DNA of 64,000 bases from Lepidurus packardi (lineage: Eukaryota; Arthropoda; Branchiopoda; Notostraca; Triopsidae), in NCBI GenBank assembly GCA_023053545.1, contig JAKZAN010000001.1, positions 10,002,565-10,066,564 on the forward strand. Direction: 5' to 3'. The position numbers and the translations under genes are program-made. This document shows, in pieces, positions 1 through 64,000 of the stretch. The stretch's first letter is position 1. Each line of letters opens with the position of its first letter. Under the pieces are notes generated by a model that was not told where the DNA came from, ran no database searches, and was given only the letters and a program-made list of their open reading frames with translations.

Positions 1-462
1 GAAGTCGAAGGCATCCTGAATTCCCGGCCGTTGACACCTCTCTACGACGACCCTGAGGAACTTGAACCTCTTTCTCCTGGCATCTTGCTCATGGGCAAGA
101 GACCAAATCGCTTGCCCCCGCTCTCCTACCCTCCCGTACACGCCCCTTCATCGACTGCTCGTGAGTTAACCAAACGCGCCCGTTACCGTGAAACAGTGGT
201 CATCAGATTCTGGAACCGATGGGTCAGGGAATATCTCCCTGAATTATGGAAGGATGCATCTGGGAAGGAGACGATTAAAACCGTTAAACCCAACGATATC
301 GTGATTGTTTACGAAGACAACGTCCGTAGACAACAATGGAAGCTAGGACGTGTAACCGAAGTATATCCTGGGCGTGACGGGCGCATCCGAGCATCCACGG
401 TGAAAACCAAGGATGGATTTATTAATAGGGCTATTAATCATTTATACCCATTAGAAGTGTAG
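1..462 (+). pseudogene. BEL/Pao integrase C-terminal part (partial, runs off left edge)
   Basis: Frame 1 is open from base 1 to the TAG at 460-462. It reads as the end of a BEL/Pao integrase: the ILNSRPLTPL stretch that follows the catalytic core, then the C-terminal DUF5641-type domain with FWNRWVREYL and the WKLGRVTEVYPGRDG.IR signature, ending NHLYPLEV as BEL polyproteins usually do. The catalytic D, D and E would lie left of the window. No frame break is seen in the 153 codons, so this may belong to an intact element whose body is outside the window. A purine tract and LTR follow directly, confirming the 3' end. The family call is firm; completeness cannot be judged. Confidence 0.85.
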
Positions 463-501
463 GAATTCATGTTTTACTTTGAAAGTCCGTTGACGTTCTT
501 C

Positions 502-874
502 CAAAGGGGGGAGAATGTTGAAACTTATATTGACCATTTAGATGGATTTCCCTTGTCTCTGGCAAATGTTACTTTCCCCGCCCAGCTCTCTGGCAACCAT
601 CACTTGTCTCCTTTTCCTTTCTCTCAGTTATATAACTTGTGCCTTGTCTTTGGACCTTGCCCTGATTGTATAACTGACCCCTATTACGTCTCCGACCACA
701 CGGATGGCACCAGAACCCTTCTTCCTCACTGACGGTTGGTTTATTGCCTTCCGTCACCTATAAAAGGCCCACGCCCTAGCAACTCGGTGTGGGTCTGTCC
801 AGTTCAGTGGCAGCTTGGCCATCTTGGCCAGCTTGGAATAGTTATTCTGTCTGATTTAAATACACACTTGACAA
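502..874 (+). repeat. BEL/Pao 3' LTR with polypurine tract
   Basis: A purine tract (AAGGGGGGAGAA, about 502-514) is followed by TGTTGAAACT at 515, which I take as the LTR start. A TATA-like CTATAAAAGG lies at about 759-768. The right end is uncertain; CTTGACA at about 874 gives a TG...CA LTR of about 360 bp. The 5' partner LTR is outside the window. Confidence 0.55.
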
Positions 875-902
875 CGTTGTGCCTTGTTTTAGTTATTGCC
901 CT

Positions 903-2249
903 GGCAGTTTGAAAAGAAGACTAGAAGAGTCCCTCTTAAAAATCTGAAAGTTGAGCATCCCAATCAACTTGTTGCAATGGATATTTTAGGGCCGCTTCCT
1001 GAAACAGCACAGGGTAACCGATATATTTTGGTTGTTGGAGATCTTTTTAGCAAGTGGATCGAAGCGTTTCCTATTCGGGATCAAGAAAGTAAAACAGTGG
1101 CTAGCAAATTTTTTAATGAATACGTGTGCCGATTTGGATCGCCCATTCAGTTGCATTCCGATCAAGGACGGAATTTTGAATCTAAATTGCTGGGTGAGGT
1201 GTGCCAGTTGTTGAACATCCAGAAAACTCGTACGACGCCTTATCATCCCCCAGAGCGACGGATTTGTGGAACGCGCCAACAGAACAACTTTAGCGGGGTT
1301 AAGCAAACTGTTGGAAGCGGGGGATGACACTTGGGACGAGTTGTTACCCAAAGTATTAATGGCTTACCGATCTGGAGTTCAGTCATCAACGAAGTTTTCT
1401 CCGGCTATGTTAAGGTTTGGTCGGGAGTTGCGTTTGCCGGAAGATTTGATTTTTCAAGGAGCAAACATGGATGGAGTGAACAACGGTAAAGTCCTTGAGA
1501 CAGATTACGCTTCAGAGTTGCAGAAGAATCTTATCAACGTGTATAAGATGGCCCAAACAAATTTACATATTTCTTATGGACGGGAGAAAGAACAGTATGA
1601 TAAGTTACTGCACGGAAAGCGATATTTGTTAGGAGACTAGGTGTTACTGAAAATAGTTCCTAAAAGAGGAAAGCATGTGAAATTTCACCGTCCTTGGGAA
1701 GGTCCGTATACGGTTATTAAAGTAATTAGTGAAGAAGTGTTAAGAATCAAGCATGATCAGTCAGGGCGACGGAAAGTTGTTCACTCTAATAATGTTAAGC
1801 CGTATTTGGTTCCTGAGAGTGCAACTTCTCAACAAGAGAGTACGTCTCTGCGTAAAGACAATGAGGAAGTAGTGGATGATCTTGCTGCAGGTGAAGAGGC
1901 TGCACAGAAATCAAGAGAAAGAAGCACGCAAGAAGAGCGGTATTTGAACACAAGTGATTGGGTTATTGTGGACAGTGAAGTGGAAGAGCCGGCTGTTGAT
2001 TTACCTCAAAGTGATGTGTCAGATCGGCAATCGGAAGGTCAGTTGGCTGATCAAGGAAGTGTTAGTTCGGACGAACCTGAGAGAGTAGACCAGGTGACTG
2101 GTCAAGAAACGGAAGATGCAATCGTACGTAAAAATCCAGCAGGAGAATCATTGCGTCCTGTTCGGCTGAGACAGCCTCCGGAGCGTTTCGGTTATTTCGA
2201 GACTGGACAACCGTTAGGCATTAGGAAAGATTTTCGTAAAGGAGGCGAA
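903..2249 (+). pseudogene. Ty3/Gypsy integrase fragment, frameshifted
   Basis: The 3' end of a Gypsy pol. It starts in the linker before the integrase core and shows the core D (AMDILGPLPE), the second D (HSDQGRNFES), then the conserved TTPYHP stretch. A C-run near 1245-1250 has one base too many, so the region holding the catalytic E continues in another frame (ERANRTTLAGLSKLL, from 1266). A TAG at 1638-1640 also interrupts. The GPY/F-like C-terminal module (RPWEGPYTVIKVI and VVHSNNVKPYLVP) follows at about 1690-1815, then an acidic tail to TAA/TAG codons near 2309. The 5' part of the element is missing; the junction with the preceding BEL LTR is at about 875-903. Clearly a dead copy. Confidence 0.85.
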
Positions 2250-2442
2250 TGTAGTGTAGCTATACTATTAAGTTATGTCAGGGTTAACCTTTTGGAATGT
2301 TTGCCTTGATCTTTGTTGACCCTTGTTTGGCAATTCCCTTTATGCCAAGTGACCTCGACTTGTACTATGTACTCTTGTATATATGGAGTCAATCCTTGTT
2401 AATAAAGTCAGTCGTAGTTAACCCAACATTCGGTAACTTACA
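2250..2442 (+). repeat. Gypsy 3' LTR (short)
   Basis: AAAGGAGGCGAA is a plausible purine tract ending at 2249. TGTAGTGTAG starts at 2250 and CGGTAACTTACA ends at about 2442, giving a TG...CA LTR of about 193 bp. It contains a TATATATGG promoter-like box (about 2377) and AATAAA (2401) in the expected order. Immediately to the right, hAT coding sequence starts mid-gene, so this Gypsy copy probably landed inside the hAT transposase. Confidence 0.6.
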
Positions 2443-3320
2443 TATATTACGTGGCCTACTCCTCCCTTTGTCTAAATCGCTGCAGTCATCCACAGCTGAC
2501 ATCATTGGGGGCATGACACTTGTCGACGAAATAATCCAAATTCTAGAAGGACGAAGATCAAATGCTGAGAACGAATTTAAGGATATCTACAAAAAGCTCG
2601 CTGCTGTTTGTGAGAAACTGGAAATCGACCTTAAATTACCACGACGTGTTGGAAGGCAGATTCACCGGGCCAACTACCAAACAACATCTCCAGATGAGTA
2701 TTACAGGTATGTAGATATTAATGATTTCATTCATCCTTTGTTATATTTTTAGAGCAACCATTGCTTAGAAATGTTAACTGGTTACTTCAGACAGGCCATT
2801 TACATCCCTTATCTGGAAAGCATGGTCAACCAGTTGAAAGAACGATTTGCCCCAAATGAACGAGTCTGCATTCAGATTCAACATCTGCTTCCAAGGTTTC
2901 TTGACCAAGGATCCTTCAATGACCTGGAGGAGACCCTTGAGTACTACGCCTGCGATCTTGGTCACACATCTGCTGTTCGTGGTGAATACTTCCGCTGGAA
3001 AGCCAAATGGTCGAATGTCCCAATGGCGGAGCGGCCACATACCGCAATTGATGCTCTGCAACATTGTCAACATTCATTCTATCTATCCACAGATCAATAC
3101 GCCGCTCAAACTATTCATCACGTTGCCCCTTTTTTCCGCGACAGCCGAGAGATCCTTCTCAACTATGCGCAGACTCAAATCTTATCTACGCACCACAATG
3201 GGCCAGACAAGGCTGAATGGGCTTGCCCAGATGAACATCAATCGTGACCTCAACATCAATGAAGAAACCGTCATCGACATTTTATCACAAAAGAAACGTC
3301 GGCTGAATTTCACATTGTAA
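2443..3320 (+). pseudogene. hAT transposase C-terminal half (DUF4371/hATC type), 5'-truncated
   Basis: Starting mid-gene after the Gypsy LTR, the sequence reads as the second half of a ZMYM1/THAP12-like hAT transposase: LVDEIIQILEGRR, then PRRVGRQIHRANYQT, then the hATC dimerisation domain (FSATAERSFSTMRRLKSYLR and GLAQMNINRD, about 3133-3250). An intron at 2707-2790 (GTATGT...TTCAG, 84 bp) separates exon ends that join in phase within a conserved stretch, so splicing is supported by the protein match. A one-base frame slip lies around 3060-3090, between the alpha-helical insert and the hATC domain. The N-terminal zinc finger and first catalytic residues are absent. Stop TAA at 3318-3320. Confidence 0.8.
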
Positions 3321-3451
3321 TTTACCATTTCAAATTACATGTCTTATGGTTTGTTATTTTTAATCATTGCTGAAACTGCCTGAAAGCCTTGACTTTTGTG
3401 GGTGGGAAATATCTTAGTAAAACTCCTTACTAATCAGTGTCTGTCTCGTGG

Positions 3452-3485
3452 CCCCACCCGTAAAAAATTCCTGGCTGCGCCCCTG
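3452..3485 (+). repeat. hAT right terminal inverted repeat
   Basis: Read on the minus strand from 3485 the sequence begins CAGGGGCGCAGCCAGGAATT, the usual form of a hAT terminus of the ZMYM1-like group. It lies about 165 bp after the hAT stop codon and is taken as the right end of the truncated hAT. Its left end is not in the window, so the 8-bp target duplication cannot be tested. Confidence 0.6.
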
Positions 3486-3677
3486 ATACTCACCCATCTC
3501 ATTCCCAGTACAAGATAGAAGACCAGATAGAAAAGTGGCCATAAACAAAACAGCGGAACCAAAACAACAGAGGTAAGAAAAAATTATCAACAAAAACCTC
3601 CGGAAACTATAAAAACACACTTGAAAGGCAACAAGGAAAAAATTAACGTAATGCAACTAACTTTCACAGGTCAAACC

Positions 3678-4080
3678 ATGTCGCAAATCGGATTCGTCCA
3701 CCATGTAGGACAACTACGGAAGAGAAACAACGTCACCGACAAGAAGAATCAGAACACCCACTACTTCAAGTTCCTCCTCCAAACAGGAACCAACTCGTAC
3801 GAATACTGGATTTGCTTCTCAGAAGGCCTCTACGACCAAATTAAACGCTTGGAAAAGCACAAAATTGTTACGCAGCTCACTTTACTGAAGGAAACCTCAA
3901 CCCAATCACCAGCACCTAAGCGCGGCAAAACAGAAACCATGAAACTCAACTATAAAAGCCAAATTCAAGAGAAAGACACACCACTCACATTCTCGCACAG
4001 AGGACCGCAACCAGTCAAAGCTACACTCCAAGCCTGCTTCGAGTACCCGAACAAAATATATCACATCTGTTCAGACGAAA
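3678..4080 (+). CDS. Unrecognised two-exon gene, 3' part cut off by BEL-1
   Basis: A donor (AGAG/GTAAGA at about 3572) and an acceptor (TTTCACAG/GTC ending at 3669) bracket a 98-bp intron in the 5' leader. The first ATG after the acceptor is at 3678. From there an uninterrupted frame of about 134 codons runs to 4080, where the BEL-1 LTR begins; the last residues up to a stop at 4136 come from the LTR. The protein opens MSQIGFVHHVGQLRKRNN and holds FKFLLQTG and EYWICFS, an alternating beta-like pattern that recalls a small nucleic-acid-binding OB fold. That resemblance is only an impression. It is not one of the common transposon proteins I know. It could be a host gene or an accessory gene of an unrecognised element. 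Confidence 0.4.
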
Positions 4081-4501
4081 TGTTAAATTTTACAACTTTT
4101 GTATGTTACTTTGACAACTTTACCCTTTCTCCCTAAACTCCAGATGTACGGAGCTCGAGAAAGGCGTAACTAACATGTAACTAGGCTGAAAACTGACTCC
4201 TACGATTGACAGGCCAGAAAAGGGGTACCTTTTGCATGGGCACCCCGTAGGACGATTTATGACTGACAATAACAGACTTCGCACATGTTTTTAGACGTTT
4301 AAAATCTTTAACTGACGAGTGACGACGACGAGCGACCAAGACTTCAGCTTAGTATAAATGTAATTTTGTATGAAGAATACAAAGAGTTCTTGCTTGACGT
4401 TGGAGCCGTGTGCATCTTTACTGCTCAGTAAAAAGGCTTGCAACGGAGCAAAGCTCCAAGTTCAGCGATTTAAGCCGAGTTAGAATTCTCTCTATATTAC
4501 A
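4081..4501 (+). repeat. BEL-1 5' LTR
   Basis: TGTTAAATTT starts at 4081 exactly where the preceding reading frame loses sense, and TCTATATTACA ends at 4501 before a leader and a BEL gag gene. It contains GTATAAATG (about 4352) as a possible promoter box. The leader at 4502-4676 carries the GGTCC...CGGGACCGGATC stretch common in BEL leaders. No second copy of this LTR is in the window, so its ends are inferred from TG...CA and context. Confidence 0.5.
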
Positions 4502-4676
4502 GAAGGGTAATCTAGGGAACTCGTGCTTAAATCTGGTCCTCCATCTGAACATTTGGTCCTCGCGGGACCGGATCAACAGTTAATTTGCGATCTGTCAGCC
4601 CGTGTGGCATAGTTATAGTTGGTGAGTGGTACATGTGATACACACAGTGATAACACCTGCAGCAGTGAGTGTCACC

Positions 4677-6062
4677 ATGTCGGAATCAAGCCGTTCTCAA
4701 TTATCCGTCAGTCAGACGAGCCACACAAACAAGATTCCAGAGGATGTCTGTGCGCTACCTATAGAACAGTTAAAGAAGAGAAGAGCTAATTGCCGGCGGA
4801 CAATCAGCACTTGCTGTACTTATATCGAAACGACTATAAAGGAAAGCAAGTCAAGGAGGACCGCCGCAGCCTTACTCAAACGAGCTCGTGATGCTTTCAG
4901 CCTACTAGAACAGATCACGCAGAAGCTCTCCGAAGACCTCGACGAAGAAGAAGCCTCCGCTGAAGAAGCGAAACTTCTACAATATTTGTCGAAAGTAGGA
5001 GAAGCACAAGAAGCAGTGGAACTCTATGTAGGATCACAAAGCAGTAATTTTGTACCATCAGCAAACGAGTCCACATACGAGTCAGATGCGGTAGCCTCAG
5101 TAACCTCGGATACTCCTAACGAAGAAGAACGTCGTTTGGAAGAGGAAACAGCAAAAAAGCGTATTGAGGTAGTTTCAAGTCAAGAAGCTGCACAAAAGGC
5201 TTTAGCTGAAGCTCAATTAGCCCAAGCCGCGGCTGATCAAGCACAACAAGATATGGAAAGTTTGGAGTCCCAATCGGCACAACTCAGACTGTCCAAACAC
5301 AGGCAACCAGCCTCAGTCGGACAAAGACCATCTCCATCCGTGATCTGGGCGTCTCCCATACATGAAGATTCACCTTGGGAAATCAGTCGACACAACAATA
5401 GACGCCCGAGGAAAGATCCAGCTCCTGACGATTGGATCGAGGACTACCTGGACGGTAGACCTTGTTATGATTCTTGGTCTTCGGAGTATGGGCATCAGAC
5501 GTCCATCAAAGCCGACCTGGAACCGTACGATGGCTGTGCGCTGCAGTGGTTCTCCTGGATTGACCTATTCAAGGCTCTAGTCCATGATTCATCTAAGTCT
5601 CCAGGAGAAAAATTGGCGATCCTTCGCAGAAGTATGCGTGGGGATAACATGGACATAGTTTATGGACTTGGAGGTGGTGAAGAGGCTTACAAGGCTTCCA
5701 ACCGCAAAACACTCAAGTGCGTGAAATGTGGAGCTGAGCACCTCATTTCCTCTTGCGCAGCCTTCAAGCCCTATCTGTCCAAGAACGTTTGGAGTTTGCA
5801 CAAAAGAACAAGCTATGTTTTGCCTGCCTACGCGGCCAGCACTACTCCCGTGATTGTAGAAACGCTAAGGAGTGCGGTATTACTAATTGCAAGCGTCGTT
5901 ACCACCGATTACTCCACTCTAAATCCCCAGAGAAGACCGCGTCTTCTAACGTCCATACTGTCCAAAGAGTGGCACAGAGAGTAGCGTTCGGAGTGATCTC
6001 TGTCTCCGTGCTTGACAAAGACGGAAACCGTCAACGCGCAACTTTGATGCTGGACAGCGACG
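4677..6062 (+). pseudogene. BEL-1 gag and start of protease, broken and interrupted
   Basis: The in-frame ATG at 4677 follows the leader. The N-terminal 200 codons are helical and coiled-coil rich (long Glu/Ala/Gln run at about 5110-5290). A DUF1759-like part begins at about 5520 (FSWIDLFKALVH) but is cut short by an internal deletion near 5690, where it jumps to zinc-knuckle sequence (KCVKCGAEHLISSC). A one-base slip near 5770-5790 moves the second knuckle region (CFACLRGQHYSRDC) into the next frame. The protease start (VSVLDKDGNRQRATLMLDS) stops at about 6055-6062, where hAT-1 begins. Pol of this element is not found elsewhere in the window on a matching boundary. Non-functional. Confidence 0.8.
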
Positions 6063-6585
6063 GCGGAACTGGGGGGGGGGAGCAGAGGGGGCAGCTGCCC
6101 CCCCTACAATTTTCCAGGGGGGCAAAGGTATGATTTTGCCCCCCCTGGAAAAGTGCTTAAAATTGCACATCAACACATGTCAGCAGCTCAGCACAAGGAC
6201 CTTGGCCCAGCACTCTAAAATATTGGTAAATGTTCAACTTTTCTCTCCTCGCTCAGGGGGCTGGGATCTTCTGACAAAAAAATCTCCTCACCTCACCTTA
6301 CTCATGTAGTCACTACACATCTGCAGCACAACCCCCTAATCCTTTCCATGTGCACACTCACTCGTACACACGCACTCGTACCACTCCTTATAAAGCCCCG
6401 GTGACCCAGTCAGATGGACAGAAGGAGAAGCTTGCAGCCGGCTTTAAAACCAACTGCAGTTCGACTTATATCCAACCACAGGATTGGCTTATATATTTAT
6501 GTGAGACAACCTGCCCCCACCCCTCATGGTGACTGCTCTTTCCTTGCTACTAGGGTTACCATCCGTCCTTAAATGATAAGGACAG

Positions 6586-7015
6586 TGTCGGAAATTCCGA
6601 TTTCCTCCTTTCTGTCCTATCTCCTTTCTATCCTACCTCCTATTCTATTTTTCGCAGCACGCGTTCAATGTTCAGTTTTGTACCCTATCGATCGCTTCTT
6701 TCTGTTTTTCAAATTATTGATCCATTCTTTTCGATCCACCCTGCACGTGCTGCCAAAGCTAACCTTTCCTTCAGTACTTCTAAACCTTTCTTCTAGTTCT
6801 TTCTCTGACATTTGGCCCCCTATAAAAGGCAGTCGGTTTTCGATAGAGACCAATGTTCCACTGCACCTTGGTGCAAGCTCTCTCCTACCTTTGTATGTGC
6901 GCTGCCTTGCTGGCATTAATAAAAGTCGTAAGACCGAGCCAAAAACTTATCCATTAAAAATACACAACGCAGGGTTTAAGTTTCCCCAATATTTAACTGA
7001 CCAATATTTCCGACA
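6586..7015 (+). repeat. BEL-2 5' LTR
   Basis: 430 bp, from TGTCGGAAAT to ATTTCCGACA, so the LTR itself ends in a 10-bp inverted repeat. CTATAAAAGG (about 6821) and AATAAAAG (about 6919) are the probable promoter box and poly(A) signal. The 3' copy at 12339-12768 has the same length and I saw no difference by eye. Confidence 0.95.
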
Positions 7016-7034
7016 TTTTGGTGCCGTGACCAGG
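7016..7034 (+). other. BEL-2 primer-binding site region
   Basis: TTTTGGTGCCGTGACCAGG lies directly after the 5' LTR and before the polyprotein ATG, the expected place and form for the minus-strand primer site of a BEL element. The matching tRNA cannot be assigned without a tRNA set. Confidence 0.7.
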
Positions 7035-10000
7035 ATGCCAGCATCGCTCATACCCCTCAAGAGGTCCCGTGGCATGTTCTATGCCTTCGTCAAAGGTTTG
7101 AAAGTGAACGTGGACGAGTACATGAATGGCCCGACAACCCCCGCAGAAAAGAAGCAGAAGCTGGTACGCACTCTTCAAACCCTCGAGACAAAATTCGCCT
7201 CGATCTCCTCCCTGGACGCCAAGATCCTCGACTTAACGCCCCAGGAGGAATTAGAAGAAGAAGAAAAGGCCATCATCCGTTACGAAATCGAATATGAGGA
7301 CTACGTGGTATACCTACAGTCTGGCATCTCCCAACTGCAAGGTATCATCAGTGTACAGCCTCCCCCAAGCGCCGCGGTCCCCGTACCCCCTTACCCAAGA
7401 AAGTCCAAACTTCCCGAACTTAAATTACCCTTTTTTGATGGAAGTCCCATGAACTGGCAGAACTTCTGGGATACGTTTAAGTCCGAGATCCACGGAAATA
7501 CCGAGTTATCGTCTGTTCATAAATTCCACTACCTCATCGGACAACTCCAAAAGGAAGCAAGGGAGACTGTGAAAGGATTATCCCCCTCTGACGTAAACTA
7601 CACATTGGCCATTGATCTCCTACTCGAACGGTTTGGAAAACCTGAGAAGCTTATCCAGCATCACATCAGAGCCTTACAGGATTTGAAGTTTTCTGCGGAT
7701 TCAGTCTCAGGATTGAAGAGTTTTGTACTCACCCTAGAGCAACATCTGAGAGAACTCGAAGCCTTAGGAAGACCCATCAACGATTATGGCGACTTTCTGG
7801 TTTGCCAAATTCAAGACAAGCTACCCTCGACTCTCAAGCAAAATATGTATAGAAGTCGTGGTAATTCTTCCTGGGATCTGCTCTCATTGCGTCAAGTCTT
7901 AAAATTAGAACTGGACATCGCCGAATCGTGTGAATCCCCCAAACCAATCGACGACAAGCCTAAGTTCCAACCCCCCAAGACTCCCGAGGCCTCAGCCCTA
8001 CTGACGGCTGCACCGATGAGCCCCAAGTCAGATATGACCTCCAAACCCCCTAAATGTGCGTTTTGCCAAGGACCCCACAAGCCACAAGACTGTCCGCGGT
8101 ACCCGACCATTCCCGAACGATTTGCTTTAGCAAAGGAGAAGCGAATGTGTTTCAATTGTCTGGCCCATTCCAGCCACTCCAAGGCTTCCGAATGTAAATC
8201 CAAGTTTCGCTGTATGATATGCAAGCGTGCCCATCATACTAGTCTCCATCTTTCGCGTCCTCCCGCTCCATCTACACCAGAGAATGAACCTGAATCGTTG
8301 ACAACTGCTATGTCTGTCCACAGCGATTGTTCTTCCTCATCGCAATCTTCCCCGTTACCTCAGCTAGTTTTCCTCAAGATTGCAGAGGCCCCTGTCATGG
8401 TGAATGGTCGGAGCACAACCGCGAACATATTGTTCGATGATGGCGCACAACGGTCTTTCGTAACTGAAGGGTTACTTAAGAAGCTAAGACACAAGCCTCG
8501 CCATTCGCAAACAACCAATCTTCATACCTTCGGAGCACAACCTCAAAAGACCAAGCTACCTACCACCCAAATATCTATCCTCAACCTTCGTAATGAAGCT
8601 CAAGATATTTTAGTGAATGTAGTCCCCAGTATCGTAGCTCCTCTTAATCTTCGCTCGCCTATCAGTATTTCCAGCTACCCGTATCTCCGAGACCTCCCCT
8701 TAGCTCACCCCAACGTAAACCAAGATCTCTTGGAAATTGATGTACTAATCGGAGCTGACCATTCATGGGAATTTATTGAAGACGACGTCGTCCGTGGAAA
8801 TGGGCCAATCGCAATCCGCTCTACCCTTGGATATTTACTGTCAGGACCCGCGCACACTGGATCACAAACCTCGAATTCGTGTTCCCTGTTACTGGTTGGT
8901 CAAGGACCTTCTTCCGAAGAACGCAACTTGGAAGATTTCTGGCAAATTGAGTCAATTGGTATCACTTCCACAAAACCCGACGACATCTACCTGCGAGAGT
9001 ACCAAGATCCCAAAGTGAACCGCCAAGAGGATGGAAGGTATTGCGCTAAGCTTGCCTGGAAGGAAGACCATCCCTCACTTCCCTCAAATTTCAACGTTGC
9101 TAATTCTCGCACAACCAATCTACTGAAGCGCCTTCGAAAAGATCCCAAAACTCTGGAGCAGTACGATTCGATTTTCAAGGAGTACGAAGAGAGAGGATTC
9201 ATCGAAAAAGTCAGCAATGAGCTTCCAACTCTCCCTTCAAATACCCACTATCTACCCCATCGCCACGTGGTGAAGGATTCCTTAACCACGCCCATTCGCG
9301 TCGTATTCGACTGTTCTTGTCAATCGGAGCCAGGCCAACCCAGTCTAAATCACTGTTTGGATCCCGGACCCTCCCTTCTCAACGATCTTTGTGGAATATT
9401 ACTTCGTTTTAGAGAGCACAAGTTCGTCGTTTCAGCTGATATCGAGAAAGCATTTTTGAACATCACGCTTGCTGAAGAAGATCGCGATTTCCTACGTTTC
9501 CTATGGCCCAGGAATCCGCCGGATCTGACTTCTCCATTCGCTACCTATCGATTTCGAGTCGTGCTTTTTGGTGCCTCCTGCTCTCCGTTTATTTTGTTAG
9601 CGGTTCTGGATAAACATCTAACATCATATAACACCCCCCAGGCTCGAACCCTCAAGAAAAATATATATATGGATAACTTGCTAGACGGAGCTACCAGCGA
9701 AAATCAACTCGTCACTTTATACCACCAATCGCGACACATGTTAGCTGAGGCAAAGATGAACCTGCGAGATTGGTCTACAAATAGTCCGCTTCTGAGGAAA
9801 CAGCTAGTCCTAGACCACACATTGTCATCAAGCGCTACGGTTAACATCCTTTTATTAAAGTGGCTTACGGAAACTGATTCCCTCACTTACCCCTCCTTTG
9901 ACCTTGGACCCCTTACGCTAACGCCTACGAAGCGATCAGTACTCCAACAGATAAGCCGGATTTTCGATCCCCTAGGGTTTCTGGGCCCCATTACTATTTC

Positions 10001-12314
10001 TGGCAAGATTCTTATGCAAGGAGTCTGGAAAAGTGGAATCGCCTGGGATGAAACTCTTCCACCAGCCCTACTCCAGTCCTGGTCAGTCGTCTTAAAAGAG
10101 CTCACCCTCATCGAAGGCGTGGAACTCCCTCGCCTCTATTTATCACATCCAAGCGCTGCGACTAGCCTCCACATCTTTGCCGACGCCAGTCCTCAAGCTT
10201 ATGGAGTAGTAGCCTATTTGGTTGGTCATCAGGAATCATCCTTCGTCTTTTCAAAATCACGCGTTGCCCCTCTTAAGACATTGACTCTTCCTCATCTCGA
10301 ATTACTTGCCCTACTCTTAGCTTGTCGCCTCGCCACCTACTTAAAGGAAAACCTCCCTTCCGAGTCCCTCAGACCTGTCCATATTTGGACGGATTCGCAA
10401 ATTGCACTACACTGGGCCACGGACTCACGTCCTCCACGTCGAGTTCTCGAAAATCGGATTAATGAAATTAAGCGCTTGACTGCGAACCTCCAAGCAGAAA
10501 TTCTACACTGCTCCACCTCCGATAATCCAGCAGATCTTCTCACCCGTGGCATATCTTTCACGAAGTTTCAACAATCAACCCTCTGGCAACATGGACCGGA
10601 ACTGCTAAAGCACCCGCTATCGGCATCTCCTATATCCCTTAACGTTGCACTCGTGATTCAAACAGACCCCCCATCGGTAACAACCCAACCGATAGTGCCG
10701 GAGATTTTCTCGCGATTCCGTTCGTGGACCAGATTACTCCATGTGCTCTCCTGGATCTTTAGGTTTTTTACCAAAAGTAGGAATTCCGCAAAGAGAGTCG
10801 GACCCCTTTCAGTAGAAGAATTAACCTTCACCGCAGAATGGATTTTTCGTCGCACGCAAGAGCTAGATTTCCCTGAAGTTTACGATGCTTTAGCTTCAAC
10901 TACGCCCTCAAAAAAAATCGCAATTATCCGTCAACTTGGGCTGTACCTAAGCGAAAAGGGACTCATTCGATGCAAAGGAAGGATACAGAACGCTTCGCTT
11001 CCCATTACTGCTCGTAACCCCCTTTTACTCTCGAATCGTTCATCGATTACCCCCCTGTTAATTCGCCATCACCACGAAGAAACTGTTCATTCTGGCGCGA
11101 ATTCCTTGCTTACCTGTCTTCGACAGCGTTTCTGGATTCCCGCCGTTTTACCCGTTGTTAAGCGCGTCATTCGTGAGTGTCTACCCTGCCAACGACTCAG
11201 TAGCACTCCGTATGGCGTAGCCCAAGCTGCTCCGTTACCCCACTTCCGGATCTCTCCTGGCATCCCTTTCGAAGTCACGGGAGTGGATTTTCTAGGACCC
11301 CTTTTCGTTAAGGATTCGACTTCGGACAAGCAAGAGCTCAAGCAGTACATTTGTTTATTCACTTGTGCAAAAATTCGTGCTGTGCACCTAGAATTGGTAA
11401 ACGATCTCAAGGTTGCGACTTTCCTGCATGCTATGCAGCGTTTCATCTACAGGAAAGGATGTCCTCGGTTGTTAATCTCTGACAATGCCACCACGTTCGA
11501 GGCTGCGTCTAGCTTCCTTTCCAATAACTCTGCTTCTCAAGTCCTACAATCTTACCTCGCAGAGAAGAAGATCGTTTGGAAACACATACCGAAACGAGCT
11601 CCCTGGTACGGAGGATTTTGGGAGCGGCTAGTAGGCATGACCAAGGCCCTGTTGAAGCGTCATCTAGGAAGGGCACGGATTAACAAACAAGATCTTGAAA
11701 CCTTGATTGTCGCTATAGAAGCACAATTGAACAATCGACCTCTAACGGCGAACTTTGCCGATTTGAATGATTTAGACCCCTTGACCCCCTCTCACTTTCT
11801 TCATGGACGATTCTTGCCTACCCTATGTTGCACGACTCTTTATGAAGAACCTGAGTATGGAACGCCTGATGACCTGACCAGGTCTTTCCTCAACCTACAA
11901 ACAATATTGGGTAGCTTTTGGAAGCGTTGGTCTCAAGAATATCTGACGTCTCTTCGCCAACATCATTCCATCGTCTCCGCGACAAAAAATACGGAGCCTA
12001 AGATTGGTGAATTAGTCCACATTCATGACGATGGCAAGAGACAATTTTGGAAACTAGGTCTCATTACGGGACTAGAACGTGGGAAAGATGGAGTCGTTCG
12101 TTCGGTTTCTCTTCGGACTGCTAATGGCACTACGAATCGTCCTATTACTCGTCTCTACCCCTTAGAACTCCAACCAGAAGAAACTTCGCCCGAAGAGGAC
12201 GCACCGTCAGCGATACCCAATCCTATACAAGGTGTACGCAAGCGACATCCACGAGAAGCCGCCGAGATAGCTCGCATTCGGATTCGCAAGATAGCCTCCG
12301 ACGAAATCGCATAA
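7035..12314 (+). CDS. BEL-2 gag-pol polyprotein, intact
   Basis: A single frame of 1759 codons from the ATG just after the primer site to TAA. The frame is also open upstream through the LTR, but that part is only LTR read-through. Order: gag with DUF1759 (LKLPFFDGSPMNWQNFWDTF, about 7415-7480), zinc knuckles (about 8055-8245), DUF1758 protease with FDDGAQRSFV (8433), reverse transcriptase with SADIEKAFLN (about 9430) and YMDN (about 9665), RNase H with FADASPQAYG (about 10175), integrase zinc finger (HHHEETVHSG...CLPCQR, 11066-11195), integrase core with GVDFLGP, SDNATTF and GGFWERL supplying D, D, E, then DUF5641 to 12170. The second Asp of the RT YxDD box is Asn and the protease has DDG rather than DSG; some BEL lineages may vary here. 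Nothing breaks the frame, so it could be functional. Confidence 0.95.
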   Translation: MPASLIPLKRSRGMFYAFVKGLKVNVDEYMNGPTTPAEKKQKLVRTLQTLETKFASISSLDAKILDLTPQEELEEEEKAIIRYEIEYEDYVVYLQSGISQLQGIISVQPPPSAAVPVPPYPRKSKLPELKLPFFDGSPMNWQNFWDTFKSEIHGNTELSSVHKFHYLIGQLQKEARETVKGLSPSDVNYTLAIDLLLERFGKPEKLIQHHIRALQDLKFSADSVSGLKSFVLTLEQHLRELEALGRPINDYGDFLVCQIQDKLPSTLKQNMYRSRGNSSWDLLSLRQVLKLELDIAESCESPKPIDDKPKFQPPKTPEASALLTAAPMSPKSDMTSKPPKCAFCQGPHKPQDCPRYPTIPERFALAKEKRMCFNCLAHSSHSKASECKSKFRCMICKRAHHTSLHLSRPPAPSTPENEPESLTTAMSVHSDCSSSSQSSPLPQLVFLKIAEAPVMVNGRSTTANILFDDGAQRSFVTEGLLKKLRHKPRHSQTTNLHTFGAQPQKTKLPTTQISILNLRNEAQDILVNVVPSIVAPLNLRSPISISSYPYLRDLPLAHPNVNQDLLEIDVLIGADHSWEFIEDDVVRGNGPIAIRSTLGYLLSGPAHTGSQTSNSCSLLLVGQGPSSEERNLEDFWQIESIGITSTKPDDIYLREYQDPKVNRQEDGRYCAKLAWKEDHPSLPSNFNVANSRTTNLLKRLRKDPKTLEQYDSIFKEYEERGFIEKVSNELPTLPSNTHYLPHRHVVKDSLTTPIRVVFDCSCQSEPGQPSLNHCLDPGPSLLNDLCGILLRFREHKFVVSADIEKAFLNITLAEEDRDFLRFLWPRNPPDLTSPFATYRFRVVLFGASCSPFILLAVLDKHLTSYNTPQARTLKKNIYMDNLLDGATSENQLVTLYHQSRHMLAEAKMNLRDWSTNSPLLRKQLVLDHTLSSSATVNILLLKWLTETDSLTYPSFDLGPLTLTPTKRSVLQQISRIFDPLGFLGPITISGKILMQGVWKSGIAWDETLPPALLQSWSVVLKELTLIEGVELPRLYLSHPSAATSLHIFADASPQAYGVVAYLVGHQESSFVFSKSRVAPLKTLTLPHLELLALLLACRLATYLKENLPSESLRPVHIWTDSQIALHWATDSRPPRRVLENRINEIKRLTANLQAEILHCSTSDNPADLLTRGISFTKFQQSTLWQHGPELLKHPLSASPISLNVALVIQTDPPSVTTQPIVPEIFSRFRSWTRLLHVLSWIFRFFTKSRNSAKRVGPLSVEELTFTAEWIFRRTQELDFPEVYDALASTTPSKKIAIIRQLGLYLSEKGLIRCKGRIQNASLPITARNPLLLSNRSSITPLLIRHHHEETVHSGANSLLTCLRQRFWIPAVLPVVKRVIRECLPCQRLSSTPYGVAQAAPLPHFRISPGIPFEVTGVDFLGPLFVKDSTSDKQELKQYICLFTCAKIRAVHLELVNDLKVATFLHAMQRFIYRKGCPRLLISDNATTFEAASSFLSNNSASQVLQSYLAEKKIVWKHIPKRAPWYGGFWERLVGMTKALLKRHLGRARINKQDLETLIVAIEAQLNNRPLTANFADLNDLDPLTPSHFLHGRFLPTLCCTTLYEEPEYGTPDDLTRSFLNLQTILGSFWKRWSQEYLTSLRQHHSIVSATKNTEPKIGELVHIHDDGKRQFWKLGLITGLERGKDGVVRSVSLRTANGTTNRPITRLYPLELQPEETSPEEDAPSAIPNPIQGVRKRHPREAAEIARIRIRKIASDEIA

Positions 12315-12326
12315 CTACAATTCCGG

Positions 12327-12338
12327 CCGGCGGGAGAA
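12327..12338 (+). other. BEL-2 polypurine tract
   Basis: CCGGCGGGAGAA directly precedes the 3' LTR, 13 bp after the stop codon; the GGGAGAA core matches the plus-strand primer position expected. Confidence 0.7.
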
Positions 12339-12768
12339 TGTCGGAAATTCCGATTTCCTCCTTTCTGTCCTATCTCCTTTCTATCCTACCTCCTATTCTA
12401 TTTTTCGCAGCACGCGTTCAATGTTCAGTTTTGTACCCTATCGATCGCTTCTTTCTGTTTTTCAAATTATTGATCCATTCTTTTCGATCCACCCTGCACG
12501 TGCTGCCAAAGCTAACCTTTCCTTCAGTACTTCTAAACCTTTCTTCTAGTTCTTTCTCTGACATTTGGCCCCCTATAAAAGGCAGTCGGTTTTCGATAGA
12601 GACCAATGTTCCACTGCACCTTGGTGCAAGCTCTCTCCTACCTTTGTATGTGCGCTGCCTTGCTGGCATTAATAAAAGTCGTAAGACCGAGCCAAAAACT
12701 TATCCATTAAAAATACACAACGCAGGGTTTAAGTTTCCCCAATATTTAACTGACCAATATTTCCGACA
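12339..12768 (+). repeat. BEL-2 3' LTR
   Basis: 430 bp, same ends and same length as the 5' LTR with no mismatch seen by eye. The 5-bp target duplication GACAG is at 6581-6585 and 12769-12773. Both facts point to a recent insertion. Confidence 0.95.
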
Positions 12769-12773
12769 GACAG

Positions 12774-13276
12774 TACTTAAATTTGGTATGCCCGTCCTTA
12801 AGGGTGTTTGTCCTTAAATATGTCCTTAAATGGGAGTTGCTGCTAAATTTGTAGACATTTCGTCAGAATAAAAGGACTAAAACATCAATAATACATGCCG
12901 GCCGCATGCAGTTTCAAGTTCCGTTTAAAAATGGCTAGCCGTTCGGCATAGCGGGCCGTGGACAACGGCTATAGCCGTCAAAGTCAAACACACGCTCCTG
13001 AAGGGGAATGCAACTGTCATTTCCTATTGGCTAATGGTAAGTGGCTAGTGACGACACAAGTATACGGCGTATACGTGTGTATACTATACGCACTCGTGTG
13101 TAATCATTTGTGTGTTGCTGGCTGCTCTGAGACATTGCACGGCTCTCCACAGTCTTCAGTTACCATACTTAGGAGGTGTCTTGACTAAGTAAGTACGTAT
13201 AATTAATGGAATTATTGTGTCCTTAAAAATTTCCTAAGTAGTCCTTAAATTTTATCCGCGTGAGATGGTAACCCTA
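12774..13276 (+). other. Right part of the non-autonomous hAT, no gene
   Basis: 503 bp of non-coding interior. It contains repeated GTCCTTAAAT motifs and a GCCGGCCGCATGC stretch; no coding signature is seen. Confidence 0.6.
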
Positions 13277-13556
13277 CTTGCTACGCAGTATGTGAGTGTG
13301 TGTGTGTGTCTGTTTGAGTGTGCGTTGTGCGATACAGGAATCAACAGAAGACTCAAATCTCTTTAGTCTATTGTGTCCTTTGTATGTTTCTAACACTTTG
13401 GAATTGCATAGCATGTCTCCACCTCCTGGAAAACGCCCAAGACCGAATCTCCTTAGCTATTTTAGCGGAATAACTTCCGACTCACCGCTGCCCACAAAAA
13501 CAACATTACCGCTACCGGAATCTTCAGCATCTTCCAGTCAATCCATTGATCAATAT

Positions 13557-13743
13557 TGCAGCAAACTTCCCTTTTATACTCGTTCGTTGTACTCTCCTTT
13601 TACTCTTTTCCTGTTACTCTTTCGATGTTCTTTCACTTTCTCCTGGGGGTTGTTTTTACTGTTCTGGGAGAGTCGAGGTTTTGGTTTGAGAGCGAGTGCA
13701 CGTTAATGCAATCGTATATGTCTTACCCAGTGGGTTCATTACA
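13557..13743 (+). repeat. Gypsy-2 5' LTR
   Basis: 187 bp, TGCAGCAAAC to GGTTCATTACA. TTTTATACTCG near the start may act as a promoter box. Confidence 0.9.
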
Positions 13744-13796
13744 TATTTTGGTGCCAGAAGTGGGATCAAACTTTAACAATCATTTTATTAACAATC

Positions 13797-14981
13797 ATGG
13801 ATGGCCGCACACAAGCTAAACCAGTCGTGGTTGCTTCTGCCCTTGTTGAACCGAATCCGGCTTCCGAAGTGTTACTTGGTCAACTCATGGTGGCCCTCAA
13901 CCCTCTTGTTGGAAGCCAGTATCTGGGAGAAATACCTAATTTTACTGGCAAGGACGATACGCAAACGATCTCCGAATGGCTAGCTTTATTTAACCAGGTC
14001 GCCTTGTGCGCGAAGTGGGACGTGGACACTCGTTTTAACTTGATAGCCCTCCGGCTAAAAGAAGTGGCTGGTGAGTTCTATACCAACTGGAGGAAAACAA
14101 ACCGTAACAAAGTGTATGACGATTTCGTAAAGGATTTAAAAGAAAGATTTGGGGATACGACAGCCAAGGCCAGGAATGAAGCTCTTTTCAACGATTGCCG
14201 CCAGGAGCCGGGTCAAACAGTGCGTGATTTTGCTCAGCAATTAACCGTGTTAGCTCGAAGAGCTTACGAAGATCAGGCCACTAGCGATGATGCACGAGTT
14301 TTCCTAAGCCACATTAAATTGCAAAAGTTCATAAGAGGGTTAAGCTCACGGATTCAGCGTCTTGTTATCTCTGCGGAACCAACTACTTTCGATGACGCAG
14401 TTCGAATCGCGGTCAAAGAAGAAACAAATGAGATGCTTGTGCGTAAAGCTTCCGCTGAAGTTGGTCAAATTCGAAGTGAACAGTTAACGGGGGATCAGCC
14501 ACACGGCAGCAATGGAAACCGCGACACAGGACCCCATTCCCCCATTCGTGATATCCGCCTGGAAGACAAAATTGACGCGTTAAGTCAGCAGGTGGCTCGC
14601 ATACAGATGACGTCAAATTCACGTGACCGTCGTGACTCTATCGATGATTACCGGCCAACAGCTCGCGGATACCGTAAATCCGAAGAACGTTATAGCGGAT
14701 CCACTTCTCGTGAACGACAGGGATACAGCCCGTATAGACGCGGCCCATCGGCAAGGTCCACATCGAGAGAACGGTATAGGAATTCGCGTCGAGTTCAGTT
14801 TGCGGATATAACGTGCTATAACTGCAACCGGAAGGGACACATTGCAAGGGAATGCAGACTGTCGAACGGCGGGAATCCACAATTTGGCCGTCCAGAGTTT
14901 CCAATTGGTGCAGGTAGATGCTATAACTGCGGAAATTTAGGACATCGCGCCGCTGAATGCAGAGGGCGTCGTTTAAACTGA
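13797..14981 (+). CDS. Gypsy-2 gag
   Basis: Uninterrupted 394-codon frame from the first ATG after the primer site. The capsid-like part (about residues 45-210) has IPNFTGKDDTQTISEWLALF and FGDTTAKARNEALFNDCRQ, the usual gypsy gag pattern of a folded helical core ending in a QxxG/VRDFAQQL block. A basic, Arg/Ser-rich region (about residues 260-340) follows, then two CCHC zinc knuckles: CYNCNRKGHIARECR (about residue 340) and CYNCGNLGHRAAECR (about 374). It overlaps the pol frame by 25 bases, so pol would be made by a -1 shift. It appears intact even though pol is not. Confidence 0.9.
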   Translation: MDGRTQAKPVVVASALVEPNPASEVLLGQLMVALNPLVGSQYLGEIPNFTGKDDTQTISEWLALFNQVALCAKWDVDTRFNLIALRLKEVAGEFYTNWRKTNRNKVYDDFVKDLKERFGDTTAKARNEALFNDCRQEPGQTVRDFAQQLTVLARRAYEDQATSDDARVFLSHIKLQKFIRGLSSRIQRLVISAEPTTFDDAVRIAVKEETNEMLVRKASAEVGQIRSEQLTGDQPHGSNGNRDTGPHSPIRDIRLEDKIDALSQQVARIQMTSNSRDRRDSIDDYRPTARGYRKSEERYSGSTSRERQGYSPYRRGPSARSTSRERYRNSRRVQFADITCYNCNRKGHIARECRLSNGGNPQFGRPEFPIGAGRCYNCGNLGHRAAECRGRRLN

Positions 14982-16195
14982 TTAAGCCAGCTGTTAACGG
15001 TCAGCTGGGTAACCTTGCGAGTGGAAGCCGTACTCAGGACGTTCCCCTTAAGACTGGAAATTGGGTTAGAATTTGGTTACGGGTTGGGAATTTGGAATTG
15101 TTAACACTTGTTGATACCGGCTCATCGGTAACGGTGATCAATGAAAAGTGCATACGTCGACTTTTTCCTCGTTATCAGAAATATCAAGCGGAGGAGGGAA
15201 TCCGACTCACGTCTGTAAGTGGCCAACAGTTGAATGTTAAAGGTATGCTCGAGCTACCTGTGGAGTACAATGGAATGCGGTTTCAAGAAAAGTTTTATGT
15301 CGTTGAAGGAATTAAAGAGGAGTGCATTCTTGGGGAAAACGCTGTGAAAGCTCATGGCCTCGTCATTGACGGAAGGGAGCAAATGATTTACATTTCAAGA
15401 AATACCCCTGCACATACGTGCCTCGCAATGGAGGAATGCCGCCAGACAATAGTGTCCGAGGATCAACGCGGGGGATTCCATTTGGAAGTCACGAGATCTA
15501 CCGGAATTCCGGCGAAATCTCGCGTAAGTGTCGACTGTGCGGTTGATGCGAGTATTAAGGAAGGAACGGAGTTGCTTGTTAAGCGAGTGCTGTGGTTGCC
15601 CCTACCTCAAGGCATTCAGTTAGTGACCTCAATGGGATCCGTCAAGCCCAACGGCAAAGTAGCTTTAACATTCGAGAATAAGGGCGTAAACGGCAAGAGG
15701 TTGGAAAAAGGCCTCGTTGCTCAAGCGACTGTGTTGAAAGAGGACGCAGCTAATAAAGAATTCATGGAACGGATTGAAACATCACACCTACCGCCCAAAC
15801 AACGCCAATGCTTACGAAACTTGATAGAACAGTACACCGGAATCCTTGCCCGGTCTGATAAAGACCTCGGTTTAACACACCTGGTGAAGCACAAGATTAA
15901 TACAGGCAACGCAGCCCCCATCTTTCAAAGACCGTACCGGGTTCCGGAGACGCAGCGCCGGGTAATCGACCAACATGTGCAAGACATGCTCGAGCAAGGA
16001 GTCATCCGGCCGTCCTCGTCACCTTGGAGTTCCTCAGTGGTATTGGTCCCTAAGAAATCCGGAGAAATGCGCTGCTGCATCGATTTCCGCAGACTCAATG
16101 CTCTCGTTATGCCGGACAGACATCCACTACCTAGGATTACGGACACTCTGGAAGCTTTGGGCAAAGCCGAATTCTTCACGACCTTAGACCTCGAC
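14957..16195 (+). pseudogene. Gypsy-2 pol, protease and first part of RT only
   Basis: In the -1 frame relative to gag. The aspartic protease is present with LLTLVDTGSSVTVI (about 15095-15136) and the downstream ECILGENAVKAHGLVIDG flap/ILG motif. The reverse transcriptase begins with LTHLVKHKI and RPYRVPETQRRVIDQHV and includes PSSSPWSSSVVLV, CCIDFRRLNALV and FFTTLDLDS. Sequence ends at about 16195, before the YxDD box, RNase H and integrase. The ORF runs a few codons further into the inverted LTR piece. The break is a rearrangement, not a point mutation. Confidence 0.9.
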
Positions 16196-16311
16196 TCTCC
16201 CAGAACAGTAAAAACAACCCCCAGTAGAAAGTGAAAGAACATCGAAAGAGTAACAGGAAAAGAGTAAAAGGAGAGTACAACGAACGAGTATAAAAGGGAA
16301 GTTTGCTGCAC
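16196..16311 (-). repeat. Inverted partial LTR inside Gypsy-2
   Basis: Read on the minus strand from 16311, this is the first 116 bp of the Gypsy-2 LTR (TGCAGCAAAC to CTGGGAGAG). At the position where the two direct LTRs differ (CTTTCTCCTGG in the 5' copy, CTTTCTACTGG in the 3' copy) the inverted piece has the 3' version. It fuses directly to truncated RT on its left. Confidence 0.9.
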
Positions 16312-16400
16312 TTTTTTTTTATCATTGTCTTTTATCTTTTCTTTTAATGTGCGTTTTTTTTTTGCGAGGACGCAAATGTTTTCCCTTGCCCCGGGAGGAG
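16312..16400 (+). other. Gypsy-2 3' tail and purine tract
   Basis: 89 bp between inverted and direct LTR pieces: T-rich, then CCGGGAGGAG before the 3' LTR as a likely remnant plus-strand primer tract. Confidence 0.5.
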
Positions 16401-16587
16401 TGCAGCAAACTTCCCTTTTATACTCGTTCGTTGTACTCTCCTTTTACTCTTTTCCTGTTACTCTTTCGATGTTCTTTCACTTTCTACTGGGGGTTGTTTT
16501 TACTGTTCTGGGAGAGTCGAGGTTTTGGTTTGAGAGCGAGTGCACGTTAATACAATCGTATACGTCTTACCCAGTGGGTTCATTACA
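16401..16587 (+). repeat. Gypsy-2 3' LTR
   Basis: 187 bp, the same ends as the 5' LTR with about three substitutions, followed by the ATAT target duplicate. Confidence 0.9.
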
Positions 16588-17462
16588 ATATACTGGCTCA
16601 GATGGCTCAAAGAGGGTTGTGGATTTAACAAATTTTCCGGTATGTAATGTAACAGAATGGTTCAACCTGTTCAAAATTTATTTTATTCAGTTGGGCTATT
16701 ATATATCTCATGGCCACAGGAACAGAATATTCGTATCATGTTTATGTTTTCAGAAAGAAGACACGGTTCCTCAAAAAGTCCCTTGCTCACTACAGTTGCC
16801 ACTGGACACATTCCCATGCCAGCCCCTGCAGTACAAGTATCCCGCCACTGATGGGCGCCGTTTCAATGAAGCCTGGTTCAAGGATTTCCCGTTTCTGTAC
16901 TATGACAAAGTTCAGGACAAGGTGTACTGCTTCACATGTTGTTGCAGCTTGAAAAAAGGATTCATCTCTATGGAGGATGTAAAAGAAAAGGTGTTCTTCA
17001 CCGGGTTTTCCAATTGGAAAGAGGGAATCGAAAAGTTCAGGACCCACAGCCAATCTGAAATTCACCGACGATGCGTTGAAAAGAATCTGAATTTGCAATG
17101 TGAACCAATCAATGCAAAAATGGCTTCCGCAATGGCTCATCAACAAAGGAAACACTACGTAGCGTATATGGAGGTAATTGGTACTTTGCGCTCTTTGGCA
17201 CGCCAGGGACTGGCTACTCGCGGTCTCCTTGACAGCGATGGAAATCTTCGAGCTTTCCTTGAAGAAAAAGCCTTGGAGTCTAAGGAACTGAAAGACTGGC
17301 TTCAGCGACGTGGTAATTACCTCAGCCATGATATCCAAAATGAGCTTCTTGAAATAATGGCGCATATGGTACAACGGGAACAAGTTCAAGCAATTCAGAA
17401 AGCCAATTTCTTTGCAGTTATTGCTGACGGAACAATGAAAAGAACAGTTCAGCATATTGTAA

Positions 17463-18288
17463 CGCTATAAGATCACTCGATCTAAAAATAGCACAGAAAG
17501 GGGAATACCGACACAAGGAGCGGGGCGTCCAGACGTGGGAAGATCTGCGTGCGGCTGTTGAGAAGTCCTTCACACCGCCCGGAAAAACATACCGGTCGCT
17601 CTCCAAACTTCAGATGCGGGTGCAAGGACCAGAAGAGGTAGTGAACGAATATTACATCGACGTGGTGAAACTGTGCTTCGAGGCAGACCCAAAGATGACG
17701 GAGGACACGAGTCTAGACTACCTCTTCCGGGGACTACGACCCGCTTTAGTGGAAACACTCGCCCAACGTGACATTACGAGCTGCGAACAGTTCCTCGAAG
17801 AGGCAAAAAGGCTCGAATCGGGACAAGAGAGGGCAAGAGCATCTCAAGCGTGGTGGACTTCGGTTACGAGGAAGTCGGATAAGCGGGTCTCGATTGCTGG
17901 TGCAGCGCCCAGCGCTCTTTCACCGTCAGCGGAAAGTGGGAGCACTGACGATCTGCGGAAGCTTATCACCGAGTTGACTGGGGTGATGGTTGGAGGATTT
18001 CAACAGTTAAAGAGCGATCTTCGAAACTTACAAGGTAAGGTTGGCCACCCTTTTACCCCTAATACTAGAACACAGGAAGGTTCGCCGATTTGTTTTAATT
18101 GTAAAAGGTCGGGGCATATTGCCCGCTACTGCCCACACGAGTCAAGGACAAGAGATAACTTGGGAAGGCATACGCAAAGCATTAGGCAAGCTGGCATCGA
18201 CACCGGCGAATACTCGGGAAGCAGTGGCGGGTCGCCCCCACGTTGGAGCCAGCGCCCACCGTCACCTACACCACAGTCGGAAAACTAG
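17463..18288 (+). pseudogene. Gypsy gag fragment with zinc knuckle
   Basis: From about 17463 the frame reads as the middle and end of a Gypsy gag: YRHKERGVQTWEDLRAAVEKSF, then the capsid helix pattern VNEYYIDVVKLCFEADPKM and YLFRGLRPALVETL, a linker, and one CCHC knuckle CFNCKRSGHIARYCP (about 18092-18136). The frame closes at TAG 18286-18288. The N-terminus is missing and no pol follows. It abuts truncated hAT-1 on the left. A different Gypsy family from the two complete gag genes in this window, judging by the absence of their shared motifs. Confidence 0.75.
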
Positions 18289-18638
18289 GATTTTAGTTTC
18301 CACCTTGCTAACTGCCATTCGAGATCGTTTTGATCCCATGTTCACTCGAGTTGAGCTTGATATCGATTCAACCTGTAATTATAAGCTTCAAATCGTTCTA
18401 TCGCAGTGAGTGATATTAATAAAAAGCAAGACATATATATAAACAACAACAAAATTGTCAAACTATTGTAGCGCAAACTCGAATTCTTGGGAAATGGATG
18501 AAAGTTTTATATTCCTTTTACTTCAGAAGATGTTGCTGGACTTTGCTGCGTCGCAGAGCAGTAATAAACTACTATATTATACGTTAGATATGCATATTAA
18601 TTAAAATACTTGGTACAATATCTAGATCGCGTTTCAAC
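18289..18638. other. No confident gene; AT-rich spacer with possible hAT scrap
   Basis: One frame at 18290-18408 (TLLTAIRDRFDPMFTRVELD) is faintly like the linker before a hAT C-terminal domain, too short to assign. AATAAA occurs at 18417. The rest is AT-rich. At 18648-18715 the 10-mer CGAGGCTTTC recurs in tandem. Confidence 0.3.
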
Positions 18639-19838
18639 GTGTCTTACGTCGAGGCTTTCAAACGAGGCTTTCTTACGAGGCTTTCGAGGCTTTCGAGGCT
18701 TTCTTACGTCGAGGCTTGCAGGAAACGGTTGTTGATGCAGTTCACCATGGTTCACAAAATATTAACCAGTAGAGCCTGTCATCGATCGGTATGGGTATTT
18801 AAGAGAACTGACACTTTTTGGACAGAGATCATGAATGAAAGGTGGACGGACAAGGAATGGAAGCTTAACATCCGTGTGACCCGTCGTACCTTCCATTACC
18901 TTTCCAATCTCCTTCGCGAAAAGCTTGCCAAAAAGACGACTAACTACCGAGTACCTGTTTCTTGCGAAAAACGGGTTGCGATCACATTATGGCGCCTTGG
19001 AACAAATATTGAGTTTCGGACGTTGGGTGGTCTCTTTGGTATAGGCCGAACTACAGCATGGCGGGCCTTTCATGAGACCTGCGATGCCCTGGTAGTTCTA
19101 CTAGGCGACTCCATCATATCAATGCCAACTGGCCAGCGTCTGGAAGAAACGGTGTCTAGCTTTGAGCGTAGAAATCTCCCCCAGTGCGTTGGTGCCATTG
19201 ATGGTACGCATATTCCTATTTTGGCCCCGCCAAAATACCGTGCGGACTATTATTGCGTACGAAAGGGGGGATACACTGTCGTCCTCCAAGTGGTGGTCGA
19301 CTTCTCAGGGCGCTTCATCAATATCAACGCTGGCTGGCCAGGCTCGGTTCACGATGCACGAATTTTCGTCAACAGCAAACTGTACCAGCTTGGCCAGCAG
19401 GGAACGTTGTTTCCTGACACCACGAAGCTCATCGGGGACGTCAACGTCCCGTATTATCTTATTGGCGATGCAGCATATCCGATCCTTACTTGGCTCATGA
19501 AGCCTTACCCTACCCATGCGATCACTGCTGAGAAAGAACGCTTTAACAACATTCTGAGCAGTGATCGCATGGTAGTTGAACGGGCCACCGGGAAGCTAAA
19601 GTGTAGATGGAGGTGTCTCCTCAAAAGAAACGACACCAATATCCGTCGGATTAACAGGGTCATATACGCGTGTTGCATTCTTCACAACATTTGCGAAGAG
19701 CAGGGCGACACGTTTGACTCTTGCTTCCAGATGGCTGTAGAGAATGACGGACCTGCCGAAGTTATTCCAGATCCACGCGTCCCACAAGCCGCTGCAAACC
19801 CGGAATTGATTCGTCGTACCTTGTGTGCAAATTTATAA
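18639..19838 (+). CDS. Harbinger-1 transposase (PIF/Harbinger, DDE_Tnp_4)
   Basis: Open frame of 399 codons. Homology to PIF transposases starts at about 18787 (WVFKRTDTFWTEIM, then DKEWKLNIRVTRRTFHYL). The first 50 codons contain tandem CGAGGCTTTC repeats and are probably leader or intron, so the true start may be at ATG 18735 or an upstream exon. The HTH-like part has LGGLFGIGRTTAWRAFHE. The catalytic triad is visible: D in QCVGAIDGTHIPI (about 19200), D in YLIGDAAYPILTWLMKPY (about 19465), E in VVERATGKLKCRWRCL (about 19577). The C-terminal ACCILHNICE helix is typical. The frame is intact. The partner Myb gene lies tail-to-tail on the other strand 111 bp away. Confidence 0.9.
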   Translation: MSYVEAFKRGFLTRLSRLSRLSYVEACRKRLLMQFTMVHKILTSRACHRSVWVFKRTDTFWTEIMNERWTDKEWKLNIRVTRRTFHYLSNLLREKLAKKTTNYRVPVSCEKRVAITLWRLGTNIEFRTLGGLFGIGRTTAWRAFHETCDALVVLLGDSIISMPTGQRLEETVSSFERRNLPQCVGAIDGTHIPILAPPKYRADYYCVRKGGYTVVLQVVVDFSGRFININAGWPGSVHDARIFVNSKLYQLGQQGTLFPDTTKLIGDVNVPYYLIGDAAYPILTWLMKPYPTHAITAEKERFNNILSSDRMVVERATGKLKCRWRCLLKRNDTNIRRINRVIYACCILHNICEEQGDTFDSCFQMAVENDGPAEVIPDPRVPQAAANPELIRRTLCANL

Positions 19839-21262
19839 TTTCCAACTTTCAAATTTTTGCGAACGTCTACTTTCTAGAAATGCACGGCTTTGTATTGCAC
19901 TGGTAAGTTGAGATCATCTCTAATACATGACATGAAAGGAAACATGCTCTTATTTTCTTTGAGAACGGGACGTCTTTTTCTTAGAGCAGACGTTCCCTAC
20001 CAACAAAGCCATAAGCTCCAACGTCTTGTCTTTCCTATCTTCGTCTTTTTTGCATCGCTCTTCATCCCTAGCAAGGCGTTCGGCCTCCTTGTCGCGATAC
20101 TCCTGCTCCTTTAGGCGCCAGGCATCTTCCTTTTCCGTCCTTTCCTTGATGCTACTCTGAATTTCCCTTTGCTGCTCCATGAACTCCGTGTCTCTTTCAG
20201 CAAACCCTTGAATAAGAGTCTCGATATTCATCAGATCAACTTTTTTGTTTTTCCTCTTCGGAGGCAGCACTGCGTCGTGAGAGCATGAGGATCCATTGCG
20301 TGCTTCTAGTATAGTAAAAAATATACTCGTGCTAAGCATAAAGTAAAGTATGCACCTTCAGTATCACTCTGTAAAAATTGGAAGTCTTCATCCATGGCTA
20401 GGGGATCGTTAACAGGAGTAACTGAGGAAGGAATGGAGAAAGGTAGAGACGGAACGGGCGAGAGGGAGTCTAAAATCTCAATAGGATTAGAGCTCGGTCG
20501 ATCTCCCATTATCTTGTTCATTTCTTCATAGTAAGGGTGGTCGTCCATGCAAAAATCACCCGCTCCACTCTGCGTTATAGCCTTCAGACTATCGCGGTAA
20601 TCTCTCTTAAGGTTGCGCACTTTTTCCTTGATTTGCTCCCATGTTCGCGTGTAATTTGATTCCGACATCTTGGCCACCAACTCTTTGTACAGCGGTTCCT
20701 TTCGCTTCATCCCGTCAAACTTTTTTTGCATCTCGGCATCACCCCAGAGCTGAATTAGCAACTTTGTCTCTTCAGTTCCCCACATCAGTGGCGTAACTAG
20801 AATTACGCACAGTACGCACGTGCGTACCAAAATTTTCCAAATTAAGGGCGCCAAACTAACTTTAGGGCGCTAAATTTGTAGTAGGGCGGGAACTCATAAT
20901 ATGACTAAAATTGACATTAGAGCCACAAAAGAGTCTAGTTATCTTGTATAAAAAAGCATAGGGCGCTAGACCAAGCTTGTGTCATTCCCTCTCCAGTGCA
21001 ATAAGCGTGTCCTGCTAAATGCAGAGCTCGGGACTGCCAGAGGCAAGCAACAGCGTTGAGCAAGTTTTGAAGAGGAAGACGCAAAGACAGAATCGCACAG
21101 GCGCAAGCGCAGCTCTCGGTATGCTCTGATTGTGAATATGTTTTGTGTTGATCCCTCCTCCCCACTGCACTCGTCGTCACTGCCTGCAATAACAAAGAAT
21201 GCATTGCATGTTTTCTGCGTCCTGCTATCCGTAGAATCAGCACTAAACTATTTTCTTTAACC

Positions 21263-24200
21263 ATGGAAACCCACCATAGCACTAGTAAGAAATTAAAGAA
21301 GTCTGGCCATGAGAACAGACTAGCAAAGGCCAGACGTGAAAAGGATGAAAGAAAGCTTTCAGAGACAATGCTAACATTTCTTAGGTAAGTGATACGAAAG
21401 GTGTTTATTCTTTCGGAGTTTCCTATGTTTATCTGAATGTTTTTATAAATTCGGAAAGTACAGAGCCATGAGCTGCCGCTTTTTCTAGTTTGGTACTGTT
21501 ATGTTATACCCCCCCCCCCCCCGCCCTGGATTCCTAGTTTTCCCATCTTAACCTAACCAAACCTAACCTAACTAAAACTAACCTAACTTAACCTAACGAA
21601 AAATAAAATTTTATCTTATTTTAAGAAAAATTTAACGCATTAAACCCCGGGGTGCCTGTGCAAACCATAGGCAAATCAATTTAAAAACTAGGCCAGTTTG
21701 GTTAGGTCTAGTTAGGTTAGGTTAGTCAGGTTAAGTTAAGACTAGAATATGTTCAGGAATTTTTACTTGTCATTTTGGTGAAGTTTTCACATTTTAAGAG
21801 CGATTAGGAAACGAAAAAATCGAGGGGGGGGTATAACATAAAAGTACCGCTTTTTTATGGTGTAGTTAATATTACTGTTATTATCTTCGCAATACTTCCA
21901 GGAAAGAACCAACTTCGACAGTCGTGTCTACAATTTGTTCAGATGCTGTACACAATAATACTGTCTGTCACGAAAGTTCGCTTACGGTTGAAAAGAGTCC
22001 AGAACTAGAGACTACGATCGCGTGTTCAGATATCCCGATGGCGGATGAAAGTGCAGATCTTGACGGAAGTCATTCAGTATCTTTATCGGAGACTTCAGAA
22101 ATCTGCTTTGCGACAACACCAACAAGCTCACAAAGTACAGAAGCTGCTTCTGTAAATTTAACTAAGACATGTGTAGAAAATGCTGCGTTAGTACGTTCCG
22201 TCGCATTTAAAACTCCAACAACGACAGAATCTTCTAGAGCACAGCTCGACATTGGAAGTTTGCAACGTGAGAAGCTGACCGATGCCGAGAAACTACTCAT
22301 TCTTGAAAGAGGAGATATTCCTCTCCGTCATAATCTTCCGACAAGAGACTGTGGTAAGAAGAAGAGGAAGTTCAACCCCGATTTCTTGTCGACGTACAAA
22401 TGGTTACGGTACTCAAATATGCTGGATGGCTGTTTCTGCGTTGCGTGTTTTTTATTCAGTTCGACACAAGGCGTGTTTGTGACATCACCTTTTACTGATT
22501 GGTCCAACACTAGCGCAGTTATGCAAAAACATCAGGAAAGCGTCGATCATTCTAAAGCTGCCCAAAGTTGTATCTCGTTCACTGCCATAACTTCGGGCAA
22601 GCAACAAACTGTATGTCAGAGCATTTCAAGTGCTTTTCAAGAAACCATTGCACGAAACCGACACTTCCTTGGTGAAATCGAGAAGGTCATTATCTTGTGT
22701 GGAAAGCAAAATATTCCTTTACGTGGGCACATACCAGAAACGAGCAATTTTCATTCCATATTGCACCTTCTTCGCGAGCACGATCCAATTTTGGACAACT
22801 TTCTGAAAACCTCGCCCAGAAATGCTCAATACATCAGCCCGAAAATCCAGAATGAATTTATTCAGTTGATTGGGCAGCAGATCCAGCGCAGCATTTTAGC
22901 TGAGGTTCGTGAGGCCAAATGGTTTGGGCTCATTGCGGACGAGACTCCAGATGTTTCCCGTATCGAACAAGTGTCGCTATCTGTTCGTTACCTCACGGCA
23001 AGTTCACAGGTAAAAGAGATGTTTCTAGAATTCATTCAAAGTGAAGATACTCGTGGAGTCTCTTTGGCCAACCAATTTCTTCAAAGAATTTCGGCCTGGA
23101 ATTTGGATAAGAAGAATTTGAGGGCTCAAGCGTACGACAAGGGTGCCAATATGAGTGGAAAATTCAAAGGAGTGCAGGCAGCGATTCGGAAAGAATTGCC
23201 AGAAGCAGTTTACTGTGCTTGTCTGGCTCATGGTCTGAATACTGCAATTGTCCATTCTTGTGGTATAGCCAGTGTTTCAAACCTGTTAACCAAGGCGAAT
23301 GAGGCCATCAGAATGACAAAGTCCTCTGCCAAGCGGCACAACATCTATAAAGAAGAACTGAAGAAATTGTCAAATTTTATTCCTGATGATGACAATACCC
23401 TCGAAATACCATTGGCATGCGACACACGGTGGATTAGCCAGGCTGGTTGCCTTCAATCCCTGAAGGACAAGTTTGTCATCGTGGTGTCTGCACTGGAAGC
23501 AATATCAGATTTTGACGGGAAAGCAACGAGTGTACTGCATTCAATTCTTCAGTTCGACTTTATAGTACCCCTATTTCTTGTAGAGGACGTTCTGGGTTAC
23601 ACTGTGAATCTGCACAAGACCCTTCAAAAAGTAAACGTGGATTTGGTAAATGCCGTAGACGACGCGGAAGCTGTTGTCCGTTGTTTGGAAGATATTCGCA
23701 ACGAGGATTATTTCAGCTCGCTGTACATAAGCGCAAAGAAACTGGCAGCAGACGTCGATGTGGAGGAGAAAGTTCCTCGGATCACTAAACGGCAAATACA
23801 CAGAGCAAATGCCGATTCCATGGATCCCAGGCAGCACTATTATCGGAACCTTTTCCTACCTTTCGTGGACAACATGATTGTCGAGCTGAAAGAGCAGCTG
23901 ATACAGCCAAAGCCGCGTTTCCTTGCACAGTACCTTATACCTAGTCGTCTATCAAAGTGTTCTCGAGATTTAGAAAAAGACATATTTGCTGCCTTCACTT
24001 CAGATTGCGTTTATGATGAAAAGGAAATGAAGATCTGGAGATCGAAATGAAGCTCAACATCTGACCGTGAGAAACCAGCATCAGTATGCGAAACACTTGC
24101 TGTGATGTCAAGAGATACATTCCCGAACATCTACACTGCTCTCTCAATTTTTGCAACAATGCCCGTGTCCGTAGCCACTGCTGAACGTTCTTTCAGTACT

Positions 24201-24362
24201 CTGAAAAGACTGAAAACATGGCTGCGTAACACGATGGGTGAAAGTCGTTTGACAGGACTTGCATTGATGCATTTGCACAGGGACGTTAACATTGACATAG
24301 AGCAAGTACTGCGTGACTTTGATCCTTTGAATGACCGCCGGATCCTCCTTGCCTTAAACTAA
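21263..24362 (+). pseudogene. hAT-2 transposase (TTF zinc finger, DUF4371, hATC), one frameshift
   Basis: Exon 1 is 21263-21384 (METHHSTSKKLKKSGHENRL, basic). The intron 21385-21901 has GTAAGT and CTTCCAG and joins in phase to exon 2 from 21902. The TTF-type zinc finger is at about 22390-22560 (CFCVACFLFS...HQESVDHSKAAQS). DUF4371/RNase-H-like core: AKWFGLIADETPDVSRIEQVS carries the first catalytic Asp (about 22920-22980), CACLAHGLNT lies near 23215, and FATMPVSVATAERSFSTLKRL in the hATC domain at about 24147-24209. A single missing base near 24048 creates a stop (IWRSK then TGA) and puts the hATC exon in another frame. Apart from that break the gene looks complete, with stop at 24360-24362. 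Confidence 0.88.
21489..21853. repeat. MITE-like palindromic element in the hAT-2 intron
   Basis: GGTACTGTTATGTTATACC plus a C-run (about 21491-21523) is mirrored by a G-run plus GGTATAACATAAAAGTACC (about 21824-21850). Inside are CCTAA-rich (21542-21598) and the complementary TTAGG-rich (21694-21738) tracts, so the whole can fold into a long hairpin. No ORF. Confidence 0.7.
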
Positions 24363-24691
24363 TCATCTTCAACTTCAATGTTTTATTGTTCTGCATATTA
24401 ATTCGTCTGTGATTCACTTAACCTAATTACACTTAATTTATCATAAAGCTAACTGGTTGTGTCATGTATCACACATTGATTTCTGCCTGTGATTGTTAAC
24501 CCAGTGATATTAAACTAACTTTTCAAGTACTTCGTTGTCGGTGTTTGAGTCATTTATAAGCATGCGTTTTAAGTTTAAATTACTTATGGAGGAAGTGAAC
24601 TAGGGGCGCCAAATCCTGAAAGTGCGTACCAAAAAAAAAACCTGGTTACGCCACTGCCCCACATCATCCTCTTCTTCTTGGGGTCACTCAT

Positions 24692-25308
24692 ACTTTCGCT
24701 AAAACAAACATAACAAAAATAAGTGCGGTTCCTTGTAGTGTGCGACACAACTTCACTTTTCTGATATCAATGGGAATCACGATAAAAAGAGTAAAACAAC
24801 GTGATGGCTAAAAGGCGATTTATGTGTGGCAAGTTTTTATGACTGTTGTGTATTTAAAGTGATTCTTACTTGAAACGCAAAGTCTATCGATGAAAAGTTC
24901 AACACGCTGGTCACAAAACATACAACTGCTTTATTTACATTACAAGTCACTCCCTCTCTAGTCTTGACGCGAAACGATCCTCAACTCACCACTGCTGGCC
25001 CAGACCCCTGATCCGAAAAGTGGTTTCGAAACCTCTCACCAAACCCCACTTTGAACTAGAGTTTGGCCAGTGGAAACATGTGAGTTCGGGAACTCGAGTT
25101 GAAATCCCACTTGAACTCGAGTTCAGCCGGCAGTGGAAACACACTCTAAGCCAGCGAAGCCCTCCAACCTGTACCGGCCCCACTGATAGCAGACGTGAAT
25201 ACACTATCACACTGGTGGCAGCGTCTCTTCGACCCCACGTCCTCCGAAACCGGAAAAAAAACAAGCTTCCACGCCTACCCGCATCAAAACCCCCAAACTC
25301 CCCGAATC
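24692..25308. other. Harbinger-1 right flank and Gypsy-3 5' LTR/leader
   Basis: The primer-site-like CTGGTGGCAGCGTC begins at about 25213, after ...CACTATCACA, so a 5' LTR ends at about 25212; its left end is not recognisable because the 3' LTR is lost. Two imperfect direct repeats, each TTGAACTnGAGTT followed by a CAGTGGAAACA-type tail, lie at about 25051-25086 and 25111-25148. No gene. Confidence 0.45.
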
Positions 25309-25314
25309 GTAAGT
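25309..25314 (+). promoter_or_regulatory. Candidate leader splice donor of Gypsy-3
   Basis: GAATC/GTAAGT sits 25 bases before the gag ATG, downstream of the primer site. With acceptors ending at 30296 and 31299 it would allow spliced messages for the zinc-finger and env-like ORFs, as in retroviruses. Splicing is inferred from consensus only. Confidence 0.5.
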
Positions 25315-25333
25315 ACAACCATACAAACTAAAA

Positions 25334-26419
25334 ATGACCGCTGTAGGATCAACGTCCACAGTTCCCTTATCAATAACCCTAGAACAACTAAATGAAATCC
25401 TATCTCCATTACTTAACTCTACGATGATGCACACAATCCCTGATTTTACAGGGGAATCCGACGATGCATCAGTAAGACGATTTTACCAAGATTTAGAACG
25501 CATTGGTAGTACAATAGGATGGTCCGAACCACACCTACACAAAGTAGCCGTAATTAAATTAAAAGGAGGCGCCGGTGCCTATTACAATACTATTTCTCCC
25601 CGCCCAACAACTTACAAAGAATTCAAAACAGCTCTCTCCGAACGCTACGGTGACAGTCACCACGAATCACAAGCTATAGTCAAACTCCAGAATTGCAATC
25701 AAGAGGCAAAACAACCAGTTCGTGACTTTGCAGACAAGATTCGTTCACTCACAAGACGAGTCCACGAAAACGATAGCCCCCCAGCTGGGAACGAAATATT
25801 AGACAAAATCATGCGCCTAAATTTTATCAGAGGACTGCTTCCTTATTTAAAACGCTACGTTCTAAGCGCCAATCCAACGAACCTTCGCGAAGCTATAGAA
25901 GTTGCAGCTCGAGAAGAAGCTAACGAAGCAGCAGTTCCCCACAATGTTAGTCTTCAGAATGAAATCGAAGTTGTTACAGCAGTTGTTGCTGCGCTTACTA
26001 CTAACGAACCTTCGTTCAGTCGCAGGAGCAGAAGCACTACCTCGAATAGACCTCCCAACACCTACTCTTACGATCGAAACAGCTCGGGATATAGATCCCC
26101 GAACCCATATAGATCCCAAAATTCATACAATCCCTCAAACCCGTATCGCGATACATCTCGCAGCGGCGATAGACAAGTCCGTTTCTCGGACCAGTTCTCA
26201 CGAAATACGAACAGATTCCAGTCCCCAGGCAGGAACAACTTCAACCCTAGAAACCCCACCTTCCAACCACGCCCTAACTTTCAACCACGGTTCCCCCCAG
26301 GCCACCATACTGATAGGCCACAAGGCATGTCACGACCCCGAAATCCCAACATTGAACGTTGGTCATGTCGTAGACGAGGACACATAGCAGCTAACTGCCG
26401 AACGAACCAATCAAACTAG
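25334..26419 (+). CDS. Gypsy-3 gag
   Basis: 361 codons, uninterrupted. The capsid-like core has IPDFTGESDDASVRRFYQDL, LHKVAVIKLKGGAGAYY, ERYGDSHHESQAIVKLQNCNQ and FIRGLLPYLKRYVLSANP (about residues 35-195). The C-terminal third is Asn/Arg/Ser/Pro-rich and basic. It ends in a single zinc knuckle WSCRRRGHIAANCR, in which the first Cys of the expected CxxC is Trp-Ser-Cys shifted, so metal binding in this copy is doubtful. Related in motif layout to the Gypsy-2 gag but clearly different. ATG chosen because it is the first after the leader and starts the conserved region. Confidence 0.88.
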   Translation: MTAVGSTSTVPLSITLEQLNEILSPLLNSTMMHTIPDFTGESDDASVRRFYQDLERIGSTIGWSEPHLHKVAVIKLKGGAGAYYNTISPRPTTYKEFKTALSERYGDSHHESQAIVKLQNCNQEAKQPVRDFADKIRSLTRRVHENDSPPAGNEILDKIMRLNFIRGLLPYLKRYVLSANPTNLREAIEVAAREEANEAAVPHNVSLQNEIEVVTAVVAALTTNEPSFSRRSRSTTSNRPPNTYSYDRNSSGYRSPNPYRSQNSYNPSNPYRDTSRSGDRQVRFSDQFSRNTNRFQSPGRNNFNPRNPTFQPRPNFQPRFPPGHHTDRPQGMSRPRNPNIERWSCRRRGHIAANCRTNQSN

Positions 26420-29400
26420 AGGTGCTGACTGTGGCCCAACGAAAAGGTCAGTTGGCACCAGGTAGGAGAAGAAAAAACCTTTTTAAGAGACCTCCCGGTA
26501 GAATTTTTGCAAAAGTTATTATAGGATCAATCCCATTTAGATGTTTAGTTGACACAGGTTGACACAGGTTTCAGGCGTTACAGTTATGAATAAGCAAGCG
26601 TTTAATTTGCTGACACCGGACATTGCAGGAAAGCCAGTTCAAACTGATACAATCTTGAAATCAGTAACAGGAGATAACCTGAATGTCTTCGGTTGTTATG
26701 AATTACCTTCTGAAATTCAAGGCCGTAAATTCAAAGTTGAATGTTACGTAGCAGAAGAGTTAGCTTACGACATCATCCTCGGTATGGATGCGATTCAGAG
26801 CCAGAGCATAGTTATTGACGGCGCGTAAATGGAAATAAGCATGCAGAAAGAGATTAATGTGGTAGGCCTTGCAAGGAACAGTTCCAGAGTGCAACTGCAT
26901 AAGCAAGTGAAAATACCCGAATACAGTAGAGTCATTGCTACTGCCAAATCCGAGCACGATAACTCGCATGGAGCGGAAATTATTTTTGAGCCTGTTCAGC
27001 TAGACGACGAATTCGTTTGTAGCGAACCAGCAATCGTAATAGGAAAGGGATGCGGTAAAATCCCAGTCTCGTTTTGGAATAATGGTCCTAACGATGTTGT
27101 GTTGAAACGAAACACACTTATAGGAAGAGTTTGTAACGCCAGAGTGTCCGTGATTGCAGCAGTGCACTCACGTCCAAGTACAGAGTATCCGTTACTCGAG
27201 AACTTCGATCTGTCTAATGTTACCCCTTCGCACAGGGATGAGCTATTAAAATTATTAATTGAATTTCGGGATATTTTTGCAAAAGATGATAACGATTTAG
27301 GCCGTACAAAACTTGTTAAACATACCATTCACACCAGAGGTTCCAATCCTATCTACCAGCGTCCGTACAGAGCGCCAGAAGCACAAAAAAACAGTTATTA
27401 GACAGCATGTGGACGAAATGTTACATAGAGATATCATTAGACCTTCTTCCTCTCCTTGGGGAGCACCAGTAGTTTTAGTTAAAAAGAAAGATGGTACACA
27501 AAGGTTTTGCGTAGATTTTCGTAAAATTAATGCAGTTACAAGGAGAGATGTGTACCCTTTACCACGAATCGACGATACCTTGGATAAGTTAGGCAAAGCA
27601 CGTTATTTTTCAGTTATGGACTTAGCATCAGGATATTGGCAAGTCGAGGTAGCAGAGGAAGATAAGTACAAGACAGCATTTACGACAAATTTTGGTCATT
27701 ACGAGTTTAATTGTTTACCTTTTGGGTTATCTAATGCCCCAGCAACTTTTCAAAGGCTAATGGATAAAATTCTCGCCGCCGAGAATAGACTTGAGAACGT
27801 GTTAGTATACTTAGACGACATTATAGTTTTTTCCAAAACGTTCCCTGAACACATTGTTCACCTCCGCGAAATTTTTTCTAGACTACGAGCCGCAAGCTTA
27901 AAACTAAAAGCCAAGAAATGTAATTTTTGCAAACCTTTAGTTAAATATCTAGGTCACATTGTCTCCGCTGAAGGAGTTCAACCTGACCCAGCAAAAGATT
28001 TCAGCCGTTAAAAACTACCCGACACCAAGATCCGTAAAGGAAAATCGTTCCTTCCTAGGCTTAGCAGGATACTACAGGCGATTTATCAAAGACTACTCGC
28101 GTATAGCAAGACCCTTGAATAAACTAAGAAACACATAAAATTTAACTGGACAGACAAAGAACATTCAGCTTTTACCACTTTTTTAGCTTACCCAGATTTT
28201 TCAATACCATTCATACTTTACACAGATGCTTGTGACACAGGACTAGGCGCTGTGTTAAGCCAAACTCATAACGGCCAAGAAAAAGTTATTGCTTACGCTA
28301 GCAAAACTCTAAGTGATACCGAATCACGTTACGCTACGGTCGAAAGAGAAGCTTTAGCGATTATATTTGCAGTTAAACATTTTCATCCTTATCTATACGG
28401 CAGACATTTTAAAGTAGTTACAGACCACAACCCATTAAAATGGCTCATGAACAACAAAGACAGCTCTTCTAAATTGGCAAGATGGTCACTTAAACTTCAA
28501 GATTACGATATGGAAATCAAATACCGTCCCGGTGTTAAACACGGCAATGCCGACTGTCTATCCCGAATTCCTGTCGATGCAATATCAAACAGTGATACGT
28601 TGTATACCGCCACCTTGCACGAACTTCAGTTAGAAGACCCCTTTTGTTCAGCTATCGTATACTATTTAGAAAACAGAGAATTACAGGATAATAGCCCTAA
28701 GCATCCAGCATGGCTCTATTCACTAGAAAAATTTATTTTAGACGAAAACGGGTTACTCCTACACCTCCTTCAAATTAAAAAGTCACAAGAAATTACAGAA
28801 CAAATAGTAGCTCCCGAGGCTATCAGGAAGGAGATAATGGTGTCCCTGCATGATCACAAACTGTCAGGACATTTAGCTTTCCAAAAGACACACGAAAAAG
28901 TTAGACAGCGTTTTTATTGGCCTAGAATGTATTCTGAAATTAAACAATACTGCAAATCCTGTGAATCCTGTGCAAGACACAAGGATACTATTCGCACAGC
29001 GCCAGCCCCTATGGTTCCTTTAGAACCGGTTTCGGCGCCTATGGAACGTATTGCCATAGACGTTGTAGGCCCCTTACCACAGACCTACAGAGGTAACAAG
29101 TATATAGTTGTCTTTACAGATTATTACACCAAATGGCCAGAAGCATTTGCGATACCCGATCAGAAAGCAGACACTATAGCTAGACTTTTTGTGGAAGAAA
29201 TCATAGCTCGCCATGGTGCACCCCGTATTCTACTCTCAGATAGAGGCACTAATTTCATGTCCCAGCTAGTGGCAGAAATCTGCAAACTTCTTGAAATCAA
29301 ACAGGTTCGCACAACTGCGTACCATCCGCAGACAGATGGGTTGACAGAAAGGTTCAATAAAACTTTAATTTCCTTATTGAAACATTATGTTGAAAAATCA

Positions 29401-30263
29401 CAACAGGATTGGGATTCGCACATCCCATACGTTCTGTTCGCATACAGAACATCGCTACAATCTTAAAGTTTAGAATCCCCATTTTTCCTCCTTTACGGTA
29501 GGGACCCTACCCTACCAATCGACACGCTAATGACACAACCTCGGAAGAGTTATGCATTAGCGGTAGATTACAAAGCAGAAATGTTAGCACGCCTCACTTC
29601 AGCATGGGAAGTAGCCGGTAGAAATCTTCAAATAGCAACAGAAAATCAAAAACATTATTACGATCAGAATTCAAAAGAAGTAGCATACACTTGGTCAAAA
29701 GGTCTTTTTAAATAATCCAATGACAAAACCTGGATTAGCTAGGAAACTAGATTTAAAATGGCTAGGTCCCTTCAGAATCATCGAGTTTACATCTCCAGTA
29801 AATGTTCGAATTAGAGACACAAAAACTTTAAAAACAGAAATCGTCCACGTAAACAGACTAAAAACTTGCCGCGACACTAGCCCGTGGTCTTCAGAACCCC
29901 CACCCCCACTCTATACTTCCCCTACCCCTGTGTTACATGAAACCCACCCCCCCCCCCCCTTCCCCCCCAAGACAACTTTCTATAATTCCGCGAAAACCAA
30001 CCCCGGTACTAGTAACGCCACCTCAAGTGATCGTTCCACCAATACCTTTAGTAATTTCAAACCCAACAGTGCCGCCCGCAACTTCACCCGTACCCCCACT
30101 TCCACCCGTACCCAGAGCCGTTACTAGAGCTCAAAATGCCGGCACAGCACGAGCATCAACGTCACAACCTTCACAAGCATTAACTCCCCTTCAGGGAAAT
30201 GTTCTAAGACCAGTAACTTTAAGAGATCGGTCAACTCTTCGCCCCCCGGCGAAGTATACTTAA
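26420..30263 (+). pseudogene. Gypsy-3 pol (protease, RT, RNase H, integrase), many breaks
   Basis: The protease Asp region at about 26545-26570 carries a tandem 10-bp duplication (TTGACACAGG twice) that shifts the frame exactly at DTG. A TAA at 26826 follows. The RT spans two frames with a slip in an A-run near 27386-27392 and shows PSSSPWGAPVVLV, FSVMDLASGYWQVEV and VYLDDIIVFS (about 27805). A stop at 28009 and a deletion remove the RT/RNase H linker. RNase H: LYTDACDTGLGAVL (about 28215), SDTESRYATVEREALA. The integrase has the HHCC finger, AIDVVGPLPQ, LSDRGTNFMS and HPQTDGLTERFNKT (D, D, E intact), then a TAA at 29464, another slip near 29712, and a GPF-like end. The Pro-rich tail finishes at 30263. 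The domain order is that of a vertebrate-retrovirus-like Gypsy. Confidence 0.9.
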
Positions 30264-30269
30264 ATTTCT

Positions 30270-30296
30270 TTTTTTTTTTACGTCTGAGCACGACAG
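30270..30296 (+). promoter_or_regulatory. Candidate splice acceptor before the zinc-finger ORFs
   Basis: A run of T (about 30267-30279) followed by ACGTCTGAGCACGACAG ends at 30296, 14 bases before the ATG at 30310. Plausible 3' splice site for a message using the donor at 25309. Confidence 0.35.
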
Positions 30297-30309
30297 ACTT
30301 AACCAGCGC

Positions 30310-30933
30310 ATGGTTCTTATTACATTTCTTACATGTTATTATACTACCATAGAATATAAAATCCCCCCCCCCCATACCGTCTACATCTGCCCCTACGCTT
30401 GCGGAGATAGCTTCATGCTAGCGGAGGCGACAGAACACCTCGCTGAGTGCCGCAAAACCAACGAGGATTCGTTGGTAGGTACGGGACTGCACGTCTGTGG
30501 GTTCGATGCGGCTCATCACATCCCGACGGAGGCGTACATGCGCCACATACTGGACGACTGCCCGTACGAAAACGCTCTCATGCATTATGAGAGCGTTCAA
30601 AACCTGGGACACGACCACCCGGACGTGCACCCGCCACCTAAACCAACCGCTTTTAATACGCTCCCGTACAAAAACAGCGTAATCCTTCTGGAAGGGTTCG
30701 ATCGGCAAGTACTCCCGGACCACGGACTACCAAGACCCGACCACTTCGGTTTGCCAAACGACCTGGGCGTCCTCATGTTCACCCCCCAAACTATCGGCAC
30801 GGAGGTAGGTCACCAGACCAAAGTTGCACACCTCGAACCAAAACAGGCGCACAGCCATCTCACTCAACCCACCCCACCCAATTCAGTACAGGAAGACCAA
30901 ATTCACCTGCCCATATTGTGGAAACGATATTAA
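30310..30933 (+). CDS. Gypsy-3 accessory ORF A: paired CHHC (GTSF1-like) zinc fingers
   Basis: 207 codons between pol and env. The second finger fits the CHHC spacing of U11-48K/TRM13/GTSF1 fingers closely: C63-x5-H69-x9-H79-x4-C84 (HVCGFDAAHHIPTEAYMRH). The first has CPYACGDSF...EHLAECRK: C27, C31, H43, C47, with the usual first His replaced by Asp (position 33) and an extra Cys at 31. Two such fingers in tandem separated by about 15 residues is the architecture of GTSF1/Asterix, an RNA-binding cofactor of PIWI proteins. After the fingers the protein is Pro-rich with TLPYKNSVILLEGFD. ATG at 30310 is the first in frame; residues 1-24 are not conserved with ORF B. The 3' end overlaps ORF B by 110 bases. 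The role in the element is unknown. Confidence 0.7.
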   Translation: MVLITFLTCYYTTIEYKIPPPHTVYICPYACGDSFMLAEATEHLAECRKTNEDSLVGTGLHVCGFDAAHHIPTEAYMRHILDDCPYENALMHYESVQNLGHDHPDVHPPPKPTAFNTLPYKNSVILLEGFDRQVLPDHGLPRPDHFGLPNDLGVLMFTPQTIGTEVGHQTKVAHLEPKQAHSHLTQPTPPNSVQEDQIHLPILWKRY

Positions 30934-31240
30934 TACCAGGGACACGATAGGACACCTGGAGGAATGCCGTAACGAACACCCCGACCTCCAGGACACATTC
31001 CTACCATGCCCACACTCGAAGCTGCACCACATTCACCGGTCTGACGCCTTCGCACACGCAACATTCTTTTGTCGGTTCCGTTATGCTGGCCTCTACAGAG
31101 CCAAACCTTTTGTTCCCCCGCCGGCCATATTTGTTAGCAATTTATTAGAGTACCAAACCCTCCCTTATACCGCCCCCCCCCCCTTTGCAGTCGCAACCCT
31201 AGCCCTAATACCCCCTTCAGCGAAATCGCAAAATTCATAG
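30824..31240 (+). CDS. Gypsy-3 accessory ORF B: second pair of CHHC (GTSF1-like) fingers
   Basis: 138 codons in the +1 frame relative to ORF A. Finger 1: C29-x2-C32-x11-H44-x3-C48 (FTCPYCGNDINTRDTIGHLE), again with Asp (position 35) where GTSF1-type fingers have His. Finger 2: C62-x5-H68-x9-H78-x4-C83 (CPHSKLHHIHRSDAFAH). The spacing x4 before the last Cys and the Asp substitution are shared with ORF A, and both are followed by a TLPY motif, so A and B look like a tandem duplication. Homology begins at about residue 18. The frame change near 30870-30890 lies in a CCACCCCACCC run, so A and B may once have been one four-finger protein. Stop TAG at 31238-31240. Confidence 0.65.
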   Translation: MHTSNQNRRTAISLNPPHPIQYRKTKFTCPYCGNDINTRDTIGHLEECRNEHPDLQDTFLPCPHSKLHHIHRSDAFAHATFFCRFRYAGLYRAKPFVPPPAIFVSNLLEYQTLPYTAPPPFAVATLALIPPSAKSQNS

Positions 31241-31279
31241 TCCCAGACCCAGATACGCCTAACGAAATCTGGGACTGAA

Positions 31280-31299
31280 TTTTTTTTTCTCAAATACAG
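31280..31299 (+). promoter_or_regulatory. Candidate splice acceptor directly at the env ATG
   Basis: A T-run followed by CTCAAATACAG ends at 31299; the env-like ATG begins at 31300. A pyrimidine tract plus CAG immediately at an env start is what spliced env messages of insect errantiviruses and retroviruses use. Confidence 0.5.
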
Positions 31300-32395
31300 A
31301 TGTTTCGAACACCATATTACGGCTTCTTCATCTTCTTCGTCAGCACTAGATTTTTGTCGACGACGCTAGCCATCGACATCACTATCTGCAACTGTAGCAA
31401 CCCGAAAACCTTAAATTTCATCAATCTTAACAACATGCCACAGTGTAACCCTAGAGAACGCGACCTACCACCTACTACAATGAACTACACCCTAACTAAA
31501 GATTTAGAAGCTTCAACAACCTTTAAAGGATACGCCTGCGGCCAATGGCAAAGACAACTAAAAATCGACTCGTTCTTCTTCCGAGGTCACGACACCATAA
31601 CGGATAAGCAACCAATGGACACCTCCACAGACGCGTGTTACCATCTGGTGCAAACGCTCACTTGCCATGGTAACAAGATGTACCGCGAAGGAAACAAATG
31701 GGTTTTTGACGAGCAGCCAAAAGGAGACCCAGTCTGGATGACTACGCAAACTTACACCACCGCAAGTTGCTTCATGGAAGAAATCACGCTTCACAAGCAA
31801 TGCCCAACCTGCTCAGTTGACACCCCTTTTGGTACCACAAATGCCTCATACGATGCCGGATCCGTAACATCAAACCACATCACAGTAGTATGGAAGCCTA
31901 CGGACATCGAAACAAAAACGAATACCTGTACCAACGTCACAATTGCCCTCGACATCGCCCTTTACTACTCTGCAACTACAAGCAAATACGGCAGGGTACA
32001 GGATAATAACAATCAACTTGAATTTTTTGTAGAAAAGACCCCTGTCTTAAACTGCGGAAAGTCCGGCGTACTACAAGTCGTTGGAATGCCGAAGCACTAC
32101 ATCCAGCTCTACCCCATCAGTACTATCCCCAGCCCAAAACCACAGACGGAACGGAATATTTCAGCCACCGAAGGACTAACAGGCCATCTCCAGTACATTC
32201 AAGATTCAGCAGTTTTCCACGAAAATCAATTGGCAAGGGAAATAGAAATTAATAACTGCATTTCCACACAAAATAGAGCAGCCCTGGTACCCTTAATCGC
32301 GCAGTTTAGTGGAATCCTCGCAGCACAGCTGCTCAGCTTTAATGATTGCGAAAGAATTCTGCCGTTCGGAGGGACCGCGCTGCTCCAGAAATGCA
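31300..32395 (+). pseudogene. Gypsy-3 env-like glycoprotein, C-terminus replaced by BEL sequence
   Basis: About 365 codons. The first 25 residues form a signal peptide (YGFFIFFVSTRFLSTTLA). The rest is Cys-rich with several N-glycosylation sequons (NCS, NYT, NAS, NVT, NIS) and no internal membrane segment. A helical stretch follows at about residues 300-350 (EIEINNCISTQNRAALVPLI). No transmembrane anchor is present because at about 32385-32410 the sequence becomes BEL pol. I read it as the ectodomain of a viral-type membrane fusion glycoprotein captured by the element. I cannot say from motifs whether it is of baculovirus, chuvirus/rhabdovirus or other origin. Position after pol and behind a splice acceptor fits env. 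Broken and cannot give an anchored protein. Confidence 0.7.
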
Positions 32396-34307
32396 CCGTA
32401 CTTAAACACCGTACTTGGTTGGGTAGCCCGTGGGGTTATTGGAACTCCACTAAGGCCGGCTCGAGCCCGGATCAATCTATTGATGGAAGAATCAGTCTCC
32501 ACCTTGGACCAAAAATTCGGTGTCTTCTGTAATACTGAATCCTTTGGCACGGAAAGTGTTGTACCCATGCGATCATGTCCAGAAGCCCAGAGAGCTAAAT
32601 GCATTGTTGACAACGGTACACGCAAACTGAAAATCGGATATGAAGCTCCCCTTCCATGGAAAGAAGGAGAACCTAATCTTCGCGATAATAACCCGTTAGC
32701 GGAACATCGTCTATGTGGGCTATTAAAGCGATTTCATAGTGACCCTAACTACGAAACTGACTATCGCAAGGCGATAGAAAAATATATCAGTCAGGGTTAT
32801 GCCAGGCTTATAACCAATCCATCCGACTTGACTAGACCCCAATACTTCTTGCCTCATCATGGAGTCTACAAGAAATCTTCTAAAGAAAAGAAGCTACGTG
32901 TGGTGTTCGATTCTGCGGCCCAATATCGGGGTAAGTGTTGAACGACGCGTTTAACCGGTCCAGTTTTGCAGAACGAATTACCCACCGTCTTAATCAAGTT
33001 TCGCGAAGGAGAAGTGGCATTTACCGCGGATATAACTGCAATATTCAGTCGCATTCGTTTACGGCCAGAAGATGCCTTTCTTTGGCCAGATAAGGATTCT
33101 GGTCGCACAAGTGTACCAAATGGAACGGGTTACCTTCGGAGATAAGTGTTCACCATTTGTAGCCATCAATACAATTCGAAGAACCGCGTCAGACTACGGT
33201 GAGGACAAGGAAAGTGCCGTTCCTGCAATTATAGAGAAGTTGTATGTTGATGACTACCTAGACAGCGACAAAGATGTATCCGAAGCATTCATCCGTCTAA
33301 AGGAAGTCCGGGAGATTCTTGGGAAAGGAGATTTCCACCTAAGCCAGTGGATATCAAATTCTCAGAAGCTCACGAAACTGATCACTTCAGAATTCTCCAT
33401 TGTCCATACATCATCCTCAGCGGACTTCAGCTGTACCTTTGGTGAGGACTACTCCGATACAAAGGTCCTCGGTATACGTTGGAAGCCAACCGCTGATGTT
33501 CTGACGTTCCAGGTCGTCAACTTGGAAAAGATCATATTCACCCGAAGAGGATTGTTAAGTAAACTGGCCGGTATCTTCGACCCGTTAGGGTTATTGTCTC
33601 GAATTACTGTCAAGGCCAAGATCAAGCATCGAGAGCTAGAGTTAAGGGGCCTAAACTGGGACAACCCAATTCCGGAAGAGCCAAACCGGTGGTGGCAAAA
33701 CTGGCTTGACCGACTGTTTGAGCTAGAGAACTTTCGAGTCTCCCGTTGTCTCCTTTATAACGAAAACCTTATTGAATATTCCGAATTGCACACACTTAGT
33801 GATGCATCACAAGAAGCTTTCGCCGCAGCAGTGTATCTCCGGAATGTGTACACAAACGGAGACGTTAAAGTTAGTCTTGTAATGGCAAAATCGAAACTGG
33901 CGCCAATTAAAACTATATCAGTTGCAAAGTTAGAATTGCAAGCCGCGTTACTTGGTGCTCGCTTAGTAAGTTATGTCCAATGCACTCTGACCCGGAGCGT
34001 ACGGCAGCGTTGGTTCTGGACCGACAGTTCTTGGGTCAGAAATTGGACAAGAGCCACAGCAGCGTTCTACAAACCCTTTGTAAGTCATCGGATTGGAGAA
34101 ATTCAAACCCTTACAAAATCAAATGATTGGCGTTTCGTACCGGGGCGTTTAAATAGTAGCGATTTGGCAACCCGTGCTATTTTGGAGTCAGATTCATTGA
34201 TCGACGAAACGTGGTGGACCGGCCCACCTTTCCTGATGCAAGTGGAAGACACCTGGCCGACTGATATTCCTTGGATACGCAATATGGAAGAGATTCGTAC
34301 AAGCTGC
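32396..34307 (+). pseudogene. BEL-3 fragment A: protease end, RT, RNase H
   Basis: Starts with LGWVARGVIG at the end of the DUF1758 region, then VSTLDQKFG, EKYISQGYARLI and YFLPHHGVYKKSS (RT N-terminus). Frame breaks near 32940-33070 scatter the DALTGP and FTADI motifs over frames. It resumes with MERVTFGDKCSPFVAI and LYVDDYLDS (about 33237-33263, catalytic DD intact). RNase H: LSDASQEAFAAAVYL (about 33796), VAKLELQAALLGARL, WFWTDSSWV and the NSSDLATRAI end (about 34150). At about 34308 (after MEEIRTS) it turns into Gypsy sequence. The BEL integrase continues at 36058. Non-functional. Confidence 0.85.
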
Positions 34308-35918
34308 GAATTCCAATCTCTTCACGCAAGTATCGAACCGGCTCAAGCGGTCGATTGGTCGACACTCACACCATCATCTGGTGACGAGCTGGGGGAAGGT
34401 ATGCCGGGTTTTTCCGCCAAATCAGCACTGGTCGGCTTAATAGATGTGAAGACTGCGACAGACGTCGCCAACATCGACCCAGTACTGGAGAAAATCAAAC
34501 AAGCCGCCACCTCTGACCCCGTACTCCAGAAACTCCGAAACCAGATCGTTACAGGTTTCCCTAACGATAAGTGCAACCTGGAGCTCGATCTCCGTCCTTA
34601 TTGGGGCGTCAGAGAACGCTTAGCCATCGATGAAGCTGACGAGATGATCGTGGTGGGTTCCAGGATCGTTGTCCCACACTCCATGCGCACCGAAATACTC
34701 GGTAAACTCGTCACAATGCACCAAGGAGCTACCAAAACGCGCCAGCGAGCCCGCGCCTCGGTATACTGGCCGAACATGGACAACGACATTGTCAACGCCA
34801 CAAGAAACTGCGAAACATGCACCAAACGCATGCCCTCGCTACCACCTGAACCATTAAAACAACGACCTCCTGCTACACGTCCGTTCGAACAGATCCACGC
34901 CGATCTCGGAACCGTGAAAGGTCGCGTGAAAGCAGCTGGCCTTAAGTTGTTGCATTTCCTGACACAAAGACCTCAGCCCGCCGAGTCATCGAACAGGTTC
35001 GCCTCTTCTTCTCAAACGTCGGCGCACCGGTCACTTTTTGGTCCGACAATGGACCCCAATTCGCAGCAACGGAATTCAGAAAATTCTTATCCGACTGGGG
35101 CGTTAACGCAGCGACATCTTCCCCTCACTACACCCAGTCAAACGGTCGAGCAGAAGCGGAAGTTAAAGCCATGAAATCACTCATCGAGGGGTCATGGACC
35201 TCCGGGGCTTTTGACCCAGACAAGTTCGCCAAAAGTATCCTGCTGTTCCGGAATGCGCCACGTTCCGGAGGAGCATCCCCTGCTCAAATCATCTTTAACA
35301 GACCCGTTCGCGATTGCATACCGGCACATCGCCGATCATTCGCCCCCGAGTGGCAAAAGACGGCAGACGTTCTCGAAAAAAGAGCCCGCCGCTCAAAGGA
35401 GCTACAAGTCGAGCACTATAACAAGAAAGTGCATCCGCTCCCTCCTTTCACCGTTGGAAACCACGTACTTATCCAACACCCCATTAGTAAGTTATGGGCA
35501 ACACCAGGAATCATAGTGGAAGTTGGCCCAAACCGCGACTATTGGGTAAAAACACCGGCCGGTCGCATCTTCCGTCGGAATCGCCTTTTCCTGCGCCGTC
35601 GCATTCCCACATTTGGAGGGCCCGAACCGATTCCAGTCCAGCAACCGACGCCTATCCTACAGGGACAGGATCCAGCCCTGCCGCGGCCAACGCCAGCCCA
35701 GAAGCAGCCAGATCCCGTGCAACCCTCAGCTCGCCGTTCAACGCGGCCCAGATGCCCAAGACGGATGCATTTCCCGAATGAGTGGGCTCAGTAACAAGTC
35801 CTTTTATCCGTACAATACTCGGAAATGAACTGTCATGTTGTCTTGGATCGTATCGCTTATATTTTACACGGTAAGAGCAAAAACGCACTTTGGCGTTTTT
35901 TGCTCGTTGAAAAGGGCG
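34308..35918 (+). pseudogene. Mag-like Gypsy 3' half: integrase and tail
   Basis: Inserted within BEL-3. It starts in the RNase H-integrase linker (IKQAATSDPVLQKLRNQIV, FPNDKCNLELDL.PYWGVRERL) and shows the HHCC finger (HQGATKTRQRARASVYWPNM, CETC). FEQIHADLGTV carries the first Asp of the core. Then a frame break/deletion near 34910-34960; the second Asp (FWSDNGPQF) and the Glu region (QSNGRAEAEVK) lie in another frame at about 35035-35165. From 35171 an open frame (207 codons) covers the integrase C-terminus (FRNAPRSGGASPAQIIF, VGNHVLIQHP) and a Pro-rich end. The 5' half of the element is absent here. Confidence 0.85.
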
Positions 35919-36057
35919 TGTGATGACGCCACCTAACGGTGGCTCATGTTCTCTCTCTCTCTCTCTCTTGTCTCGCCCCAGTGTCAACATCAGTTTAGCT
36001 ACCCAGCCACTTTGTACTCAATTATAATACCAACTCCTCGTAATCTCGTATCCAACA
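35919..36057 (+). repeat. Mag-like Gypsy 3' LTR (about 139 bp)
   Basis: AAAAGGGCG then TGTGATGACGCCACCTAACG at 35919, ending ATCTCGTATCCAACA at 36057, where BEL integrase resumes. Contains a (CT)n run at 35949-35970. TG...CA ends and position after the Gypsy tail support the call. Confidence 0.6.
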
Positions 36058-37313
36058 TCATCCTGCTGAAGAGACTGTTGGTTACACTAAAATTGAAGGA
36101 CAATTCTTGGAACAGTTAAGAGTGTGCCAAAGTGAGATGTTCTCAACGGAGTTGGTAGCGTTACAACACGGTAAGGCCCTGAAGAAAACTTCAAAAATCC
36201 TTCCGTTGAAGCCCGTAATTGGGAAAGACGGGTTGCTGAGGGTAGGAGGGAGGATTGGGTCTGCCAGGCTCCCCTACGACCACAAGCACCCCGTTATATT
36301 ACCAGCAAAACACCCTCTCCCTACACTGTTGATAAAAAGATTTCACGAAATTCTCCATCACGCGGGGACTGATCACGTTGTGTCGCATATACGTCAACAT
36401 TTCTGGGTTTTGTGTGGACGAGAAGCTATCAAGAAAGCTCGAAGAACGTGTCCCAAATGTATCCGTGAATTTGCAAAACCTGCCACTCAGATGATGGGTG
36501 ACTTACCGGTAGAAAGACTTGCTATTGGTTGTCCCCCATTCTATCACACCTCGGTAGATTATTTTGGAGGTTAGTTACGGACGAAATAGCTCTGTAAAGC
36601 GTTACGGAGCCATATTTACGTGTATGACCACCCGAGCTGTATATTTGGATCTAGCGCATTCCTTATCGGCAAGCGACTTCCTCCTAATATTGCGACGATT
36701 CATTTCTACCCGAGGTAAGCCTTATTCGATTTATTCGGATAACGGAACAAACTTTGTGGGTGCGGAAAAGATGCTACGGCAATATAGTAAGGAGCTTCAA
36801 GGAAGTCCCGAAGTTTCCTCATTTTGCAAGCAAAAAGGGATCCGTTGGAAATTCCAGCCGCCTTCCGCGCCACATTTGGGCGGAGTACACGAAAGCCTGG
36901 TCCGGTCAGCAAAAAGAGCTCTATACCGAGTACTGGAAATAGAGAATCAGAACCACCGGATTCTCTCAGAAGACATTCTACGTACGGTACTTTTCGAAGT
37001 AGCTGGGTTCCTCAACGAACGCCCACTTAGCTACACAAGCTCAGACCCGAACGACTTTCGTCCGGACTAACTCCCAATGACTTCTTGAACCAACAACCGG
37101 GGAATCCCAATCCAGTGGGCGATTTCTCTCATCCAGCCCCTAGAGATCGATACAAGTATGTCCAACACCTAGCTACCATGGTTTGGGACTTGTGGAGGAA
37201 GCATCTTCCGTCCTTGGTGGCCAGGAACAAGTGGAGACTAAAAGAACGAAGTTTCCAGCCAGGAGACGTGGTTCCTGTGGTAGAGCCTAATCAGCCACGA
37301 GGAAAACGGCAGA
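36058..37313 (+). pseudogene. BEL-3 fragment B: integrase
   Basis: Continues BEL-3 after the Gypsy insert. GLLRVGGRIGSARLPYDHKHPVI precedes the zinc finger (HEILHHAGTDHVVSHIRQHFW, CPKC at about 36340-36465). The core has SVDYFGG (first Asp, about 36550), a one-base slip at 36560-36575, AIFTCMTTRAVYLDL, IYSDNGTNFVGAE (second Asp, about 36730) and LGGVHESLVRSAK (Glu, about 36885). A stop near 37068 and a shift follow. The DUF5641-like domain (LWRKHLPSLVARNKW, FQPGDVVPVVEPNQPRGK) ends at about 37313 by fusing to Gypsy sequence. Confidence 0.85.
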
Positions 37314-38145
37314 GAGTACAGAAAGTGCGGAAAAACGGGGCATTTCAAGAAAGTATGTAGAAGCAAGGACGGCAAGGTTAATGCAGCCATACAAGCCGTC
37401 TAAATAAGTTCCGCGAAGCAGAATCCCAGTTCAGCGGCAACAGGCAAAATGGTTAAGGTCAAGGTCATACCGACAACGAATCCCAAGAAGACCGTAGAAA
37501 TCCCTGCGCTACCTGACACAGGAGCTGACATTGATGCAATCCCTGATCAAATGTACAAATACCTGCTGAAAAGCGGGGTATTATCGCCGCAAGATCAACC
37601 AGCATACACGGCCGTAGGCGAGAAGATTACCAGCGCAGGCACATTCCAGGCGACTTTCGATTGGATCGCGGGAGACGGGAAGTCTCGTCCAACAAAGACA
37701 ACCGTCACGTTCTAAAGAACTTAAAACAACCCGTCCTATCTGGAGATACCCAAATAGCTCTGCAAATGTTGCCAGAGGAGTATCCACACGTCCGAGTTAC
37801 CGAAGCTTCTGCCAGAACCTCAACGACGGAACCAGCCGGGACTCCGGTGCGCAGTATGGACGCCATCGCACTCTTTCCGAACTTGATGGCAGAGAGCAGA
37901 GCTGACAACGGAGCGGTCGAATCCAGCAAGCCAAGGGATCTTCAAAGACTCATGGACGAGTTTCTACAAGTTTTCGATGGAGTTTGCAGAACTATGTCTG
38001 GTCCACCATGCCACTTCCAATTAAAGGAAGGTGCAGCACCAGTAACCTTGAAAGGGTCGCGCCCTGTATCTGAATCCTTAATGCCGAAACTCAAAGAAGA
38101 GCTGGAATCCCTCGAGAAACAAGAGATAATTCGGAAGGTGTCGCA
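37314..38145 (+). pseudogene. Mag-like Gypsy 5' part: last zinc knuckle, protease, start of RT
   Basis: Joined to BEL-3: one frame reads CGKTGHFKKVCRSKDGKVNA (gag knuckle), then 37449-37715 holds the protease with PALPDTGADIDAIPDQMY. A frame shift at about 37660-37715 leads to PVLSGDTQIALQML, the DLQRLMDEFLQVFDGV element and the RT N-terminus (ELESLEKQEIIRKVSQ), where it stops at about 38145. This is the part of a Mag-like element missing from 34308-36057, but it lies downstream of that 3' half, so it is a separate copy or a permuted arrangement. Confidence 0.75.
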
Positions 38146-38785
38146 ACGCAAATCCATTGAAAGATCTCATCACTAACCCTTCTCAGGGTATTGCAACCCT
38201 TCCAATAGCCAGATCTATCTTAAGCAAGCTAATTCAACTAAGGACGACACACTTCCCAACTAAGTGCTACTTAAAACGAATTGCTAAAACGGACTCTGAC
38301 ATATGTGCCTGCCAAGACCGGTCCAAACAAGACCTACCCCACTTATTGTTCCACTGCCGAAGAGTTAATAAGGAGAGCCGAACTTCTACGGGAACTGAGT
38401 AAACTTAAAAGTTCATTTTAGTGTAAATTCTATACTTACTACCTCGAAGGCTTTTCCGCCCTTGTCACCTTCACGCAGGAAGCTATTGATTCCTGTCGCT
38501 AATTTTAAGCCCTGTTTCACAAACCCTTTTACTTTATTTTTATCTCGCACCCATCAACCCTAGTCGCTTCCAATAGGTTCCCTTATCCGTTTTTTTTCTG
38601 TTTTTTTGTTTTTGTTTTTGCTTTTCCCCCAATTTGAACCATGTCAGCAATATACCCAAGTTAAGAGTGGAACACAAACCCACTCATGATGTTATGGTGA
38701 TTATCGAAATCCAGATTGTAGATATCGAAAGAAAGGCAATAGGCATAAGCCTACGCCTTATAAAAAAAAAAAAAAAAAAAAAAAA
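38146..38785 (+). mobile_element. 5'-truncated LINE (non-LTR) 3' end with poly(A)
   Basis: The frame to the TAA at 38400-38402 ends like the C-terminus of an I/Jockey/R1-type ORF2: LRTTHFPTKCYLKRIA, then a CxC...HLLFHC zinc motif (CACQDRSKQDLPHLLFHC). A 360-bp 3' UTR follows, ending GCCTACGCCTTAT and 24 A residues (38762-38785). The 5' truncation is at the RT domain, the usual state of LINE copies. I could not identify a target duplication. Confidence 0.7.
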
Positions 38786-39383
38786 GGCAAGTCAGGGCTC
38801 CTTCAACGTCAGACGGGCCAAGGAAGGGTTCCCCATCCACAATGATTGTGAGAGAACGGCCAACCGACACTATGTAGGGTGCCTTGCGTTTCGGTTCTTC
38901 CGCAATAATTAAGATCAAACTTCCATCCTATAACAATAAGAGAAAGTAACGTACATTAACTCAATATAATATTCTTACTTCTCTCTGATCGAAGAGCAAT
39001 CTCTCCATCTTCGCTAGCCTTTTGCTCGTACTTAAAAGAATGGGAATCATTTGCAAAGCAACCTGTGAAGCCGTATCTGAAATGCAAAATAATGAATAAA
39101 AATATTATAAACGACATTTACCAAAGTATCAGCCAAAAGCGCGTACGCCGGGTTGAGGAGAAGTTCCCTAATAGCCTTATAGTTTTGTTCTTTGGCCACC
39201 GCAAGTATCTTCGGTACATATATCCTCCAATTTACTGTAAACTTAGTTGCCTTCCCACTTCCGAGGAGCAAGTCCAATTCCCAAAGCAGCTGTAATACCG
39301 ATATTATGAGTAAATAGTAAGCGTTTACATTTATTATTTTACGTGACATATTTTAATTACATACATATACTTGCTGGTTCAGG
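38786..39383. other. No gene seen
   Basis: AT-rich sequence with only short chance frames. A 100-codon minus frame at 39047-39349 is the longest and resembles nothing I recognise. Confidence 0.5.
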
Positions 39384-39590
39384 TTGCATTAACGTCCTCA
39401 ATCGATGTAACGCACCGCACAGGTTGCATTAACGTCGCACAGATGCATTGCACAGATGCAATGCACAGATGCATTGCACAGATGCATTGCACAGATGCAC
39501 AGATTGCACAGATGCAACGCACAGATGCACAACGCACGGTTGCATTATCGTTGCACAGGTTGCATTAACGTCGTCAATCGATTATTGTAA
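39384..39590. repeat. Minisatellite of CACAGATGCATTG units with flanking repeats
   Basis: The 12-13 bp unit (CACAGATGCATTG and variants) repeats about seven times at 39438-39530. It is bracketed by copies of AGGTTGCATTAACGTCnTCAATCGAT at 39382 and 39557. Confidence 0.85.
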
Positions 39591-39756
39591 CCTGCCTTAC
39601 CTGCTTGAAAACACCAATAACAAAACTTTAACATACGTAAATAAAACTTAAAGGACTTATCCTTAAAAAAAATGGAATTACACAAGTAGCTGCTAATAAA
39701 AAATAACAGCACGAACCATAGCAACGAACAGACTACTTACAAATCACAACAGTAAA

Positions 39757-40325
39757 CGTCCATGCGACGAAGAAAGGGCAGGCAAAACGTCCCTCCGAGC
39801 TCATTTGGCTTAGCGAACGTGCTAATCTAAGTTGCTCCTCCGGCCGCTGGCAAAATAGCCTTATCCAACTCCCCACGAAATCACCCACGAAATGCACAGC
39901 GCTTACGGGAAGCTTGCTGTGCCAAACCACCCACTGGGAGGTGGCACGCTTCTGGCTCTGGAAGTTCATGCTACGAAGGAAGGGCAGGCAAAACATCCCT
40001 CCGAGCTCATTCGGCTTGGCGGACATGCTAGTTCAAGTTGCTCCTCCTGGCCGCTGGCAAAATAGCCTTATCCAACTCCCCACGAAATCACCCAGGAAAT
40101 GCACAGCGCTTACGGAAAGCTTGCTGTGCCAAACCACCCACTGGGAGGTGGCACGCTTCTGGCCCGGAAAACGATAGAACAAGTTGCTCCTCCTGGCCTT
40201 TGGCAAAATAGCCTTATCCATCTCCCCACGAAATCACCCACGAAATGCACAGCGCTTACGGGAAGCTTGCTGTGCCAAACCACCCACTGGGAGGTGGCAC
40301 GCTTCTGGCCCGGAAAACGATAAAA
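39757..40325. repeat. Tandem repeat, units of about 206, 146 and 141 bp
   Basis: Units begin AAGTTGCTCCTCC at 39829, 40035 and 40181, with a partial unit before them. All share TGGCAAAATAGCCTTATCC and GGGAAGCTTGCTGTGCC-like blocks; the first (and the partial) also carry a segment of about 60 bp (GAAGGGCAGGCAAAAC, CCGAGCTCATT) lost from later units. Each contains GTGCCA...TGGCAC inverted pairs. Confidence 0.9.
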
Positions 40326-40329
40326 AAAG

Positions 40330-40482
40330 ATATGCTCCTTGCATAGCTAAAAATAAGCTATGCTCCTTGCATAGCTAAAAATAAGCTATGCTCCTTGCAT
40401 AGCTAAAAATAAGCTATGCTCCTTGCATAGCTAATAAGCTATGCTACTTGCATAGCTAATAAGCTATGCTACTTGCATAGCT
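40330..40482. repeat. Six tandem hairpin units AGCTATGC-TCCTT-GCATAGCT
   Basis: Each 21-bp unit is an 8-bp perfect inverted repeat around a 5-bp loop (TCCTT, or TACTT in the last two). Starts: 40330 (partial), 40356, 40384, 40412, 40437, 40462; spacing 28, 28, 25, 25. Spacers are short A-rich AAAAATA or AATA. No ORF. Confidence 0.95.
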
Positions 40483-40501
40483 AATAATCCGCCCTTACCT
40501 C

Positions 40502-40624
40502 TGTGCGAGAAATTAGTCATAGGTGTATATTTATTTGTAGCATTCTCAGGATATAGGGGTCTATGCCAGCGACATCTTTTGACGGAAAATAGTCAACTAC
40601 TTACACCACACCGTGGCCTTAACA
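40502..40624. repeat. 122-bp repeat, copy 1 (possible LTR piece)
   Basis: TGTGCGAGAAATTAG...GGCCTTAACA. It is nearly identical (one mismatch seen) to 49254-49375 in the same orientation. On the minus strand its first bases overlap the last codons of the Gypsy-4 pol and it contains AATAAA, so it may be that element's 3' LTR or part of it. Confidence 0.8.
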
Positions 40625-42620
40625 CGCCATGAAACCCATCCGGGATGCGCCTTAGGTTAGACCGGTGCACCCGCCGCCTAGTTCGTCCCTTCTTGATGAC
40701 GTAGTCAGGACCTTGGACACCTACGACCTCGTAAGGTCCCTCCGCCCGCTCGGCTAGCTTCGCCGAACACATACAAGAGGCTCGATCGCCTCTCGGTCCT
40801 GGGCTCCCAAATAACGTACGAACCATTGGAACTCTTTTGATTCTTGCGTCGCGATCTTGATGTCTCCCGGAAATGTCACCACATTCCTGCATTTCCTGAA
40901 AGGGCATCGGCGTACTGAATCTCCACACCCGGTCTATGTTGAATGGTAAAACTGTATTGCCCCAGCCATGCCACCCATCGGGCTAACCGCGGAGAACGCC
41001 CTCCCAATGTCGTCCAATATTTCAAGGCTTGGTGATCCGTCACCACATCGAACGGTCTCCCCAACAAATAATGCCTATACTTTTTCACTCCACTCAACAG
41101 CGCTAACAACTCCTGCTCCGTCGTAGTATAGTTGCGCTCAGCCGGCTTCCACAAACCCGAGGCGTATGAAACTGCATACTCTTGTCCATCGTCGTCTCGC
41201 TGCGTCAACACCGCTCCCCAGCCCTCCTTACACGCATCGGTGGTTAGGATGAAACCACGGTTCGCATCTGGATTGCGTAAAACGGGACTACAGCATAACA
41301 CTGCCTTCAGAGCTGCTATAGAGGTGTCGCACATGGCAGACCACAAGAAAGGAACGTCCTTCCTCGTTAACTTGGTCAATGGGGCCGATATAGTAGCAAA
41401 ATGGGCTACAAAATGACGAAAATAACTGCAGAGCCCCAGAAACTGCCGTACCTCTCTGACGTTGCTCGGCACCGGCCAACTACGTATGTCGGCTGTTTTG
41501 TCATGTGCCGGTCTCACCGTCCTCTCGCTAATAATATGGCCCAGGAAATTGACTTCCCGCACGAAGAAACGGCACTTCGTTGGATTTAATTTCAACCCTC
41601 CCCGCTGCAACCGTTCTAATACCTCGCGAACATCTAACAGGTGCTGTTCGAAGGTTGGGCTATAGATCAGGACATCGTCTAGGTACACCAACGCGGATTG
41701 CCATCTCAATCCTCCAAGGATCCGGTCCATTAGGCGCTGAAAAGTACCTGCGGCGTTACAAAGTCCAAAAGGCAGGACCCGAAACTGGTACAAGCTCTCT
41801 CCAGTGGTAAAGGCGGTGATTTCTCTCGACCCAGCTTCTACGGGAACATGCCAATATCCCGAACGTTGATCTAAGCTGGTGAACCAGGATGCTGCACCTA
41901 CTGCCGACAACAGGTCGTCTATCCTCGGCAAGGGATAACTGCCTTTCTTCGTCACGGCGTTTACTTTACGGAAGTCCACACAGAACCGATACTCGCCGTC
42001 CCGCTTCTTCACTAGAACGATGGGACTCGCCCACGGCGAACTGCTTGGCTCCACTATGCCCTGCCGCAGCATGTCGCTCAGCTGATTCCTCACCATTTCA
42101 CGAAGGTGTACAGGGACTCGATACGGGCGTTGCTTAACAGGAGGTCCTTCCACCACTATCTTGTGATCCACGCCCGACACCCGACCAGCCTCTCCGTCGT
42201 ACGAGAAGATAGTTTGGAATTCATCCAATAAACACCCTACTTGTCTACGCTCCTCTTCACCGAGTGGACCTAATTCCGGTAACTTCCTTACCCCCTGACT
42301 CCTATCTCCCGGAGGCAACATATCCTCCGCCAGTGTGGCTATTGTTATCTCGCCTACTACGTCTCCTGACTCGAGACTCACTGGCTCTGCGGACGCATTA
42401 CATATTCTTACTGGGAATAATTTCCTGCTGATCGTCTACACAGGCTCGCGCGACCCACAAACCACGCTGCTGTAAATCAATGCTGGGTTCTATCACGAAA
42501 GCTCCTGTGCTACCAGACGCCGAAACACGAACGGACGCCTAACTGATATGGGTATAGCTACTTCGGTCTCGGGCTGGAGAACTACTGCTTCCCTTACTCG
42601 TGCTTGACCCTGCATGTAGC
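40593..42620 (-). pseudogene. Gypsy-4 pol: RT and RNase H, integrase core deleted
   Basis: Minus-strand frame 42381-40876 is a long intact stretch: HKIVVEGPPVKQRPYRVP, PSSSPWASPIVLVKKRDG, FCVDFRKVNAV, LDQRSGYWHVPV, ALVYLDDVLIYSP (YLDD present), connection, RNase H with LTTDACKEGWGAVLTQ, TEQELLALLSGVKKYRHYL, VVTDHQALKYW and the ADALSGNAG end. A frame change follows at about 40876-40928, and then directly the C-terminal piece LAERAEGPYEVVGVQGPDYVIK, so the HHCC finger and the D, D, E core are missing through an internal deletion. Upstream (42382-42620) the protease-RT linker is present but in broken frames (QPETEVAIPIS). The gag and protease lie further right on the same strand. Confidence 0.9.
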
Positions 42621-42647
42621 TAACCCCTACCCTTTTGCCTTCTAATT

Positions 42648-43200
42648 CTAAAAAGCCACCCCCAAATCAAGTTTGGCGGACGTGAGCTTAAGAAAGTCTA
42701 CGCCTAAAATAATGTCGTCGCTACACTCGGCTAGTATAGCATCCAACTCGACTCTAGAGCCTCCACCCCAAGATATTGGGATGCGTGCTACCCCCTCTGT
42801 CTGCAACTCTAGTGCTCTATCTGCTGTCATGACCCGCTGACCCGAATCACGAACTCTTAAACCTGGTAACCTATCAGCTACCTTCCTGCTGAGGAATGTA
42901 CACTCACTCCCGCTATCCACTACAGCTCGACAACTTATCCCTGCTACTTCTACGACCAACATGGGACAAGGCTCCACGGCTACCCGACGACTAGTGGTGC
43001 TCTTCTCGGGAACGGTTCCCTTGTGGCTCGAACCACCCCGTGAACACGACTTGACAATATGTCCCGTCTGCCCACACTTCCTACACTTGGTGCGGCAACT
43101 ATCTGCGGAATGGCCCTTCAATGTACACGACGTACAGTATATGGGACAATCCCGTCTAAAATGTCCGCTCTGCTTGCAGCCAAAACAAACACAGCCTTAA
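42648..43200 (-). pseudogene. Gypsy-4 zinc knuckles and protease
   Basis: Frame 43121-42648 starts within zinc knuckles (GHSADSCRTKCRKCGQTGHI, the first knuckle being in the gag frame upstream) and continues through a Ser/Thr linker into the aspartic protease CRAVVDSGSECTFLSRKVAD (catalytic DSG at about 42915) and the ILGVDFLKLTSAKLDLG motif. It ends at TGA near 42648, and a short broken stretch links to pol. Overlap of a few bases with the gag frame at 43118-43121 suggests a frameshift, natural or mutational. Confidence 0.85.
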
Positions 43201-43939
43201 CTCCACCTGATGCTTCGGGCTTGCTGGATCCCTTTGGCTGGGTCTCGGTGTTGTCCTTGACCCTGTTGTGACGATTCGTCTGAGCTTTAGCCGGAAGGCT
43301 CTGTCGCACCACCTCGCGGGATATTCGCATCGTAGTGACCTTCTCCACCAAACCACGGACGGTCTCCAACTGTGCTTCATAAAAGCGAGGTCTCCACTCC
43401 GCTGGTAGGCTCTTCACGAACTGCTCCATGACGAAACGATCGACGATATCTTCTGCTGAAATGTCCGGATTTGCTGCCTTGAATAACCGCTTCAGGTCGC
43501 TTGCATAAGAATGCGCAGATTCTTCCTTATCCAAAATTCGGTTATAAAACTCAGTCAATCTCAGACGACGCGCTTCCTTTGGTTGAAATATTTCGCTCAA
43601 CGACGACTTAAGGACGGCAAAACTGGTGGGCTCCTCGGCTAGGCTATCCATAGCCCCTTCTGCCTCCCCAATCAGCAAGGCCGGTAGGATTAGCAAACTC
43701 TGGTTGTCGGACCATCCGCTGGCTGTTGCTACACGAGCAAAACGAGCCAGAAACTTGGAAAAATCCGCCTTCCCATCGTACTCGGGAGGATTCACAACGC
43801 CGCGACTGCCTGTAGCCATAGCGAACTCGAAGTCTTCCCAGACCAATCCTTCGTACGGCAACACTCTCCACAATGCTACTGAATCCACCTTGCAGTTCTC
43901 GTGCACTCCAGCCACGTAGTCAAGCTTCAACTCGGTCAC
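43118..43939 (-). CDS. Gypsy-4 gag
   Basis: 273 codons on the minus strand from the ATG at 43939. Capsid-like core: PPEYDGKADFSKFLARFARVA, LPALLIGEAEGAMDSLAEEP, LSEIFQPKEARRLRLTEFYNR and ESAHSYASDLKRLFKAA, then FVKSLPAEWRPRFYEA (about residues 50-185). A basic linker and the start of the first zinc knuckle close it. It is unlike the other gag genes here. No internal break. The 5' leader lies at about 43940-44130; the region shows an Asn/Ser-poor, CT-rich stretch and no other gene. Confidence 0.8.
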   Translation of the reverse strand: MTELKLDYVAGVHENCKVDSVALWRVLPYEGLVWEDFEFAMATGSRGVVNPPEYDGKADFSKFLARFARVATASGWSDNQSLLILPALLIGEAEGAMDSLAEEPTSFAVLKSSLSEIFQPKEARRLRLTEFYNRILDKEESAHSYASDLKRLFKAANPDISAEDIVDRFVMEQFVKSLPAEWRPRFYEAQLETVRGLVEKVTTMRISREVVRQSLPAKAQTNRHNRVKDNTETQPKGSSKPEASGGVKAVFVLAASRADILDGIVPYTVRRVH

Positions 43940-44132
43940 CGGTTAGCGCTAAAAATAGACCAACCCGGGACAACCACTTGGATCCACTTGGACTACGGCT
44001 ACTTTCAACTCTGCTACTGCTACTCTCGCTCAACTCTCTGTCCTCGACTACCTTTCTTTCCCTGCTTTCTCCCCCCTGACCTAGCCAGCTCTGACGTAGT
44101 TCAGATTCCAACAGGTAACCCCCTGGCGTAAC

Positions 44133-44156
44133 TTAAGGCCACGGTGTAGTGTAACT
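44133..44156 (-). repeat. 24-nt inverted match to the end of the 122-bp repeat
   Basis: TTAAGGCCACGGTGTAGTGTAA is the reverse complement, with one mismatch, of TTACACCACACCGTGGCCTTAA at the right end of 40502-40624. It lies at the right edge of Gypsy-4, so the element is flanked by this match in inverted orientation. Confidence 0.75.
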
Positions 44157-45350
44157 CCTTATGGCGCTATAGCATGGCAAACTTAAATTACACCTTTCTC
44201 AGTCCCTTTGCAATATAATCAAATTGTATTGTGACAGTAATGTATGGTATTTCTTTTTCAATTTAACTGGGTTGCTAGTTTTTAATATTTGGCTTCCATA
44301 AATTTTTTACGTAGAAGAACATGTTAAAATATTGATATAGAAAAAAAAAACGAACCCAGATTTTTCGAGTTTATTATTATGATATTTTTAAAGAAAGAAT
44401 TTTTCAGTTATCTCTTACTGTTTACTTGGAAAGGTGTACTAAAGTTTATGAAATTCGGATGAGAAATTGTGCTGCCACTCAGAAAATAACGACCAGGCAG
44501 GAAACTGCATAGCTTGTGCAGAACTCAAGAATGAGGATGAAAAGGAGATACCGTAAAAGTAGGGGGAAGGATATGACAAGTCACTAATTGGGTTTGCTCG
44601 AGCCTAAAGTAACCCAAGGGCACAAATACCTTGCGGCATTTTACCCTTTTCTTTTTGTCTCCGAATGGCTTTTCTCGAACATTTTCCCCCTGTTAGCAAA
44701 GAGGGGAAAGAGGTCAAGAAAGCGAACCAAGTTGGGTCTAGAAAAGGTGAAAAGATTTCCGGCTTATTTACGAAAGCTAAGACTATAAGTATAGCTGCAG
44801 TTAGCTGCTTGGCGTGTAAATTTGGAAAATTTACAGTACAAATACATACATTTATTAAAGAAACTTACCTTACGTGTTGGTTTGTAATAATGAAAACTAG
44901 CTTTACTTAGGCATCAGTTCTAATTTTGTCATCACCGGATGCAAGTAACTCTTAGCTCAATGGTATATTTAAAAGATACCATTTCACGGTGGCATTTTAT
45001 ATTTGACATCTCACGAGAGGCTCAAACTATCCTTTACTCTCAGGCATTAGTTAGTATTGTCATCACCGGATGCAAAAAACTCTTGGCTCAATGGTATATT
45101 TAAAAGATACCATTTCACGGTGGCATTTTATATTTGATAGCAACCTCTCGGATGTTTTTCATTGGTGAACTCAATGATTTCATGAAGGAAATCATCTCAC
45201 GAGAGGCTTTGACGTGCATTTCATATAAGCTTTCAATAAGTTGACCTCACGGTACATTTATAATTTTAATCCATGTGCATGTTTGACCAACATAATATGT
45301 GCATCAGATCACTGATCAAGTGGTCTCTTTGCGGCCTTTTTACCGTTTGT
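44157..45350. other. No gene; two 95-98 bp direct repeats
   Basis: AT-rich. Direct repeats at 44909-45006 and 45042-45136 share GTCATCACCGGATGC and AAAAGATACCATTTCACGG. CATCTCACGAGAGGCT occurs after the first (45008) and again at 45193. Small frames at 44588-44910 are not convincing genes. The repeats lie just 3' of the Mutator-YqaJ gene and may be its subterminal repeats. Confidence 0.6.
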
Positions 45351-48092
45351 TTAGTCTGCGACCTTTTTAGCGGCCAAAACGTAAGGCGGCTCCCGCGGAG
45401 CCAACTTTTGTCCCATCCTCGGGTCTGCAAGTTCAAGCAACATACAGTCCATGAAAAAGGCTCTGAGCTTTGGAAGCATTGTGTCTTCCCAAAAAACCCT
45501 GTCAAACACAATCCGCTCAACTTGCAAACTGTTCTTTGTCCATGCAACAAAATCACACCACGCTCTTCCGGTCACGGCAAGCTGTCCTGTAACTTGGTAG
45601 TAGTGATTGTGCGTTCTCTTCAATCTCAGTTTGTCACCATCAACTAACTCTAGAAAGCAGTCCTTCGGTTTTGATTTTACAAATTCAATGAAGGAAGACG
45701 CTGTCTCTGCCTTTTGGGGACACTTTATCTCGATAAGTCCTTCGTCACCTACAAGGCCGTCGGGAGATGCTCCCAGGTAACCTAGCTCAGGATGCACCCA
45801 AAACCCTGATGGGACTACAGTCACACAGTTCTTTATTTCGTAGTCTTTCCTGGCATTTGGCTCATTGGCCTGTCCGTAACGAGTACCTTCTGTGTTAATG
45901 TTATTAGGACTTAGTATTGCTTGCAATGTATTTTGACGCAAAGTTGTATCTCTGAGCTTACACACTTTGCCAAAGTGAGAAGCGGTCAGTCTACTCGCCC
46001 TTGCATCAAACCAATCAGAAGAATCAGCCTGCTCTCTAGTTTTCTCTTCAAGGGCCACAATCTGCTCCCTGCTAAGCTGCTGTTGAGCAACAATCAGTTT
46101 GCACCTGTCACGTAAGATCTCCTCTGGCAAATCTGGCTTTCCATAATGGCAATCAGGTCCTGCGAAAGCTTCGCGCCTCCGAGTCAAAGCTTGTCGTGGA
46201 GAAGCAATAGCATTATTTTCCCGTGACTTCTCTAACCGATTTCTGAACGAAAGAATATCGTCGTGACAATTCTTGGCAAAATTTTCTGTAGCAATGCTAC
46301 AGGAACCATATTTTTTCAAAATAGCAGCCCGAAAACCTCGTCCATGGTGATATTCTAGAACAGCACCATAACATCGGTAATTATAAGATCCCCTTTGCGA
46401 GCGGAGAAATTGCTTGCCACCAGAGAATTTAGCCACCATGGACATAAACCGCTCTGCGAGGTTAGTCGTAACTTCGGTAAGCAAACCTGCAGCTTTGCTC
46501 CTACAGCCCAACAAGATCTCCATTACTTCAGTGTACAAAGCAGTGTGTACATTCTGTTTCAATTTCTGACCCTCTGACTTACAACCCTTTCCACCATCGC
46601 TGGCCGCAGTGCAAAAAGTGTGGTCATTCAAAAGATAATGTCTGGGACCATTGCTCAGAAATGAACGAAGTTGATCAACATTTCCCTTCAATCTAGCGTT
46701 ACGATTGATTGCACCTCGTGCTGCACCGCCAAGTTTACGTATCAAAAGAGGGGTCAAAATTTTCTTATTGGCAGGGGTTTTGCCCTGAAGTTTATACAGA
46801 GCTTTCGTGAAATTTTTCATTACATGATTTGCACACTCAAGCTTGCGGACGGTTTTCTGAGTGCGAGGAGTATTAGCGAGGATAGCATTATGGGTCGAAG
46901 AGTCCCCGTCACCAATAAACGTTCGATAGCGCAAGCCGTGCTTGTCTTCAGCATCTCTAAAACCATCTACAATAATGGAGCTTTCCATTGCTGTAGACGG
47001 ACCGTCGCAGTTTTTGAAACATTCGTGGGGGCGAGGATCCACTTGTTTGTTCTTAGCTTGTTGACAAATGGAACAATATTTGTTACGAACTCCTACATGC
47101 AATATTTTCTTGGTCCGCGCACCAATGATTACGCCCACACCTGACTTGGCTGTGTACCTGGTGCCGTGGCTCCTTTGAGACCACCCACCATCGCCAATTA
47201 CGGTTATGTACGGCGTGTTGTCTTCGTCGATTTGTTCAGCCCGTTCAGCCGATTCACGTTCTTCCTTCCCTGCATTTTCTATTTCTAGCTTTGCCTCTTT
47301 CTCCCATATTTTCCCAACTTTACGTTCCTGTTCAATAAATGAGTTGCGGTTCATTGAAGGAACGCCAACGGTTGCCATGAATTCTTCTAAGTGGTTATGG
47401 GCTGCACCAATTTGCATAATTCCCATTGCAATTTTTGTGTTGACGGACAGAGCCTGAACTTTATCTGACCTCAAGCGTGCAGCATGCGGCGAAATGTTCT
47501 TTTGGGTAGGCCTTACATGCGCATATGGAGAAACCTGGTCAGTTGTTATAAAAATATTCTCCTGGCATTTCTCACATTTGAAAGCAAAACTGCTCCAAAA
47601 ACCTTTCTTAACTTCCTTTTGGAAAGGAATGGGTGAGCGACAAATATCGTAGTGTTCAAAAATCTTATTGTGCCCTGACAAGAAATGGCAAACATTTACT
47701 AATCGAAGTCCGTCAACTTCTTTCTTCATTTTTGGTTGCGAATACCAAACAGGTTCAATGTTAAGTTCTACAGCATCAATTTCTGCCTGTTCTTTAAGAA
47801 TGCGTGAAATTTCGTCATCTTCGAGACAGTTCGTTTCTTTGTCAAGGAGATCTAAACTAGCAAAGCTAGTGGAAACAACGGAGCTAGTGCTAGCTATAGG
47901 CTCAATGGAAACTGATTCTATAGCAGGTCTGGAACTTACAGTACAAGAAGTTTGTAATTTTAAACTTTCACCTGGCGATACTTCATCTGGATCTGCTGGG
48001 TGTTCTTGGCAAAGCTTTTCTCTTCGGTTCTTCAAAGCAACGCCTCTCAGTTTCAGTTTGCTACAGGATGACAGCATTTTTTTTCTTGCCAT
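45351..48092 (-). CDS. Mutator-like transposase fused to YqaJ-type nuclease
   Basis: Intact minus-strand frame of 913 codons from ATG 48092 to the stop at 45351. Residues 1-110 are low-complexity and basic. A zinc-binding pair (FKCEKCQENIF, about 172) precedes the Mutator-like core: TVIGDGGWSQRSHGT (D301), a CSIC...HECFKNC cluster (about 340-362), FIGDGDSSTHNAI (D395/D397), LECANHVMKNF and TTNLAERFMSMV (E547), matching the DDE pattern of the 'Mutator' family (PF20700 type). Residues about 690-880 form a YqaJ/lambda-exonuclease-like domain: SDWFDARASRLTASHFG, GQANEPNARKDYE, GASPDGLV (D778), LIEIKCP (E788-x-K790) and HYYQVTGQLAVTG, so the metal-binding D and ExK are present. A transposase joined to a DNA end-processing nuclease. 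ATG 48092 is the only early one. No intron is needed. It could be an active element gene or a domesticated one. Confidence 0.88.
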   Translation of the reverse strand: MARKKMLSSCSKLKLRGVALKNRREKLCQEHPADPDEVSPGESLKLQTSCTVSSRPAIESVSIEPIASTSSVVSTSFASLDLLDKETNCLEDDEISRILKEQAEIDAVELNIEPVWYSQPKMKKEVDGLRLVNVCHFLSGHNKIFEHYDICRSPIPFQKEVKKGFWSSFAFKCEKCQENIFITTDQVSPYAHVRPTQKNISPHAARLRSDKVQALSVNTKIAMGIMQIGAAHNHLEEFMATVGVPSMNRNSFIEQERKVGKIWEKEAKLEIENAGKEERESAERAEQIDEDNTPYITVIGDGGWSQRSHGTRYTAKSGVGVIIGARTKKILHVGVRNKYCSICQQAKNKQVDPRPHECFKNCDGPSTAMESSIIVDGFRDAEDKHGLRYRTFIGDGDSSTHNAILANTPRTQKTVRKLECANHVMKNFTKALYKLQGKTPANKKILTPLLIRKLGGAARGAINRNARLKGNVDQLRSFLSNGPRHYLLNDHTFCTAASDGGKGCKSEGQKLKQNVHTALYTEVMEILLGCRSKAAGLLTEVTTNLAERFMSMVAKFSGGKQFLRSQRGSYNYRCYGAVLEYHHGRGFRAAILKKYGSCSIATENFAKNCHDDILSFRNRLEKSRENNAIASPRQALTRRREAFAGPDCHYGKPDLPEEILRDRCKLIVAQQQLSREQIVALEEKTREQADSSDWFDARASRLTASHFGKVCKLRDTTLRQNTLQAILSPNNINTEGTRYGQANEPNARKDYEIKNCVTVVPSGFWVHPELGYLGASPDGLVGDEGLIEIKCPQKAETASSFIEFVKSKPKDCFLELVDGDKLRLKRTHNHYYQVTGQLAVTGRAWCDFVAWTKNSLQVERIVFDRVFWEDTMLPKLRAFFMDCMLLELADPRMGQKLAPREPPYVLAAKKVAD

Positions 48093-49253
48093 TTTCAGTC
48101 AGTAGTACCGATGCAAAAAACAAATAACGTAATAACTTGCGCCACTCAATGTTTGTACGACTCACGAACGCAGTAATGAACTTTTTCGTTGTCGTTTTAA
48201 ATGATCAACTACAATGCTATAATGTTTGAAACTATTCAAGAAATTGGTAACACCGAAATCAAGAACCGCTGATGCTGATCTCTGATTACGGAATGCGTTC
48301 TAGTCAAAGTTTCATAACAATATTCCGAAAAGTTAGTGAAATAGTAAAAGTGAATGTCCTTTGAAATCGCATTTTGGCAAATTACACAAACACTACAAAT
48401 TAAAAAGTCCTTCAGTTTTGAGAAATATTGAATTCCCCTCAGTAGAAAAATTATGCGTTTCCAGTTATTCCGTTGGGATATAATCAAAGCTTGTTGTTGT
48501 AGTGAATTTGAGATCGAAAGTGAAGGTTGTTGCAAAATACTGATCCTCAATAATTTGGAATCTATTTTATTGGTTACTTCCTTTGACTGATTCATGTCTA
48601 AAAGCTAAAATATTCAGTAACTTATTTTACATTCCAGAGTTTCACGCTGGGGCCAAGCAGGAAAAACTATTGCAAGATGTAATTTAGCGATCAATGACCT
48701 ATCGGCATCAAGATGATCATCAGCGTGCATTACACTTTTCAGCAGGGCCATAGCAGTTTAACATGGCAATTTTAACCCGGTCATCAACATTTCGAACGAA
48801 AGCCCAAAAGAGCAAGATCTTCGAAGGCTATTAGTTGACTAGAGCTAGAATATAAACAGTGATCGCTAAGACGAGCGATAAGATGGGTGGTAACCTTGAG
48901 TGTAAAGCACGGTAATGGCAATTTTCTAGGAAAATAGTATTATTTAGTTCGGAATTTCTAAGTACACTTCTAAAGCTTGGAAATTGGATTATCCCTTCCA
49001 TTGGTATTTTATACATAAAACGACGGTGTCAACCTTGACCATAAAGAATGGTAATGACAATTTTCTAAGAAAATATAATTGTTTATTTCGCCATTTCTAA
49101 ATACTTACACGTCTAGCGCATGCAAATTGGATTATCAGTTAAATTGGTATTCCCTCCCATTCTCAAGCGAACATAGGGAGGAAGTTCCTTAGCATAAGCT
49201 GACCTTTTCCCTTTACCCCATACTTTACCCTAATTATTGTGTGCAGACCTCTA

Positions 49254-49375
49254 GTGCGAGAAATTAGTCATAGGTGTATATTTATTTGTAGCATTCTCAG
49301 GATATAGGGGTCTATGCCAGCGACATCTTTTGACGGAAAATAGTCAACTACTTACACCACACCATGGCCTTAACA
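49254..49375. repeat. 122-bp repeat, copy 2
   Basis: GTGCGAGAAATTAG...GGCCTTAACA, same as 40502-40624 except one base (CCATGG against CCGTGG) and the left edge. Could be a solo LTR or the partner end of a larger unit from 40502 to 49375. Confidence 0.85.
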
Positions 49376-49462
49376 CAAGTTTACTTTACTTAGAATTTTT
49401 ATTTTCCGCGTCGATAAATTTCGTGCAGTATGGTGCAGTATGCACCAACGTTGCAGTATGCA

Positions 49463-49491
49463 CTAAACGTTGGTGCAGTATGCACCAACGT
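49463..49491. repeat. Perfect inverted repeat, 13-bp arms
   Basis: AAACGTTGGTGCA, 3-base centre GTA, TGCACCAACGTTT. The half-site TGCAGTATGCACCAACGTT also recurs at 49432-49450. Confidence 0.85.
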
Positions 49492-49529
49492 TTATTCCTA
49501 ATGTTTTAAACTTAAGTATAATTAATTTT

Positions 49530-50022
49530 CTAGACTAATCTTCTACCTTGACTACGGAGGGAAGGAAAAGTAGCATCTGAACCTTGCGTTGCAAAAGTAT
49601 TATCTTTGTCGCTGTCTTCGAAAGAGACAAAGGAAGCGTTTCCTTTAGAAATACACGTCGTTCTTTCGCTTTGCACGACCTCTTCGTTTCCTTCTGCAAT
49701 GTTAATTTTTTTTTTCTTCGCTGGATTCGTTCTCGTCAGCACTCGAGGGAACGGCAGCATTAGTGCTACGTTTGCTATGACATGTAAATGTTAGTAATAT
49801 ATGAAAAGCCTTTTTTACATTTTCAATACCCTCTTGATAATATATGTACTCCAAATAAGGAGTCAAAAAGTGGGTATAAATCTCTCGGGGATTGAAAGGT
49901 TTGGCAGCAGATCCGCTTCGTAAAAGCCCTGCTCTTTTACACAAACGTACGAATTTCAACCTCAACCGTTTGAAACGCTGCTCCAGTTCGTCTATTCTGC
50001 AATCGTCTATTAACAAATCCAT
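49530..50022 (-). pseudogene. Unrecognised small protein gene, one poly(A)-tract slip
   Basis: On the minus strand an ATG at 50022 opens MDLLIDDCRIDELEQRFKRL, a basic helical protein with NPREIYTHFLTPYLEYIYYQ, followed by an acidic Ser/Glu tail. In an A-run (minus strand, about 49706-49716) the frame changes: one frame stops after SSEEKKN, the next continues with INIAEGNEEVVQSERTTC to a stop at 49530. Together they give about 160 residues. TACTAAC...CATAG near 49776-49803 could be an intron branch and acceptor. I do not recognise the family; it may be an accessory gene of an element or a decayed host gene. Confidence 0.35.
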
Positions 50023-51955
50023 TCTTTTTGAGACTTAATATTTTTTTCAGAATAAATTTTTGTTTGCACAATTACTTAATCCAATATCATGCGCGATACT
50101 TTTCAGCGCGTTCTCTCGTACGTTCACATCTTTGAAGCTTCGAGTTAAAAAGCACGGAGTACTTGCAATACGCGTTAATAAAAACATCATCCGAAACATT
50201 TGGATTTGACATTTCCACTCCGTTCGATTGTTTTTACATCACTAAAAGACGAACACCAAATGAACGTTGCATGCTTGTTTGAGCTTCAACCGGATTTGGG
50301 GAAAGTCAATTGTTTACAATAACATTCCTTGGAAAAATGGTGCTTTTTAAAAATCGGAAAAAGGTTACAGTTGTTTGCTCACAACTAGCTACACGTATTA
50401 GGTATTTATTTACAATACCTTTCATAACTTGCTCAACCCCCTTCTTTAGACCAACCCCTTTCTGTCGGTGAAGCTATGGAAGTTAGCTGAAACCCTTGAA
50501 AGTCTATAGTTCACCTTTCCCTTCCTTGTGCCTCGCTTATGCAGCTGTATATGCTCTTATGCGCTAAGTGGGAATAGGCCCTTATTCTTATCAGTCTTAT
50601 TCACCACTATTTCCATATCGTGTACTATTTAAAAAAAATCAAAACATTGCTAGGAAAGACCCCTTTAGTGCCCGAGAAACCCAAACTAAGGGGTTTCTGT
50701 TTTATTTTTTAGATGCTCTGAGATAGCAGTGAAAAACACAAGGAAATTACCCTTAGATGATGTTCTTGTTATTTACTGGTCTTGTTCGCCGTTATTTCTA
50801 TATCGCATACTATTTTTTAAAAATATCCCTATCCCGTAAATAATTATCCCTTTTTTATACTCACCACTGTCCTGTTTATTAAAATGGATTGAATGGCTTT
50901 TGTTTCGGGGACGTAGAAAGGGGAAGGATATGTTGCCTGCAGGTAAAGCGGGCAAAGCCGAACAAGCCCCAACTTCTGGGATATTGACTTCAGGGCAGAA
51001 TCAAGCGTGGTCTACAATTATTTTTGCAGATAATCGGAGATAACAGAATTTTTTTTAAAAAAGTAATTAAGTAAAGGACAAACGTGTATTTTTATATTTG
51101 TTTACGACTTTTATCTTTATTTAATCACTTTACTTTATACAAAAATGTCATTTAACTGTAAATATCCTTTATTAAATGAAGAGATATATTCCGTGAGCAA
51201 GTGGTTGCGCCGTTCAATATTCTACAATACACAAAAAGAATAGTTTTGCTACGTGCATGGACGACTTTTTTGCGATTACAATTGTAGAACACACTCGATT
51301 TCAAAGCGCATGGACGAAAAGTGATAGGTCGACCCCCGTATGTTTTAATGATATAAAGGGTATTGTCGAGTGTAGCAAAAAAGAGGGAATACAGTAATGT
51401 CGGGGTGCTGCGATCAAGCAGGCAACTCGGTCCTTCACATACGCGTTTGGATTCCATTTGTAAGTTGACGTGAAAGTATTGTCACAGGATAGCCTTTTTA
51501 AAACTTGTATTTTCTCATCGCGACCACTAATTGTCAACCAAGCATGTCCACCCGGCCCTATTTACAACAATCCAGCCCGTTCACTTTGAAGAAATTTGCC
51601 AATCCTTCGGAGACATTCACCTTGGCAACGAAGGAAAGGTTGGTTGAATTAAGTACAATAAACCCTCCACTTACGCGGTCCCAGTTTACGCGGCTGAAGC
51701 ATTTGTCCAAATTTTAGTAATTATATCGACAATAGATGTCGCTAGTATGCAATTCGTACGTAAGCTCACCTACTGTTGCGTAGCAACAAATTGCTTGTAC
51801 AGAATAGTGGAAGAGTTGTTGATGAAATTTTTTTACTCGTAACGCATTAGTAATTTATGGCATTATTATACACGAAACCTATTGCCACTTACCTTTGTAG
51901 TAGGATACCAAACAGACTTGGCGTATGGAAACAAACTTATTATGATAAAACGTTA
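50023..51955. other. No gene seen
   Basis: About 1.9 kb, AT-rich. Imperfect repeats of a TATTTCnATATCGnnTACTATTT block at 50608 and 50795. Only short chance frames. Confidence 0.5.
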
Positions 51956-52234
51956 TACCTAGGCTAGACGGGACAAGTTATGGATCATCAACTACGAGTT
52001 AATCCTTCTACCTGAGTTAAACATGTATAAAGTAGACAAACCTCAAGTGTGACTGTCTGTATTGAACGACGCATGGGTTTATATAAAAGTGAAATAGATA
52101 AGAAGAAAGGGTCATACCGTTAGTTAGTCCCATGTCAGTTGAGTCAAGTCGTGTCAGTCTGACACGAAATTAAGGTCAAGGGTCAAACGAATTATTCCAT
52201 CACCGAGACTGTTATTAACAATATACATCCTTAT

Positions 52235-52253
52235 ACCTAGGCTAGACGGGACG
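52235..52253 (+). repeat. Internal second copy of the Harbinger-2 left end
   Basis: TACCTAGGCTAGACGGGAC again, preceded by TTA, 279 bp inside the outer end. Either the true left end of a smaller element or a duplicated terminus. Confidence 0.75.
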
Positions 52254-52703
52254 CTAATTATCATTAACTTTTAATGTTGATCAAGTCGTCCCAGAACGGG
52301 GAATAGTTGTTGAGTGTCCAGACGACAAACTGAAAGGGCACTTTCATTGAGCGTAATCCTATGCTTAAGGCTACACCTTCACATATTTTACCTTCACATA
52401 AACACTTTTCTGTCAAAAAGTATTTTTCATGTCGCTTTCCTATCAGAAAGTATTTTGAACCGTAAACGATGGACGTGTTTCCGCTTACACCTTTAAGTGA
52501 AGTTGTTTTTCCAAGTTTTCTTGGAGAAACTTTAATTCTAGTCCAGCTGCTTATCTTGCGCAAAAGATTAGCGAGAAATAGGAGAGACAAGCAATTAAAA
52601 GCTATACTTTCATTAATAAGCAGTCTCCTGATTTGTAAAGGTAAAGAGATAAGTAGTACATTCAGAAAAATAGTTTGTTATAACCATCTTTCCTAGTACC
52701 TAG

Positions 52704-53760
52704 GCCACAATCGCTCGTTTCTTCTGGAGAGTGGTGGCTCAAGATTGTGCCAACAATGTCAGAAGTTACATTCCGACAAAATTTCCGTACCTCAAGAGCC
52801 TTATTTACGTACCTTTGCGACCGGCTACGCCCTGTACTGAAAAAAAACACAACGATTATGAGAAGACCTATTCCGGTTATAAAGAGAGTAGCTGTTGCTG
52901 TTTTTTCGCTTGCATCAGCAGCAGAACTACGCGTTGTCGGACATCTTTTCGGAATTGGAAGAAGTACTGTACCCTACATACTTTACGAAGTTTGTCACGC
53001 TGTCTTCGACGTGTTCATGCCCGAATTTATCAAATTACCCGAGAGCGAAAGGGAATATGACATTTTAGCCAATGATTTCTCAGCGATGTGGAATTACCCA
53101 CTTGCAATTGGTGCAATCGATGGCTGCCATATCCCGATTTGTCCTCCTAAGGAAGAAGCTGTTGATTACTACAATTATAAAGGCTTCTATAGCGTAATTC
53201 TATTCGCAATGTGCGACGCGAAATATAGGTTTTCCTATATAAACGTTGGGTCTCCAGGGCGGAACAACGACAGCTACATTTTCAAAAATTCACGTTTCTA
53301 CGAGAAGGTGTTGGCCCTTGAGCGTTTGAATTCTTCCATGTATGTTAGCGATGTACGAGTACCAACTCACATTTTAGGAGACGGAGCTTTCCAACTGTTG
53401 CCAACGCTAATGAAGCCATATCCTGATACAACCAGGTTATCCGAGGAGCAAAAACATTTTAATTTTCGGTTGTCTCGCGCTCGACGGGTAATTGAAAATG
53501 CTTTTGGAAGACTAAAGATGCGCTGGCGAATTACTTATAAACGAATGGAGTTTCCTATTAGTAAAATTAACCTCATTACCAAAGCTTGTTGTACCCTTCA
53601 CAATATGTGCGAAAACTTTGGCATGCCCGCAGAAGATTGCGATGCTGAGTTTAGCGAGCAAACAAGGCCCAATACCTTTCGTAACGAAGCAACAATAAGA
53701 GCAGAGCAAGTTCGTTCCGCAATGGTGGAATTTTTTAATGACAACCCAATTCACCTATAA
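52704..53760 (+). CDS. Harbinger-2 transposase (DDE_Tnp_4)
   Basis: Family similarity begins right after an acceptor-like TACCTAG (ends 52703) with PQSLVSSGEWWLKIVPTMSE, and the ATG at 52747 lies inside the conserved part. So an upstream exon is expected; 52469-52640 (ending AAAG/GTAAAG) is a candidate, though the phase does not fit by my count. The frame runs to TAA at 53758-53760. HTH-like: LRVVGHLFGIGRSTVPYILYE. Catalytic residues: D in AIGAIDGCHIPI (about 53119), D in HILGDGAFQLL (about 53383), E in RRVIENAFGRLKMRW (about 53494). The C-terminal CCTLHNMCENFG helix is typical. No breaks. Tail-to-tail with the Myb gene, 24 bp apart. Confidence 0.92.
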
Positions 53761-53784
53761 AACCCAAGAAGAACCAAGAAACCC

Positions 53785-54774
53785 TTAAGAACCTGGGGAT
53801 GGTGGTGGTGGTACTACATTTGAATCACTTTGCCGTAAATTGTAAGGAAAGGGATATGGCATACTTTGCAATTGAGAACCAATAACAGAATAACTTGAAG
53901 GAAAAGGGAGAGAGGAATAAACGTGGTCAGGGCGAGTATTGTCTATAGACGCTACAATTTTGCGTTTCAAAGCCAAATCTTCTTCCATTTTTTTTTCAAT
54001 GTTCTGAACTAAGCTTAGAATTGCCTGGTCAACTTTATCAGAAGCTGTTTTATCGCTGTTTTCAATTAGCTTCTCAACGGAAGAAAGGCACCTGGCAACA
54101 GAGGTCTGGGTCGAAGCACGTTGCTTTCTTCTTTGGATTGAGGCTCTAGAAGGTCCAGGCTCCACAGCTTTACCTCTGTCACGGCGTCGACACCCACCAA
54201 TGGCAGACTCCAATAGTCGTTCGTGTTCCTCATCTCTGCGGACTTCGACGCTCTCTTCAACATCAATTTCTATATCCGAATCGGAAACGAATACTTGCAA
54301 ACTAGGCAGGGTAGACTGTGAGGACTGTGTGGTAGACTCTTCCGGACCATGAACAATCGAGTCCTCTACCCTTGAAACGTCGTTACATGGACTTCGGCCA
54401 ATAATGCTGTTAACGGCATCGTACCACTTCCATGAGCTTGGAGAAGAACCTGTAGAGGTACATTTCACTTTGTTCTTTCTGGCGAATGACAAAAGATAGT
54501 TCAAATTAGTTCACGGTCCTTTCACAATGGAAGAAAATATGATTACCTGTACAGTTTGTGTCAGATTGTTCAACTTCACTGATATCTCATCCACCGTACG
54601 GACGACACCAACACCTTCCAAAGACCGTCTCATGGACTCAAAAATAGGCTTATTGCGTTTCGCACGGCGCAGATCCTCGTAACTCTCTTGCCAAATGTTT
54701 AACAAAGCTGACAACTCAGAATCAACCCAATTGGATGAGCGTTTTCTTTCTTTTAAAGAATCTTGAGAAGCCAT
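53785..54774 (-). CDS. Harbinger-2 Myb/SANT-like protein, two exons
   Basis: Minus strand: exon 1 54774-54547, intron 54546-54475 (GTAATC...CCAGAAAG), exon 2 54474-53785; this acceptor choice keeps phase. Exon 1 opens MASQDSLKERKRSSNWVDSE and holds the Myb/SANT trihelix pattern SALLNIWQESYEDLRRAKRN, FESMRRSLEGVGV, DEISVKLNNLTQT. Exon 2 has WKWYDAVNSIIGRSP, an acidic stretch (DSDIEIDVEESVEV), a basic stretch (RRRDRGKAVEP, QRRKQRAS), a helical segment near residues 210-250 and a Pro-rich tail. In PIF/Harbinger such proteins bind DNA and carry the transposase into the nucleus. It appears functional. About 306 residues after splicing. Confidence 0.85.
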
Positions 54775-55287
54775 GGTGCTCGACTACTGTGAGCCATAGG
54801 CTAAACACCATGCTATATGTAGTACTTTCTACGCTTTCATATGCAGGCAATAAGTGTCGAGAGGGATCCCTTATATCCGAGTCCGAGTAGCACTTTTACT
54901 ATATTTTAAGGAGAAAAAAATTTCAGATCCTTTCTTTCAGATCCGTGTTGTTCGTTTTCGGAAAGTAGACTTTTTCCGAAGCGAAGAAATGTGTTTTACC
55001 AAGCTCAAATCTTTCCAATGCTTTATTAGTGTTAACCTTCACATAATTAAACACATTATCGACAGAAAGTCCATTCGAACGACAAAAAATGACGTTTTCA
55101 CGTATGGTCGATGATTTTTCTTCACAACATTATTTGCGTGCATTCGCGATCAGTTAAGGCCTACACTAGAAAAGAGACTGATTCCGGTTTTTATTCGTAT
55201 TGTTTTTTTTTTTTAGATTTATATGAGAAAAACGTTTTATGAAGCTAAGAAATGCTATTTTGTCATCCTAGTCCTAACTTAATCAGG
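54775..55287. other. Harbinger-2 interior, no gene
   Basis: AT-rich leader and flank between the Myb start and the duplicated right ends; the 86-codon frame at 54854-55114 is not convincing. Confidence 0.5.
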
Positions 55288-55704
55288 TAAGCTGTCTAGA
55301 CGGGGCTTTAATTAGGCATTAGCTAATGTTGGTCATAGTTAATGTACTTGTGCCAACTTCATTAAATCAGAACCTTCATTAACAGTTGATTATCATTAGC
55401 GTTAATGTTGTTGTTTCTAGACGACTCACTTAAACATGTTTAACTCAGGTAGTCGGAGTTGATTATCATTAAATCGTCCCGTCTAGCCTGGGTATAAGCT
55501 GTCTAGACGGGGCTTTAATTAGGCTAATTCAGCTAATGTTGGTCATAGTTAATGTACTTGTGCCAACTTCATTAAATCAGAACCTTCATTAACAGTTGAT
55601 TATCATTAGCGTTAATGTTGTTGTTTCTAGACGACTCACTTAAACATGTTTAACTCAGGTAGTCGGAGTTGATTATCATTAAATCGTCCCGTCTAGCCTG
55701 GGTA
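55288..55704. repeat. Tandem duplication of the Harbinger-2 right end
   Basis: 55288-55494 (207 bp) and 55495-55704 (210 bp) start TAAGCTGTCTAGACGGGGC and end CGTCTAGCCTGGGTA. They differ mainly by a 3-bp change at ATTAGGCATTAG / ATTAGGCTAATTCAG. Confidence 0.9.
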
Positions 55705-55721
55705 TTACACTATCCCCTCGT

Positions 55722-56060
55722 TTAAATAAAGCTACCGAATAGGCTTCCCTTTTTCATAATAGACAAGCCTTTCCGGAACATTTCTGACTCTTTGTGGTCT
55801 TTCCGACTGCGGCTCCATTTGCCGTTGTTCTTCATCCGGTAGAAGCGGATGAAGTAAAATTTTAGCGGTAAAATTTTAGCCCCTGAAGGAGTTTGCCACT
55901 CACGGTAAACACAGTTATCTTTGAGAACTAACTGTCCACGTTGAGCCCAGTAATTTCTCAACACAGTATTTAAGTTTTTCGGTGACGATGGAACCGAACT
56001 AGGGTCTCTAATCCATTGTTGGACTTCTTGCAAATCTGAATCGCTGCCTTGCGCACTTGC
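55722..56060 (-). pseudogene. Gypsy pol linker fragment
   Basis: A minus-strand frame reads LQEVQQWIRDPSSVPSSPKN, LRNYWAQRGQLVLKDNCVYREW, the RNase H-to-integrase linker of a Gypsy pol, then degrades. About 70 codons are convincing. Opposite in strand to the Gypsy tail that follows, so a separate piece or an inversion. Confidence 0.6.
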
Positions 56061-56129
56061 AACTAATCCAGACTCTTAACTAGACTAATCATTAACTAAT
56101 CATAATGACTAGATAACTAATCCAGACTA

Positions 56130-56777
56130 GAGCGCCCTTGAACCCTGTGCAACCTAGATTTCAAAGTGACATTGTAGCTATGGATAGACAACTGAAGACA
56201 ACTCTTCCTACTATTTTTGAACAAGCTCGAACACGGTTGGGATTTGCACAATGTTATCAGAAGATTTGTTACTACAGCAAAACTTTAAACCAGCAAATCC
56301 AACAGGGGGACTCCGTTTGGCTCTTGAATCCTTCCCCGAAGAGAGGAAAGTTCCACAAGATTCACCGACCTTGGACAGTTATTAAACGAATTTCAGATCA
56401 AGTTGTCCACATTAAAAACACCATTTCGGGTGCATATGAACAATTTAAAGAAGGGACCCGTAGCTCTGAACTCCTCTCATGTGGACCCGCCAAATTCAGA
56501 CCATAGACAGACATCATTGGACGGAGGCCTGAGAGTGCAAGAGGAAGCAATAGAAGATGATGTGGGAATTCGACGTCGACGCTTGGTCGATTCGGAAGAT
56601 GACGATATCCCATTGAGGATTTAGTGACAGCACCGTCAGTTGGACACGGTGGAGACAGTTTTGAAAGAGAACGTCGGTTGACCAGGACTCGGCATCCTTA
56701 TGTGCGTTTAGCGTATTATGAGCCTGGGAGACCTGTCTGCTAAGCAATTGTTGTCAATTATTTAAAAAGAGGGAGAA
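56130..56777 (+). pseudogene. Gypsy integrase C-terminus and tail
   Basis: QARTRLGFAQCYQKICYYSK then GDSVWLLNPSPKRGKFHKIH and RPWTVIKRISDQVVHIK form the integrase C-terminal GPY/F-like module. A second frame from 56403 continues VALNSSHVDPPNSD and an acidic/basic tail, and a third ends RHPYVRLAYYEPGRPVC at about 56742. Two or three slips. The core is absent. The purine tract AAAAAGAGGGAGAA precedes the LTR. Confidence 0.75.
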
Positions 56778-57050
56778 TGCAAGAGTGGTAACCACAGTAT
56801 AGAGGTTTACACAGTATGGTAACAGGGCTATCTTCCAATGTTAAGGTTTTCTGACGACCTTCTCGGTCCCCAGAGTAATATTCAGCTAAAAGGCCAGAAG
56901 ACGAAAGGGTACATTCGCAAACCTCCCAGTGCAGTTCAAAAAAGGTCACGACGGTTTATAAAAGCGCGTAATTTAAATCTATTGCTTTAAACTATGTGAG
57001 CTTAAAATAAAAGATGAATTAACTAGGTCAAAGCACAACACGTATACACA
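56778..57050 (+). repeat. Gypsy 3' LTR
   Basis: TGCAAGAGTGG (56778) to CGTATACACA (57050), 273 bp. TTTATAAAAG (about 56953) and AAAATAAAAG (about 57004) fit a promoter box and poly(A) signal. No second copy present. Confidence 0.6.
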
Positions 57051-57962
57051 TTATAGACTATTTTGCGTTACCCAGGTTGCACCACGAGGAGGCAGTCTAT
57101 TTTGCAACCCATACATAGGTGTTTTATACAGAGCTAAAACGAGCGCGAGCGAATTCGCTCGCGCTCGCGAGTGCGCTCGAAATCTTGTGAGCGATGAGCG
57201 CGAGCCGCTCGTTTCATAAATTGGCGAGCGCAAACGAAATGAGCGCACGCTCGCGATTGTAGCGCCATCTGCTGGCGAATTCCCGTAGTTTATGCCATGA
57301 AGCTACAGAGCTTACGGCAGATGGCAGCGATTGATGTCAAAAAGGCGCCAAGCGTGTTGTCAAAAAGACGCCAAGCGTGTTCAACGTGCTCGTTTGGTGC
57401 TGTATTTGTTAGCTGTGCGGCACAGCTAACAAATACAGTAGAATACAGTAACAAATACTAACAATAGACTGGCACAGCCTGTGCCAGTCTATTTATTGTT
57501 AGCTGTGACAACAGCTTAATTTGTATTACAGGTAACTTTCATTATTACTTTCGTTAACTAAAACAAGGCTACAAGAAGCTAAAAGACGCCTATTCGGAGG
57601 AATTTTTCAGTTTTTTCCCAGCATGTGGTGCCCCCTCCTGGCAAAGAAGCGAATATTTTATGACGCCTTTTCGGAGGAAATCCACAAGCTGTCTGCCTCG
57701 GGCATTTAGGTTCTCCTTTTGATGCCTTTTCGGAGTGAGTCTAACCTGCGTTTCGTGACGCCTTTTCGGAGGAAATCCCCAAGTTGTCTGCTTCGGGCAT
57801 GTAGGTGCTCCGTTGATGCCTTTTCGGAGTGAGTCTCCAATACTCCCCCTCCCTTCCCTTTTTCGCTCAGGATAAAATGCTATACCTAATCGAATCCGGA
57901 CGTGGAACGTACCCAGGAAAGCTAGGAACGAAATCCTCGTACTGTACATAGGGGGTTCCCTT
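57051..57962. repeat. Repeat-rich non-coding: palindromes and tandem repeats
   Basis: 57140-57167 is a perfect 28-bp palindrome centred on GAATTC, in a GAGCG/CGCTC-rich block to 57255. 57463-57493 is a near-perfect hairpin (15-bp arms, 1-base centre) with outer 12-bp arms at 57421-57432 and 57496-57507. 57661-57840 holds two ~100-bp tandem units, each with GACGCCTTTTCGGAGG and GATGCCTTTTCGGAGT. No gene. Confidence 0.85.
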
Positions 57963-60900
57963 CAGGGTTGCCAGATGGTTTTTTTCCAAACCAAAAATGG
58001 GAAAAATGGTTTGTTTTGAAAGGCTTTGGTTTACGAAAATTTGGTTTGGTTTTTTGGTTTGTTTATGGTTTGTTTGGAGAAATCGTCGCAAATTCATTCT
58101 AGGCTACAGAATAATCTCTCTAAATTAATGCACGTTTCGATAAATTAGCTTTTGGCTCCTATTTTTTTTTTTTTTTTTGCATTCGTGTTTTGTATTTCGC
58201 GCTTCGTACGGTTTCCGGAAGGTGATTGGGTATGGCGTATGATCCTGATACGCGTCTTTTTAGTTCCTGTGTTTAGTCCACGTGTTTACATTTTATGTGA
58301 CGCACGTGTCACGCCCGCTAGTCTTTTGTTTCGATACAGTCAAAACGTAGTTATTGTTGGGCGCATATGATTCTTCCGTAATTTTTAACATCCGTTGTGC
58401 AGGTAAGTACTCGTAGTTTTAAGATATACAATTCATTTGTTATTGGTTTCTCTTTATGGGTTATCTCGCGGTGCATTCTGCCTGTCAAGTTTTGTGTTCA
58501 TACTTAATTGTGTTCTTTTGCATTTTCTTGCATCATTGTACTGTAGCCTATTTCTTCATTAACATTTCCTATCATATGCTAGTACGGTCTGCCAGGGATG
58601 TCCAGAAAATATAGAAAGGACTGGGAAGCCGACTTCCCATGGGTGAAGAAGAGCTCTGATGGCACCGAAAGTGCGTATTGCATTTTGTGCCATTCAAACC
58701 TAAAAGCCCACAAGGGTTCTCTAGAGCAACACCAAAAGACTGCCTTGCACATAGCAAAAGACACTAGCAAGACCAGCAGTCAGGGGCAGTTATCATTCAA
58801 GCCAGTAGCTGTATCTAAAAATGACGAAGTTAAAAAAGCTCAGATAGGTATGTACTTTCCATTATATCCCGACCACGTTTTCCAGTTTAAACCGTCAACC
58901 TGAGTCTGAGATAACCAAGTTAACCCTACTTTACGCAAGCATGCATACAGTCCCAACCACTTTCTTGGTTTCTACCATTCTGCTGCGGAATTCATGACCA
59001 AACAAGCTGAAACCTAGCTTTACTTAATCTAGTCGAATTTATCCTACCTTAGACGCGCCATTCTTGTGGTCACTTTTTCGGTTTAGATCGCTGTAATCGG
59101 CTTAGTGTTGCACTACCATGTTTACTGGTTATATTTGCACGCTTGACGCGGTTAGAGAAAAAAATGGAAAAATGCGCCTAATAGAGGAAATGCAAGGTTG
59201 CAAGTGATGTTAAATTTAATTAGATTAATTTTTTCCTCCTGGAAAACGTTTGAAAACAAAAAAAAATGGTCAGGGTTTAATGGAAAGAACTCTGAAACAG
59301 AAATGGCGCTGAACGTATGTTGTCACTCCCCAATTTTGACTATGGACCATCTGGGTGAGATTGTTTCGCGTAATGGAAAAGGAAGCCGATGGGAAAGCCT
59401 GCGGATGCATAGGACCAAATGCTCCCAGATCATCAAGAATGTGATCTCGAAAGCTCTTGAAGAAGAAGTTGCCCAAGAGCTGAGAAATAAGAAGTTTTCG
59501 GTTCTCATTGATGAATCGACAGATATCACAGCGGCTAAACATCTCTGCGTATGTGTGCGATACTATTCAGAAAAAGATAATAGTATCCTTTATGATTATC
59601 TGGGTTTAATTCCTGTGTTATCGACAACAGGCGAAGCTCTTTTTCTTGTGTTGAAAGAAAAACTAAAATCTGTTGGGCTTTGTTTTTCTGATTGCATCGG
59701 CTATAGTTCTGATGGCGCGGCGAATGTTATTGGAACCCACAATTCAGTTTGGTCCCGAGTTAAGGCCGAAGCCCCAAATTGCGTTCAGCTCAGATGCATT
59801 TGCCACTCTCTGAACCTCGTAGTGCAGCATGCCTTTGAGGTTATGCCATCCAGCATTGGATTTTTGTTGTCAGAAATCCCTGGGGGTTTTTTCGAAAAGC
59901 CAGCTAAGGCGTGAGGATTTCCTTGGCTTATTCGAAACAATGGACGTAAACAGCGAGAGGAAAGGTACTCCAACTCCGTTTCAAAAATACTCGGCTACTC
60001 GCTGGTTAGTTAGGGGTAAAGTTCTGTACAACTTGCTTGTAAACTGGCAAGAGTTGAAAGCTTATTTTAACCAAGTAGAACTCAAAGCTCCCGCTAGCGT
60101 GAGGTACAAGTGTTCGTCGATCAGCAATATGATGAAAGACGATTCTGTGTACCTCCTGATTGTGTTTCTAACGCCCCTCGTGAAAGAATTCGAACAAATT
60201 AATGCATTGTTCCAAAGTGCCAGTGTGGACCCCGAGAAGCTTCTCTTTGAGCTCTCTCTCCATCACAAAAGTGTGAAGGGGAGAGTTTTTGACACTAGAG
60301 GTTACCAAAAACCTCTTTCTCATATAGACTTCGGTTCCGAATGTAAGATTTTTGTTCAAAAGCAAATTTGCGGCGCGAAAGAGGGCGCCGCGAAAGTAGT
60401 TGAAACCGTGCAGGCAAGGTGTTTGAAGTTTCTGTTGGAACTAATCTCTCAGATGGAATCACGGTTACCTGAAAACAAAGAAGTATTTCGTGGCCTATCA
60501 TACTTATCTCCTAGTCGAGTTCTTTCACAGGTGGATAAAGTTGCTTTCTCTGAGCTACCCCTGACCCACCTAATGGGAAGGAACGCTCAGATAATCGAAG
60601 ACCAGTATAGAAAAATTAGTCTTGTAATCTGGTCAGAGACGGATCTTTTTAAAAATGTTGCCGTCCCTAGAGACGTAGTTGAGTTCTGGACGTCAATCAG
60701 AAGTTACCTGGACGTACAAGGACTTTTTGCATTCAGAGAGTTATCTGAATATTGCTTAGCCTGTTTATCGTTGCCAATTTCTAATGCTTTTGTAGAAAGA
60801 GTATTTTCGCTAGTGACGTACGTAAAAAACAAACAACGCAATAGAATTGAGATTAAAATGCTTGACGCAATTGATAGAATTAAGTCGTACCTTTCCAGTA

Positions 60901-61597
60901 GAAATTTATGTTGTAGGGATTTTCAAGTGACGGCTGCAATGGTTCAGTACTTCAGCAACAATATGTACAACAATAATAATGAAGATGAAGTTGATGTTGA
61001 AGACTTCGCGATTTTGGCACACTTCGAGTAGTATTTTTTTTTATCCCTATAACACATTTACTGTCCATGTTTATAGAATCATTTGTTTTTTTCCTGCATG
61101 TAGCATGTATGTATGTAGGTTTTGGTTAACTTGCTATGCCTGTATTTCTGCCTTTTGTTAACCCAGAAAAGCCCTCACTTGTGATATAATCTAAAATGAA
61201 TCTCTTTAACGTGCAATTTTAATTGCGGTGCACACATGCCAGGAGCAAATTTGCATGGGTTTCAATTCCCAAAATATAATGATCTCGTTGTGATAATAAA
61301 GTAACTTAATCAAATGTTGTATTATTTAGTTGGGGTTTGTATTCTATTTTGCTTAATGATGAGTATATCTTTAATCCTGACGATTTTTCCGACATTAATT
61401 TAATAGGAAAATAGGTCGCAGTGGTATCGCAGAAGTTTTCCACAACTTAGTGAAGTAATTGCTTTAGAAATTCGAATTTTAAACACTTTTTTAAAAAATG
61501 GTTTGTTTTTGGTTTGTTTTGGAAGGCCGGTGGTTTATTTTGGTTTGTTTTTCAAGTTACTTTGGTTTGCTGACTCAGAAAAAATCTGGCAACCCTG
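57963..61597 (+). mobile_element. hAT-3, complete ends and 8-bp target duplication
   Basis: CAGGGTTGCCAGAT (57963) and ATCTGGCAACCCTG (61597) are perfect 14-bp inverted repeats. GTTCCCTT at 57955-57962 and 61598-61605 is the target duplication. Subterminal regions on both sides are dense in TTTGGTTTG repeats (57990-58075 and 61498-61570). One transposase gene on the plus strand. Confidence 0.96.
58598..61031 (+). pseudogene. hAT-3 transposase (ZNF862/SCAND3-like), one frameshift
   Basis: Exon 1 58598-58846 starts MSRKYRKDWEADFPWVKKSS and has a zinc-binding CILCHSNLKAHKGSLEQHQK. The donor is CAGATAG/GTATGT. Exon 2 begins near 59303 (MALNVCCHSP, LTMDHLGEIV), continuing with FSVLIDESTDITAAKHLCVC (first catalytic Asp, about 59498-59560), IGYSSDGAANVIG (second Asp region) and CHSLNLVVQHA. 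A slip of one base in a G/T run near 59880-59892 changes frame; the gene continues QLRREDFLGLFETMDVN through SATRWLVRGKVLYNL to the hATC-type end LSLPISNAFVERVFSLV (about 60763-60815), stop 61029-61031. Otherwise complete. Confidence 0.85.
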
Positions 61598-61783
61598 GTT
61601 CCCTTCACTTTCATGTTTTAGTGACAGTGCTATAAGTGAAGGCCATGACAGAACTTGACAAATTTTCATCTATTACTCATTTACTGTAATTTGAAAAGAT
61701 TTGTAACTGTTTTTTTTTCGAGCAGGTAATCGTATCAAGTTCCAATTTGTTTCCTGGACGCCTTTTAGGAGCATATTTTTTTC

Positions 61784-62353
61784 ATGTGTGTGTCTGTGTT
61801 TCATTCTCTTACATTTATGTTTTATATATTGCGAGTTGTAGTAGAAGACAATACAGACAATGTTTCGTACTTATTCGCTGCCAAATGGAAGTCTACTTTT
61901 GCTGCTACACTTTTCTTTTGGTTCTGCGCTTATCTTTTTTCGCCAATTTATTCCGTTCTGTGGGGCACGTCCCTAGCCCAACAAGAGCGTTTCGTGGGAA
62001 GGGGAGCGAAGGCCATACATGGTAGAATACTGTATACTGCCAGACTCACAGCAGAGGAAAAGAAGGGTGAAATAAATAAAGATGAAAAGAAAGGGTGGAG
62101 GAGTCGTGGGAAGGGCTTCGAACTCGCTCTCCGTCTTTACATGCTTCGTGTACATCGTTTCCCTGTTTTAGACAGTGAAGAACCTACCCTGACTTTCCTT
62201 ACCATTCTTTACTACGTGAACATTTTTAAAGGTATTTTCTCTTCGCATGTGTTGTCGTCCCTAGTCCGAAATGTATCCTACACCTATGTTTGCCTTAGAC
62301 GCGAAGCCCCTAATAGGACAACGGACGAGACAACTCGAGATCTTGAAATTTGA
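61784..62353 (+). CDS. Hypothetical ORF, low support
   Basis: 189-codon frame with an N-terminal hydrophobic stretch (FAATLFFWFCAYLF near residues 38-55) and a Lys/Glu-rich middle. No motif I recognise and no splice or poly(A) context. Longer than most chance frames in this AT-rich DNA, hence listed. 61606-62462 otherwise shows nothing. Confidence 0.15.
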   Translation: MCVSVFHSLTFMFYILRVVVEDNTDNVSYLFAAKWKSTFAATLFFWFCAYLFSPIYSVLWGTSLAQQERFVGRGAKAIHGRILYTARLTAEEKKGEINKDEKKGWRSRGKGFELALRLYMLRVHRFPVLDSEEPTLTFLTILYYVNIFKGIFSSHVLSSLVRNVSYTYVCLRREAPNRTTDETTRDLEI

Positions 62354-62470
62354 CGTAATTATAAATAACACAAAATGTAAACCTGCCAGTGCCAATACAG
62401 ATGAAACTAAAATTAGAAAAGTCTGTGCTGGTTAGAAAAAAAGTTGCACAGGTATTGTGATCGCTGGTTA

Positions 62471-62598
62471 CAGGGGCGGACTGGTTCTACCGCGGGCCAT
62501 GGCGATTTTCTACCTGCCGGCGCCGCTGAGTAATAAGATGGTATTTGAGCCGGCGCATGGGGCACCTGCCCCAATGCCCCATAGGCCGTCCGCCCCTG
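62471..62598. mobile_element. 128-bp hAT-type MITE
   Basis: CAGGGGCGGAC (62471) and GTCCGCCCCTG (62598) are 11-bp inverted ends, with GCTGGTTA at 62463-62470 and 62599-62606 as an 8-bp target duplication. GC-rich interior, no ORF. Confidence 0.93.
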
Positions 62599-62606
62599 GC
62601 TGGTTA

Positions 62607-63755
62607 TTAGAATCAGCCTCTTTGTAGAATCAAACAGCAAATACTCGTTTCAGAATGGTACAATACTTTACCTTTTTCTTTACTATAATCATATTTTTGG
62701 AAATTAGAATCAATTTTGGGTGAGGAAGAGTAAGAAAGCGGGGAAAACTGCTGTCAAGGGGAAACTTTCTGTTCGTATTGGGGAAAGGGTTTCACTTTTT
62801 CCTTGTTCTAAAAGTTGAGAGTCGAGAGAAGGTGCTCATGAGTATAGTGTGCTTGCAGGTGGTGACAATTCTGTTTGTAGACACTTATATCATGTTGAAA
62901 AATCGTTACAAAAACTTTAAAGTCTGAATTGTAGGCAAACTAAAACAAGTGAATATTTTAAATAATAAACTGTAATTTTGTTCTTAATACGTTCTGAATT
63001 TATATTATTTCTTATGGGGGGATTCGCATCGCAAAAAACAAGTGTTTCGGATTGCGAGAACGTCTCCGGAACGAATTATGCTCGTCTTAAGAGGTTTCAG
63101 TGTACTTACAACTGTATTTCTGGTTATTGAATGGCCGCTTAATAGATTCAAAATACACTGGCCAAATGTGATCAAAATAAGCGACACCTACTGTACTTCA
63201 AAACTCAGTTAATCTATAAACCTAAGGACCCGAAGTTTGCTATTATGGACTACGTATACGTATTTCCACATTAGGTCCGTATTACGGAGTTAACGACGAA
63301 AGACGAAAGCTTGCCACACTAGGGTGCAAATGGAATGCACGTTCTGCGGTCTTACATCTTTCCTCTTCGCAATGCGTTAGTTTATTAAAGGCAAAACTTA
63401 TGAGGATGTAATTTGTACCAAAGTACTTTTCGTGCTAAAGAGATAAATGACTTCTTACGGTTTTGCAGTAACCGAACCGTTTGTAAGAGAAACTCGTGTA
63501 GCCAAGGAACAAAGCCCATTTTTCCAACGGTCAACTCGTTTCTGTGTTACTGATTCTCTACTGGAACGAAGTCGATTGAGGTACTAACCAAAGTTCGAAT
63601 GTAGCTTTAGTCGGGGGACTGGAGCGGCAACTGCTTCCGAACTTCTGTATAACGTACTTCTCATGTAACATAGCAATAGGGGATGTCAAGAGAAAAAACG
63701 CGTCAAGTTTTCTTGCGTCGAAGCTTAGTTTTGAACCAACTTCCAGTAGGCAAAC
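62607..63755. other. No gene seen
   Basis: About 1.1 kb of AT-rich sequence; likely to hold the promoter of the small gene that follows, but no clear TATA box was identified. Confidence 0.5.
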
Positions 63756-63949
63756 ATGTCCGCAGCACCACAACCGCAAAGTAGGTTTTCGTGAAAATTT
63801 ATAAGTCTCGTTTCTTATCTAACATGTGCTTTTCTTCAGGAACCGAAAGGCAGCAGCTTATTGCCGCTGTTGCAAAAGGGTTTGCCCTTCTGGAAACCAA
63901 CGGAGAGAACGAGGCGGCAGTTTCTAAAGGATTTTCTATACTTTTATAG
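63756..63949 (+). CDS. Candidate two-exon small protein gene (44 aa)
   Basis: Exon 1 is 63756-63780 (MSAAPQPQ plus one base). The intron 63781-63839 is 59 bp with GTAGGT and a TTTTCTTCAG acceptor. Exon 2 is 63840-63949. Phase matches and gives 44 residues ending with TAG. Poly(A) signal AATAAAAG lies 40 bases downstream (about 63990). The second part contains a small internal repeat (AVAKGFALL and AVSKGFSIL). The other two frames of exon 2 are open too, so the frame choice rests on the ATG and phase. I do not recognise the product. It could be a real short host gene or the start of a larger one cut by the window edge. Confidence 0.35.
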
Positions 63950-64000
63950 TCAAGGCCCAAAACCAAGTACGTATTAGCAATAATGTAAGAAATAAAAGCT

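Follow-up and report, generated by a model that had tools for sequence, protein, structure and literature searches.

A Gypsy-type retroelement of Lepidurus packardi carries, between pol and env, what is very probably (probability about 0.9) a captured and internally duplicated GTSF1-like accessory gene. The sequence itself shows the identity of the fingers, the position of the gene, its single frame in other copies, its constraint and the exchange of its halves. The wider proposal, that the product would be a GTSF1-mimic accessory factor lowering piRNA-guided silencing, includes a role that we infer and is tentative, at somewhat less than an even chance.

The element and its env gene

The window, which is the whole 64,000-nucleotide stretch analysed, contains a damaged Gypsy element spanning about 25.2 to 32.4 kb (Table 1). 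Gag, pol with reverse transcriptase (RT)–RNase H ahead of integrase, LTRs and env place it with the env-bearing (errantivirus-like) Gypsy elements, from which it differs by the additional gene between pol and env. In pol, RT_RNaseH, Integrase_H2C2 and rve were matched in 28252–29466, and the rest was named by inspection and through matches to open copies. No inverted or direct repeats of at least 60 bases were found at window positions 18000–40000, so that no LTR pair is assigned to the window copy; a 107-base piece of its leader matches the C3 copy at 89.7%. Neither Rfam (searched with the window) nor PHROGs gave a match.

Table 1 Features of the Gypsy element and its flanking BEL/Pao element in the window
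Feature	Position	Strand	Remarks
Donor-like site GTAAGT in leader before gag ATG	25309..25314	+	Consensus reading only, window sequence only
gag	25334..26419	+	Retrotrans_gag E 1.7e-9; knuckle damaged in window copy
pol (protease, RT, RNase H, integrase)	26559..30263	+	Broken frames
ORF1, unit A of GTSF1-like gene	30310..30933	+	Broken copy; 207 aa
Unit A finger 1 (C-C-H-C)	30388–30450	+	
Unit A finger 2 (C-H-H-C)	30496–30561	+	
ORF2, unit B, same gene as ORF1	30824..31240	+	138 aa
Unit B finger 1 (C-C-H-C)	30908–30967	+	
Unit B finger 2 (C-H-H-C)	31007–31072	+	
env, 3' side cut off by BEL/Pao element	31285..32400	+	94% to open-copy env, 371 residues
Acceptor-like site CAAATACAG directly 5' of env ATG	31291..31299	+	Consensus reading only
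BEL/Pao element ending Gypsy env	32309–35794		Peptidase_A17 (Pao) in 33072–35174, integrase H2C2

The env ATG of the window copy, at 31300, directly follows the site CAAATACAG, as it does in all seven other copies found with this ATG, and the frame runs to the BEL/Pao element near 32400. Such an ATG straight after an acceptor-like site is a further likeness to the env-bearing Gypsy elements, and the site, together with the GTAAGT of the leader, is what would be expected for a spliced env message. The frame encoding the fingers has no comparably clear acceptor-like site, and the other-frame ATGs upstream of it vary between copies; leaky scanning and a weak acceptor are speculative suggestions for how it might be expressed. 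In errantiviruses proper, Env is related to the F protein of baculoviruses; here env matched no Pfam family, and its profile gave no match in the PDB at E up to 1. In public contigs it finds three remote relatives (P0003, P0004 and P0005), the first of which scores 20.9 bits against Rhabdo_glycop_FD, just below the cut-off of 22. In P0005 a ricin-type lectin domain lies within the env-like protein.

A single four-finger gene

The preliminary description placed two adjacent ORFs between pol and env, and both are present there; its reading of them as separate genes is rejected, because in four other copies (L019–L022) the two units form a single open frame of 293–306 codons with four fingers, which follows the pol stop and precedes an env frame of 638–744 codons. 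L023 is a fifth copy in which the env frame is long, but its unit B no longer contains finger 1. The two-ORF appearance of the window copy results from damage, namely a frameshift between the units and the absence of a start codon that is present in six other copies, another in-frame ATG being found further upstream. The ORFs are more than a chance occurrence in this copy: the same genome (108.6 Mb assembly) holds at least 25 matches to ORF1 and at least 17 to ORF2, counts that include short pieces and two remote matches.

Units A and B are 28% identical with their ligands in register, in agreement with the duplication proposed earlier. All eight ligands are kept by unit A in 13 of 22 distinct copies (16 of 25 sources, three copies being counted twice) and by unit B in 7 of 12. 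The unit A misses comprise two relics (L032 and L033), two derivatives with one ligand changed (L035 and L036) and five truncated copies (L024–L028), in three of which (L024–L026) RT is fused to unit A; the unit B misses are five damaged copies (L023, L027, L028, L029 and L034).

As originally described, finger 2 reads C-x5-H-x9-H-x4-C in both units. Finger 1 is C-x3-C-x11-H-x3-C in unit A and C-x2-C-x11-H-x3-C in unit B, and wherever a unit keeps all its ligands a second Cys takes the place of the first His. The C-C-H-C pattern given for it stands, and the Asp reported at the usual His is not fixed, being Gly in other copies. Likewise, the TLPY motif after the fingers occurs in both window units, and unit A of other copies has KLPY. 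With C-H-H-C ligands in finger 2 and C-C-H-C in finger 1, the units are, by their ligand sequence, GTSF1-like rather than GTSF1 in the strict sense.

Relation to GTSF1

PMC9385479 gives U11-48K, TRM13 and GTSF1 with its paralogues as the only known eukaryotic CHHC-finger proteins. A profile built from the two window units, searched against 177,635 PDB sequences, had mouse GTSF1 as its top match (E 1.3e-7), and a seven-row profile reached GTSF1 at E 1e-8; the best E of a reversed control profile was 0.25. Unit A as a profile (E 1.5e-4) and unit B by phmmer (E 0.0015) each matched PDB GTSF1, and U11-48K was the second match in the PDB profile searches. The alignment of the AlphaFold2 model of unit B with GTSF1 covers 73 of 76 residues and provides the predicted superposition of both fingers; weaker fold matches include TRAF, UBZ and Sgf11 fingers. 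Profile matches and predicted fold thus concur with the order and spacing of the finger pair, and the identification of tandem GTSF1-like fingers is upheld. The anticipated match to the CHHC family was not obtained, the zf-U11-48K model (PF05253), which has only 25 positions, giving none at E up to 10.

The lack of a Pfam CHHC match, the C-C-H-C ligands of finger 1 and weak scores, below cut-off, for Di19 and other zinc-finger models would suit generic C2H2-like fingers that resemble the CHHC type by convergence. This explanation is nevertheless very improbable, as two adjacent fingers agree with GTSF1 in order, spacing, sequence and fold, with no such match from the reversed control, and alignments of the units scored z 10.0 to 13.7 against shuffled mouse GTSF1, none of 500 shuffles being as good.

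Within the GTSF1 relationship, the element's protein departs from GTSF1/Asterix in having four fingers in one protein, in its C-C-H-C finger 1 and in being coded by a retroelement. GTSF1 is a small protein, of about 19 kDa according to PMC9539491, whose single finger pair lies towards the N-terminus, whereas the element's frame holds two pairs. The second finger of each unit also resembles U11-48K (C-x5-H-x9-H), whose solved domain contains a single finger of this kind.

Charge and aromatic residues

RNA binding by mouse GTSF1 requires R26, R29, K36 and K39, according to PMC9385479. In the HMMER alignment these places are occupied by N, D, E and N in unit B of L020, by N, D, D and N in unit B of L022 (where a Lys is adjacent to the third position), by A, E, E and E in unit A of L020 and by M, E, E and K in unit A of the window copy, so that the element units do not have the basic RNA-binding face of GTSF1 finger 1. 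The net charge of finger 1 is −3, −2, −2, −1 and −3 in five of six element units and, against this trend, +2 in unit B of L022; mouse GTSF1 has +5, and five CHHC fingers of the host range from +2 to +4. The suggestion that the protein binds tRNA or the element genome through a GTSF1-type face is accordingly disfavoured, most of the basic residues being gone.

The same residues bear on whether the four-finger protein might be a replication helper that binds element RNA, primer tRNA or Gag in packaging, export or reverse transcription. U11-48K and GTSF1 bind RNA through CHHC fingers, according to PMC9539491 and PMC9385479, and the gene is kept in open copies. Such a role is still distinctly unlikely, given that GTSF1's four basic residues are replaced (one Lys is retained in window unit A) and that finger 1 is negatively charged in all units but one. 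The gag knuckle speaks against it as well: it is a regular C-x2-C-x4-H-x4-C in two of three other copies (L055 and L056), with Tyr for His in the third (L057). The irregular knuckle of the window copy is thus damage, and the earlier idea that the CHHC protein replaces a degenerate knuckle is abandoned. A second, distant Gypsy gag, 31% identical to that of the element, lies at about 13869–14864 of the window.

In two open four-finger proteins, Trp occurs at 40 and 305 in one and at 40 in the other, and the PIWI-binding Trp cluster of the mouse protein therefore has no counterpart. Phe and Tyr are present after the element's fingers, without a Trp cluster.

Constraint and exchange of gene halves

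Purifying selection, with dN/dS below 1, had been named as a check, and copies of the same genome bear it out. Pairwise dN/dS between allele groups is 0.32–0.58 for unit A and 0.15–0.29 for unit B; the close pair of L028 and the window copy, with dN/dS 1.00 on 9 changes in unit B, runs against constraint. For the two open copies L020 and L022, 21.2 of the 95 changes would be expected to be synonymous and 43 are (p 6e-7); for L020 and the window copy the expectation is 36.2 of 162 and the count 73 (p 1e-10). Two other pairs give p 8e-7 and 2.5e-5. These tests are simple counts on pairs that are not independent. Two pol stretches were left out, that of L027, which fails to align (0.53), and the early one of L028, together with the dN/dS rows near 0.8–1.0 that belong to them. 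The excess of synonymous changes indicates that the four-finger protein is constrained.

The most unexpected result is a spike of divergence in this gene combined with an exchange of its halves. Between allele groups the CHHC gene differs by 11–18%, and pol and env by 1–5%: in the gene, 166 of 915 sites separate L020 from the window copy and 97 of 915 separate L020 from L022, whereas the corresponding counts are 34 of 863 and 8 of 865 in pol, and 32 of 933 and 10 of 933 in env. L029 and the window copy, which belong to one allele group, show no spike (2.7, 2.7 and 2.5%). Along the gene, L020 and L022 have unit A in common (0–5% per 60-base step) and are apart in unit B (mostly 10–32%), whereas L020 and L027 have unit B in common (0–7%) and are apart in unit A (7–22%) and in the last stretch (13–17%). 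Local hypermutation as the source of the spike is unsupported, with 30 G>A against 32 A>G changes and 105 transitions to 61 transversions between L020 and the window copy. The simplest reading of the alignments is that template switching between co-packaged element RNAs would swap gene halves among old lineages. That such alleles have persisted would be in keeping with a conflict with a variable host factor, without proving one.

Possible roles of the protein

The proposed mechanism starts from a recently active, env-bearing Gypsy-type family with the captured, duplicated gene between pol and env, which codes a single protein, about 300 residues long, whose four zinc fingers make up two GTSF1-like units. 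The family keeps this protein under purifying selection and swaps the halves of its gene between copies. Through its finger pairs the protein may bind a member of the PIWI pathway, while lacking most of the RNA-binding charge of GTSF1. A four-finger relative that occupies GTSF1's partners without helping them would then lessen piRNA-guided silencing of the element.

GTSF1 speeds target cutting by PIWI proteins, for which both RNA and PIWI binding are required (PMC9385479), and in nuclear silencing it acts together with Piwi and Maelstrom (PMC13269885). Interference with PIWI/GTSF1 silencing is the most likely role that we infer for the element's protein; two features count against it, the loss of most of the RNA-binding charge and the absence of a Trp cluster behind the fingers. 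The fuller form of this idea, in which the protein would be a retroelement-coded, protein-level suppressor of PIWI–piRNA silencing and its halves old alleles swapped as cassettes because host PIWI and GTSF proteins keep changing, is doubtful, if still a serious candidate.

The protein might instead play no part in the piRNA pathway and be a scaffold or modulator in another host process, such as splicing, transcription, or binding of the ubiquitin or TRAF-like kind. According to PMC9539491, the C. elegans protein GTSF-1 lacks the basic residues and works by contacting other proteins in a different small-RNA pathway, and TRAF, UBZ and Sgf11 fingers are among the weaker fold matches of unit B. 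Like the suppressor reading in its full form, this is rather unlikely, although far from negligible.

A comparable acquisition is described in PMC7785250 for the Drosophila element TART-A, which captured sequence of the piRNA-pathway gene nxf2. TART-A is proposed to work by way of antisense piRNAs that target nxf2, whereas the present element retains an open, constrained protein frame. For LTR elements, the captures named in the passages of PMC12440569 are chromodomain and env, and a paper on Daphnia pulex LTR elements (PMC2996953) does not mention env, envelope or zinc finger in its accessible portion. Among the titles listed, a set beyond which most of the subscription literature lies, no GTSF1-like or CHHC gene in a retroelement is described. 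A GTSF1 relative coded by a retroelement would be a candidate for counter-defence acting at the protein level in animals, and one that can be tested directly: that the element has its own, often-exchanged version of GTSF1 suggests that it may disturb the host's silencing defence, and the swapped halves are natural variants for tests against host PIWI proteins.

Activity, derivatives and origin of the family

Two copies with an open CHHC frame have nearly identical LTR pairs, with 2 differences in 617 positions and 0 in 612, which indicates recent insertion; the C46 pair (828 bases, zero differences) was left out because its match reaches the edge of the piece.

Six short derivatives (L030, L031 and L035–L038) consist of leader, unit A, protease and truncated RT and are non-autonomous, unit A taking the position at which L055 has gag. 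The short derivatives read have no in-frame ATG before finger 1. Splicing was rejected as the source of the leader–unit A join, at which there is no acceptor-like AG, and the order of leader, unit A and protease would fit a template switch better.

Taken with the broken window copy and the several copies with truncated units, these derivatives, in which unit A stands at the place of gag with no ATG ahead of finger 1, are what might be seen if the gene were a functionless captured fragment carried by chance. That it is such a passenger is extremely unlikely, since the four-finger frame is open in four copies with long env, two of them with near-identical LTRs, the synonymous excess holds between two open copies (p 6e-7), and the ligands are kept in diverged alleles.

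A sister Gypsy family of the same genome, with 36–37% identity in env and 38% in gag, has an open env frame 55–60 bases past pol and no CHHC gene in its clean copies L039 and L040; the gene is likewise absent from L041 and L042, which have insertions elsewhere. The gene was therefore either gained in the lineage carrying it or lost in the sister family.

The units scored 67–85 in alignments with mouse GTSF1 and 24–60 with seven host finger sequences, five of which are single fingers with correspondingly limited scores, drawn from a six-frame set that may miss a true host GTSF1; the lower host scores leave a host gene as donor without support. In the protein set, whose negatives say little on other species, neither the four-finger protein (463 candidates) nor a two-finger profile (1239 candidates) found a relative at E up to 1, and viral contigs yielded no relatives of the CHHC protein. 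C218 holds a further borderline match to the units (E 0.68).

Three solitary, damaged single units, 33–40% alike, lie away from the element: L032 (1893–2084) and L033 (1642–1884, reverse strand), both without some ligands, and L065, which has a stop. They may be old relics or remains of a host gene, possibly a host progenitor. A cuticle-protein gene (PF00379), which fits an arthropod genome, is located near one of them. Upstream of the element, at 21924–24362 of the window, are two frames that by eye we take to be of the hAT transposase type, and a near-identical long frame occurs in the sister Gypsy copy L041.
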